From IMG/VR virus record IMGVR_UViG_3300042923_000494, positions 1-38,936 of that record: a DNA stretch of 38,936 nucleotides; one strand, 5' to 3'. The notes beneath the pieces were generated by a model. It did no database searches. It saw nothing but the letters and a program-made list of their open reading frames with translations, and was not told the DNA's origin. The translations under genes and the position numbers were made by a program. Below are positions 1-38,936 of this stretch, piece by piece (the stretch's first letter is position 1; every line of letters starts with the position of its first letter). Source of the DNA: a virus.

Positions 1-127
1 GAGCGAAGTTCCGAAGAAGTTCGCATTGCCCCATCCCAGTCCCATCCCGTCCCGACCTCTTCTTCTACGAAGAAGAGAGAACCCGCTACGCGGGGGTCTC
101 GGCTACACATCGACTGGCGCCCCTCAC
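1..127. repeat. Terminal direct repeat, left copy
   Basis: These 127 bases recur exactly at 38810-38936. Reading frame 1 runs unbroken from the right copy through the left copy into the downstream coding sequence, so the two ends are one locus seen twice. The simplest reading is a circular assembly with a k-mer-sized overlap, giving a unit length of 38,809 bp. A true short physical terminal repeat is less likely, because it would split a replication gene. Confidence 0.95.
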
Positions 128-411
128 GGGAAACCGTCGACAAGATCCAGGCCGAATGTCCCGACGTCGACTATCGCCGCGAACACGCCACGTTCGTCGA
201 CTACTGGATCGCTCAGCCCGGAGCTAAGGGCGTGAAGTTGGACTGGGAAGCGACGTGGCGTAACTGGATGCGCCGCAAGCAGGGTGACACCACACGTGTC
301 GGTGCCCCGAAGCTATCGAAGGCCGCTCAGAACGCGGCCAAGTACAGGGAGGAGTTCGGAGATGAATCTCAAGGAAGCCTGGCAGCTCTTGACCCTGGCG
401 TCAGCCCGTGA
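1..411 (+). CDS. Replication initiator, C-terminal part (5' part at 38438-38936)
   Basis: Frame 1 is open from the first base to TGA at 409-411 and joins the gene that starts at 38438. The joined protein is about 261 residues. The part here has a low-complexity Ser/Thr/Lys linker, then a basic aromatic-rich segment (residues HIDW, and LDWEATWRNW followed by MRRK) of the kind found at the C-terminus of phage replisome organisers that load host helicase at the origin. The family match is by architecture: N-terminal winged-helix-like domain, disordered linker, C-terminal W-rich helix. The 3' end overlaps the next gene by 50 bp. It is broken only by where the circle was opened. Confidence 0.8.
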   Translation, partial: ERSSEEVRIAPSQSHPVPTSSSTKKREPATRGSRLHIDWRPSRETVDKIQAECPDVDYRREHATFVDYWIAQPGAKGVKLDWEATWRNWMRRKQGDTTRVGAPKLSKAAQNAAKYREEFGDESQGSLAALDPGVSP

Positions 412-718
412 CGGGAGGACCGTCGACAAAGAGGTTGCGATCGTGTGGGCAGACGACCTCGCCCACGTGAACCTCACTGATGCTGTCGAAGCGGCCCGCA
501 TGCACTACCGCGAAACCACCGCCTGGCTGATGCCCGGCCATGTGATCGCGAACGTGAAGAAGATCCGTGAAGCCGAAGCAAGACAGGCGCGGATCCAGCG
601 GCAGTTGAACCAGGCGCCTGAACCGGAGTTCTCCCAGGAAGGGCTCAACGCCTACTGGGAGGAAGTACGCCGGCTCAAGGCGCTCAAATCCGATACCCAG
701 CAGAACGGGAGCCAGTGA
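362..718 (+). CDS. Small helical protein downstream of replication initiator
   Basis: 118 residues from ATG 362, preceded by AGGGAGGAGTTCGGAG. An upstream in-frame start at 284 has no ribosome site and would lengthen the overlap. The protein is mostly helical and charged, with residues WQLLTLASARDGRTVD near the N-terminus and a Gln/Glu-rich C-terminal helix. Its place right after the initiator is where many phages encode a helicase loader or its partner. It has no Walker motif, so it is not a DnaC-type ATPase. I do not recognise the family; a replication accessory role is inferred from position only. Confidence 0.7.
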   Translation: MNLKEAWQLLTLASARDGRTVDKEVAIVWADDLAHVNLTDAVEAARMHYRETTAWLMPGHVIANVKKIREAEARQARIQRQLNQAPEPEFSQEGLNAYWEEVRRLKALKSDTQQNGSQ

Positions 719-957
719 TGACGAAGACAGCTATCTCCGAGGATGACCCACTCGACGGCGCGCCTGCGTACGGGGTTGACCTCGATCTGGTCGACACAGA
801 GACAGCCTGGCGTGACTTCGATGGGGCCATAGGTGTCCGTCTCGCGCTGGAACGCCAAGCGTGGTGCGACCTTGGGCGACCTACGCGGATCTGGGTGACG
901 CTCTGCAACGAGCCACTCGCGAAGCTATCCAATCACCCGGATAGGAGCACGAAGTGA
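718..957 (+). CDS. Hypothetical protein, 79 aa
   Basis: ATG 718 overlaps the previous stop as TGATG; a GTG directly before it at 715 could also serve. The product is acidic at the N-terminus with WRDFDGAIGVRLALERQAWCDLGRP in the middle, and has no membrane segment or metal motif. It lies in the tightly overlapping early operon and its end overlaps the next small gene. Function unknown. Confidence 0.65.
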   Translation: MTKTAISEDDPLDGAPAYGVDLDLVDTETAWRDFDGAIGVRLALERQAWCDLGRPTRIWVTLCNEPLAKLSNHPDRSTK

Positions 958-1079
958 TCTGCAAACACTGCGGGCTGGCGATCCGCCCGCACTCTGTCCT
1001 GCGCGACACGTGGGTAGACGATGACGGGTGGTCGTCGTGCGTCATCTCGCCCGAAGTCCACGAACCGACTGATCTGTAG
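954..1079 (+). CDS. Tiny zinc-ribbon-like protein, 41 aa
   Basis: GTG 954 overlaps the upstream TGA (GTGA) and is preceded by ATAGGAGCACGAA. The product starts MICKHCGLAIRP and contains one CxxC plus a later Cys in WSSCVISPE, followed by an acidic end. Short actinophage early operons commonly hold such CxxC mini-proteins. Evidence is the coupled start, good ribosome site and the CKHCG motif. Too short to name a function. Confidence 0.6.
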   Translation: MICKHCGLAIRPHSVLRDTWVDDDGWSSCVISPEVHEPTDL

Positions 1080-1283
1080 CTGGCGTCGCAGTGCCAACCA
1101 ACTGAACAACACCAATCCATCCCCGAGGGTCGCACCATCCGGTGTGGCCCTTTCTCATACCCACAGGAAGACACTCTCGCCGGTGCCTCACTCGAAAACA
1201 AACGACCGATCCCACGCCCGTTTCCCCGGTTTGGGGGTGTGGGACTGGATCCTTCACCTCCTCCGACACTGAAAGAACCCAAC

Positions 1284-1550
1284 ATGTACAAGCGATTCAC
1301 GGCTGAGGACCACGAAAAGTTCCGAGCCCTCGTCGCAGACGGGAAGACCGCACCCGTCATCGCAGTCGAGATGGGCATCCACGAGACGACCGTGTCCCGA
1401 CTGAGGTCGCGCCTCGGGCTCGATGGAACCCGTGAGAACGCGACACCTGCGATGTGTGAACGGTGCGGGGTCGTCGCCAACCTTGCGAAGTCGTTGTGCC
1501 GCGATTGCCGGGACACGCTCACAGCGGAGATGCGGAGAGCGTGGGCATGA
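1284..1550 (+). CDS. Helix-turn-helix plus zinc-ribbon DNA-binding protein
   Basis: 88 residues from ATG 1284; an in-frame ATG at 1239 has no ribosome site. The N-terminal half has a Trp-less helix-turn-helix in residues about 8-45 (KFRALVADGKTAPVIAVEMG, then IHETTVSRLRSRLGL), like homeodomain-type or resolvase C-terminal HTH domains. The C-terminal half has a CxxC...CxxC zinc ribbon (CERCG, CRDC). This pairing fits a small transcription regulator or DNA-binding accessory protein of the early operon. The preceding 204 bp (1080-1283) is the only sizeable gap in this stretch. Confidence 0.75.
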   Translation: MYKRFTAEDHEKFRALVADGKTAPVIAVEMGIHETTVSRLRSRLGLDGTRENATPAMCERCGVVANLAKSLCRDCRDTLTAEMRRAWA

Positions 1551-1876
1551 GCGACCCGGATTGGTGGTCACTCATCGACCGGAAGGCCGCACTGCGAGAA
1601 CAGTTCCCCAACCCGGACATGCTGCGAGCTACCGAACGTTCCGCCCTTGGGTTGCTGCACAAGCCCCCCACGCAGGCTGAACGAGCCGCAAGGGGAGCGA
1701 TGACACAGGAACGCGACGCGGACATGTTCATCGCCCGCATGGAAGAGCGAACCGGGATCGGCGCCGCATACCGGAAACGACTCACCGAACTCGCCACCGC
1801 AAGGGCTGTGCAACGCCGAGAGGAGTGGTTGGCGCGGATGCGTGACCGCGGGCTCATCAAGGAGGAATCAGCATGA
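1547..1876 (+). CDS. Hypothetical charged helical protein, 109 aa
   Basis: ATG 1547 overlaps the upstream TGA (ATGA). The protein starts MSDPDWWSLIDRKAALREQF and is rich in Arg, Glu and Ala, predicted largely alpha-helical, with no Cys pairs or membrane segment. It is coupled upstream to the HTH/zinc protein and downstream to the WhiB gene. Function unknown. Confidence 0.65.
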   Translation: MSDPDWWSLIDRKAALREQFPNPDMLRATERSALGLLHKPPTQAERAARGAMTQERDADMFIARMEERTGIGAAYRKRLTELATARAVQRREEWLARMRDRGLIKEESA

Positions 1877-2208
1877 AAGTGCCATGCGATAGGTGCGGGA
1901 TCCCTCGCACTGTCAATGAAGGCGGCGCCCGGTCGAACTTCTGCCGGGACTGCAAAGCGGGATACTCGGACACCCACGCGGACAGGGAATGGATGGCCGA
2001 CGCTGCGTGCGCGCAGGTCGATCCCGCCATTTTCTTCCCGGACCCGGCCGCAGGGTGGGTGCCAACCCGGCATGCGCTCGAGGTGTGCGCTTCCTGCCCG
2101 GTACGTGCCCTGTGCCTCGCTGACGCACCCGCATGGGACCGGCACTCCATCCGCGGCGGAAAGACGGCCACCGAACGCGCACGAGCCAGGAGAAAGGCCG
2201 CAGCGTGA
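1873..2208 (+). CDS. whiB: WhiB-like [4Fe-4S] transcription regulator with extra N-terminal zinc ribbon
   Basis: 111 residues. The Wbl domain covers about residues 38-105: cluster-ligand Cys at 46, 72, 75 and 81 (C...CxxCxxxxxC), a DxxxFFPD segment, the motif SIRGG at 92-96 and a basic ERARARR tail for DNA contact. Wbl proteins are restricted to actinobacteria and their phages and act on RNA polymerase sigma-A region 4. Unusually, residues 1-30 carry a separate CDRCG...CRDC pair (Cys 5, 8, 24, 27) like a zinc ribbon. It is translationally coupled on both sides. Phage WhiB proteins can regulate host genes or block septation; which applies here is unknown. Confidence 0.88.
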   Translation: MKVPCDRCGIPRTVNEGGARSNFCRDCKAGYSDTHADREWMADAACAQVDPAIFFPDPAAGWVPTRHALEVCASCPVRALCLADAPAWDRHSIRGGKTATERARARRKAAA

Positions 2209-2438
2209 CCGACCCCATAACAATCTGGGCGCCGACCACCATCCAGCAGACAGCCCGCGAACGTCTGGCCGAAGCGGTGAGGCTTGGTGGCATTCGCTGG
2301 CACCGGGCAAACAACCCGGACTGGCGGGATAAGCCATGGATGCACGGTGTCCCGGTCGATCTCGACGAATCCGACGTCGTCGAGTGCATCGTGCAGACGA
2401 TCGTCGACCTCGCGGACCCCGAAAGGCCAGCAGCATGA
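2205..2438 (+). CDS. Hypothetical protein, 77 aa
   Basis: GTG 2205 overlaps the WhiB stop (GTGA). Product begins MTDPITIWAPTTIQQTARER and ends in an acidic segment (DLDESDVVECIVQTIVDLA). No known motif. The coupled position between WhiB and a nuclease suggests an early accessory role only. Confidence 0.65.
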   Translation: MTDPITIWAPTTIQQTARERLAEAVRLGGIRWHRANNPDWRDKPWMHGVPVDLDESDVVECIVQTIVDLADPERPAA

Positions 2439-2860
2439 CCAGATCGCATAGGACTGCCAGGCAGGCCGGGACGTCGTTTGAGACGTGGCTGGTCGAGTAC
2501 TGGCGGGAAGCGTTCGGAACCCGCGCCATCGAACGACGGGCCAGGAAGGGCGCGCGCGACGAGGGCGACATCGCCGGGCTCAACTCCCACGCCGGCCCTA
2601 TCTGTGTGGAAGCGAAGAACCACAACCGTCTCGACCTTGCCGGGTGGATCCAGGAAGCACAGATCGAAGCCGGGCACGCCGACGCCGCAATGGGTGTCGT
2701 GGTCCATAAGCGGCGCGGGTTCGGGCGAGGGCAGATGGGGGAACAGTACGTCACCCTACGGCTGGCGGATTTCACCATCCTCCTCGGAGGGCAACCCGGA
2801 CCACACATCGACCCGGACGCTGCCGCATACAACTCGACCGCACAACTAGGAGGCGACTGA
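2435..2860 (+). CDS. PD-(D/E)XK family endonuclease (Holliday-junction-resolvase-like)
   Basis: 141 residues from ATG 2435, which overlaps the previous TGA. The catalytic signature is DEGDIAGL (about residues 42-49) followed by VEAKN (about 58-62), the acidic residue then ExK of PD-(D/E)XK nucleases, with a basic N-terminus (FETWLVEYWRE, then RRARKGARD). The size and the G-D-I...E-A-K spacing fit small resolvase or VRR-type nucleases that trim branched DNA in recombination and packaging. Its neighbours are SSB and the replication initiator, in line with DNA metabolism. The exact subfamily is not certain. Confidence 0.75.
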   Translation: MTRSHRTARQAGTSFETWLVEYWREAFGTRAIERRARKGARDEGDIAGLNSHAGPICVEAKNHNRLDLAGWIQEAQIEAGHADAAMGVVVHKRRGFGRGQMGEQYVTLRLADFTILLGGQPGPHIDPDAAAYNSTAQLGGD

Positions 2861-3075
2861 TGAACGGACCCAACTCAACGCCTGTTGAGCGAAGCTATGG
2901 GGAAACGCGGGTGGTCCTGTCAAACGACTCAGGTGACCGGCTGTGCGGCACGTCCTACGCCCTGTATCCGGTCGACGAACCGCCGCTGATCGAGGTTCCC
3001 AGTATCGACCGGAGATGGTACCGGCACGTGTGGGAAAAGCGTGGGTGGCGGGTAGCCCTATTGGCGGGCGACTGA
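2860..3075 (+). CDS. Hypothetical protein, 71 aa
   Basis: ATG 2860 overlaps the nuclease stop (TGATG) and follows CTAGGAGGCGAC, a strong ribosome site. The product has no Cys pairs, no membrane segment, and a Trp/Arg-rich end (DRRWYRHVWEKRGWRVALL). Function unknown. Confidence 0.65.
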   Translation: MNGPNSTPVERSYGETRVVLSNDSGDRLCGTSYALYPVDEPPLIEVPSIDRRWYRHVWEKRGWRVALLAGD

Positions 3076-3230
3076 TGGACCCGTGGATCCTCATCGCCTA
3101 CATCGCGGCCGCCCTGTTCGGGGTGGTCGTTCTCATTTGGGTGGCGTGCGAACTGTTCGTCGCCCACATGTTCGCTGCGGTTGCCCGCGGCGAACTCGAA
3201 CCCGACCCCGACGAAAGCGAAGACGACTAA
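3075..3230 (+). CDS. Small single-span membrane protein, 51 aa
   Basis: ATG 3075 overlaps the upstream TGA. Residues about 4-35 form one long hydrophobic segment starting WILIAYIAAALFGVVVLIW, and the C-terminal tail is strongly acidic (ELEPDPDESEDD), giving an N-out or N-in single-pass protein with a charged cytosolic tail. It sits directly before a lipoprotein gene, so the two may act together at the envelope. Function unknown. Confidence 0.65.
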   Translation: MDPWILIAYIAAALFGVVVLIWVACELFVAHMFAAVARGELEPDPDESEDD

Positions 3231-3643
3231 TGAAGAAGACAATCGCCCTGGTGGCGCTGACCGGTGCCGTTCTCGTGCTGGCGGGCTGTTCGTCACCCGC
3301 CGATACCACCTCACACAATCTCTCGCAGGAGGCGGAGAACTTCGAACTCAACCGCCGGGTGGTGTTCTTCAACGGCATCACCGACAAGTACCTGCTGGAA
3401 ATCGAGGGGCGCTGCTCCATCGAGACAAGCGAAAGCATGGCGGCCGGCGCACTTGAGGTCACCTGCAAGATCGGCGACGACGCCTACAAGAAGCACTTCC
3501 TCGGACTCTCCGACAACGTCTCGTTCTTCGTCGAACAGCTAGAGCCGTCCGACGTGAGCGCGTACCACTACCAGGTGCGGTTCCGCCCGGAAACCATCGT
3601 CCCGGATATCGACCTCCAGACCAGCAACGAGGAGACCGACTAA
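3230..3643 (+). CDS. Early lipoprotein, candidate superinfection-exclusion factor
   Basis: 137 residues. A signal peptide (MKKTIALVALTGAVLVL) ends in a lipobox LAGC, so Cys 20 should be lipidated and the protein anchored outside the membrane. The mature part is mixed charged with two more Cys (RCSIE and VTCKI) that could form a disulfide, and looks like a small beta domain. ATG overlaps the previous stop as TAATG. Actinophages often encode such beta-sandwich lipoproteins; blocking DNA entry of related phages is a common role of phage lipoproteins, but here it is inference. Confidence 0.8.
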   Translation: MKKTIALVALTGAVLVLAGCSSPADTTSHNLSQEAENFELNRRVVFFNGITDKYLLEIEGRCSIETSESMAAGALEVTCKIGDDAYKKHFLGLSDNVSFFVEQLEPSDVSAYHYQVRFRPETIVPDIDLQTSNEETD

Positions 3644-4050
3644 TGGCAAGCATCCGCGTGGATTCCGCGTTTGTTGAGGACGTGCTGATCGGCAACAACG
3701 GCGCATGGGGGCTGAAGACCTCCGAACCCCACAGCCGCAAGAACGACCAGGACAAGTGGGAGACGGTCGGACGCACCTACCGAACCGTGAAGGTGCCCCG
3801 ATCCTCCGGGATCCTGCTCGAAACGTTCACCAAGGGCGACCGGATCACGTTCGAGGGCCGCGAACTCACCGAGTCCCGCAAGTCCGCAGACGGCGGCAAG
3901 ACGTTCCACGACCTCGTGTGCTGGGCAGACAGCATCACGCGCGCCGGGAACAGCCCGCAGCGGGCACAGGAGCCCCAGGACGAGCCCATGGAGCCGTACG
4001 GCGACCCGTGGGCCACAACGTCCATCCCCGAGTCAGACGTGCCGTTCTAG
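3643..4050 (+). CDS. ssb: Single-stranded DNA-binding protein
   Basis: 135 residues. An OB-fold-like N-terminal part (about residues 1-100) with NGAWGLKTSEP..., FTKGDRITFEGRELTES and FHDLVCWAD, followed by a flexible Gln/Pro/Glu linker and a C-terminal PESDVPF tip that mimics the acidic DDDIPF tail by which SSB recruits partner proteins. It protects ssDNA in replication and recombination. It lies in the replication operon, coupled to the lipoprotein stop (TAATG). Confidence 0.82.
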   Translation: MASIRVDSAFVEDVLIGNNGAWGLKTSEPHSRKNDQDKWETVGRTYRTVKVPRSSGILLETFTKGDRITFEGRELTESRKSADGGKTFHDLVCWADSITRAGNSPQRAQEPQDEPMEPYGDPWATTSIPESDVPF

Positions 4051-4054
4051 GCCC

Positions 4055-4231
4055 ATGGATGACGTCTTTTACCGGGTGACGAAGGAACAAGACGCCTGGC
4101 TCCGTCAGATGCGTGAACCCCCACCGGAACCACCCGCACACCGTTGCGGGCGATGCAACAACGGCACCGGCGTCTACAACCCCGGCTGCCCCAACAACAC
4201 CCGAGCGGTTAGCGCACAGGAGGACTCATGA
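4055..4231 (+). CDS. Small CxxC protein, 58 aa
   Basis: ATG 4055 follows the SSB stop by 4 bp. Product starts MDDVFYRVTKEQDAWLRQMR, has a proline run, then CGRCNNGTGVYNPGC, a zinc-knuckle-like C-x2-C-x10-C. The stop TGA overlaps the next ATG. No clear family. It is supported by operon packing and by the metal motif. Confidence 0.6.
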   Translation: MDDVFYRVTKEQDAWLRQMREPPPEPPAHRCGRCNNGTGVYNPGCPNNTRAVSAQEDS

Positions 4232-4386
4232 CCGCCGAGGAGGAGCGTGACCGGCTGACTGCTGCGATTCGTGAAGCACTCGCATTCGAGTCGATCCTGC
4301 CTGCGATTGCCACTGTGCCCCGCCGCATCCTGACCGAAGCTCTGGACTACCAACCGACCGGACAGGAGCCTGATCGTGTCGTATAG
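4228..4386 (+). CDS. Hypothetical protein, 52 aa
   Basis: ATG 4228 is preceded by CACAGGAGGACTC, a perfect ribosome site, and overlaps the previous stop. The product is a short amphipathic helical protein (MTAEEERDRLTAAIREALAF). Its 3' end overlaps the next gene by 11 bp. Function unknown. Confidence 0.65.
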   Translation: MTAEEERDRLTAAIREALAFESILPAIATVPRRILTEALDYQPTGQEPDRVV

Positions 4387-4609
4387 CGAGGCTGTTGCAA
4401 CGAAGCGTGGGGAACTCCTCACCCAGTACGGGTTCGACCGGCGCTGGGTGCGATGGGACCGACCCGTACGGGTTGTTGATGCCCGGCCCCACCGGCGCGG
4501 GCATTACCTGGGTTGGGTGCACGCCGATGTGGTGGCGGAGGGGGAGTGGTCGGTGCGGTGGATCAGTCAACACAACTTCGACCGGTTCTACCAGGAGGTG
4601 AACTTATGA
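4376..4609 (+). CDS. Hypothetical Trp/Arg-rich protein, 77 aa
   Basis: GTG 4376 lies inside the end of the preceding gene and follows GGACAGGAGCCTGATC. The product is basic and aromatic (DRRWVRWDRPVRVVDARP, later VRWISQHNFDRFYQE). Its look is that of a small nucleic-acid-associated or SH3-like beta protein, but no family is recognised. Confidence 0.6.
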   Translation: MSYSEAVATKRGELLTQYGFDRRWVRWDRPVRVVDARPHRRGHYLGWVHADVVAEGEWSVRWISQHNFDRFYQEVNL

Positions 4610-4764
4610 CCCGGTACTGCATTTACTGTGGCGGCCCGTTGACCAGGGACAGGCATGACCGGGTTGTGCATGCCCAGTGGTGGCGGCGTCTTGTGTGCCT
4701 CACCCCCACACCTTCCAGACCAACCTTCCGAGACGTGGCCGACACAACAGGAGAACAGCAATGA
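4606..4764 (+). CDS. Small zinc-ribbon-like protein, 52 aa
   Basis: ATG 4606 overlaps the upstream TGA and follows CCAGGAGGTGAACTT. The N-terminus is MTRYCIYCGGPLTRD, a CxxCG knuckle, then a His/Trp-rich segment and one more Cys (RLVCLTP), so a C-C-H-C metal site is possible. Coupled to the next gene by ATGA. Function unknown. Confidence 0.6.
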   Translation: MTRYCIYCGGPLTRDRHDRVVHAQWWRRLVCLTPTPSRPTFRDVADTTGEQQ

Positions 4765-5399
4765 CTGATGGATTCAACCGTCTCGTGAACGAGTGGACGC
4801 TGCGCGTCGAGGCAGACGGAGGGCCGGTAGACCAAGTGTTCCAGCCGCTCATTGACGAACTCGCCGCACTCGTGAACCCGTCGAAGAACAGTCGCGGCGG
4901 CGGGGGACTACCGTCAACCCGCAACATCCTCGACGTGAAAGCCCTCGACCTGCTCATGCACATTCAGGACGTAACCCGCGCATGGCTGCAGGAATGGGGG
5001 GTGAAGTCGTTCAGGAGCGACCGGATCAACATCCGACTGTTCGTGGCGCACGCCGACGCGCTCCACAGCGCCGGCACACTCGACACCGCCGACTGGGAAC
5101 GCCTCAGCGCATACCCGGACACATGGGCGGCAAGGATCTGGGACCTTCTCGAACCGCCCATGCAACGCCCACTCCGCGACTCACCCTGCCCCCGCTGCGG
5201 CACCGCGAAGACCACCAACGAACTGGGGGAAACCATCGACGCACTCGTGCTCGAGCAGCGTTACGGGCAGTCGCCAACCGCGGTTTGTCGTGCCGGCGAA
5301 TGCACCGGAACGTGGGTGGGAGAGGGCGGGCTGAAGAGTCTCGGACGTGAACTCGGAATAGAGTTCAACACCGACGCACTGATTGTCAAAGAAAGTTGA
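4761..5399 (+). CDS. Hypothetical early protein, 212 aa, C-terminal zinc ribbon
   Basis: Starts at ATG 4761 after GGAGAACAGCA. The N-terminal two thirds is helical (MTDGFNRLVNEWTLRVEADG; a segment with NPSKNSRGGGGLPSTRN; then a helical AWLQEWGV region). The C-terminal third has a CPRCG...CRAGEC pair, a zinc ribbon, then a TWVGEGGLKSLGRELGI helix. Similar two-part proteins recur as unnamed genes in actinobacteriophages. It is the last gene of the early operon; a promoter and terminator follow at once. DNA binding is plausible but not shown. Confidence 0.72.
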   Translation: MTDGFNRLVNEWTLRVEADGGPVDQVFQPLIDELAALVNPSKNSRGGGGLPSTRNILDVKALDLLMHIQDVTRAWLQEWGVKSFRSDRINIRLFVAHADALHSAGTLDTADWERLSAYPDTWAARIWDLLEPPMQRPLRDSPCPRCGTAKTTNELGETIDALVLEQRYGQSPTAVCRAGECTGTWVGEGGLKSLGRELGIEFNTDALIVKES

Positions 5400-5408
5400 C
5401 TTCCACGC

Positions 5409-5438
5409 TTGAAATTCCACCCGATCACGTGATACCAT
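5409..5438 (+). promoter_or_regulatory. Candidate sigma-A promoter
   Basis: TTGAAA (5409-5414), an 18-bp spacer, then TACCAT (5433-5438). It lies 10 bp after the stop of the early operon. Transcription would start near 5445 and meet a strong terminator about 75 nt on. Judged by eye from the hexamers only. Confidence 0.5.
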
Positions 5439-5444
5439 CTAAGG

Positions 5445-5519
5445 GCCTACCCGAAGTGTCGAAACTTCCAGGCACCTTTGCTCCCCACCGCCCCCCGGGT
5501 CTGGTGGGGATTTTCGTTT
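5445..5519 (+). ncRNA. Candidate 75-nt terminated small RNA
   Basis: Between the promoter at 5409-5438 and the intrinsic terminator at 5482-5519 there is no start codon with a ribosome site. The short transcript would fold into a hairpin GAAGT-(6 nt)-ACTTC (5453-5468) plus the terminator stem. This could be a regulatory small RNA or an early-aborted leader of the 5741 operon. Inference from layout; expression not known. Confidence 0.4.
5482..5519 (+). terminator. Intrinsic terminator
   Basis: TCCCCACC (5482-5489) pairs with GGTGGGGA (5503-5510) around a 13-nt loop, followed directly by TTTTCGTTT (5511-5519). It closes the early operon and the candidate small RNA. Confidence 0.75.
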
Positions 5520-5649
5520 AACACTCCCCGTTGTGCGCTCACCCAGAAGCGTCGAAGCGGGTAGAGAAGCCGAGCCCAGGAGCCGGCCACCATCACAACC
5601 ACAGGCCATAAGCCGCCGCAAACGCGCAGCCTGTTAAAGCCGGAGCCAG

Positions 5650-5718
5650 CACCCACACGGGTGGTTGTAGGTCGGCACCCTTTTCGTTTCCGCAGCCCGC
5701 CCCCGGGTTCCGGGGGCG
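5650..5718 (+). promoter_or_regulatory. Attenuator-like leader with alternative hairpins
   Basis: GGGTG (5659-5663) can pair with CACCC upstream (5650-5654, loop ACAC) or with CACCC downstream (5676-5680). The second pairing is followed by TTTTCGTTT (5681-5689) and so would be a terminator; the first would prevent it. A 9-bp perfect hairpin with a 3-nt loop then follows (5698-5718), ending 22 bp before the GTG start at 5741. The rest of 5520-5740 holds no gene that I can support. Whether this switches expression is inference. Confidence 0.45.
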
Positions 5719-5740
5719 TACCCGTACCAGGGGAGTTCCC

Positions 5741-5977
5741 GTGGATCTCGTCAGCAAACTCGCAACACCCCCGACCGGGCGACCTGTCGGCAAGTCGATC
5801 ATGGACGTTTGGGTTGACTCCCGCCCCACGCAGGAGCAGGAAGCAATCCTCGACGCCGCACGCAACAAGGCGTGGGGGCACGTAGCACTCCTCAAAGAGC
5901 TTGTCGCTGAGGGTGCACCGAACATGTCGGACACCTCGTTCCGCGTCTGGCGAATCAAGGTCGGGTACGAATCATGA
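5741..5977 (+). CDS. Small protein coupled to phosphoesterase, 78 aa
   Basis: GTG 5741 after CAGGGGAGTTCCC. The product starts MDLVSKLATPPTGRPVGKSI, has a central helical part (EQEAILDAARNKAWGHVALL) and ends FRVWRIKVGYES. The layout is like a short helix-turn-helix module: helix, turn with SDTSFRVWR, basic end. Its stop overlaps the ATG of the phosphoesterase, so the two are co-translated and likely form a pair. Function unknown. Confidence 0.7.
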   Translation: MDLVSKLATPPTGRPVGKSIMDVWVDSRPTQEQEAILDAARNKAWGHVALLKELVAEGAPNMSDTSFRVWRIKVGYES

Positions 5978-7176
5978 GCCTCGCAGACAACCTCGCCAAC
6001 CCTCCCGTGAAGGCCGAGCCCACGGGGACAGTCGATTACGGCCCCGAGGGTGGCGAGTTCAAGGACATCAAGTCCGATAAGCCGCTCGAACTCGCTTCCG
6101 ACTGGGATGCCGTGTTCCGCCAGTTCAACCTCGATCCCGAGGTGTTCGAGATTCTGGGCGACACCGTCCGGTGCTCCACATGGCAGCAGTCGAAGCGCAC
6201 CGATGGCGGCGACCGTGACATCGTCCAGCTCTACGCCTACCGTGCACTGTTCCGCCGCAAGACAGAAGATGCTGTCACTGAGGCCGACGTTGAGGCGGCT
6301 CGGAAGCGAATCCAGAAGTGGAAGCTTCCGAAGCGCATTCCCGGGACCGGCCTGGGCGCACCCGCTGCGGCCGTCCTGAACCTGGCGGACATGCAGCTCT
6401 TCAAGTCAGAGGGCGGCGGCGTAAAGGCCACTGAGCAGCGTCTCTACGACGGGCTCGAGAACTTCAACGCATGGGTGGGCAGGCAGCGCAAGGGCGGCCG
6501 GAACATCAACGAAGTGGTCATCGTGAACAACGGTGACCCCTACGAAGGCATCGCCGGCAACTACTCGACCCAACTGCACACGGTGCAGGGTGGACTGCGC
6601 AAGCAGATGAATGGCGTCCTGGACGTTTGGGGACAGTACGCGCGAGCCCTGTACCCACAGTTCGACAAGGGCCAGTTCGTTTCAGTGCTCTGCAACCACG
6701 GCGAGCTCGGTCGGCTCGGTTCCAACAAGAACCAGACGTCGGACTCCGACAACGGTTCCGCCTTCCTTGCCGAATGCCTCCAACGGGAACTGCGTGGACG
6801 TGCCGAGTTCGATCACATCAAGTGGACGATCCCGCACGACGAGATGAACGTGTACACGAACATCGCCGGGGTCCCGACCGGCTTCAACCACGGACACAAG
6901 ATCCCCGGCAGTGATGCAACAGGGTTCGAGAAGTGGCTGAACGGTCAGGTACGTGGTGACGCTGACGCCCACAAGGCGAAGGTGTGGATCACCGCACACC
7001 GCCACAACTACCAGTCGTTCGACCTTGGTTCCGCGACGGTGCACCAGTGCCCGTCGTGTGATGGCGGGTCGAAGTGGCTTCGGGACATGACTGGCAAGTT
7101 CTCACGCTCCGGGATCCTGGCTCTCCTCATCGGCGAGCACGACCCGATGGGCTGGTCCGACGTCGCATTCCTCTGA
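5974..7176 (+). CDS. Metallophosphoesterase (calcineurin-like fold)
   Basis: 400 residues. The metal-binding motifs appear in order: LADMQ (about residue 139, D-x-Q where the family usually has D-x-H), NNGDPYEG (about 187, GD motif), CNHGE (about 241, N-H-[D/E]), NHGHK (about 306) and TAHRHN (about 341, the HxH pair). These build a two-metal centre that hydrolyses phosphomonoesters or diesters, DNA or nucleotides. An N-terminal helical region of about 130 residues precedes the catalytic core. Long phosphoesterases of this type recur in actinophage accessory regions. The missing first His is seen in other members and does not by itself mean inactivity. Confidence 0.82.
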   Translation: MSLADNLANPPVKAEPTGTVDYGPEGGEFKDIKSDKPLELASDWDAVFRQFNLDPEVFEILGDTVRCSTWQQSKRTDGGDRDIVQLYAYRALFRRKTEDAVTEADVEAARKRIQKWKLPKRIPGTGLGAPAAAVLNLADMQLFKSEGGGVKATEQRLYDGLENFNAWVGRQRKGGRNINEVVIVNNGDPYEGIAGNYSTQLHTVQGGLRKQMNGVLDVWGQYARALYPQFDKGQFVSVLCNHGELGRLGSNKNQTSDSDNGSAFLAECLQRELRGRAEFDHIKWTIPHDEMNVYTNIAGVPTGFNHGHKIPGSDATGFEKWLNGQVRGDADAHKAKVWITAHRHNYQSFDLGSATVHQCPSCDGGSKWLRDMTGKFSRSGILALLIGEHDPMGWSDVAFL

Positions 7177-7182
7177 CAACTT

Positions 7183-7267
7183 CCATCCGGCCAACCCGGC
7201 GATCTAACTACTGATCCGGGCGACTGAGCCTGATTCCATTACCGCGTCGATGAGCGCGGCCGGATGG
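7183..7267. repeat. 10-bp perfect inverted repeat closing an 85-nt structured element
   Basis: CCATCCGGCC (7183-7192) and GGCCGGATGG (7258-7267) are perfect complements 65 nt apart. Inside, CCCGG...CCGGG gives another stem, and GCG...CGC a third, so a multi-branched RNA fold is possible. It begins 7 bp after the phosphoesterase stop and ends 30 bp before the HNH promoter. It may be a rho-type or processing signal, or a small RNA. Confidence 0.45.
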
Positions 7268-7277
7268 CTACTCCCGG

Positions 7278-7302
7278 GAATGTCCCCGGTCAGCGCTAGA
7301 AT
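7278..7302 (+). promoter_or_regulatory. Promoter of HNH cassette, shared with the reverse-strand copy at 22134-22158
   Basis: TAGAAT at 7297-7302 is a good -10 box. Upstream GAATGTC (7278-7284) and GGT (7288-7290) are matched at identical spacing in the opposite-strand copy, whose -10 is TAAGAT. Positions between these blocks differ, so the blocks look constrained. The start point should fall near 7308-7310, at the base of the leader hairpin. Confidence 0.55.
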
Positions 7303-7304
7303 AG

Positions 7305-7374
7305 GAACGGCCCGAAAGAGTGTTGGAAGCACTCTCCGGGCCTAACCAGAACCCCTAGGTAAGTAGGAGATTCA
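7305..7374 (+). promoter_or_regulatory. Conserved structured 5' leader of HNH gene (copy 1)
   Basis: The stretch 7305-7380 is matched by the reverse complement of 22056-22131 with two differences in 76 nt. It forms a hairpin: GGCCCG (7309-7314) with CGGGCC (7337-7342), internal loop AA/C, then A-GAGTG (7317-7322) with CACTC-T (7330-7335), loop around TGGAA. The two differences are bases 7317 (A here, C there) and 7335 (T here, G there), which pair with each other. After it come the sequence CTAACCAGAACCCCTAGGTA and the ribosome site TAGGAG. Confidence 0.8.
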
Positions 7375-7869
7375 ATGGCTACGGCCAATCTTATCGAACC
7401 GTGGAACAACCTCACTCAGGCTGAGCGATTTTGGGCGAAGGTCAGCAAGCTCGGCCCGCTGCCCGACAAGTCGGATCCGCTTGTGATGGCCCCCGCGACT
7501 CCTTGTTGGCAGTGGACCGGTGCCGTGTCCGCAACGTATGGGTCGTTCACGTGGCGTCCGAAGAAGCGCGGACAGACAACAGTCGCGCACCGCATCTCCG
7601 TCCTGCTTGCCGGGGTTGAGATTCCGGACGGCATGCAGGTGGACCACCTGTGCCGGAACCGTCTTTGCGTCAACCCGGAACACCTCGAGGTTGTGACGCC
7701 GAGCGTGAACATGCGCCGCGGTGACACCGTGGCCGCTGCCCGCGCAAGGGTCACCCACTGCCGCCGCGGCCATGAGTACACAGCGGAGAACACCAGAGTC
7801 ACACCGCGAGGCCAGCGGGAGTGCAAGGCTTGCGCGCATATCCGCTCGGTGGAGTTCCGCGCACGGTAA
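7375..7869 (+). CDS. HNH_3-type homing endonuclease with C-terminal zinc ribbon
   Basis: 164 residues, ATG 7375 after TAGGAGATTCA. The core has CWQWTGA (about 40-46), AHR, then the ββα-metal motif VDHLCRNRLCVNPEHLEVVT (residues about 86-105: the H of DHLC, the N of CVNP, the H of PEHL) as in HNH_3 endonucleases. The C-terminus has a CxxGH...N...CxxC ribbon (CRRGHEYTAENTR, ECKACAH), also present in the HNH gene at 35584. It nicks or cuts DNA and is likely a free-standing homing gene. It shares its promoter and leader, but not its protein family, with the gene at 21357-22061. Confidence 0.88.
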   Translation: MATANLIEPWNNLTQAERFWAKVSKLGPLPDKSDPLVMAPATPCWQWTGAVSATYGSFTWRPKKRGQTTVAHRISVLLAGVEIPDGMQVDHLCRNRLCVNPEHLEVVTPSVNMRRGDTVAAARARVTHCRRGHEYTAENTRVTPRGQRECKACAHIRSVEFRAR

Positions 7870-7889
7870 CGCTGACGGGCGGTGGCGTC

Positions 7890-8039
7890 ATGGACGCGAC
7901 ATTCAACCAGGACAACAACTCCTGGTACTTCCGGCAAGGCCCACACATGCCCATCTTCACCCAGATAGATCTGGGCGACAGGCATGTGATCCTCGACGTC
8001 GACCCGTACGGTGCCATCACAGGGATCCGGGTCGAGTGA
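7890..8039 (+). CDS. DUF2283-like small protein, 49 aa
   Basis: ATG 7890 after GACGGGCGGTGGCGTC. The product ends with HVILDVDPYGAITGIRVE, which resembles the end of DUF2283-type mini-proteins (strand, D-x-D-x-x-G-x-I-x-G-I-x). Its stop overlaps the next ATG. Assignment is by the terminal motif only; function unknown. Confidence 0.6.
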   Translation: MDATFNQDNNSWYFRQGPHMPIFTQIDLGDRHVILDVDPYGAITGIRVE

Positions 8040-8230
8040 TGGAATCCTGTGATCGCTGTGGCCCATCAGTTCGTGCGTTCGTGTTCGTCATGGTCGGGAA
8101 TACAGAGACCACCTGGTGTGGTCACTGCGCTAATCGGTTCTACGAAACATGGATCGAACGTGGGTACGGCATCATCGCCGACCTGCGCACACCGGACGAT
8201 AGCCCCAAGCCTGAAACAGGTGACGAATGA
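8039..8230 (+). CDS. Small zinc-binding protein, DUF7455-like, 63 aa
   Basis: ATG 8039 overlaps the upstream TGA. Motifs are ESCDRCG at the start and TTWCGHCANRFYETW in the middle: CxxC, then CxxC with His. Proteins with this CDRCG...WCxxHA pattern are widespread in actinobacteria and their phages as unnamed zinc proteins. Acidic C-terminus. Function unknown. Confidence 0.7.
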   Translation: MESCDRCGPSVRAFVFVMVGNTETTWCGHCANRFYETWIERGYGIIADLRTPDDSPKPETGDE

Positions 8231-8334
8231 GCGTTGAGGCTGTATTCGAGTGCCCGGACTGCACGTCCCGGTACACAACCCGGATCGCTGCGGACGAATG
8301 CTGCTCAGACGAATGGGAACGAGGGCGCGAATGA
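8227..8334 (+). CDS. Tiny zinc-ribbon protein, 35 aa
   Basis: ATG 8227 overlaps the previous stop (ATGA). Product MSVEAVFECPDCTSRYTTRI with a later ADECCSDEW: C-x2-C and C-C, enough for a zinc ribbon. Stop overlaps the next ATG. Supported by coupling on both sides and by the Cys pairs. Confidence 0.6.
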   Translation: MSVEAVFECPDCTSRYTTRIAADECCSDEWERGRE

Positions 8335-8585
8335 GCGACGCAACTAAGGCGGCACTTGACGCAGCGCTCGCAGCTCACGTAGCAGACGAGTGCGGCGGAG
8401 GGATGGTCTCCGGGTACGTGCTGCAAGCAGCGTACTTCTCAAGCGACACGATCGACCACGGCACCACTGGTTATCTCCGCGAGTTCGCCGAGGATCAGCC
8501 GTGGCACACGGGATACGGGCTGGCATCGCACCTGTGCGACTGGTTCCGCAGCCCGGACTGGTTCGACGACGAAGAGGACGATTGA
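8331..8585 (+). CDS. Hypothetical acidic protein, 84 aa
   Basis: ATG 8331 is coupled to the preceding stop. The product starts MSDATKAALDAALAAHVADE and ends with a run of acidic residues (DWFDDEEDD), a profile sometimes seen in DNA-mimic proteins. No metal motif. It closes the small-gene cluster; a 388-bp non-coding stretch follows. Confidence 0.6.
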   Translation: MSDATKAALDAALAAHVADECGGGMVSGYVLQAAYFSSDTIDHGTTGYLREFAEDQPWHTGYGLASHLCDWFRSPDWFDDEEDD

Positions 8586-8973
8586 CACGCAACCGTAGGG
8601 GGTTCCGTATCTCGCCGGGGTGACGGCGCAAACCACACCACGGGCCTGACAGGTTAGCCCGGTGGAATCCGCAACGCCTTCCGGTTACACGGTGGGTGCG
8701 GTGACTTCCGGTTATCCGGCTTCGATGCCGGCAGGTCCACTCTGGGAGACATGGCCCCGGATCTTCGCGCAACAAAGTCAGCCGTCCGTAGCGCGCGGGC
8801 GACACCGACACCATGAACACCCACCCGAGACGGTTTGCACGTAGCGAGCTCGGGTGGATATGTAAACGTGCTGAGCGGTTCCTACGTGGCCCCGCCTGGT
8901 GAACCCGAGCAAAGGCTACGTCCCGCCACCCCGTAAGCGCGTCGACAGCGATGCGCCTCTTCGGGGTGTGCAT
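8586..8973. other. Non-coding stretch before tRNA-Asp
   Basis: No gene that I can support. It contains hairpins: CCACGGGC with GCCC-G-GTGG (about 8637-8664), CCGGC with GCCGG (about 8718-8733), and CACCCGAG with CTCGGGTG (about 8829-8855). TTCCGGTTA occurs twice about 30 bp apart. It may hold a small RNA or the 5' transcript of the tRNA. I looked for a second tRNA and did not find one. Confidence 0.5.
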
Positions 8974-9047
8974 GGTTCTGTAGCTCAGTTGGTTAGAGCG
9001 CCGCCCTGTCACGGCGGAGGTCGCCGGTTCAAGTCCGGTCAGTACCG
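8974..9047 (+). tRNA. tRNA-Asp (anticodon GTC)
   Basis: A full cloverleaf: acceptor GGTTCTG (8974-8980) with CAGTACC (9040-9046), D-arm with GCTC...GAGC, anticodon stem CCGCC/GGCGG around loop CTGTCAC with GTC at 9008-9010, T-arm GCCGG-TTCAAGT-CCGGT, discriminator G9047. One acceptor pair, 4-69, is a T-T mismatch. The 3' CCA is not encoded. Codon GAC is the main Asp codon here, so it could support translation or replace a cleaved host tRNA. Confidence 0.92.
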
Positions 9048-9123
9048 CAATTTCCCTTCGACCCGCAGCACACGACACGCCAGATCGGTGTATCAACACG
9101 CCGCGAACTGTCTCGTTAGGATC

Positions 9124-9540
9124 ATGGACATGCGCCGTCTCATGGTTCCCCTAGTCGCAGTACTTATGCTGACAGGGTGCGCCTCACAGGCGCCCACCGC
9201 CGAACCAGTGCCATCCACGGACCCAGCAGACAGTTGCGTCACAGTGTCGGATGGGACGGCACAAGCGTTGCGCGATGGCATCACTGACCCTGATGTGACC
9301 ATCGACAAGATCGCTGCCGTGCCCTCACCCAACAGCGACGCATGGTTCGTCGCAGCGGAGTACACCGCCACGGGCAGCTCGGGCACGGCAGTGTGGTACA
9401 CAACCCATGATCCCGCCGGCGCCGACAACGCGTTCGTCAGCATTGACGCCGTAGCCGAGGTCATCAGCACGTTCAAGCGTCCCGCCGACGCCTCCATTGC
9501 GATGGAGGGCGCACAACTGGCAGAGGGCTGCCTCGAGTAA
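9124..9540 (+). CDS. Secreted lipoprotein, 138 aa
   Basis: ATG 9124 after TTAGGATC; a second ATG at 9130 is possible. The signal peptide MDMRRLMVPLVAVLMLTGCA ends in a lipobox (LTGC). The mature part has acidic and Ala/Thr-rich character with a Cys near each end (SCVTVSDG and EGCLE) that could pair. It stands alone after the tRNA and before the late operon, a typical place for a lysogeny-expressed or exclusion gene. I see no close family. Confidence 0.72.
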   Translation: MDMRRLMVPLVAVLMLTGCASQAPTAEPVPSTDPADSCVTVSDGTAQALRDGITDPDVTIDKIAAVPSPNSDAWFVAAEYTATGSSGTAVWYTTHDPAGADNAFVSIDAVAEVISTFKRPADASIAMEGAQLAEGCLE

Positions 9541-9556
9541 CCCCGAGGGGGAGGGC

Positions 9557-9865
9557 ATGTGGGAACCAGACCCCCACTCAAGAACCGCCACCCCCGCCCA
9601 CCGTCAATGGCGGGCCCAGGTACTCCGTAACTCCGGAGGCCACTGCCAACTGCGCTACCCAAACAGATGCACCGGCATAGCAACAGAAGCCGACCACATC
9701 ATCGAAGTAGCAGACGGCGGCCCAGAGTTCGACGTCACCAACGGTCAAGGTGTGTGCGCTGCCTGTCACGCCCACAAGACAGCACTTCACGCCAATAGGA
9801 CACGTTGGTCAAAGCACCACACGTCCACCAAACACCCAAACGAACAACACCCAGGCCTCCGATAG
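9557..9865 (+). CDS. HNH endonuclease next to terminase
   Basis: 102 residues, ATG 9557 after GGGGAGGGC. The motif runs CQLRYPNRCTG, EADHIIEVADGG, then CAACHAHKTA: the HNH/ββα-metal fold with two CxxC-type zinc pairs. HNH proteins encoded next to the terminase help cos cleavage and packaging in many cos-type phages such as HK97. It is C/A-rich in codon use, unlike the G/T-rich terminase genes that follow. Start of the late region. Confidence 0.87.
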   Translation: MWEPDPHSRTATPAHRQWRAQVLRNSGGHCQLRYPNRCTGIATEADHIIEVADGGPEFDVTNGQGVCAACHAHKTALHANRTRWSKHHTSTKHPNEQHPGLR

Positions 9866-9950
9866 GGGCCACCCCACCACCCCGTCACCCGGTGTCTTCT
9901 CACGCGGGAGGGGCTGTGATTTTTCCTGTGTACGGGTCTGGGTCTTTCAG

Positions 9951-9994
9951 GGCTGCCGAAACGGTGGCCTTTTCTTCTTTCCCGAAACGGGAGG
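9951..9994 (+). terminator. Terminator-like hairpin plus RBS-masking hairpin (late leader copy 1)
   Basis: GGCTGCC (9951-9957), loop GAAAC, GGTGGCC (9963-9969), then TTTTCTTCTTT (9970-9980). Directly after is CCCGAAACGGG (9981-9991), whose 3' strand overlaps the ribosome site GGGAGG (9989-9994) of the ATG at 10000. The same two-part design recurs at 14365-14407. Likely a tuning device for downstream expression. Confidence 0.65.
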
Positions 9995-9999
9995 CAATC

Positions 10000-10188
10000 A
10001 TGGCTGTCTATACTCATCCGCGGTGTAAGTCGCTCAAGGTCGCGTACACGTGGCTCGGCTCGCGAATCCCGACACCCGCATGGTTCGATGACAACGAAAT
10101 GGTGCGTGGCACCGATTGGGTCTTCGCGGTTTGGGCGCGGTTTCGTTCATGGGGCGTGGTGCGTCTCCGCTACTGGGGACGTTCCTGA
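10000..10188 (+). CDS. Hypothetical basic protein before terminase, 62 aa
   Basis: ATG 10000 after GGGAGGCAATC. The product is basic and Trp-rich (MAVYTHPRCKSLKVAYTWLG, then WVFAVWARFRSWGVVRLRYW). The stop overlaps the ATG of the terminase small subunit as TGATG, so it is coupled. Function unknown. Confidence 0.65.
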   Translation: MAVYTHPRCKSLKVAYTWLGSRIPTPAWFDDNEMVRGTDWVFAVWARFRSWGVVRLRYWGRS

Positions 10189-10670
10189 TGGCTGGCCGTG
10201 GCCCCGCGCCGAAGGATCCTGCTGCCCGGGCTCGGCGTAATGCTGAGCCGGTGGCGATGAGGATTCTTCCTAAGCTTCTGGCTGAGCAGCCGGTGCTTCC
10301 TGAGTTTGATGTGCAGGTTGAGGTCGACGGGCAGGTTGTCTCTCAGCGGTATGTGTGGCCGGAGCGGACTCGTGAGTGGTGGCAGATGTGGGCGGATAGC
10401 CCCCTGTCGGCCGAGTTCACGGCTACTGACTGGTCGGAGCTGTTGGATACGGCGCTGATTCACGCGCGTGTGTGGTCGGGTGACCTGAAGTGGATGCCTG
10501 AGTTGCGTCAGCGTACGGCGAAGTATGGTGCGACGCCTGAGGATCGGCTGCGGTTGCGGATTCAGTTCGCGCAGGCTGAGGAAGCTGAGGACCGTACGGG
10601 TACGCGCGTGACGTCTCGTGAGAGGTTCCGGGGTATCCGTGTGGGCCAGGAGCGAATCGAGCCGGCCTGA
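10188..10670 (+). CDS. terS: Terminase small subunit
   Basis: 160 residues. Begins MAGRGPAPKDPAARARRN, the GRGPxPK opening typical of P27-family small terminases in actinophages, followed by a helical body with WPERTREWWQMWADSPLSAE. It recognises the packaging site and brings DNA to the large subunit. The stop overlaps the start of the large subunit (TGATG). Position and order confirm the call. Confidence 0.85.
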   Translation: MAGRGPAPKDPAARARRNAEPVAMRILPKLLAEQPVLPEFDVQVEVDGQVVSQRYVWPERTREWWQMWADSPLSAEFTATDWSELLDTALIHARVWSGDLKWMPELRQRTAKYGATPEDRLRLRIQFAQAEEAEDRTGTRVTSRERFRGIRVGQERIEPA

Positions 10671-12331
10671 TGCCTTGGAAGCCGCTCGAGGGCGAGTTGT
10701 TCCCGACTCTCGGATGGCATGTGGCCGATCAGATGGCCGAGTTCATGCAGTACGAGGTGACGCGTGAGCAGCTGGAGTTCTTGGTTCGGTTCTATGAGCT
10801 TGACCCGTTGACGTGTAAGCGTGTGAAGCGCCGTGGTGTGATGCAGAGGCCGCGTGGTTGGGGCAAGTCCCCGTTCCTTGCTGCGATCGGTCTCGCTGAG
10901 GGGTTGTTCGAGGTTGTCCCCGATGGTTGGGATGCTGATGGGCAGCCTGTGGCGGCGCCGTGGTCTGAGTTCAAGCGGATCGTGAACGTGGTCATTACTG
11001 CGACGTCGGAAGATCAGGTCGCGAACACGTGGGCGCCGATGTTGGACTTCGCGCGCATGGATGCGATGGTCGACGAGTTCGGGATTGAACCGCTCGAGTC
11101 GTTCATTGCGATCCGTGGCGGGAAGATCGAGCCTCGCACGTCTAAGGGGCGTTCGATCAAGGGTCTGCCTGGTCAGGTGTGCGCGATCATGGATCAGACG
11201 GAGGAGTGGGTGCCGGGTAATGGCGGCCCGCGTCTGGCGCAGAACATCCGTAACAACGCGACGAAGGCGAACGGTGTGACCATTGAGTCGCCGAACGCGT
11301 TCACGCCGGGTGAGGGATCGGTTGCGGAGGCTTCCGCGAACGACTGGGATCTGATCCAGTCGGGGAAGTACCCGAAGCTGTCGGAAGCGCGTCAGGTTCT
11401 CTACGACCACCGTGAGGCGCCGCCGGACACGGACATGGGTGACCATGATTCGCTTGTGCGCGGCCTGAGGTTCGCGTATGGCGACAGTTCGGACCATCCG
11501 GACGGCTGTGTCATCCATGACACGCCTTGTGCTCCTGGATGGGCACCTATCGAGACGATCGCTCTTGCGTTCCTTGATACGTCGAACGACCCGCAGGTGC
11601 TTCGCGCTGACTTCCTGAACCAGATCACGCACGCCTCGGACTCTTGGCTGTCTCAGCCTGAGATCCGGGCCGCTGTGGAGGCTGGTCGTGAGGTGAAGGT
11701 GTCGAAGGATGAGCCTGTGACGCTCGGTTTCGACGGGTCTGAGGGTCGCCGGAAGGGCATCGCGGACTCGACGGTCCTCGTTGGCTATTCGGTGTCTCAG
11801 AACCACCTGTTCGAGGTTGGTTGTTGGGAGCAGCCGAAGGGTTGGGACTCCGAGAAGCAGGGTCCGTGGCAGCCGCCGGCGCTCGAGGTTGACGCGGCCG
11901 TCGACAAGGCGTTCCGGGACTACAACGTGGTCGGTTTCTTCGCGGATCCGTCCGCCGGGTGGTCGGGAAACGTGGCGACGTGGGAGTCCAAGTACTCTCG
12001 CCGCCTCAAGGCCTCCGTGACCCGTGAACAACCGATCCGGTACAGGCAGAAGGATGTCTCGCGCACGTGTGAGGGGTTCGAGCAGCTTGAGTCCGGGATC
12101 CGCGGCGTCACGGTGACGCTGGACGGTTCCGAGGCGATGATTCGGCACTTCATCAACGGTCGTCGTGACCCGCGGCGTGCTGGCTATGTGGTCAAGAAGC
12201 CTGATGACGATCAGGACAACTCGAAAGTCGATATGGCGTGGGGCGCGATGTTCGCGTTCCTCGCTGGCCAAGAAGCAATCACAAAAGGTGTGCTCCTGTC
12301 TCGCAGGACGGTGCCGCGACGTTTGTACTAG
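10670..12331 (+). CDS. terL: Terminase large subunit
   Basis: 553 residues. Walker A is RPRGWGKSPF (60-69) and Walker B is in CAIMDQTEEW (about 180-189), the packaging ATPase. The nuclease half shows GFDGSEGRRKGIADSTV (about 352-368), FFADPSAGW (about 423-431) and the late acidic segment DMAWGAMFA, an RNase-H-like two-metal site that cuts concatemers. Length is typical. It lies between TerS and portal. Confidence 0.93.
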   Translation: MPWKPLEGELFPTLGWHVADQMAEFMQYEVTREQLEFLVRFYELDPLTCKRVKRRGVMQRPRGWGKSPFLAAIGLAEGLFEVVPDGWDADGQPVAAPWSEFKRIVNVVITATSEDQVANTWAPMLDFARMDAMVDEFGIEPLESFIAIRGGKIEPRTSKGRSIKGLPGQVCAIMDQTEEWVPGNGGPRLAQNIRNNATKANGVTIESPNAFTPGEGSVAEASANDWDLIQSGKYPKLSEARQVLYDHREAPPDTDMGDHDSLVRGLRFAYGDSSDHPDGCVIHDTPCAPGWAPIETIALAFLDTSNDPQVLRADFLNQITHASDSWLSQPEIRAAVEAGREVKVSKDEPVTLGFDGSEGRRKGIADSTVLVGYSVSQNHLFEVGCWEQPKGWDSEKQGPWQPPALEVDAAVDKAFRDYNVVGFFADPSAGWSGNVATWESKYSRRLKASVTREQPIRYRQKDVSRTCEGFEQLESGIRGVTVTLDGSEAMIRHFINGRRDPRRAGYVVKKPDDDQDNSKVDMAWGAMFAFLAGQEAITKGVLLSRRTVPRRLY

Positions 12332-12340
12332 GGGGTGTTG

Positions 12341-13753
12341 ATGCCTACAACGGCTGATGAATGGCTCCCCGTTCTCACTAAGCGGCTCGACGACCGTGCA
12401 CCTCGTGTGCGCCGGTTGCGGGACTACACGACGGGTAACGCGCCTTTGCCTGAGATGGGCAAGAACACGCGTGAGGCGTGGATGCGTTTCCAGAAGAAGG
12501 CCCGCACCAATTGGGGTGAGCTGGTTGTGGAAGCGCTCGCGGAACGCTGTGTGTTCGCTGGCGTTTCGGTTGGGGCGGAGGTCGGGGACGACTCCCGTGC
12601 TCGCCGTATCGTGACTGAGAACCGGCTTGTGATTCAGATCGGTGATCTGGCGCGCGAGATGTTTACGACGTCGATCGGGTACATGATCGTCGGGCGTGAC
12701 GCGTCCGGACGTCCGGTCATCACTGCTGAGTCTCCGGACTATGTCTACGCCGCGACGGATCCGCTGATGCCGTGGCGTGCGCGGGCTGCGGTGAAGGTAT
12801 GGCGTGACGTCGACCAGGGTTGGGACTTCGCATACGTGTGGGTTCCCGGGTCTCGTGCGAAGTATGCGCGTCCGACGCTGGATGACGAGAATCGGCCGAT
12901 GCGTCAGGCGGCTGGTGGGTGGAAGAAGCTCGTTGAGGAGACGTATTCGGGCGAGGTTCCGGTGTTCGTGTTCGAGAACCACGGCGGCACGGGCGAGTTC
13001 GAGACGCACACGGATCTGTTGGACCGGATCAACACGGGTCTGTTGCAGCGGATCGTGACTGTCGCGATGCAGGCGTTCAAGCAGCGCTGGCTCAAGGGTG
13101 GGCTTCCGCAGCAGGACGCTAACGGCAACGACATCGACTACGCGAAGATGTTCGAGCCGGCGCCCGGCGCTATGTGGGATCTCCCCGATGGTATCGACAT
13201 CGGAGAGTCGCAGGACGCAGCGCAGGGCATCCTCGCGATGTTGCAGGCGTCGAAGGACGACATTCGCGACTTCGCTGCTGCCACGCGCACGCCCATTTCG
13301 ACACTTCTCCCGGATGCGTCGAATCAGTCCGCCGAGGGCGCCGCGTTCGCTCGTGAGGGCCTGGTGTTCAAGGCGATGGACCGTATCGAACGGCTCAAGG
13401 TTGGGCTGAACGAGGTTCTGGCTGCGGCCCTGCGTGTTGAGGACGGTTCGTTCTCCGACGTGGTTGAGGTGTCGTTCGCGCCGCCTGAGAACGTGTCGAT
13501 GACTGAGAAGTCGGCGGCTGCGGTGCAAGCGATGGTGGCTGGGGTTCCGTGGCGGACCCGTATGACGGACATCTTCGGGTATTCGGCCGACAAGGTCGAC
13601 CGCATGGAAGGTGAGCTCGCTACCGAGGCGCTGATTGGGGGTCTGAGTGGATCAGGCACAGGTGCTGAGGGCGCAAACGGCGTACGACCGTCTAACGGCG
13701 GTGACCCGGGTGCGGGTGCGGGCGGCAGTGGAGCGGGCGTGGCGGTCGCTTGA
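12341..13753 (+). CDS. Portal protein (SPP1 gp6-like)
   Basis: 470 residues from ATG 12341 after CTAGGGGGTGTTG; GTG 12335 and TTG 12338 are in frame but too close to the ribosome site. Portal hallmarks are a helical N-terminus with LPEMGKNTREAWMRFQKKAR, central beta-rich wing, the long crown-side helix and ALGxP-like tunnel segment. The dodecamer is the DNA gate of the procapsid. The last 35 residues are Gly/Ser/Ala-rich because they lie in an alternate frame of the MuF gene, which starts 107 bp before the portal stop. Confidence 0.88.
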   Translation: MPTTADEWLPVLTKRLDDRAPRVRRLRDYTTGNAPLPEMGKNTREAWMRFQKKARTNWGELVVEALAERCVFAGVSVGAEVGDDSRARRIVTENRLVIQIGDLAREMFTTSIGYMIVGRDASGRPVITAESPDYVYAATDPLMPWRARAAVKVWRDVDQGWDFAYVWVPGSRAKYARPTLDDENRPMRQAAGGWKKLVEETYSGEVPVFVFENHGGTGEFETHTDLLDRINTGLLQRIVTVAMQAFKQRWLKGGLPQQDANGNDIDYAKMFEPAPGAMWDLPDGIDIGESQDAAQGILAMLQASKDDIRDFAAATRTPISTLLPDASNQSAEGAAFAREGLVFKAMDRIERLKVGLNEVLAAALRVEDGSFSDVVEVSFAPPENVSMTEKSAAAVQAMVAGVPWRTRMTDIFGYSADKVDRMEGELATEALIGGLSGSGTGAEGANGVRPSNGGDPGAGAGGSGAGVAVA

Positions 13754-14336
13754 CGGCCATAGGGACACGGACATTGAACGGTTCGTGTCGCTGGTCGTTC
13801 CGCTGGTGCTCGCCGGCGAACGGACGATCGCTCAACTGACTCACGGGTTCCTCGTGCAGGCGGGCGTGGATCCTGAGCCGTTGCGGACGTCGGATGTGAC
13901 TGGTGTGGCGACGCGGGGCGCGGATCCTGCGGAGGTGTATCGGCGTCCGGGTGTGACTGTGTGGACGGCGTTGTCGCGTGGGGCTTCCTACGAGGCGGCT
14001 GTTTCGCAGGGGTCCACCCGGGCGTTGAACCTGGCGATGACTGACTTGCAGCTCGCACGCACTAAGACGGTGCAGCGGGTCGGGGTGACGAGGTTCAAGC
14101 GGACGCTGTCAGGGCTTGAGAACTGCGATCTGTGCGCTCTCGCGTCGGGGAACACCTACTATCGCGGTGATCTGATGCCCATTCATGCCGGGTGTGACTG
14201 CGGGATCGTCCCGGTCACTTACCTGGCCCCTTCGGACCTCCCATCTGGGGTCGTTGTGCATGAGCACGGCGAACTCGGACCCGTCCTTGCCCGCGAGGGC
14301 GACCATTTCACCGGTCCTGACGACATCGACTGGTGA
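13647..14336 (+). CDS. MuF-like minor head protein
   Basis: 229 residues from GTG 13647, after GGGGGTCTGA. The C-terminal part shows the MuF pattern: FKRTLSGLENCDLCALASGN, then YYRGDLMPIHAGCDCGIVPV (C-x2-C ... H-x-x-C-x-C). MuF-type proteins sit inside or under the portal, enter with DNA or assist head assembly. The first 107 bp are read in two frames, ending the portal and starting this gene. Confidence 0.83.
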   Translation: MDQAQVLRAQTAYDRLTAVTRVRVRAAVERAWRSLDGHRDTDIERFVSLVVPLVLAGERTIAQLTHGFLVQAGVDPEPLRTSDVTGVATRGADPAEVYRRPGVTVWTALSRGASYEAAVSQGSTRALNLAMTDLQLARTKTVQRVGVTRFKRTLSGLENCDLCALASGNTYYRGDLMPIHAGCDCGIVPVTYLAPSDLPSGVVVHEHGELGPVLAREGDHFTGPDDIDW

Positions 14337-14347
14337 CCCAACAACTT

Positions 14348-14407
14348 CCCACTCCTGTGGGTTGGCCCTGCCGCAACGGTGGGGCTCTTTTTATGCCCGA
14401 AACGGGG
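14348..14407 (+). terminator. Hairpin-terminator-RBS hairpin element (late leader copy 2)
   Basis: CCCAC/GTGGG (14348-14361), then GCCCTGCC (14365-14372), loop GCAAC, GGTGGGGC (14378-14385), a T-tract to 14392, then CCCGAAACGGG (14396-14406). The core TGCCGNAACGGTGG and the CCCGAAACGGG part match the element before 10000. It begins 11 bp after the MuF stop and leads to the scaffold ATG at 14415. It probably ends part of the head-packaging message and sets scaffold translation. Confidence 0.65.
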
Positions 14408-14414
14408 ATCTGCA

Positions 14415-14954
14415 ATGCCTGATGACATCGAACCTGTCGTGGATGAGTCGGCAGCCGAAACGGCTGACACGGACACCGCGGCTGACGCGCCCGACCTCGC
14501 CGCTGAGGCGGAGAAGTGGAAGGCGCTCGCACGAAAGAACGAGCAGCGAGCCAAGGAGAACGCGGAGAAAGCGAAACGCTTTGACGAGTTCGAAGAGGCT
14601 CAGAAGTCCGAGCAGCAGAAGCTGATCGAGCGCGCGGAGCGTGCCGAACAGGCTCTACAGGCTGCGGAGGCTGCCCGGGTACGTGCATCCATCGCCGCAA
14701 AGCACGGCGTCCCGGAGGCGCTTCTCACCGGTTCCACGGAAGAAGCGCTCGAGGAAGCCGCCGTTGCACTGCTCGCGTTCAAGGGAACCCAGCCCTCCGC
14801 ACCGTCTCCGGATGGTCAGGGGCGACAGGGCGACCCGATCGATGGCACGAAGGCACAGATCACGTCAATCGACGAACTCAACAAACTCGCGCCCGAAGAG
14901 GTGAACAAGGCCCGCCGTGAAGGTCGGCTCGACGTGCTTCTCGGAAAATCCTGA
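14415..14954 (+). CDS. Capsid scaffolding protein
   Basis: 179 residues, start ATG 14415. Highly acidic N-terminus, a long coiled-coil region (about residues 35-90, rich in Glu, Lys, Ala, Gln), then a short basic C-terminus ending ARREGRLDVLLGKS. This is the usual look of scaffold proteins, whose C-terminus holds the capsid protein during procapsid assembly. It sits directly before the major capsid gene. Confidence 0.88.
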   Translation: MPDDIEPVVDESAAETADTDTAADAPDLAAEAEKWKALARKNEQRAKENAEKAKRFDEFEEAQKSEQQKLIERAERAEQALQAAEAARVRASIAAKHGVPEALLTGSTEEALEEAAVALLAFKGTQPSAPSPDGQGRQGDPIDGTKAQITSIDELNKLAPEEVNKARREGRLDVLLGKS

Positions 14955-14969
14955 AAGGACTAGCCCCAA

Positions 14970-15785
14970 ATGGCTATCACCAACTTCATTCCCACGGTTT
15001 GGAGCTCGGCACTTCTCGAGCCCTTCAAGTCGTCTCAGATCCTGATCCCTGCGTGCAACCACCAGTACGAGGGCGAGCTGCGTTCCGGTAACACCGTCAA
15101 GGTGACCGGTATCACGACCCCGTCGATTCAGAACTACGCGACTACGCGCACTCTTACCATCGACGCACTGTCAGACACCACGCAGTCGCTTGTCATCAAC
15201 AAGGAAGACGCGATCTCGTTCAAGGTTGACGATGTCGACCGTGTTCAGTCGGCTGGTTCGTTCGAGCCTGTCACCCGTGACGCCGCCAAGGCGCTTGCGG
15301 AGAACGCTGAGACGAACCTTATCGCTGACCTGAAGGCGAACGGCACGTCGGCTGGTACCGCGGCGATTACGACTGCTGCGCTTGCGTACGCGGCCGTGGT
15401 TTCCATCCGCACCGCCCTGGTCAAGGCGAAGGTCCCCACGAGCGACCGCTACCTTGCGGTTTCGCCCGAGTTCGCGGCCCTCCTCCTCGGTGAGTCCTCG
15501 AAGATCACGTCGTTCGACCCGATCGGTGACGAGCCGGTTCGTAACGGTGTCATCGGTCGTCTCCTCGGCTTCACGGTCGTGGAGCACCCGCTGCTCACCC
15601 ACACGTCGAACCGTCCTGCGGCGATCGGCTTCCACGCACCTTCGGTGGCGTACGTCGGTCAGATCGACAAGGTCGAGGCCGGACGTATGGAGCTCGCGTT
15701 CGCGGACTACGTGCGCGTCCTGAACGTCTACGGCACGAAGGTTCTTCGCGCCACCGCCGTTCAGACGTACCTGCCTGCGTCCTGA
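14970..15785 (+). CDS. Major capsid protein (HK97 fold)
   Basis: 271 residues, ATG 14970 after GAAAGGACTAGCCCCAA. Begins MAITNFIPTVWSSALLEPFK, the classic opening of this actinophage capsid family (N-arm), followed by the NTVKVTGI E-loop region and the P-domain helix VTRDAAKALAENAETNLIAD. Ends in YGTKVLRATAVQTY. No long N-terminal delta domain, in keeping with a separate scaffold gene. Confidence 0.92.
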   Translation: MAITNFIPTVWSSALLEPFKSSQILIPACNHQYEGELRSGNTVKVTGITTPSIQNYATTRTLTIDALSDTTQSLVINKEDAISFKVDDVDRVQSAGSFEPVTRDAAKALAENAETNLIADLKANGTSAGTAAITTAALAYAAVVSIRTALVKAKVPTSDRYLAVSPEFAALLLGESSKITSFDPIGDEPVRNGVIGRLLGFTVVEHPLLTHTSNRPAAIGFHAPSVAYVGQIDKVEAGRMELAFADYVRVLNVYGTKVLRATAVQTYLPAS

Positions 15786-15803
15786 GCCTGAGGGGGTGAG
15801 GGT

Positions 15804-16376
15804 ATGGCTGTAGTGCAGCTTGCGTCCGCTTCGGACGTGGCCGAGGTGCTGGGGCGTGCCCTCACCTCCGAGGAGATCGTTCGTGTGGAGCCGATCCTTG
15901 ACAAGGCGTCCGAGTTGTTCCGGCGCGAGTCGGGGCAGCAGTTCACCGCGGGCGAGTCGGAGAACCGGTTGCGGGTGCGTGACGGGGACACCGTGTACCT
16001 CCCGCAGAACCCGGTGGTGTCCGTTGAGGTGCTGACGGATGACGACGGAAACGATCTCACGTACACCCGCTACAAGCAGGCGGTGACACTCGACTCCGCT
16101 GGTCCCAGTTGGGTTCGTGTGGAGTACACACATGGTGGGGACGTGCCGGATCTGGTGCGTCTCGCTGTGGCGGAGATCGGCGCCGTGGTGCTGCGTATCG
16201 ACTCTGATGCGCAGGCCGGGAAGACGCAGGTTGGGGAGACGACTGGCCCGTTCTCGCAGCAGGCGTCATATGCGGCTTGGGCGCTGGGGGGCGCGACCAG
16301 GCTGTCCCCTGAGGACACGGCGTTGGCTCGTTCGTTCCGTAACCCGTGGCGGCAGATCGTTTCCATGGGGGCGTGA
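15804..16376 (+). CDS. Head-to-tail adaptor
   Basis: 190 residues, ATG 15804 after GAGGGGGTGAGGGT. Starts MAVVQLASASDVAEVLGRAL, a pattern of gp6/gp15-type connector proteins: N-terminal helical bundle, then strands (LRVRDGDTVYLPQNPVVSVE). It binds under the portal ring. Position after the capsid gene and size support the call. Confidence 0.8.
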   Translation: MAVVQLASASDVAEVLGRALTSEEIVRVEPILDKASELFRRESGQQFTAGESENRLRVRDGDTVYLPQNPVVSVEVLTDDDGNDLTYTRYKQAVTLDSAGPSWVRVEYTHGGDVPDLVRLAVAEIGAVVLRIDSDAQAGKTQVGETTGPFSQQASYAAWALGGATRLSPEDTALARSFRNPWRQIVSMGA

Positions 16377-16759
16377 TGACAGAGACCATCGTGATTCTGC
16401 GTCCCGTGACAGATATCGGGCTGATTCCTGGTGAGGACGAGGTACCCGGCGAGGATGTCGTGCCAGATGCAGCCGACTTTGACGAGCAGGGCAACCCTGA
16501 ACGACTCGACGACATCGAGATCGAGTCGTCCGGGTGGGCTGTAGGTCCACTCGTCGCCGCAGAGGACAGTCTCGCGACAGGTCAGCAGTCGATCCGGGGA
16601 TACACCCTGTACCTGCGTGATGAATGGGTCGACGTTAGGCCCGACGATCGTGTCATCGTCCGCGGGGACGTGCACGCGGTGAGCTCGCCGGCAGCGGCCT
16701 GGGAGCACCCGCTCTCGGGGCGTCGCGGGACGGTTGTTGTCGTGAGGCGGGTGTCGTAA
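16376..16759 (+). CDS. Head-tail stopper
   Basis: 127 residues; ATG 16376 overlaps the adaptor TGA. Mostly beta (ETIVILRPVTDIGL, RGYTLYLRDEWVDVRPDDRV, RRGTVVVVRRVS), as in SPP1 gp16-like stoppers that close the connector after packaging. Called from place in the connector set and size. Confidence 0.72.
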   Translation: MTETIVILRPVTDIGLIPGEDEVPGEDVVPDAADFDEQGNPERLDDIEIESSGWAVGPLVAAEDSLATGQQSIRGYTLYLRDEWVDVRPDDRVIVRGDVHAVSSPAAAWEHPLSGRRGTVVVVRRVS

Positions 16760-17034
16760 TGGCGCGGATTAAGCGGCTGCGGTCCATCGGTGACATTCTC
16801 ACTTCCGGCGAGATGGTCGGGATCCTTGAGGGCATTACTTCCAGGATCGCGGCGAACGTTTCGGACCCGAACCCGGCTGTTCGGGCGACGCTCCGCACGA
16901 AGATTTTCATGTCTCGGGGTGGGCGTGCTGCTGACCGTGCCGTTGGTCAGGTCGGTATCGCCCCGTACCTGCGGGGTGTGGAAGCGGCGCGTGGCCCGTT
17001 GGCTCGAGCGGTGGGGGAGTCTCGTGGTTCGTAG
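16759..17034 (+). CDS. Minor head-tail connector, gp10-like
   Basis: 91 residues; ATG 16759 overlaps the previous TAA. The product is basic and helical (MARIKRLRSIGDILTSGEMV, later VGQVGIAPYLRGVEAARGPL). In most siphovirus maps the HK97 gp10-like protein stands between stopper and tail terminator, and this gene fits that slot. Its 3' end overlaps the terminator gene by 11 bp. Confidence 0.65.
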   Translation: MARIKRLRSIGDILTSGEMVGILEGITSRIAANVSDPNPAVRATLRTKIFMSRGGRAADRAVGQVGIAPYLRGVEAARGPLARAVGESRGS

Positions 17035-17449
17035 AGTCCTGTTCCCGATCGTCACCGGCGAGATCGCGGCCGGCCTTCGGGCGGCTCTCGCTGCCCGTGC
17101 TGAGTCCTACTGTTCGAGCGTTCTCGTGCAACCGAAGCTGCCTATCGCGAAGCATTCGCGGATGGTGACGGTGCGGGATGACGGTGGACCGCAGGACGAC
17201 ATGATCCAGCGGCGCTCGTTCGGGTTCAACGTGTGGGCGGAAACGTCTGTCGACGCGGAGAAGCTGGCCCGCATGTGCATGGGGATCCTCCCGACGCTCG
17301 CGGATGGTTCACCGATTGTCGGGGTGTCGAACCTGTCTGGCCCGTTTGAGGTCATCGATCAGGGCACAGACCTTTACGCCGTAGGCACGACCACCCTTTC
17401 GCACTATTACTTCTCGGCTCAGATCGCGTCACGAGGCGGCGACCTGTAA
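17024..17449 (+). CDS. Tail terminator protein
   Basis: 141 residues from GTG 17024, preceded by GTGGGGGAGTCTC and lying inside the end of the previous gene. The protein has FPIVTGEIAAGLRAALA (N-terminal helix) then strands around VLVQPKLPI, the layout of lambda gpU-like terminators that cap the tail tube. It comes directly before the major tail protein. An upstream frame open from 16790 is a shadow of the previous gene. Confidence 0.75.
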   Translation: MVRRVLFPIVTGEIAAGLRAALAARAESYCSSVLVQPKLPIAKHSRMVTVRDDGGPQDDMIQRRSFGFNVWAETSVDAEKLARMCMGILPTLADGSPIVGVSNLSGPFEVIDQGTDLYAVGTTTLSHYYFSAQIASRGGDL

Positions 17450-17524
17450 CCAACCACGTTCCGGTTTCTCCCGCCGGCCAATCGGAGGCTCCCACGCCTC
17501 ACTTACCCAGCAAGGAGAAACGCA

Positions 17525-18082
17525 ATGGCACAGACCGCTAGCGAAGTGCGCGTGGGTGTTGACGGTGTGGTGTCGTCTGCCCCTCTCGCAACTGCAGCCC
17601 CTACCGGGGTTGACTCAGCACTCAACGTCGCGTTCGTCGACCTCGGCTACGTGTCCGAGGACGGCGTGACCGAGTCGAACACTGTCAGCACGGAGAAGGT
17701 GCGCGCGTGGCAGGGCAACGCTGTTGTCCGCACGCTCATCACTGAGGGCGAGACAACGTTCTCGTTCACTCTGCTTCAGACGAACGCTTCCACGCTCGCC
17801 GAATATTACGGGCTCGAGTCGGCTGACATCGATGACGCGACGGGTTCGTTCGTGTCGTCCGCGACGGTCGACCGTCCTCGCCGCTCCTACGTCATTGACG
17901 TGGTTGACGGTGACGAGCTGATCCGCAAGTACGTTGCGGACGGCCAGGTCACCGAGGTCGGCGATCAGGTGTTCCAGAACGGTGCGCCGATCGGCTACGA
18001 GGTGACGATCACCGCGTACGACAACGCCACTCTCGGCGGTTCGGTGAAGCACTTCTTCTCGGCTCTCGTCGAAGAGGCGTAA
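17525..18082 (+). CDS. Major tail (tube) protein
   Basis: 185 residues, ATG 17525 after GCAAGGAGAAACGCA. Shows a tail-tube beta fold: ALNVAFVDLGYVSEDGVTES, VRAWQGNAVVRTLITEGETT, FSFTLLQTNASTLAEYYG, and a terminal YEVTITAYDN strand. The W-Q-G and T-E-G-E-T patterns are typical of actinophage tube subunits. A strong hairpin follows the gene. Confidence 0.88.
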   Translation: MAQTASEVRVGVDGVVSSAPLATAAPTGVDSALNVAFVDLGYVSEDGVTESNTVSTEKVRAWQGNAVVRTLITEGETTFSFTLLQTNASTLAEYYGLESADIDDATGSFVSSATVDRPRRSYVIDVVDGDELIRKYVADGQVTEVGDQVFQNGAPIGYEVTITAYDNATLGGSVKHFFSALVEEA

Positions 18083-18090
18083 CACAGGCC

Positions 18091-18121
18091 GGGGTCGTCG
18101 GTAGGGAGAGCCGGCGACCCC
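18091..18121 (+). terminator. Strong hairpin after tail tube gene
   Basis: GGGGTCGTCGG (18091-18101) pairs with CCGGCGACCCC (18111-18121), 11 bp with one wobble, 9-nt loop. Only TTCAAC follows, so this is a weak terminator or a 3'-end-protecting structure that would keep the tube mRNA abundant over the downstream chaperones. Confidence 0.55.
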
Positions 18122-18161
18122 TTCAACACCCATCTCCCACTCCTTTGAAAGGAATCTCCCG

Positions 18162-18452
18162 ATGTTGGAACTGTCTCCCGAAGACGACGTCTTCACGTTC
18201 ACGCACGGCGGCACCGAGTACTCGATGCCCATGGTTCGTATCGACGACGTCGAGTCGCTTTCCGAGTTCCTTGTGAAGCCGCACGCCGAGATGGCAAGGG
18301 CGTCCAGGGACTACATGGTAGGGCTCTGCGGCGACGATTACCCCAAGACGGCGGACTTGATCGGTCGCGTGGGGCTCAAGAACTACTTCAAGATCTTCCG
18401 CGGATGGTCGGGGATGGAACTGGGGGAATCGCAGCCCTCGGACGAATCCTGA
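18162..18452 (+). CDS. Tail assembly chaperone, short form
   Basis: 96 residues, ATG 18162 after GAAAGGAATCTCCCG. Acidic N-terminal helical domain of the gpG type. It guides polymerisation of the tail tube around the tape measure and is not in the virion. The zero frame stops at TGA 18450-18452; a slip before that yields the long form. Confidence 0.82.
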   Translation: MLELSPEDDVFTFTHGGTEYSMPMVRIDDVESLSEFLVKPHAEMARASRDYMVGLCGDDYPKTADLIGRVGLKNYFKIFRGWSGMELGESQPSDES

Positions 18453-18799
18453 CGAAGCATCGTTCCGAGGTTGCCTACGACCTCCGCGCGCTCTGCGGGG
18501 TCGGACTGTGGAGTGTCCGTGTTCCCGAGCTCTGGCTTCTGATCCAGGGGCTTCTCAAGGACACGCGGTCGTGGTTGTTCGCGGTGGTGAACGACTGGGA
18601 CTACCCGGTGTCCCGTGAGTGGCTGTTGGCGGCTGACCAGTTCGACCTGTTTGTGCGTGCGAACACGCCCAAGAACAAGCAGCGGCAAGTGAAGCCGCAT
18701 CCTCGCCCCTTCTCTACCGACAAACGGTACGGCGGCAGGAAGAAGAACACGAAGCGCCGCACCCCGGAAGAGGTGAAGGCGCTGTTCGGGCGCACCTAA
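18162..18799 (+). CDS. Tail assembly chaperone, long form by programmed -1 frameshift
   Basis: The zero frame reads CTG GGG GAA at 18420-18428; the -1 frame opens at 18404 and runs to 18799 without its own ribosome site. The run of five G followed by AA (18422-18428) is the only plausible slip site in the shared window 18404-18452. After a one-base slip back, reading goes on as GGG GGA ATC and gives a gpGT-like fusion of about 212 residues with a basic Lys/Arg-rich tail (PKNKQRQVKPHPRPF). Known in most long-tailed phages. The exact slip position is inferred. Confidence 0.8.
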
Positions 18800-18814
18800 C
18801 ACCCTGGAGGTCTC

Positions 18815-20458
18815 GTGGCAAGCGACGCATTCTACGAGGCCTACGTTGAGGTCGTCCCCACCGCTAAGGGGTTCGAGCGGTCGCTGAACAAGCAACTGTC
18901 CGGCCCGTCCACGTCGGCGGGTGGCGCTGCTGGTGGTGCGGCCGGTGTCGGGTTCGTGGGCGCGTTCGGTAAGGCGCTACCGATCATCGGTGGGGTGCTC
19001 GCTGCGGCCGGTCTGGGCGATTTGTTCGCCTCGGCGATCGAAGACGGTGGCACGTACCAGCAGGCACAGGGCGCCGTGGAGACGGTGTTCGGGAAGCTCG
19101 GCGCCGACGCCATCAATGCCTTCGCGGAGGGTGGCGCTGACAGCGTCGGCCAGTCGATGAATGACATCCTTCAGTCGTCGAGCCTTTTGGGTATTTTCGG
19201 CAAGGCCGCTGGGCTCGCGGATGCGGACCTGGTCGACTTCTCCGAAACGCTCATCACCCTTGGGGCGGACCTGTCCGCGTTCGCGAACACGTCACCCGAG
19301 CAGGCCGTGGAAGCGCTGACGGCGGGCTTGCGGGGCGAGTCGGAACCGCTCCGTGCCTATGGTGTCCTGCTCGATGACGCGACCCTCAAGGCGCGCGCCA
19401 TGTCCCTGGGAATCTACGACGGAAATGGTTCGCTGACACAGCAGCAGCGCATCCTTGCCGCGTACAACGAGATCCTGGCGCAGACCACGGATCAGCAGGG
19501 CACGTTCGCCGCCGAATCTGACACTCTCGCAGGCCAGCAGGCACGTACCGCGGCTGCTTGGGAGAACATCTCCACGCAGATCGGAACGGCATTCCTGCCT
19601 GTTGCGCAGCAGTTGTCGAAGTGGTTCCTAAACGAGGGGATTCCCGCTCTCCAGGAGTTCGCCGCGTGGCTGAACAAGCCGGAGACGCAAGAGGGCATCG
19701 ACGGCCTGGGGCAGGCGATCGGTGAACTCTTGAACTTCCTTCGGGATCTGGGTCGTGGCGCCGCTGACGCGGGCGGTCTGATCGCAGGTTTCGTTGGTCT
19801 GCTGAATGGGTTCTCGTTCGAAGAGTTCAAGAACCACATGATGGAGTTGCCCGGGTTCTGGGGGAACCTGTTCCGTGCAGCAGCAGACGCCGGCAAGGGC
19901 GTCGGTCAGGTGATTTTCAACACCACGCAGGGCATCAAGATCTTCGCTGATCAGGTGCAGCAGCACCTTGCTACGGCAGTGTCATGGTTCCAGCAGCTTC
20001 CCGGCCGGATTATGGGTGCGATCGCTGGCCTCGGGGACACGCTCTACAACGCCGGCGCGTCCATCATCGGACGGTTCGTGGCTGGCATCCGGGGAATGAT
20101 CGGCGAGGTCGGCAAGGCGGTCAGCGGAGTCATGAACTTCGTTGCCGGTTTCTTCCCGCACTCTCCGGCCAAATGGGGGCCGCTGTCCGGTTCGGGTTGG
20201 GCGGATATCGCCGCCGGTGGCGCCGCGATCGCTAACCAGTTCGCTGCGGGCATCGAGCAAGACTTCTCGCGTATCCGCGCGGCATCCTCGGGTCTGATGG
20301 GGGCCGCTATCCAGCAGATGGGGCCGACGTACGTCCAGAACCCGTGGGGGCCTGGCTACATGGAGGCTCAGACGGCCGCCGTGGCGGACTCACGCATAAG
20401 CCAGTACGACGCCCAGCAGAGCCAGTGGGACAAGGCCGGCTGGCGCAATAGGGGGTAA
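18815..20458 (+). CDS. Tape measure protein
   Basis: 547 residues, GTG 18815 after CTGGAGGTCTC. Begins MASDAFYEAYVEVVPTAKGF as many actinophage tape measures do; rich in Ala, Gly and Gln, with hydrophobic helices (ALPIIGGVLAAAGLGDLFAS) and a later FVAGIRGMIGEVGKAV region, and the FFPHSPAKWGPLSGSG motif typical near the end of the family. Its length sets tail length; at about 1.5 A per residue this gives a tail of roughly 80 nm, so a short siphovirus tail. Confidence 0.9.
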   Translation: MASDAFYEAYVEVVPTAKGFERSLNKQLSGPSTSAGGAAGGAAGVGFVGAFGKALPIIGGVLAAAGLGDLFASAIEDGGTYQQAQGAVETVFGKLGADAINAFAEGGADSVGQSMNDILQSSSLLGIFGKAAGLADADLVDFSETLITLGADLSAFANTSPEQAVEALTAGLRGESEPLRAYGVLLDDATLKARAMSLGIYDGNGSLTQQQRILAAYNEILAQTTDQQGTFAAESDTLAGQQARTAAAWENISTQIGTAFLPVAQQLSKWFLNEGIPALQEFAAWLNKPETQEGIDGLGQAIGELLNFLRDLGRGAADAGGLIAGFVGLLNGFSFEEFKNHMMELPGFWGNLFRAAADAGKGVGQVIFNTTQGIKIFADQVQQHLATAVSWFQQLPGRIMGAIAGLGDTLYNAGASIIGRFVAGIRGMIGEVGKAVSGVMNFVAGFFPHSPAKWGPLSGSGWADIAAGGAAIANQFAAGIEQDFSRIRAASSGLMGAAIQQMGPTYVQNPWGPGYMEAQTAAVADSRISQYDAQQSQWDKAGWRNRG

Positions 20459-20460
20459 TG

Positions 20461-21387
20461 ATGGCCTACGCGCCGACGATCACGCCGTACTTCGACGCGG
20501 ACCCGTGTCCCCGGACTGAGGTGTTCTTCGAGGAGTTCGCCCCGGGGACGGCGACTGTAACCGTGTACCGGTCTGCGGCTGGCCGGGAGTACATGGTTCG
20601 TGGTGCTGTTGAGGCACCCACGGCTGGTTCGCTTTCGCGGATCGATTTCGAGTGCCCGTTCAACATCCCCGTCATCTATCGGGCAGAGATGTTCGATGCT
20701 GGCGGGTTGTCGTTGGGGTTCACGGATCCAACGACGTTGGGCGAAGTGTTCGACGGGCTTGAGCCTGAAGAGGACCTGCCGCCGGATATCGACCTGTACC
20801 CGTTTTCGGTGTTCTTGGGGACCGGGCTGGTGTCGGTCGACACGTGGCTCCATAACCCGCTGGACCCGCAGGGTGCGGTGAAGGTGACTGCGTTGAACAC
20901 GACCGCACGGAAGCTGTCGCGGCCTGTCAGCGGTGGCATTTCGCGCCCGATCGGACGTCGGGTTGGGGTTGTTCTGTCGCAGGGGCGGGGGGGTCTCCAG
21001 GGGTTCACATACGACGTATACGCGCCGGATGAGGACACTGCCGACAAGGTGCAGGCGCTCCTCGGTGACTACACCACAACGGCTGTGCCGGTGGTTTGTC
21101 TTCGTGTCGGTGGGCATGAGTCGCGGATGCGGATCCCGAAGCCCTTGTTCCTCGGGGTTATGGACATCGTTGAGGAAGACCTGGACATCCGGGCGACTGG
21201 CGAAGCCACCGTGCAGCACATGGTGGGCGACGAGGCCGCGCCCCCAGTCCCTGGTCTGTTTATTCCGCTTCTGACGAACGCGGACCTGAAGGCCGCGTAC
21301 GCGACGAACGCGGCGCTCAAGGCGGCGTACGCCACGAACAGTGATATGGCCCGCGACTATTCGCTGGCGGGGCTGGGTGGGCTATAG
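20461..21387 (+). CDS. Distal tail / minor tail protein
   Basis: About 308 residues; two ATGs at 20458 and 20461 follow AGGGGGTA. The first gene after the tape measure is usually the Dit-like tail-tip ring protein; the beta-rich sequence with TATVTVYRSAAGREYMVRG and the size agree. The C-terminus holds three 10-residue repeats of the form TNAxLKAAYA. The last 31 bp overlap the end of the opposite-strand HNH gene. Confidence 0.72.
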   Translation: MAYAPTITPYFDADPCPRTEVFFEEFAPGTATVTVYRSAAGREYMVRGAVEAPTAGSLSRIDFECPFNIPVIYRAEMFDAGGLSLGFTDPTTLGEVFDGLEPEEDLPPDIDLYPFSVFLGTGLVSVDTWLHNPLDPQGAVKVTALNTTARKLSRPVSGGISRPIGRRVGVVLSQGRGGLQGFTYDVYAPDEDTADKVQALLGDYTTTAVPVVCLRVGGHESRMRIPKPLFLGVMDIVEEDLDIRATGEATVQHMVGDEAAPPVPGLFIPLLTNADLKAAYATNAALKAAYATNSDMARDYSLAGLGGL

Positions 21388-22061
21388 CCGGCGTAGAGGT
21401 CGAGGATCTCGCGAGCCCAGGCGATCTTATCCACCACTCGCTGACCTGACGGCTGAGACGTGCTCCAGAGCTCCAGGTTCTCAAGACGGTTGTCGTCGCG
21501 CACGCCGTTGATGTGGTGAACGTTCTCCCAAGGGAAGAGCGATCGCCCGAGATGCTGTTCCAGCACGAACCGGTGCTGGTAGATGATGTACGACTCGCCC
21601 GGCGCGAGCGCGGGATCCATCGTCGAACCGACGCGTCGGTGGAGGTAGCCCCCAGCGTTCAGGATCCACTCGCCCGGTGCGCGGCGTCTCTGCGGGCGGA
21701 GCTGCCGAAGTTCGCCCCCGGCGCGGTGGATCTTGGCGTGCTGGCTGCAATAGCCCATCGAGCAATGAGGGCGGTCGCAGCCCTGGAACTCGCAACCTAT
21801 GCGGGCGCGGCGTAGCGGCTTCAGGGTCTCCCCGCGCCGCAACTGCGTGTAGTGGGCGTTGCAGTACGAACGGGCTTCGTGCGGTTCGCCGCAACCGTCA
21901 AAGGTGCACGTCTGGATGCTGCCGCGTGGTATCCGGGGCCGGATAGGAGTTAGCGGAGCCCCGCGGAGATGTTGCCTGCGGTGACTCTCGCAAAGTCCAT
22001 GGGTGGGGCCTCCGTCACGCCCGCAGCCATCGAAATCACAGGTACGCTGAGTGTCAGCCAT
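21357..22061 (-). CDS. HNH endonuclease with three N-terminal zinc-finger repeats
   Basis: 234 residues on the reverse strand, ATG 22061. Three tandem repeats of about 32-35 residues, each C-x4-C-x(8-10)-C-x2-H, start at CDFDGCG, CTFDGCG and CEFQGCD; they end in L-R-G or similar and should bind metal and DNA. The nuclease core is YQHRFVLEQHLGRSLFPWE, then VHHINGVRDDNRLENLELWS, an HNH_3-type H-H...N...N motif. It sits antisense inside the tail operon and is a likely homing invader. Its leader matches that of the gene at 7375, although the proteins differ. Confidence 0.87.
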   Translation of the reverse strand: MADTQRTCDFDGCGRDGGPTHGLCESHRRQHLRGAPLTPIRPRIPRGSIQTCTFDGCGEPHEARSYCNAHYTQLRRGETLKPLRRARIGCEFQGCDRPHCSMGYCSQHAKIHRAGGELRQLRPQRRRAPGEWILNAGGYLHRRVGSTMDPALAPGESYIIYQHRFVLEQHLGRSLFPWENVHHINGVRDDNRLENLELWSTSQPSGQRVVDKIAWAREILDLYAGYSPPSPASE

Positions 22062-22131
22062 TGAATCTCCTACTTACCTAGGGGTTCTGGTTAGGCCCGG
22101 CGAGTGCTTCCAACACTCGTTCGGGCCGTTC
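22062..22131 (-). promoter_or_regulatory. Conserved structured 5' leader of HNH gene (copy 2)
   Basis: Reverse complement of 22056-22131 matches 7305-7380 at 74 of 76 positions. The two differences are paired stem bases, so here a C-G pair replaces the A-T pair of copy 1. The downstream AGAACCCCTAGGTAAGTAGG and the ribosome site are identical. Confidence 0.8.
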
Positions 22132-22133
22132 TC

Positions 22134-22158
22134 ATCTTAACGCGTACCTCCGACATTC
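22134..22158 (-). promoter_or_regulatory. Leftward promoter of the tail-module HNH gene
   Basis: On the reverse strand TAAGAT (22139-22134) is the -10 box, with GAATGTC (22158-22152) and GGT (22148-22146) spaced exactly as in copy 1. It lets the HNH gene be read against the late operon. It also lies in the space before the rightward gene at 22181. Confidence 0.55.
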
Positions 22159-22180
22159 ACGATCCCGGGGGTACACGCGT

Positions 22181-23290
22181 ATGCGGCGCCATAGTCAAGC
22201 TCTTCTGGATGTTCTCACGGGTTCGTTTGACCGGTCGGTGACGGTGAATGTGTTGCATGGTCCGGATCGGGTGAAGGAGGGCCTGCGGTTCGAGTCGTGG
22301 TCGCTGCGTGGCGATCTGGATTCGGAGATCGCTTGCACCGGTTCTGGTGTGATCGTTTATGACGCGGTCAACGGGGAGTCGTTGGTGCCGGAGGGGACGA
22401 AGGGTGTCCTGTCACCGTTTCGGGCGACGCTCGAGCTGGTTATGACGATCAGTGCGGGGAAGTTCTCTGAGTCGGTTTCGTTGGGTCTGTTTGATCTGGA
22501 CCGGATCACGTCGGCGTACGACACTGTCGCGGATGTTGCGGGGCGTGAGGTTGTGACGGCGTCCCGGGTGGCTGTCGAGTTCTCGTCTTTGGAATCTCGG
22601 GTTCGCCGGCGCGGGTTTCGGTCTCCGGAGCACCCGGCGTCGTTGGATTCGTGTTTTGACGAGTTGCGGCGTATCACCGGGTTCCCTGTCATGGAGTCCG
22701 TTGACGATGCACCGATTCCTGCTTCTACGGTGTGGGAGGCGAAGCAGGGCGGCCGGTTGGATGCTGTGCAGCGTCTCGGTGACGTTCTTGGTGGCATCCC
22801 GGTGGTGAACTCTGCCGGTGCGTTCACGATCATCCCCGACGAACTCGGGGACGTGGTCGCCACGATCCGTCTCGGTGACCGGGGAACGGTCACGGATGTT
22901 GGGTACGAGGTTGACACCGATGAGGTGTACAACGTGGTCGTCGGGCATTTCGAGGACGACAACCGTAACGAGATCTGGTCTGTCGCTCAGGTGACGATCG
23001 GTGACCTTGCTGTGGATGGGTTGTTCGGGGAGAACACCCGTTATTACTCGTCTGATTTTGTGAAGACGCAGGCGCAGGCGGATACGGCGGTGGCGTCGAT
23101 GCTGGCGTTGTCGACGGGGTCGCAGCAGTACGACGTGCCGGTGCAGTGTCACATCAACCCGCTTGTTGAGCTCGGGGATGTTGTCGAGTTGGAGGGGTGG
23201 ACGCGTCCGCTGGTGGGGCGTCTGGTGGCGTTCAGCATGTCGAACACCGAACTTATGAACGTCGACCTTCGGGTTGAGCGGCCGCTGTAG
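22181..23290 (+). CDS. Minor tail protein, DUF5047-like (tail-tip)
   Basis: 369 residues, ATG 22181. Begins MRRHSQALLDVLTGSFDRSV, typical of DUF5047 tail proteins, with WSLRGDLDSEIACTGSGVIV and a late DVVELEGWTRPLVGRLVAFS. It probably forms part of the tail-tip hub. A hairpin (CGCGTACC with GGTACaCGCG, about 22141-22179) stands before the start. The gene is very G/T-rich in third positions. Confidence 0.8.
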   Translation: MRRHSQALLDVLTGSFDRSVTVNVLHGPDRVKEGLRFESWSLRGDLDSEIACTGSGVIVYDAVNGESLVPEGTKGVLSPFRATLELVMTISAGKFSESVSLGLFDLDRITSAYDTVADVAGREVVTASRVAVEFSSLESRVRRRGFRSPEHPASLDSCFDELRRITGFPVMESVDDAPIPASTVWEAKQGGRLDAVQRLGDVLGGIPVVNSAGAFTIIPDELGDVVATIRLGDRGTVTDVGYEVDTDEVYNVVVGHFEDDNRNEIWSVAQVTIGDLAVDGLFGENTRYYSSDFVKTQAQADTAVASMLALSTGSQQYDVPVQCHINPLVELGDVVELEGWTRPLVGRLVAFSMSNTELMNVDLRVERPL

Positions 23291-23298
23291 GGGGTGTC

Positions 23299-24171
23299 AT
23301 GACCGGTAACCGTATTCGGGCTCAGGTCGCCGCCATCCCCACTGTCAGGTCGCATACGGCGACGTTCGTTCGCATGGAGGACGGGCTCGCGGTCATCAAC
23401 ACGGGTGACACGCAGATCAAGATCCCGTGTCCTGGTTTCTACCCTCCCAGGACGGGCATGACGGTTCAGGTGGAGTGGCGGAATGGTCGCGCGGCGGTCA
23501 TTGGGCCGGCGGTGACGAAGAATCCGGTTGGTGTTATCACGGGGACGGGGTCGCCGAAGGCCGAGGTGACGGTTGATGGGGTGGCGTATCTGCTGCCGTA
23601 TCAGGACTGGTACACGCCTGTGGTCTCCGATGTGGTCTCGGTGGACTGGTTGAACGAAGTGATTGTCGGGAAGTTGTCGACGTCGCCGGACGCGCCAACC
23701 GAGCCGACGACTCCCGGTGGTGGTGCGACACCGTTCGATGTGAACATTCTGGCGTCAGCGTCAGGGAAGTGGTCCACGTCGTACTCGAACTACTTCGGTG
23801 GTTCTGAGGTGTGGGCGGGGAACACGACTCATGGTGTGTGGGTGTACGGGAACGCGTTCCGTGACGGTGTTGGTGCGGGTGCTTCGATATCGCGGATCAT
23901 GATCAACCTTCCGTTGATCTCGCAAACGGGTAACTGCAACATCGGTCTCCACGATCTTGCCGGGCTGTCGGGTGCCCCGGCGATTCACTCCGCTATCCCC
24001 TTGAGCCCGCGCGGCGGGTGGGTGGACCTGCCGGTGTCGTACGCCGCCTACCTGTTGGCGGGTGGCCGGGGCATCGGTGTCAATGCTGGGGCGGGCGGTC
24101 TTACGAAATGGTCCGGCGCCCCGTCGCCCGATTCATGGTCTGGTGCTCTTCGCGTCCAAGGCACTCGATAA
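23299..24171 (+). CDS. Minor tail protein with OB-like N-terminus
   Basis: 290 residues, ATG 23299 after GTAGGGGGTGTC. The N-terminal 130 residues are beta-rich with a Pro-lined turn (IPCPGFYPPRTGMTVQVEW), like OB-domains of tail-tip proteins; a Pro/Thr/Gly linker follows and a C-terminal glycine-rich adhesin-like domain with WSTSYSNYFGGSEVWAG. Likely at the tail tip and host contact. Confidence 0.75.
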   Translation: MTGNRIRAQVAAIPTVRSHTATFVRMEDGLAVINTGDTQIKIPCPGFYPPRTGMTVQVEWRNGRAAVIGPAVTKNPVGVITGTGSPKAEVTVDGVAYLLPYQDWYTPVVSDVVSVDWLNEVIVGKLSTSPDAPTEPTTPGGGATPFDVNILASASGKWSTSYSNYFGGSEVWAGNTTHGVWVYGNAFRDGVGAGASISRIMINLPLISQTGNCNIGLHDLAGLSGAPAIHSAIPLSPRGGWVDLPVSYAAYLLAGGRGIGVNAGAGGLTKWSGAPSPDSWSGALRVQGTR

Positions 24172-24189
24172 CACGTACATCTGATTTCT

Positions 24190-24219
24190 GGCCGTCCCAT
24201 TGGGGCGGCCTTCTGCTTT
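24190..24219 (+). terminator. Terminator-like hairpin before minor tail gene
   Basis: GGCCGTCCC (24190-24198), loop ATT, GGGGCGGCC (24202-24210), 9 bp with one wobble, followed by TTCTGCTTT (24211-24219) and at once the ribosome site GGAGGG of ATG 24229. Confidence 0.65.
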
Positions 24220-24228
24220 GGAGGGCAC

Positions 24229-24795
24229 ATGGCCTATTCATCCCTGGACCCGACCACGGGGCAACCAGTCTTCCTCGATTCGGATGCGCCTGACCCGGCT
24301 GTGAATCCGTCGCAGGTGGCGGCGTACGCAGCTCAGGTGGGTACCCGGCTTATCGGGACGACTGCGGAGCGCACCGCGTACTCGTACGCCCGTGAGGGGC
24401 TGTGCTGGTTCGACACGACCCTTGATCAGGAGTTCATCTACAACGGGTCGGGGTGGGTGTCGGTGTTCGCGTACGACACGGGTTGGATTACCCCGACGTT
24501 GGGTACGAACTGGTCGACGTATGCGGGGGAGACGCCGAAGTATCGGAAGCTTGGTGGCATCTTGTTCCTGTCGGGTCGGTGTTCGGGGACTGCGGCGGCG
24601 GGGACCACGATCTTCACGCTGCCGACAGGCTTCCGTCACAGTGTCGGCTACACGCAGATGGTGTGGCAGGCGCACTCGGATGGTGGCACTCAGACGATGA
24701 TTGTCGAGTCCGATGGTGATGTGGTTATTGCGTCCAATGCTGGAACGACGCGGCAGGGTGTGTCTCTTGCTGCGATCTCGTACCCGGTGGGGTAA
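24229..24795 (+). CDS. Minor tail protein / receptor-binding candidate, 188 aa
   Basis: ATG 24229 after TTGGAGGGCAC. The first 80 residues resemble the knob-attachment part of tail fibres (PGxERTAYSYAREGLCWFDT, then FIYNGSGWVSVF); the rest is a jelly-roll-like Thr/Gly/Ser-rich domain. Sits between tail tip and endolysin, the usual place of the receptor-binding protein. Confidence 0.7.
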   Translation: MAYSSLDPTTGQPVFLDSDAPDPAVNPSQVAAYAAQVGTRLIGTTAERTAYSYAREGLCWFDTTLDQEFIYNGSGWVSVFAYDTGWITPTLGTNWSTYAGETPKYRKLGGILFLSGRCSGTAAAGTTIFTLPTGFRHSVGYTQMVWQAHSDGGTQTMIVESDGDVVIASNAGTTRQGVSLAAISYPVG

Positions 24796-24798
24796 CCG

Positions 24799-25764
24799 GT
24801 GCCGACCTACAGCAACGGCTACGTCCCTGAGGGCCTGCTGATCAAGTTCAACAACGGCTACAACGACGTCGACGGTGAGTGGTGGCATGGGTTTCCCCCA
24901 GCGACCTACGCCAAGCACCGAGCACTGATCGCGCGCGCTCTCCGCCGCACCGGCCGTACACTGCGGCTCACGCTCGGGTGGTCGGCGTACCGGCCCTACT
25001 TCGCCCAGGTCATCGCTCGTCGCGTGCACGGCCTCGGTGCAGCTACCCCGGGGACGTCCTCGCACGGCGGGTTCTGGGAGAACCGGCAGACGATGGCGGG
25101 AGATTACGGCAACTGGGCGTGGGTGTACGAGAACCACGGCGGCCAGGCGGCGTTCTTCGAAGACTGCCGCGCAGTCGGCCTCACCCCAGGAATGATCATG
25201 CGGTCCCGCGGCTACCCCGATGAGCCGTGGCACGTGATCGACCTCGACCCATGGGGCGCCGTCCCCGCCTTCGAAGGGGTAACTCCCTTCTCTGACCTGC
25301 AACCCGTGGAGGACGACGACATGCTCATGCTCAACATCGCTGGAAAGCACCTGGCCGCCCTCGGCCCCGGTGTCTTCCGACACTTCCTAGCTTTCGACCC
25401 GTACGAGAAGATCAAGAACCTCTCGCGCGTCCAGGACGACTGGCAGGATGTCTCGTTCGGCGAGCTCCCTTCGCTTCTCATTACCTACGGGTGCGACGAG
25501 CACATCTGGGATGTGCGCAATGGTGAGTTCTGCGTCGTGGACCCGCTGAAGACAGGCGCGGATGCGGTGAAGCCAGGCAACGCGTGGACCGCGGAGAAGG
25601 CGACCCGAGCGGCTATCGCCGGCATCAAGGTGCCGCCGGTCGATCCGTCTCCGATCGTTGACGCTGTGCGCGAAGCGATCGCCGCCGTAGGGGGCGCCGG
25701 GGTTGACGAGCTCGCGATCGCCGACGCGGTGCGCGAGAAGTTCCGCAGCGACCCGCTCATCTGA
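24799..25764 (+). CDS. Endolysin, M15 D-Ala-D-Ala carboxypeptidase/endopeptidase type
   Basis: 321 residues from GTG 24799. The catalytic zinc site is His 89 (SSHGGFWENRQTMAGD), Asp 102 and His 145 in EPWHVIDLD with Glu 142, as in VanY/M15 peptidases, though the H-to-D spacing is stretched. It cuts peptidoglycan stems or cross-links. Residues about 165-320 form a second, helical and beta region with VDPSPIVDAVREAIAAVGGA repeats, probably cell-wall binding. No signal peptide, so a holin must release it. Confidence 0.82.
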   Translation: MPTYSNGYVPEGLLIKFNNGYNDVDGEWWHGFPPATYAKHRALIARALRRTGRTLRLTLGWSAYRPYFAQVIARRVHGLGAATPGTSSHGGFWENRQTMAGDYGNWAWVYENHGGQAAFFEDCRAVGLTPGMIMRSRGYPDEPWHVIDLDPWGAVPAFEGVTPFSDLQPVEDDDMLMLNIAGKHLAALGPGVFRHFLAFDPYEKIKNLSRVQDDWQDVSFGELPSLLITYGCDEHIWDVRNGEFCVVDPLKTGADAVKPGNAWTAEKATRAAIAGIKVPPVDPSPIVDAVREAIAAVGGAGVDELAIADAVREKFRSDPLI

Positions 25765-26087
25765 TGATGGGCGATCTCGCGAACATTCCCCCCGCCGTCT
25801 GGGGTGCGCTGGGACTGATCGGAGCGGCCCTGTTCGCTGCGGGCGGGACAGTGTTCGGAACGTGGCTGACGAATCGGCGTAACGCGAAGGTCGACGCCGG
25901 ACAGTTGGCTCTCGAGTACGCACAGGGCATGCGCAACGACATCAAGAAGCTTGAGGACCGTGTCACGTTGCTGGAGAACGAACGTAACGCGTATCGGTCC
26001 CACGCGCATGTTCTGCATGAGTGGGGTGGGTATGTCGAAACCACTGACCGTCCCCGCCCTATTTGGCCGGTGAATCTGCCCCGGTGA
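25764..26087 (+). CDS. Single-span membrane protein with coiled coil (lysis accessory)
   Basis: 107 residues; ATG 25764 overlaps the endolysin stop (TGATG). One transmembrane segment (VWGALGLIGAALFAAGGTVF), then a short basic turn and a coiled coil (IKKLEDRVTLLENERNAYRS). Encoded between endolysin and holin, so a spanin-like or holin-regulating role is likely; actinophages often carry such second membrane lysis proteins. Confidence 0.68.
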   Translation: MMGDLANIPPAVWGALGLIGAALFAAGGTVFGTWLTNRRNAKVDAGQLALEYAQGMRNDIKKLEDRVTLLENERNAYRSHAHVLHEWGGYVETTDRPRPIWPVNLPR

Positions 26088-26108
26088 GCCCACATAGCAA
26101 AACGAATC

Positions 26109-26138
26109 GCGTCGCCTTCACGGGCGGCGTTTCTGTTT
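26109..26138 (+). terminator. Terminator-like hairpin before holin
   Basis: CGTCGCC (26110-26116), loop TTCACG, GGCGGCG (26123-26129), 7 bp with one wobble, followed by TTTCTGTTT (26130-26138). The ribosome site AGGAGG (26143-26148) and ATG 26153 follow at once. Could hold holin expression low. Confidence 0.62.
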
Positions 26139-26152
26139 CACCAGGAGGAACC

Positions 26153-26386
26153 ATGACTGACATTCCCAACCCGTCGCATCTCGGCGTGATCGTGAAGAAC
26201 GCGAAGGCACGTGCCGCGATCTACGGCACTTATGTGGTGGCGATCATCGCGGCCGGCGCAACCCAGGTTGCGTATGCGTCGCTCGAGCAGGGTCAGCCTG
26301 ACTGGCTTGTTGCTTCGCTCGCCGTTCTTGCGTATCTCGGTGTCCCGGTCGGCACGCTCGCTGTCGCCAACACCTCTACTAACTGA
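26153..26386 (+). CDS. Holin
   Basis: 77 residues with two hydrophobic spans (about 23-43 YGTYVVAIIAAGATQVAYAS and 52-72 VASLAVLAYLGVPVGTLAV), short hydrophilic ends, after a perfect AGGAGG. Size and two-span topology are typical of small phage holins that puncture the membrane to free the endolysin. Downstream of the endolysin by one gene. Confidence 0.75.
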   Translation: MTDIPNPSHLGVIVKNAKARAAIYGTYVVAIIAAGATQVAYASLEQGQPDWLVASLAVLAYLGVPVGTLAVANTSTN

Positions 26387-26418
26387 CGCTCCATCCGTTT
26401 TAGCCCGAAGGGGGCGTT

Positions 26419-27882
26419 GTGGGTTACACCAAACAAACGTGGGTCAACAACGACCCCTCCAAGCCGCTCGACGCAAGCCGACTCACCCATGTTGAAGACG
26501 GACTGTTCCTTGCGGCAGCGACTGCTGATAGTGCGGCAGCTTCGGCTCTGGCCGCAGCAACCACCGCTGATGCGGCCCAGGTTGCGGCGGCACTTGACGA
26601 CGACACTGCGGCCCTTGTGGTTGACACTGGCACCGCGACAGGTGCCGCGCTTGCGACGACGATCGCAGATGGTGCGGATTCGCGGATCGCGGCGCAGGCA
26701 GTGCTCTCCCACCGAGCAACTGACATTGCAAATTCGTGGTGGTCCGAACCGCGCACGTACTACGACAGCATCCGTCAGCGGATCTACTTCTCGGGGTGCT
26801 CGCGCGGCGCGGGAACGCTTGTCGGAACGGCCATGATGTACGTCGCCTACTTTGACCTCCGCACGGGCCTGGTGGTCAAGCATCCGGTGCGTGTCGGGGT
26901 TCCCGATGACCACAACACGCCGGTCATGCTCATCACAGCGGACCAGCCTCCGCTCATCTTCACCACGAACCATGAGGGCGACTCGGTTGTGAAGATGCAC
27001 AAGGGCCCTGCTGTCCACGACTTCTCTTCATTCACCACAACGGACATTGCGTTCGCGTCGCCCTGCTCATATCAGCACGCGCACCGCCAGCCGGGGACGC
27101 AGAACATCGTCGTCATCACGCGGCAGCCGGACGGCTGGTATCTGCGACGCTCGACCGACTGGGGCGCCACCTGGGGAACGGCTGTTCGCTTCCACGGAAA
27201 GCAGTACTGCACCTTCCGGCGCGTGGGGGACGAACTGCACTACGTCACCACGGTCCACCCGGTCGACGGCGTCAACATCGACGTCCGGTACTTCAAGGTG
27301 AATCTCACGACAGGTGCGATCACGAACGCGGCCGGGACGGCGATCGACAACCTCTGGACGATGACAACCCCCCTGCCCGCCGCCAACATGACATTGGTCA
27401 AGCAGTACACCGACCCGAACTCGGGCCGCGTGTGCGGCGTCGGGCCGGACGGCTCCGTGATCATCTGCGAGATCAATAAGACGACGCCCGAGCTTGGGGG
27501 CACTTACCGCGTGTTCCCGGTCTCTACGTCGGGCAGCTGGTCGTCGCAGACGCTCGTCGCGTCGGGTGTCCCGGTGGGCTACTACCAGAAGGGATACATC
27601 GGCGGCGCGGTGTTCGGGGCGACCAGTGACGAGGTGTTCCTCACCCGCGAGAGTTCCGGTACGTGGACGCTTGAGAAGTGGACCCGTAGCGCCGGCGTGT
27701 GGAGCCTGGCTGACACACTCCGCACCGTGAGCGGAGGCAAGAAACTCGGCCGTCCCCAGGTCCCGTTCCTCGGGGAAGCCACCGATCATGTGCTCGTGCT
27801 CGAATACGCCCAGTACGCCACAGACGCCTACTACGACTACTACGCCGACGAGCTGCTGCTATCGCGGACGCTCGACGCGTGA
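26419..27882 (+). CDS. Tail fibre with BNR-type beta-propeller (putative depolymerase)
   Basis: 487 residues from GTG 26419 after AGGGGGCGTT. Begins MGYTKQTWVNNDPSKPLDAS, the standard opening of actinophage fibre proteins, then an Ala/Thr-rich helical stalk (about residues 30-100). Residues 110-487 form repeated strands with a BNR/Asp-box-like YLRRSTDWGATWG and blades such as RPQVPFLGEATDHVLVLEYA, resembling BNR_4 propellers of polysaccharide lyases or sialidases. It may bind or cleave surface glycan. It lies after the lysis genes, next to a surface-modifying acyltransferase. Confidence 0.78.
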   Translation: MGYTKQTWVNNDPSKPLDASRLTHVEDGLFLAAATADSAAASALAAATTADAAQVAAALDDDTAALVVDTGTATGAALATTIADGADSRIAAQAVLSHRATDIANSWWSEPRTYYDSIRQRIYFSGCSRGAGTLVGTAMMYVAYFDLRTGLVVKHPVRVGVPDDHNTPVMLITADQPPLIFTTNHEGDSVVKMHKGPAVHDFSSFTTTDIAFASPCSYQHAHRQPGTQNIVVITRQPDGWYLRRSTDWGATWGTAVRFHGKQYCTFRRVGDELHYVTTVHPVDGVNIDVRYFKVNLTTGAITNAAGTAIDNLWTMTTPLPAANMTLVKQYTDPNSGRVCGVGPDGSVIICEINKTTPELGGTYRVFPVSTSGSWSSQTLVASGVPVGYYQKGYIGGAVFGATSDEVFLTRESSGTWTLEKWTRSAGVWSLADTLRTVSGGKKLGRPQVPFLGEATDHVLVLEYAQYATDAYYDYYADELLLSRTLDA

Positions 27883-27908
27883 CACTGATGCGACGCTGAA
27901 CCGATATT
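27879..27908 (+). promoter_or_regulatory. Promoter for acyltransferase, leaderless
   Basis: GTGACA (27879-27884), 18-bp spacer, GATATT (27903-27908). The ATG at 27918 lies where transcription should start, and no ribosome site precedes it (ATTCTTCGGCTC). This predicts a leaderless mRNA, common in actinobacteria, and expression from a silent prophage. Confidence 0.55.
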
Positions 27909-27917
27909 CTTCGGCTC

Positions 27918-29036
27918 ATGGCAGACGCGCAGACAACCGCCCCACGCACCCGAACACGAACCGGCCGTCGCGCTGAGTACGTGGACCGGGCGCGTGGGGC
28001 GGTCATCTGTTTGGTGCTGTTCTCGCACGCGATGAACGTATTCGAGGGCTGGGCCACCACGGCGCCCGGTGGCGTGTGGGAAGCGATCACCCTCATCATC
28101 CGCTCGGGCACGCCCACGTTCTTCGTCATCTTCGGCGTCGCGGTCGAACTCGTGCACGTGCAGCGCTGGCAGGCCGGGAACGGTGCGCGCGTACGGAAGG
28201 CGCTGCTCAAGCGTGCATGGCAGTGCTACCTCGCGTTCGGCCTCGTTGCGGTCGCCGCAGCCGTCGGAGGCTCGCTCCCGTGGGGCGAACTGATCCCCGG
28301 CCTGCTGCTGCTCCACGAGGTGCCGAACGGGACCGTGCTGTCCTTCTACGCCTTCGCTTGCCTCGCCTGCATCGTACTCGTCCCGCTCCGAAACAAGATC
28401 GGCACGCTCGGCGTGCTCGCTGTCTGCCTCGCATGGTGGCCGATCGAAGCGCTCATCGAACCGCTATTCGCCGGGGACGACGCCTACATCCTGCCGCGCG
28501 TGTTCGGCATCGGCGAGGGCGCTGGACCGTCCATGCTTCACGGCCTGTCGCTCGTCGCTGCGGGCATGGTACTCGGCCAGGTCGTGAAGGCCAAGCTCCG
28601 CGGCCCGGTCCCAAAGCGCCTCACGATCGAGGTCGGCACGCTGATCGGTATCGCACTGGCCGCGGCCGTGGTCCTCGTCGCGCAGCTCGGTCTTGTCGAG
28701 ACGGTGAAGGGCTGGCTCAACATCGCCGCCCTGCGTCAGACGAACCACTGGGGCTACTTCGTGCTCGGGTTCCTCGTCGCCGTCTCGGTGCTGCTGATCG
28801 CGTACGTCGTGGTCGAGAAGTGGGGCCTCACCAAGGGGCGCCCGCCCGGCCCGTTCGGCAGCTCGTCGCTGCTGGCGTTCGGTGGAGGCAACATCGCCCT
28901 GAACCTCCTTGAGCCGCTCGTCACCGCTACAACCGCAGTCCAGGCCGTGCTGATGTCCACCGCGTTCGTCGTCGCCGTCCGGCTCGCGATCAAGGCCGGA
29001 CGCATCGTGAAAGCGCGCCGCGCGAACCGCGTGTAA
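27918..29036 (+). CDS. Membrane acyltransferase (acyltransferase-3 / OpgC-like), lysogenic conversion gene
   Basis: 372 residues with about ten hydrophobic spans. The N-terminus holds YVDRARGAVICLVLFSHAMN, an R-x-x-G-x-x-x-x-x-x-x-x-H pattern of acyltransferase-3 and related families, and further RSGTPTFFVIFGVAVELV. Such enzymes pass acetyl groups across the membrane onto cell-surface glycans. It has its own promoter and a strong terminator, and is even more G+C-rich than the tail genes, with GTC/CTC codons. It follows the tail fibre gene and lies next to the integrase. Likely role: change the lysogen's receptor. The role is inference. Confidence 0.8.
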   Translation: MADAQTTAPRTRTRTGRRAEYVDRARGAVICLVLFSHAMNVFEGWATTAPGGVWEAITLIIRSGTPTFFVIFGVAVELVHVQRWQAGNGARVRKALLKRAWQCYLAFGLVAVAAAVGGSLPWGELIPGLLLLHEVPNGTVLSFYAFACLACIVLVPLRNKIGTLGVLAVCLAWWPIEALIEPLFAGDDAYILPRVFGIGEGAGPSMLHGLSLVAAGMVLGQVVKAKLRGPVPKRLTIEVGTLIGIALAAAVVLVAQLGLVETVKGWLNIAALRQTNHWGYFVLGFLVAVSVLLIAYVVVEKWGLTKGRPPGPFGSSSLLAFGGGNIALNLLEPLVTATTAVQAVLMSTAFVVAVRLAIKAGRIVKARRANRV

Positions 29037-29052
29037 TAACGCCTTAGCTTGA

Positions 29053-29093
29053 CGCCCTCGGGCTTTCCTTCGGGAGAGCTCGAGGGCGCCTTT
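29053..29093 (+). terminator. Strong intrinsic terminator with UUCG tetraloop
   Basis: A continuous 16-bp stem (29053-29068 with 29073-29088, two wobbles) capped by TTCG, followed by CCTTTCGTCGTT. It ends the acyltransferase message and isolates it from the convergent integrase gene. The 155 bp after it (29094-29248) holds no gene; it has the direct repeat GCTACTTA/GCTACTTT. Confidence 0.85.
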
Positions 29094-29248
29094 CGTCGTT
29101 CCCGGCAGGTGGCTACTTAGTAGCTACTTTCAAATCGTCTATCGGGCGAATCTATGGGATAACCAGTAGATGTTGGGCTATCTCACCCAGGCAGGCTTAC
29201 TCCGGAAAACCGCACGTCAGGCTATGAAAATCCCTCTCAGGACAACCC

Positions 29249-30409
29249 TCACCCTCTACCAGTGGGTTCTGGGTTCAGGGACGCGGACAGTTGCAGCATC
29301 CCGCGGCGCAGCGCTTCGATGTCTGACCGGGACTTGTACGCCCGCGACATGACCCGTGACGAGTGGCCGATGATGGCTGTGATGGTGACCTCGTCGACCC
29401 CGGCCGCGTACAGCAGGTCGACCGTGGTGTGCCGGAGATCATGGACACGCACGTTCCGGTTGATGCCCGCTAGTTCCCGGATCTTGATCCACTGTTTGGT
29501 GATGAAGTCGGGGTCGAACGGGTGCCCGTTAGGACGCGCGAAAACGAGGCCGTAGGGGCTGGTGACTGACTGGTCGCGGTAGCGCGTCAGAATGGACGCC
29601 AGGGGGTCTACGAGGGGTACGATGCGCCACCCCGCGCGCGTCTTCGGGCGTGTGAGGTAGAGACCGTCCGTGAGGTGCTGATACTCGAAGCCTTCAGGTA
29701 GTTGTTGCCCATCGGTGATGCGCTGCAACTGCCACGACAGGTCCAGAACGTCGCCGACCCGGTCCCACTGCAACCCGAGCACTTCACCACGCCGCGCACC
29801 GGTAAGGATGAACGTCGCCCACAGTGCACCCTCCGACGTTTGGGAGAACACCTCGAGCAGGTCGATCGCTTCCCGTGCGGTGAGTGCGTGCAGGTCGGTT
29901 ACCGCCTTCTTCGGCGCGGGCACAAGGTCTACAGGGTTCCGCCCGATCCGACCTTCACGTTCGGCGTCCATGAACGCTGCGGCCATCACGGAGTGCACGT
30001 TCCGCTGATACGTGGATGACAGGCCGTTGTCACGCATGACGGTGATGACGCGGCGGATGTGTTCCGGCTTCACGTCAGGGAGACGCATCTTCCCGATGGC
30101 CGTCCGCACCCACTTCAGGTTCGACCGGTACGACGCCGCAGTCTTCGGGCGCCGGCTCGGGGTGACGATCTCACGCATCCAGTAGTCGAGGTAGTCGTCA
30201 ACCTTGAATGATGCGGTGTGCAGGTCGCCCTGCTTCTCCAACTGTTTCCGCAGCTCGGACAGTTTCTTCTGTAGCGCAGCCTGCGTCTTCGCAGTGACCT
30301 GCTTACGTCGCGGCTTGCCGTCCGGACCCGGGGGGAGTTGTATCCGCCCGATCCACAGTCCACGAGCCTCTGAGTAGAAGAGGCCCCCCTCACCCTTTGC
30401 CCTAACCAT
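29249..30409 (-). CDS. int: Tyrosine integrase
   Basis: 386 residues from ATG 30409. Residues 1-55 form an AP2-like arm-binding domain (GLFYSEARGLWIGRIQL), about 68-160 a core-binding SAM-like domain, and 170-386 the catalytic domain with Arg 206 (TGARRGE), His 323 and Arg 326 (HDLRHT), His 349 (GHSS) and nucleophile Tyr 358 (MSRAYK). It integrates the phage at a host tRNA-Arg gene through attP at 31004-31054. Its start overlaps the HNH stop by 8 bp, so it is coupled to that gene. The ORF is open to 30487 but the extension lies in the HNH gene. Confidence 0.95.
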   Translation of the reverse strand: MVRAKGEGGLFYSEARGLWIGRIQLPPGPDGKPRRKQVTAKTQAALQKKLSELRKQLEKQGDLHTASFKVDDYLDYWMREIVTPSRRPKTAASYRSNLKWVRTAIGKMRLPDVKPEHIRRVITVMRDNGLSSTYQRNVHSVMAAAFMDAEREGRIGRNPVDLVPAPKKAVTDLHALTAREAIDLLEVFSQTSEGALWATFILTGARRGEVLGLQWDRVGDVLDLSWQLQRITDGQQLPEGFEYQHLTDGLYLTRPKTRAGWRIVPLVDPLASILTRYRDQSVTSPYGLVFARPNGHPFDPDFITKQWIKIRELAGINRNVRVHDLRHTTVDLLYAAGVDEVTITAIIGHSSRVMSRAYKSRSDIEALRRGMLQLSASLNPEPTGRG

Positions 30410-30872
30410 GGCGCGCAGCGAGGAACTCTTGCATCTTGGCTTCGGCGACGTCATGGGTCTTGCCCGTGAATTGGCGGCGCTTCCCACCGTCGAGTGTGAT
30501 ACGGGAAAACCAGAGTCCGCGGGGTTCTGAGTAGAAGGTGATGGGCTTGCGGTCCGCCCATTTGACGGCCATCGCTCGACGGATGTTCTCCTCGCGGGTG
30601 ACCGCCTCGAGATGATCGGGGTTCACGCAGGCGCGGTTACGGCACAGGTGGTCGATCGTCAATCCATCGGGGATCTCACCCCTGAAGATTCGGTAGGCGA
30701 CGCGATGGACGTGCGTGTTGAAGTAGGAGTCGCGGCGCTTCCAGAGCGCGTACCCGTTCGCCAGGGTGGCGTTCGTCCACGTCCAGCATGACCCCCTGGC
30801 GCCCGATGGCTTCACGTCAACTCGGGCGCGAATGTAGTCCTCCGGTGTTGCATCTAAAGGTGTGTACGGCAT
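30402..30872 (-). CDS. HNH_3 endonuclease with integrase-like C-terminal domain
   Basis: 156 residues, ATG 30872 after GGCTGGGGACTAG. The HNH core is CWTWTNATLANGYALWKR, HRVAYRIFRGEIPDG, then IDHLCRNRACVNPDHLEAVT (about residues 73-92). Residues about 112-156 (ITFYSEPRGLWFSRITLDGG, then KRRQFTGKTHDVAEAKMQEF) match the AP2-like N-terminus of the adjacent integrase (FYSEARGLWIGRI). The related HNH genes at 7375 and 35584 have a zinc ribbon in that place. The stop lies just inside the int start. Either a homing gene that took up int sequence or a partner of integrase. Confidence 0.86.
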   Translation of the reverse strand: MPYTPLDATPEDYIRARVDVKPSGARGSCWTWTNATLANGYALWKRRDSYFNTHVHRVAYRIFRGEIPDGLTIDHLCRNRACVNPDHLEAVTREENIRRAMAVKWADRKPITFYSEPRGLWFSRITLDGGKRRQFTGKTHDVAEAKMQEFLAARHG

Positions 30873-30939
30873 CTAGTCCCCAGCCTTTCCCCGATCACCA
30901 TCTAGTGTACCTCACTGGTGAACCTCTGGCCCCTCTGTT

Positions 30940-30955
30940 GTGTCCAGTTGGACAC
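30940..30955. promoter_or_regulatory. Operator-like palindrome, left of attP
   Basis: GTGTCC-AGTT-GGACAC, identical half-sites to those at the early promoter. It lies 68 bp upstream of the HNH-int operon start on the leftward strand and 48 bp left of the attP core. Repressor control of int, or a recombination accessory site. Confidence 0.7.
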
Positions 30956-31003
30956 CCAAGTTTCCCCGGAATTCCCGCGGTTTCTAGCGCCAGTCTACCC
31001 TGT

Positions 31004-31054
31004 AGCGTTGGTTTCCGGTACCAAAGGTCGCAGGTTCGATTCCTGTCGGGGGCA
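31004..31054 (+). other. attP: attP core: 3' half of a tRNA-Arg (CCG)
   Basis: From 31004 the sequence reads as the latter part of a tRNA: AGCG, anticodon stem TTGGT (31008-31012), loop TTCCGGT with anticodon CCG (31015-31017), ACCAA, variable AGGTC, T-arm GCAGG-TTCGATT-CCTGT, acceptor half CGGGGGC and discriminator A31054. The 5' half is absent, so it is not a gene. Temperate phages keep such segments to restore the host tRNA after integration. Target: host tRNA-Arg(CCG). Confidence 0.88.
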
Positions 31055-31073
31055 CAGTAGAGAGTAAGGGACG

Positions 31074-31089
31074 GGGTCCAGACGGACAC
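31074..31089. promoter_or_regulatory. Operator-like palindrome, right of attP
   Basis: GGGTCC-AGAC-GGACAC, one base off the consensus GTGTCC-N4-GGACAC. It begins 20 bp right of the attP core, so the core is bracketed by two such sites. Confidence 0.6.
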
Positions 31090-31408
31090 ATCAGGTGAAC
31101 CCCTCCGTGTACCCGAGTCGGTTTTGGTGCACCCCAACACGCGCCGTCGAGGCTCCAGCCCCGGCGAGGTCGGAGGTTTCCCGGTGGAGTGTAGGCCGTA
31201 TCACAGATGCTGATCTGCCGGTAGTGGTACTTCGGGGGACAAACGGGAACGCCTTTACCCAATCTTTACCGCGCACAGGGCATTTGATGTCCAGTGGGGG
31301 TTCGGTTGTCCCCGGCAAGGGTTAGAGTCCCCTCATACTCACACTGGCCCTGTGAGCCACCTCGCCCCTTTAGAACGGTCCAGCTTTCAATTCCCGGGGG
31401 GGAACCAA
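31090..31408. other. Non-coding stretch between attP and repressor
   Basis: No open frame here has a good start. It may contain integrase arm sites, and there is a GGGTTAGAGTCCC sequence that recalls a tRNA T-arm but with no partner stem. I see no clear direct repeats. It ends with the GGGGGGGAA ribosome site of the small gene at 31409. Confidence 0.4.
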
Positions 31409-31564
31409 TTGATCGAGCACGTCTGCGCGGTATGCAAATCCGCAACCCTATGCCCCGTCTTCAACAAGGGCGGCGCGTGCCCGACACCAGTCGAGCTCGC
31501 ACGGTGGTACCACGACAACCGGCCAGTGCTAGTCGCCGGCAGCAGCAGCACGCTCGGCAACTGA
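31409..31564 (+). CDS. Possible small Cys-rich protein, 51 aa
   Basis: TTG 31409 after the run GGGGGGGAA. The product MIEHVCAVCKSATLCPVFNK with a later GGACPTPVE has four Cys (zinc-knuckle-like). It converges on and overlaps the repressor gene end by 36 bp. A longer version from GTG 31352 lacks a ribosome site. Moderate support only. Confidence 0.45.
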   Translation: MIEHVCAVCKSATLCPVFNKGGACPTPVELARWYHDNRPVLVAGSSSTLGN

Positions 31565-31858
31565 CCGGAAGAACTCCGCCGGGTCGACCCCCATGTTCGC
31601 GATGTGGCGCAACAAGGCGGGGGTCGGCGGCAGGTTCGGCACTAGCCGGCCGTTCAGCTTCCTCCCGCGCAGGTAACGCGAAAAGTTACGCCGGTCGTAT
31701 CCGAAGTCGGTGCAGTACGCCGTCACGCCGCCGTACGCGTCAACACGCGCCGCGAACTCGGCCGCGATGGCTTGCTCGTAAGCCTCGTCTGAAATCCCCA
31801 CCGCGCCTACCGTACCTGAACCAACGGAAATCACTGTATTCACGCTCCCATCGAGCAT
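31529..31858 (-). CDS. Immunity repressor-like HTH protein
   Basis: 109 residues from ATG 31858, preceded by CAGGGGGGTGAGTTC on the reverse strand; an ATG 7 codons upstream has a poorer ribosome site. The centre has an HTH-like segment: VTAYCTDFGYDRRNFSRYLR, then GRKLNGRLVPNLPPTPALLR, a XRE-type layout with a helical C-terminus. It is divergent from the early operon and faces two GTGTCC-N4-GGACAC palindromes, the usual setting of a phage repressor. It lacks a cleavage domain, so induction would not be by LexA-like autolysis. Confidence 0.78.
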   Translation of the reverse strand: MLDGSVNTVISVGSGTVGAVGISDEAYEQAIAAEFAARVDAYGGVTAYCTDFGYDRRNFSRYLRGRKLNGRLVPNLPPTPALLRHIANMGVDPAEFFRSVAERAAAAGD

Positions 31859-31907
31859 GAACTCACCCCCCTGATACATCTTCCCCAGAAAATGTTTCAG
31901 CAGCCCC

Positions 31908-31937
31908 TTGTGTCCATGTGGACACCGGTGCTACCGT
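31908..31937 (+). promoter_or_regulatory. Early lytic promoter (PR-like), leaderless
   Basis: TTGTGT (31908-31913), 18-bp spacer, TACCGT (31932-31937). The predicted start coincides with ATG 31944, and no ribosome site is present before it. Both hexamers overlap the palindromes at 31910-31925 and 31936-31951, so bound protein would block polymerase directly. Confidence 0.62.
31910..31925. promoter_or_regulatory. Operator 1, repressor-site palindrome
   Basis: GTGTCC-ATGT-GGACAC, a perfect 6-bp inverted repeat. It overlaps the -35 box of the early promoter and lies 52 bp upstream of the repressor start on the other strand. Confidence 0.78.
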
Positions 31938-31951
31938 GTCCACATGGACAC
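31936..31951. promoter_or_regulatory. Operator 2, over the start codon of the first early gene
   Basis: GTGTCC-ACAT-GGACAC, perfect inverted repeat, centre 26 bp from operator 1. It covers the end of the -10 box, the predicted transcription start and the ATG at 31944, and so also dictates the first codons (Met-Asp-Thr). Confidence 0.78.
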
Positions 31952-32120
31952 CCCATCGTACATAGCCGGGCTCATTGTAGATGCCGCGGTTGACAGGTTC
32001 GCTGACGATAACGGTATCGCCCGGAGCCACCTCACGATAGACCGCGATTCTCTGACCGCTGTCGAGATCGCTCGGGCTACGCACGTCCTTGGTGCGGAGG
32101 TGATCTTCGATGTCCGTTGA
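31944..32120 (+). CDS. Cro-like small protein, first gene of early operon
   Basis: 58 residues; ATG 31944 inside operator 2. The sequence (YIAGLIVDAAVDRFADDNGI, then ARSHLTIDRDSLTAVEIARA, then THVLGAEVIFDVR) follows the order of a XRE/Cro domain, including the typical L-G-x-E-V-x-F end, but the recognition-helix region is short or changed. Position divergent from the repressor suits Cro. Could instead be another small regulator. Overlaps the excisionase start. Confidence 0.65.
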   Translation: MDTPSYIAGLIVDAAVDRFADDNGIARSHLTIDRDSLTAVEIARATHVLGAEVIFDVR

Positions 32121-32295
32121 GAAGCGCGGATTCACCGTCGCGGAAGCCGCCCAGTACCTCGGTATCTCCGAGTGGGTGCTGCGTGACGAGATGCGCAACA
32201 ACCGCATCGCCGCGAAGAAGCGAGGATCTACCGTCCTGTTCGATCGGGACGAGCTGGACCGCTACTTCGATGATCTGCCGGAACGGGTGTCGTGA
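32110..32295 (+). CDS. xis: Excisionase (MerR/HTH_17-like)
   Basis: 61 residues: KRGFTVAEAAQYLGISEWVL, then RDEMRNNRIAAKKRGSTVLF and DRDELDRYFDDL. This is the winged helix of HTH_17/excisionase proteins (F-T-V-x-E-A-A-x-Y-L-G-I-S ... R-x-x-x-I). It helps the integrase remove the prophage. ATG 32110 lies inside the end of the preceding gene. Confidence 0.88.
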   Translation: MSVEKRGFTVAEAAQYLGISEWVLRDEMRNNRIAAKKRGSTVLFDRDELDRYFDDLPERVS

Positions 32296-32510
32296 TGTTT
32301 CGCGCTCTCAACGCCATCGTCGGTGGCCTCCTGTTCACCGTGGGGATCTTCCTCACCATGTTCACGTGGACTGCGGATGGGTGGACGGTTCTCGCGTTCG
32401 TGGGTGTCGGTCTGATCGCCGTCGATCTGATGATCGAGGAACACCAGGAGCAGGTTCGCCGGCAGTCCCGCCCGCTCAACACTGACCACGCGGGGGTGCG
32501 TCATGAGTGA
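32295..32510 (+). CDS. Two-span membrane protein, 71 aa
   Basis: ATG 32295 overlaps the excisionase stop (GTGATG). Two hydrophobic spans (AIVGGLLFTVGIFLTMFTW and GWTVLAFVGVGLIAVDLMI) with a short turn and a basic cytosolic tail. Small membrane proteins here may serve in exclusion or host membrane control. Function unknown. Confidence 0.68.
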   Translation: MFRALNAIVGGLLFTVGIFLTMFTWTADGWTVLAFVGVGLIAVDLMIEEHQEQVRRQSRPLNTDHAGVRHE

Positions 32511-32628
32511 CCGGGAGTTCGCGTTCGCACAGTACACGTTGACCCTTGAACCGTTGACGGAGCTTGAACGGGATCTGGTTCAGGCCGTGTTCAACGCTGG
32601 TTGGGACGCATCAGGAGGTGTGTCATGA
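32503..32628 (+). CDS. Tiny protein, 41 aa
   Basis: ATG 32503 lies just before the upstream stop; product MSDREFAFAQYTLTLEPLTE, then LERDLVQAVFNAGWDASGGV. No known motif. The next gene overlaps its stop (ATGA). Supported by tight coupling on both sides. Confidence 0.55.
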   Translation: MSDREFAFAQYTLTLEPLTELERDLVQAVFNAGWDASGGVS

Positions 32629-32918
32629 ACGCCGACGATGAGGACCGCGAAGCGCTGGTAACTCGGGCTTACAACATCGTCACCGGTGCTGACGGCAACG
32701 ACTGGCACCCGGACTCCACGCTCGTCGCGCTATTCGACCTGTTCGACGCCGCGAGTTTCCGCCGACAGGGGCCGATCACCGACGCCACCGAATGGGAGTA
32801 CCGATCGGTCAACGCTTCCGGTCAGATCTTCCGCACACGCGAAGACACCGCGGCATGGTATCCGCCCGAGTCGATTCAACGCCGTCGCAAGGCGGGACCG
32901 TGGGAGCCGGTGTCATGA
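32625..32918 (+). CDS. Hypothetical protein, 97 aa
   Basis: ATG 32625 after CAGGAGGTGTGTC, a perfect ribosome site. Acidic N-terminal half, then a strand region ATEWEYRSVNASGQIFRTRE with AAWYPPESIQRRRKAGPWEP. The WEYR...R...W pattern recalls small DUF-type phage proteins of one beta sheet. Function unknown. Confidence 0.65.
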   Translation: MNADDEDREALVTRAYNIVTGADGNDWHPDSTLVALFDLFDAASFRRQGPITDATEWEYRSVNASGQIFRTREDTAAWYPPESIQRRRKAGPWEPVS

Positions 32919-33157
32919 ACGCCGCAACGCTGCGTGTGGGTGACCAGGTCACATTCCGGGACGAGATCGGGGAACTCCCCGCAACCTACCTAGGCCATGA
33001 CGTGCACGGCATCGTCGTCCAGATCGACCACGTGTCGTACACCGTCCATTGGGGTTCACGGCATTTGTGGGTTGCTCACCCTGGCACTGGGGAAGCGTAC
33101 ACGTTCGGCGACCCTGTTGACCCGGTGTTGGAGACACTGCCTCCCGACCGCGAATAA
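32915..33157 (+). CDS. Hypothetical beta-rich protein, 80 aa
   Basis: ATG 32915 overlaps the previous TGA. The sequence is mostly strands (LRVGDQVTFRDEIGELPATY and HGIVVQIDHVSYTVHWGSRH), like a small SH3 or OB barrel. Last gene before the 656-bp structured gap. Confidence 0.6.
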   Translation: MNAATLRVGDQVTFRDEIGELPATYLGHDVHGIVVQIDHVSYTVHWGSRHLWVAHPGTGEAYTFGDPVDPVLETLPPDRE

Positions 33158-33652
33158 CCCGCACCACCCGCTCAGTTTCGGCGTACGCGTCGGAGCGTGG
33201 CCACTGCTTTGCCTTCACGCAGGTGACGACCGTTCACGACGGCGACAAAGCACACAAAAAAGACAACAGACCGTACCGGCGAAGATATGCCGTCCACCTG
33301 CCAGTGTTTGCTGGCCACTCGAGTCCAAACCCCCAGCAATGGGGGAGGAGCTGACCTCGGGTGCGGGTGGGGGGACACCTCCAGATGGAGGCTTCGGTGA
33401 TGGGAGAACCCGCAGCACGGTTCCGCCAGATGCGCTCGTTACATGAGCAACCAATCAAATGGCGGACTATGCGGGGGACCGGTGATCCGAGGTGCACGGG
33501 GGGACCGTAAACGCAAGGCTGCGTCAGGCCCCTCAGGGAACGAACCGGGTTACAAGCAGAAGTGCTGGGTCGAAGGGAAATGTAGCTGGCATGGACTGTC
33601 GAAGGTCTTGTCAGCGTAGAGCACCCCACGGGGTGCCTGATACATCGCGATT

Positions 33653-33691
33653 GATGGAGTGCGGAACGGACTTCGGTCCCGGCATTGAAGG
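33653..33691 (+). repeat. 39-nt repeat A with UUCG hairpin
   Basis: Shares 33 of 39 bases with 33704-33742. It holds GGAC-TTCG-GTCC. Flanks (TGCGGAAC before and CCGGCATTGAAGG spanning after) are the same in both copies. Units are 51 nt apart. Confidence 0.75.
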
Positions 33692-33703
33692 TCGCTTGAC
33701 GCT

Positions 33704-33742
33704 GATGGGGTGCGGAACGGGCGTGAGCCCCGGCATTGAAGG
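33704..33742 (+). repeat. 39-nt repeat B with GUGA hairpin
   Basis: Second copy of the repeat. The hairpin is GGGC-GTGA-GCCC: the A-T pair of copy A is G-C here and the loop is a GNRA-type tetraloop in place of UUCG. Stem is kept while sequence changes, as in a selected RNA. Confidence 0.75.
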
Positions 33743-33793
33743 CGTCGGTAGCTCGGATGGTCGTAGCGGTGGTTCAACTCCACCGCCGAGCGC
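33742..33793 (+). ncRNA. tRNA-like element lacking an anticodon arm
   Basis: The fold has acceptor GCGTCGG (33742-33748) pairing with CCGA-(G)-CGC (33786-33793, one bulged G), a D-arm-like TAGCTCGGATGGTCGTAGC (33749-33767) and a true-looking T-arm GGTGG-TTCAACT-CCACC (33768-33784). No anticodon arm or variable loop. An alternative fold pairs GCTCGG (33751-33756) with CCGAGC (33786-33791) to make an acceptor/T-arm minihelix. Either a tRNA relic or a tRNA mimic. It sits 20 bp before the next ATG. Confidence 0.55.
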
Positions 33794-33813
33794 GACAGAA
33801 CCAAGGAGGACTC

Positions 33814-33993
33814 ATGACACACAATCCCAACCCATACGTCGCCCTACCGTCATGGCGTCTCCGCCGCGCCTACCGGCGACTGTTCAAAGACGTTCAGCGG
33901 CTCATCATGGAACATCACGGGATCCTCGCCGGCGAGCTCCGTTCGGAGATGTCTCGGATTGTCGCCGAACTCGACTCACGTACCAGGTCATGA
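33814..33993 (+). CDS. Hypothetical basic helical protein, 59 aa
   Basis: ATG 33814 after CCAAGGAGGACTC. Product MTHNPNPYVALPSWRLRRAY then RRLFKDVQRLIMEHHGILAG; amphipathic helices, no metal motif. Its stop overlaps the next ATG. Unknown function. Confidence 0.65.
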   Translation: MTHNPNPYVALPSWRLRRAYRRLFKDVQRLIMEHHGILAGELRSEMSRIVAELDSRTRS

Positions 33994-34169
33994 GCATCGT
34001 TCACCCCCCTCGTCGTTGGGGTCGTCGACCAGCTCTCGATGGTTACGGGGGACTAGTGCGACTCCACAAAGCCCACGCCATCGCACTCGCGGTAAGGAAC
34101 GGGCTACTCATCGCCCTCATTGTTCACGCCGTCACCACAGTCATATTCAGCCCACGGAGGAACCCATGA
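33990..34169 (+). CDS. Small membrane protein, 59 aa
   Basis: ATG 33990 coupled to the previous stop. Basic N-terminus (HPPRRWGRRPALDGYG), then one hydrophobic span (AIALAVRNGLLIALIVHAVT) and a short basic end. Coupled on to the methyltransferase by overlap ATGA. Unknown function. Confidence 0.55.
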   Translation: MSIVHPPRRWGRRPALDGYGGLVRLHKAHAIALAVRNGLLIALIVHAVTTVIFSPRRNP

Positions 34170-34627
34170 CCCGCGGATTCTTTGCGATCGGCGTCTACCA
34201 CCCGAAGACAGAGCAGAACATCGGCACCCTCATGCGGTCGGCATACCTTTACGACGCCGCCTACGTGTTCACCATCGGGCGCCGGTACAAGCGACAGGCG
34301 TCAGACACCCCGAACACGAGTCTTCATATCCCGATGTTCCATTACGACACGTTCGACGACTTCGCCCGCGGCGGGCTGCCCTACGGGGCGCCTCTGATCG
34401 GAGTCGAACTGGACGATCGATCGGAATCGCTGGTGTCGTTCGCGCACCCAGAGAGGGCTATCTACCTGCTCGGTGCGGAGGATCACGGACTACCGCGCGG
34501 CGTGATTGACCGGTGCCACGCAATCGTCCAGATTCCGACACCTCGTCCACAGTCGATGAACGTCGCGACCGCTGGCGCCGTGATCCTCCACGACCGATAC
34601 GCGAAAGTGCTGGTGAAGACGCCATGA
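34166..34627 (+). CDS. SpoU-family (TrmH/TrmL-like) RNA 2'-O-methyltransferase
   Basis: 153 residues, a single SPOUT domain with no N-terminal extension, as in TrmL. Motif 1 is QNIGTLMRSA (N18, R24), motif 2 LLGAEDHGLP (101-110) and motif 3 QSMNVATAGAVILHDRY (S130, N132), which form the trefoil-knot SAM site. Members methylate ribose 2'-OH, mostly on tRNA. It is rare in phage early operons, and it lies 370 bp after a tRNA-like element. ATG 34166 follows CACGGAGGAACCC. Confidence 0.9.
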   Translation: MTRGFFAIGVYHPKTEQNIGTLMRSAYLYDAAYVFTIGRRYKRQASDTPNTSLHIPMFHYDTFDDFARGGLPYGAPLIGVELDDRSESLVSFAHPERAIYLLGAEDHGLPRGVIDRCHAIVQIPTPRPQSMNVATAGAVILHDRYAKVLVKTP

Positions 34628-34779
34628 CCACCACGGATCCTGCCGCTTCGGCCGCAGCAGACACCTACGTCGGACTCCCCATCAACTTCGGACCCGACAC
34701 CAACCTCATCCGGGTAGCTGAGAAGGACGCGTTCCTTGCTGGCGTCGAATGGGCCAGAGGACACCAGGAGAACCAATGA
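34624..34779 (+). CDS. Hypothetical protein, 51 aa
   Basis: ATG 34624 overlaps the methyltransferase TGA. Product MTTTDPAASAAADTYVGLPI then an acidic helical end with FLAGVEWARGHQENQ. The stop overlaps the exonuclease ATG. Unknown function; supported by coupling. Confidence 0.58.
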   Translation: MTTTDPAASAAADTYVGLPINFGPDTNLIRVAEKDAFLAGVEWARGHQENQ

Positions 34780-35600
34780 TTCTTCACGACCTTTCAGACG
34801 CCGACTATCACGGCCGAAGCGAGCTCAGCAGCACGGGCGCCAGGCTTCTTCTCCCCGAGTTCGGTGGGTCGCCGGCGAAGTTCAAGTACCGGCAAGGACG
34901 CGAATACACCAGCACCGCGTTCGACGTCGGCAAGGCCGTCCACGCAGAAGTCCTCGGGGTTGGCGCATATGCCGTCGAGTACCCCGTAGACGTACTCGCG
35001 ACGAACGGTGCCGCATCCACGAAAGCCGCAAAGGAGTGGGCTGACAGTGTGCGGTTCGAGGGGAAGATTCCCATGAAAGCCGCCGACCTGCGACCCATCC
35101 GGGGGATGGCTCAGGCAGTCCTCGCACACCCCACCGCACGCGCCCTATTCGAGTTGCCGGGGCATCGTGAGGTGTCCGTGTTTGGTGAGGTTGACGGGGT
35201 GCCTGTGCGTGCCCGGTTCGACGCGCTCACCGAGGACGGCTACGGCATCGACCTGAAGACCACGGATGACGCTTCGCCCAGGGCATTCGAGAAGAGCATC
35301 GCCCATTGGGGGTATCACCTCCAGGCCATGTGGTACGAGGACACGCTCTACGCCGCGACTGGCCGCGGGCTCATCAACTTCAATTTCGTGGCAGTCGAGA
35401 AAGCGGCGCCATATCTAGTCGGCATCTACGACATGGACATCACCTTCCGCGACATCGGCAGCGAACTCGGACGGGAGGCGAGATCCATCTTCAAAGCCTG
35501 CGCCGACACGGGGCAGTGGGGCGGATACGAACCGCAGACGCTCGCCGCTCCCACCTGGCTCGTATACCAACACGAGGAACGCAATGAAATCCAGGTCTGA
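34776..35600 (+). CDS. RecE/Cas4-like exonuclease (PD-(D/E)XK)
   Basis: 274 residues, ATG 34776 after CCAGGAGAACCA. Begins with YHGRSELSSTGARLLL, the Y/H-x-x...S-S-T/S opening of the RecE/DUF3799 nuclease family, then FDVGKAVHAEVL (His of the active site), RARFDALTEDGYGIDLKTTD (D...D-x-K core, E replaced by D) and WGYHLQAMWYEDTL (Q-x-x-x-Y). It chews one strand to give 3' tails for recombination. It works with an annealing protein, perhaps the product of 36129. Confidence 0.88.
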   Translation: MILHDLSDADYHGRSELSSTGARLLLPEFGGSPAKFKYRQGREYTSTAFDVGKAVHAEVLGVGAYAVEYPVDVLATNGAASTKAAKEWADSVRFEGKIPMKAADLRPIRGMAQAVLAHPTARALFELPGHREVSVFGEVDGVPVRARFDALTEDGYGIDLKTTDDASPRAFEKSIAHWGYHLQAMWYEDTLYAATGRGLINFNFVAVEKAAPYLVGIYDMDITFRDIGSELGREARSIFKACADTGQWGGYEPQTLAAPTWLVYQHEERNEIQV

Positions 35601-36129
35601 GGCGCTAGAAGGCGTCAAGTCCCCATCGATCTTGGCTTCCGTACTCCACGACCTATCCGACGATGAGTGCTGGCCGTGGCGAGGCCACGTCACGCCGACC
35701 GGATACGGGTACGCCTATTGGCCCGGAACCTTGCGCCGCATGCGCGCGCACCGAGTCGTGTGGGCCTTCCTAGTAGGGCCGATCACCTCTGATGAGGTAC
35801 TCGATCACATCTGTCACGACCCCGACGAATGCACTAAAGGCAAGCTCTGCCCGCACCGTGCGTGTGTAAATCCGAATCACCTGAAGGTGTCGACGCTAGC
35901 GGAGAACACGCTGCGCGGGGGTAGCCCTATTGCGCGCAACGCGCGGAAGACGCACTGCAAGAGCGGGCACGCGTTCGACGAGGAGAACACTTACTACCGA
36001 CCCGGCGGCGGGAGAACTTGTCGCGCTTGCGCCATCACGCGGTTCCGGCAGGCAACTTTGGACCGGGGCGGCAAGCCGCGACCCGCGAGGCGCCGGGTCG
36101 ACCTAAACGAACTGGGGAGGACTGGCTGA
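35584..36129 (+). CDS. HNH_3 endonuclease with zinc ribbon, inserted in recombination operon
   Basis: 181 residues. ATG 35584 overlaps the exonuclease end by 17 bp after ACGAGGAACGCA. Core: CWPWRGHVTPTGYGYAYW, HRVVWAFLVGPITSDE, then LDHICHDPDECTKGKLCPHR and ACVNPNHLKVST (a longer H-to-N insert with extra Cys). C-terminus: THCKSGHAFDEENTYY and TCRACAI ribbon like that in the gene at 7375. It stands between exonuclease and the next recombination-type gene without breaking either, as homing genes do. Confidence 0.88.
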   Translation: MKSRSEALEGVKSPSILASVLHDLSDDECWPWRGHVTPTGYGYAYWPGTLRRMRAHRVVWAFLVGPITSDEVLDHICHDPDECTKGKLCPHRACVNPNHLKVSTLAENTLRGGSPIARNARKTHCKSGHAFDEENTYYRPGGGRTCRACAITRFRQATLDRGGKPRPARRRVDLNELGRTG

Positions 36130-36674
36130 TGGATATGTCAGGCACGATCGTTCCGAACTCGGAGCAGGTCAATGCGGAAGACCTGATCGGTGGCCCTGTG
36201 ACGGTGACGATCACGGGCGTCGGGAAGGGCACCGCGGATCAGCCCGTGTTCATCAGCCTGGCTGAGTTCCCGGGTCGCACGTTCCGCCCCGCGAAGAGCA
36301 TGAGACGCGTTTTGGTGGCGGCGTGGGGTTCGGACTCGTCCACCTATGTGGGGCGCCGGCTCACGATTTTCAACGATCCGACTGTGAAGTGGGCGGGCCA
36401 GGAGGTTGGTGGGGTTCGCATCTCGCACATGTCAGACCTCGACAAGCCTCTGACGGTCGCACTCACGGTCACGCGCGGTCGACGCGCACCGTTTACCGTG
36501 CAGCCTCTCACCGTCGACACAGACGGCCTCACAGCCGCCCTCGACGACATCACCAACGCCGAATCCATGCCCGCACTCAAGGCCGCATGGGATCTCGCCG
36601 GGACTCGTGGCGTCCAGTCACACCCGGACGTGATCGCGGCGAAAGACAAACGCAAAACAGAACTGGAGTCGTGA
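36129..36674 (+). CDS. Recombination/replication-associated protein, 181 aa
   Basis: ATG 36129 (or 36135) overlaps the HNH stop. N-terminal beta domain (VTVTITGVGKGTADQPVFIS, FPGRTFRPAKSMRRVLVAAW, GRRLTIFNDPTVKWAGQEV), OB-like, then a Thr/Asp-rich linker and a helical end (NAESMPALKAAWDLAG ... AAKDKRKTELES). Proteins of this type follow Cas4-like exonucleases in actinophages; the OB-like fold suits a ssDNA-binding or annealing partner. Not a classic RecT or Erf. Confidence 0.65.
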   Translation: MDMSGTIVPNSEQVNAEDLIGGPVTVTITGVGKGTADQPVFISLAEFPGRTFRPAKSMRRVLVAAWGSDSSTYVGRRLTIFNDPTVKWAGQEVGGVRISHMSDLDKPLTVALTVTRGRRAPFTVQPLTVDTDGLTAALDDITNAESMPALKAAWDLAGTRGVQSHPDVIAAKDKRKTELES

Positions 36675-36811
36675 TGGACACCCCATACCAGCAGGAAACC
36701 ATCGACCGGGTACAGAAGGCCCTCGCGGAACTTTGGAAGGACTCCGGCGCCGGTTCCCTCGGCACCATGCCAGAACACCTCGACGACATCTTCCCCGAGG
36801 CCCGGTCATGA
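36674..36811 (+). CDS. Hypothetical protein, 45 aa
   Basis: ATG 36674 overlaps the previous TGA. Product MDTPYQQETIDRVQKALAEL then WKDSGAGSLGTMPEHLDDIF; one helix and an acidic tail. Its first 13 bases are the same as those of the gene at 31944, which there are fixed by an operator; here the left half-site is missing. Unknown function. Confidence 0.58.
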   Translation: MDTPYQQETIDRVQKALAELWKDSGAGSLGTMPEHLDDIFPEARS

Positions 36812-36957
36812 CCTGGGACCGTCTCGACGACCTCCACGCGTCCGCACTGCAACGCGAACACGTGTGGACACCCCTGAAGGTCTGCTACTTCTGCGGCACC
36901 CGCAAGAAGCACGCAACATCCACCTACTGCGCCGGCGAACAAGGAGACCAGCCATGA
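36808..36957 (+). CDS. Small zinc-finger-like protein, 49 aa
   Basis: ATG 36808 coupled to the previous stop. Motif VCYFCGTRKKHATSTYCAGE: C-x2-C...C with His, a zinc knuckle. The stop overlaps the next ATG. Unknown function. Confidence 0.6.
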   Translation: MTWDRLDDLHASALQREHVWTPLKVCYFCGTRKKHATSTYCAGEQGDQP

Positions 36958-37190
36958 CCGACTACACAACGACCGAGCAGATTCGCAACGGATTTGCCGC
37001 GGGCGCGTACACCGACGCGGGCGTTGACCGGCGACTGGAAAACTTCGACCGCTGGCTCGCTGCGCGCGACGCCGAGGTGCGGGTGAAGGTTCTCCGCGGA
37101 GCGGCGCTATCAGGGCTGTTCGGGACTAACGCGCAGTCGACCCTGCTTGCGATGGCCGAGCCGCCGGCTGACACGACAGGGGAACCGTGA
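36954..37190 (+). CDS. Hypothetical helical protein, 78 aa
   Basis: ATG 36954 after CAAGGAGACCAGCC. Product has YTTTEQIRNGFAAGAYTDAG, then LENFDRWLAARDAEVRVKVL; all-helical and charged, no metal motif. Coupled on both sides. Unknown function. Confidence 0.62.
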   Translation: MTDYTTTEQIRNGFAAGAYTDAGVDRRLENFDRWLAARDAEVRVKVLRGAALSGLFGTNAQSTLLAMAEPPADTTGEP

Positions 37191-37444
37191 TGCCTGACGT
37201 TCTCGATAAGTCGGACACCCTCAACGAAGCCTGGCTAGACGACACCGCCGTATGTCAGTACTGCACCGAACCGGCCACGTTCATCGCCCGGATGCGATGC
37301 TGCGGGAAGACCGGACTCGTCGGGTCAACCTGTGTCCACAGGGCACGCTCCCAACCCGTTCCCCGGCACTGTGTCTGCACCTACTGCAAGGCGAACCTGA
37401 TGCCGACCACGTACGACGACCTCGTGTCGCTGGTGCCCGTATGA
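37190..37444 (+). CDS. Cys-rich zinc protein, 84 aa
   Basis: ATG 37190 overlaps the previous TGA. Eight Cys: VCQYCTE, RCCGK, STCVH, HCVCTYCK, enough for two zinc sites. Likely nucleic-acid or protein binding. It is followed directly (ATGA) by an HNH gene. Unknown function. Confidence 0.65.
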   Translation: MPDVLDKSDTLNEAWLDDTAVCQYCTEPATFIARMRCCGKTGLVGSTCVHRARSQPVPRHCVCTYCKANLMPTTYDDLVSLVPV

Positions 37445-37842
37445 ACAAACGTAGAGGGTCACCGAACCCGTCCCAGGCTGACAAGAGGGCCGTCATCGAA
37501 GAGCGCGATGGCGGCCTTTGCGTCCTCAACCTCCGAACTTGCGGCGGCACCGCGACGGTCACCGATCATCGCGCGAACCGGCAGTCCGGAGGGTCACGCC
37601 TCCTCAACGATCCAGTGGTGCTGGTGGGTGCGTGCGTGCCCTGTAACGGCCGCAAAGAGGACTCCACGGGCGAGGAGAGGGAAGACCTGATCCGGCGCGG
37701 CCTGATCGTCCTCCCCGACTCCACTCACGAGAAGACGTTGGCGCGCTGCAAGGTCACGCCCGTCGAGTACCCAGACGGCGAGCTGTACATCCTCGTCGAC
37801 GCCCACACCCGAATCCCGTATCGGGATTGGGTTCCGTTCTAG
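37441..37842 (+). CDS. HNH endonuclease, 133 aa
   Basis: ATG 37441 coupled to the previous stop. Motif: ERDGGLCVLNLRTCGG, TVTDHRANRQSGG, then NDPVVLVGACVPCNGRKEDS: C...C, D-H, N, C-x2-C-N, the McrA-like HNH of phage and restriction nucleases. The C-terminal 50 residues are beta-rich (VEYPDGELYILVDAHTRIPY). Role in replication, host DNA cleavage or homing is open. Confidence 0.82.
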   Translation: MNKRRGSPNPSQADKRAVIEERDGGLCVLNLRTCGGTATVTDHRANRQSGGSRLLNDPVVLVGACVPCNGRKEDSTGEEREDLIRRGLIVLPDSTHEKTLARCKVTPVEYPDGELYILVDAHTRIPYRDWVPF

Positions 37843-37855
37843 GAGGTGAACCCCG

Positions 37856-38050
37856 ATGGCTGACGACGCCTGGGTAATGAACCTGATCACCATGGCTTCC
37901 AGCAATGGGCGTGCACGTGACGCCGCAATCCGGGCGCTCTGGATCCGTTACGGGTGGCTGGTCGAAGAGATACACGAAGTCTGCTCGGTCGACCTTGAGG
38001 TTATCCGTTGGGCGCTCAACCACCACCCAGTCATACAGGAGGACCAGTAG
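37856..38050 (+). CDS. Small HTH-like protein, 64 aa
   Basis: ATG 37856 after TCTAGGAGGTGAACCCCG. Helical: WVMNLITMASSNGRARDAAI, ALWIRYGWLVEEIHEVCSVD, LEVIRWALNHHPVI. The last part (VEEIHEVCSVDLEVIRWAL) looks like a helix-turn-helix. Possibly a regulator of the replication genes just after it. Weak assignment. Confidence 0.6.
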   Translation: MADDAWVMNLITMASSNGRARDAAIRALWIRYGWLVEEIHEVCSVDLEVIRWALNHHPVIQEDQ

Positions 38051-38457
38051 TGCCCCGCGATTCACGCCTGTACATGACCTTCCCGAACGACCGATACCCA
38101 GAGACGTCTCGGGTCGCGCCTTGGCCGGAGCAGTACACCTACCTCGTTTCGTGGGAGGCCAACTTCCGCCAGATCGTGAAGGTGGGCGTTACATACCGAC
38201 CGCTGAGGTGGCGTTCGTTCGTTAGCCGGGGAGCAGGCGTCAACGTCATCGTCCGATCCTCCGAGCGGTTCTCGCGCGAGCTGGAGAACGACACCCACGA
38301 ACTTCTTGACATCTTGGCGCGCCGGGCGTTCAAGACCAAAGAGGAGTCACTGCCCTACCTGTCGGGCGGCAGCGGCTGGACCGAATGCTACGAAACGGAC
38401 GCGCTCACCGCGATGCGAGCCATGAAGGTGGTGCTGGATGCCCTGGTTCAAGGTTGA
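38050..38457 (+). CDS. GIY-YIG/T5orf172-like nuclease
   Basis: 135 residues, GTG 38050 overlapping the previous TAG, after GGAGGACCA. The core YTYLVSWEANFRQIVKVGVT, then YRPLRWRSFVS, follows the GIY-YIG / T5orf172 order: strand Y-x-Y-L-V, then K-V-G-x-T and R-x-R-S, and a later ELENDTHELLDILARRAFK with Glu. Such nucleases are common as free-standing phage genes. The first G-I-Y is not canonical, so activity is uncertain. Confidence 0.6.
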   Translation: MPRDSRLYMTFPNDRYPETSRVAPWPEQYTYLVSWEANFRQIVKVGVTYRPLRWRSFVSRGAGVNVIVRSSERFSRELENDTHELLDILARRAFKTKEESLPYLSGGSGWTECYETDALTAMRAMKVVLDALVQG

Positions 38458-38936
38458 CGACGGGTTCCACGGCCACCCCAAGGTCATGGACCTGTCCGTA
38501 GAAGCGGTCGGACTCTGGACTCTCGCCGGTTCATGGTGCGCGAAGTACCTCACTGATGGGTTCGTCCCCGAGAAGACAGTGCGCCGCCTCGGGGGAGGCC
38601 CCGACCTTGCTGGCGAGCTGTACGCCGCCGGGCTATGGGAAGCGAGCAACGGTGGCTGGCAGTTCAAAGACTGGACCGATTACCAGCCCTCAAAGGCTGA
38701 GGTTGAAGCGGAACGGCAGGCTGCGCGGGACCGAATGAAGAAGGTCCGCGCCGCGAAGAAGGGTGTCACGAAAGAGCATCCCGGTTCTGCCGAACTTCCC
38801 GCGAACAACGAGCGAAGTTCCGAAGAAGTTCGCATTGCCCCATCCCAGTCCCATCCCGTCCCGACCTCTTCTTCTACGAAGAAGAGAGAACCCGCTACGC
38901 GGGGGTCTCGGCTACACATCGACTGGCGCCCCTCAC
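38438..38936 (+). CDS. Replication initiator, N-terminal part (continues at 1-411)
   Basis: ATG 38438 inside the end of the previous gene. Residues 1-95: MPWFKVDDGFHGHPKVMDLS, VGLWTLAGSWCAKYLTDGFV, KTVRRLGGGPDLAGELYAAG, WQFKDWTDYQPSKAEVEAER. This W-F-K-V-D-D-G-F-x-x-H-P-K start and winged-helix-like body typify actinophage replisome organisers. A basic helix and a low-complexity Ser/Lys linker follow and run across the circle joint. It should bind the phage origin and recruit host helicase. The joined gene is intact. Confidence 0.86.
   Translation, partial: MPWFKVDDGFHGHPKVMDLSVEAVGLWTLAGSWCAKYLTDGFVPEKTVRRLGGGPDLAGELYAAGLWEASNGGWQFKDWTDYQPSKAEVEAERQAARDRMKKVRAAKKGVTKEHPGSAELPANNERSSEEVRIAPSQSHPVPTSSSTKKREPATRGSRLHIDWRPS
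38810..38936. repeat. Terminal direct repeat, right copy
   Basis: Identical to 1-127. See the left copy. All counts of unit length should leave out one copy. Confidence 0.95.

Follow-up and report, generated by a model that had tools for sequence, protein, structure and literature searches.

Plasmid copy number and the P22 antirepressor are the classical examples of antisense control at the ribosome-binding site (RBS), which is known from scattered cases. Free-standing homing endonucleases of T-even phages carry RBS-sequestering hairpins, described as sense-strand control, and Cluster K mycobacteriophages carry the SAS/ESAS, a GGGATAGGAGCCC-type start-associated motif with 17-bp inverted repeats. 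In IncQ plasmids, repA is controlled by RepX, a 75-nt antisense RNA lying over its RBS and start codon; RepX is bound by FinO in Salmonella, and FinP is structurally like it (PMC8136791). As cited in the review PMC12197685, CfrI of cyanophage S-PM2 is an antisense RNA tied to a homing endonuclease gene, and is the nearest precedent for such an RNA with a phage homing endonuclease; as given in that review, it is ~225 nt long, links psbA to F-ChpI and has another proposed role, unlike the antisense RNA predicted below. In the literature outside subscription journals, we found no report of an antisense RNA of the latter kind on HNH genes.

We analysed a 38.9 kb IMG/VR virus record (hereafter the window), in which two HNH genes are preceded by nearly the same leader. 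Exactly as an earlier note on this DNA had claimed, the 76-nt copies at 7305-7380 (plus strand) and 22131-22056 (minus strand) are identical at 74 bases, and the sole mismatches, at 7317 (A/C) and 7335 (T/G), lie opposite each other in one stem, forming A-T in one copy and C-G in the other. The same note's spaced promoter blocks upstream of both copies, GAATGTC and a TA-box (TAGAAT / TAAGAT), were confirmed, and the proteins behind the leaders are indeed of different build (a phrog_826-type HNH protein versus a zinc-finger protein of phrog_20891, with PF13392 in both). Conservation between the copies extends through ATGGCT and ends right after it. The hairpin core, allowing up to 3 mismatches, occurs twice in the window versus 0.11 times in shuffles, and a covariance model found just the two copies (E 4e-17 and 7e-17), its next matches being their own reverse strands (E 0.006 and 0.009) and then one at E 0.4. 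In this search, the window's other HNH genes, including those at 9497-9865 (+) and 35584-36129 (+), were without the leader. The features of the two copies are:

7278..7284, plus: GAATGTC block of copy 1, shared with copy 2
7297..7302, plus: sense -10-like box TAGAAT of copy 1; on the opposite strand, part of the U-rich tail after the terminator-like hairpin
7309..7342, plus: H1 hairpin of copy 1 (GGCCCG...CGGGCC), loop UUGGAAG at 7323-7329
7343..7347, plus: UAACC spacer after H1 of copy 1 (CCTRACC motif)
7354..7367, plus: H2 hairpin of copy 1 (CCTA-ggtaag-TAGG), 3' arm running into the Shine-Dalgarno TAGGAG at 7364-7369
7375..7380, plus: conserved ATGGCT of copy 1 with the start codon; the T at 7380 is the predicted antisense start site
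7388..7393, minus: predicted antisense -10 TAAGAT of copy 1 (sense ATCTTA, offset 13 from ATG)
7297..7380, minus: predicted antisense RNA of copy 1, ~70-84 nt, two stem-loops, fold z -4.5
7375..7869, plus: HNH endonuclease gene 1, 164 aa, HNH_3 / phrog_826
22152..22158, minus: GAATGTC block of copy 2
22134..22139, minus: sense -10-like box TAAGAT of copy 2
22094..22127, minus: H1 hairpin of copy 2, same loop UUGGAAG (22113-22107)
22069..22082, minus: H2 hairpin of copy 2, same loop as copy 1
22056..22061, minus: ATGGCT of copy 2
22043..22048, plus: predicted antisense -10 TACGCT of copy 2 (sense AGCGTA, offset 13)
22056..22139, plus: predicted antisense RNA of copy 2, two stem-loops, fold z -5.1
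21357..22061, minus: HNH endonuclease gene 2, 234 aa, zinc fingers and HNH_3, phrog_20891

The nearest described relative of this leader is that of IncQ repA. An Rfam search matched RF00043 (Plasmid_R1162) over the whole window leader with 35.6 bits (E 5.5e-5; reverse search E 8e-8), below that family's 55-bit gathering cut-off; the leader is thus related to RF00043 and not filed as a member. Both elements have two stem-loops over the Shine-Dalgarno (SD) and start codon with CCTAACC between them, GCCTAACCA after H1, CAATGGCTAC at the start, and an antisense -10-like site at the same offset (a family-wide trait; sense AGCCTA at offset 13 in IncQ repA, likewise offset 13 in the window, where the -35 is weak). 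The IncQ element differs in controlling a replication helicase within an operon, and in the sequence and loop of H1.

Likenesses to the other systems are structural. P22 sar/ant (RF00262) also concerns a phage gene and, by the P22 annotation, has an antisense promoter inside the first codons, an upstream terminator hairpin and a covered RBS; its H1-like loop, CGGTAA, is of the same class as loops of the leader family described below, yet it has neither CCTRACC nor ATGGCT. The sar model had no match in the window at E≤5, and the family's covariance model (R1) scored ~5 bits on P22 sar and does not recognise it; the likeness among the leader family, RepX and sar may therefore be partly convergence. 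FinP/traJ of F-like plasmids is likewise a two-stem-loop antisense RNA covering the RBS, but differs in sequence and depends on FinO, and the Rfam FinP search of the window returned no match. The T-even hairpins share RNA structure at a homing endonuclease RBS and differ as sense-strand control, and the GGGATAGGAGCCC-type motif of Cluster K is absent from the window leader. The c4 antisense RNA of P1/P7 was considered and rejected, there being no Rfam c4 match in the window.

Distribution of the leader and the genes behind it

BLAST searches of 50,697 phage records with the leader as query gave no relative. A pattern scan of IMG/VR (GGGCCTAACC...GGAG...ATGGC, with the left hairpin arm outside the pattern) returned 92 places, ~50 of them with the same hairpin in front and ~40 of them chance, redundant or hairpin-free string matches. 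A stricter pattern on bacterial genomes gave 41 places, about 28 of which are real and lie in Actinobacteria, Alpha- and Betaproteobacteria, Desulfovibrionales, and one MAG each of Hydrogenedentota and Spirochaetales; the family also occurs in Gammaproteobacteria and in at least one plasmid group (IncQ), the small branch that is all Rfam 15 contains of it. Since loops of 6 or 7 nt led a MAFFT alignment of all matches to misplace the inner stem, the covariance model was seeded with 6-nt loops only. Across 23 such bacterial genomes, R1 detected between 1 and 4 copies per genome. In class or order samples it found the element, as lower bounds under strict filters, in 8 of 240 genomes centred on Aureimonas and 10 of 247 centred on Microbacterium at E≤1e-7, and at E≤1e-6 in 11 of 274 centred on Piscinibacter, 48 of 199 sampled from the class of a Desulfovibrionales MAG and, for the Aureimonas order, 31 of 297. 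Among the loci fetched, Microbacterium prophage regions are included in the window's nearest relatives; prophage loci L095 and L104, of Microbacterium schleiferi or M. telephonicum, carry a related leader.

The genes behind the element are HNH or homing nucleases, antirepressors, resolvases and small ORFans. Among 84 such proteins, HNH_3 was found in 15, and others carried Bro-N, Rha, NUMOD4, resolvase or sigma-70 region 4 domains; PHROGs matches added mainly HNH nucleases and anti-repressors. Conversely, Yvonnetastic, Footloose, Magritte, Kabocha, CMP1 and Cece, phages with similar HNH proteins, gave no R1 match, indicating that the leader does not travel with the HNH family as such. That it is common to unrelated selfish genes, as the earlier note had held, is further illustrated by a related phage (L006, 9032-11014, versus window 5974-7869), which has the same upstream gene (65% amino acid identity) and the same leader (88%) followed by a different HNH ORF; by sequence comparison, this appears to be an ORF exchange at a fixed leader.

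Several further observations concern these and neighbouring genes. Behind some leaders of Aureimonas (L106, L119, L149, L162) and of genome G037 (L167, L173, L174, L176, L177) there are only ORFs of 21-28 aa with conserved N-termini (MANPASNIFPPP, MADSENTRT); these are either what is left of decayed genes or genuine small peptides controlled by antisense RNA. In three actinobacterial loci (L179, L181, L187), a leader with the variant spacer CCTTGACC precedes short proteins of the resolvase N-terminal domain. Elsewhere in the window, an HNH gene at 30402-30872 (-) shares 86 bases with the start of the integrase gene (29249-30487, -). The C terminus of this HNH protein (FYSEPRGLWFSRI) is similar to the N terminus of the integrase (FYSEARGLWIGRI), so that the two neighbours seem, by sequence, to share a DNA-binding domain. 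Beside the integrase gene, 30998-31051 (+) has a weak tRNA-like Rfam match (29.8 bits, cut-off 29) and could be an attP copy of a tRNA gene end.

Leader structure and a predicted antisense promoter

Throughout the family, the order of elements is hairpin H1, CCTRACC, hairpin H2 holding the SD, and ATGGCT. H1 pairs over ~14 bp, includes an inner stem and closes in a loop of 6-7 nt; its base and CCTRACC are nearly invariant, the R being A or G in copies not chosen by string search. Covariation in H1 is extensive: in an alignment fitted to the structure, and hence leaning towards it, 95.1% of cells are paired and 103 cells are changed on both sides, compared to 15.5 ± 3.3 in shuffles and 5-20 when the partners are slid. 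The covariance-model search that the earlier note had put forward thus yields matches in which the stem is not freely broken, bearing out its suggestion that the pairing is selected. H2, in which GGAG usually sits in the loop or 3' arm, folds more stably than its shuffled versions (mean z -1.21 ± 0.12, 69 sequences). The leader is a structured RNA under selection for pairing.

The loops behave differently from the stems. H1 loops end in C..A or U..G and almost never in C..G or U..A; the two classes are mutual reverse complements, as would follow if the loop had to be open on both strands. Two paralogues of one Desulfovibrionales genome are separated by 8 differences over 101 positions, every one of them within the two loops; a second paralogue pair has 5 differences, 4 of them in the H2 loop, and three Aureimonas copies, as well as five copies in genome G037, also have differing loops. 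Such loop-only divergence within a genome is what would be expected of antisense partners avoiding cross-talk. In the window, both loops are identical between the copies and only the covarying stem pair differs; each antisense RNA should therefore silence both nucleases, a predicted cross-silencing.

On the opposite strand, the first codons carry a signal placed outside the covariance search model. Sense ANNNTA, which reads as an antisense TANNNT -10, is found at offset 12 or 13 after the ATG in 36 loci of a non-redundant set of 85, compared to 0.26 per offset at other places (maximum 2), and TA occurs at 16/17 in 61 of the 85 versus 1.6 elsewhere (maximum 6); the corresponding figures for 50 held-out loci from other genomes are 25 and 42. 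About one quarter of family members are without TA at 16/17. In a pooled set of 103 loci, which includes some copies without the antisense promoter, an antisense -35 at 17 bp spacing is apparent as CAA in 29 (background 1.9, maximum 6), and at least 4 of 6 -35 positions match in 28. CC follows the TA, as in an extended -10. The base after ATGGC is T in 85 of the 103, probably kept because the predicted start of the antisense promoter falls there. The 85 non-redundant loci encode unrelated proteins, and the arrangement (-35, 17 bp, -10) is of sigma70 type; by these statistics, an antisense promoter in the first codons is a predicted family feature. This putative antisense RNA gene, with its promoter in the first codons, is the opposite-strand half that the earlier note missed.

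Upstream of H1, the sense strand is A-rich (4.5 A of 9 versus 2.0), which would give the antisense RNA a U-rich tail after the H1 complement; some of this could be due simply to a sense -10-like box, which about one locus in five has directly upstream of the leader. In several copies, including the L053 and L013 leaders, GAATGTC lies 12 bases upstream of that box, too close for a -35, and the bases between the two differ among copies. In the window copies, the antisense -10 is in register, the -35 is poor and the U-rich tail is weak; automatic consensus promoter scans of the window did not find the antisense promoters, as expected for weak sites.

A candidate antisense switch and its alternatives

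With good confidence, we propose a cis-antisense RNA switch like IncQ repA/RepX, P22 ant/sar and traJ/FinP of the F plasmid, with each leader as its sense half. A backward promoter within the first HNH codons would start an RNA of ~70-80 nt opposite the T of ATGGCT; this RNA would form one stem-loop complementary to H2 and the SD, and a second complementary to H1 that would end it as a terminator-like hairpin. Its loops would kiss the same loops of the nuclease mRNA and then form a duplex over the SD and AUG, blocking nuclease translation to an extent proportional to the number of gene copies. In a cell that lacks the antisense RNA, an incoming homing nuclease gene would be expressed freely; it would be silenced once established or when a copy with the same loops is present. 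The parts of this proposal differ in standing: the two hairpins, the covariation, the putative family promoter and the loop-only paralogue divergence are established as sequence statistics, while we infer the making of the antisense RNA in the window phage, the translational repression and the copy-sensing biology. Among the roles the earlier note had listed, restriction of nuclease translation is the one favoured by the evidence.

Could the leader act on the sense strand only, its hairpins protecting the mRNA 5' end or tuning ribosome access as in T4-type free-standing homing endonucleases, with no antisense RNA? H2 does carry the SD, and roughly one locus in five has a sense -10 near H1, but such a leader would leave unexplained why unrelated coding sequences carry a backward -10/-35 at the same position, why the T of ATGGCT is kept and why paralogues diverge in the loops only; moreover, in IncQ the element lies between repF and repA, i.e., between genes and not at a 5' end. 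We therefore regard this reading as unlikely. A ribosome- or protein-recognition hairpin was rejected in view of the antisense promoter statistics, and CsrA-type control (GGA in the loop) was set aside because the hosts include groups that are not known for CsrA.

The near invariance of CCTRACC and the H1 base, and the binding of RepX by FinO in Salmonella (PMC8136791), would fit a phage or host repressor or stabiliser that binds via H1 and CCTRACC. However, the element spans several phyla with no evident common protein, and within a genome nothing in it varies more than its loops, contrary to what a fixed protein site would show; the idea that it is conserved primarily for a protein ligand, which the earlier note had entertained, is thus not supported and seems quite improbable, although a chaperone protein may act on top of the antisense RNA. 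Least plausible, to the point of being improbable in the extreme, is that the window copies merely reflect recent copying of a promoter-RBS cassette riding HNH gene turnover, with no regulatory RNA. The leader is 82-88% identical to that of related phages while coding DNA is 66-71% identical, and the ORF behind it was swapped in L006, as such copying would predict; yet covariation and promoter statistics over more than 100 diverged loci point to constraint and not only to copying, and a cassette can be both mobile and functional. The earlier note's mobile unit accordingly stands as regards its spread, but copies elsewhere differ by compensatory and loop changes, indicating functional constraint as well.

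Under the antisense-switch reading, these data tie one scattered case, IncQ RepX, to a widespread leader family, and place that family on homing endonucleases, for which the question is how they are restrained and how they burst on entering a new genome. More tentatively, and with somewhat less than even confidence, one very widespread family may comprise cis-antisense modules whose loop types are interchangeable and which sit on selfish or mobile genes (homing nucleases, antirepressors, resolvases, plasmid rep genes) across several phyla and phages, of which RepX would be one known branch. Its loops would act like incompatibility or immunity groups, such that a resident silences an incomer of the same type, whereas a naive cell lets the nuclease burst and home.
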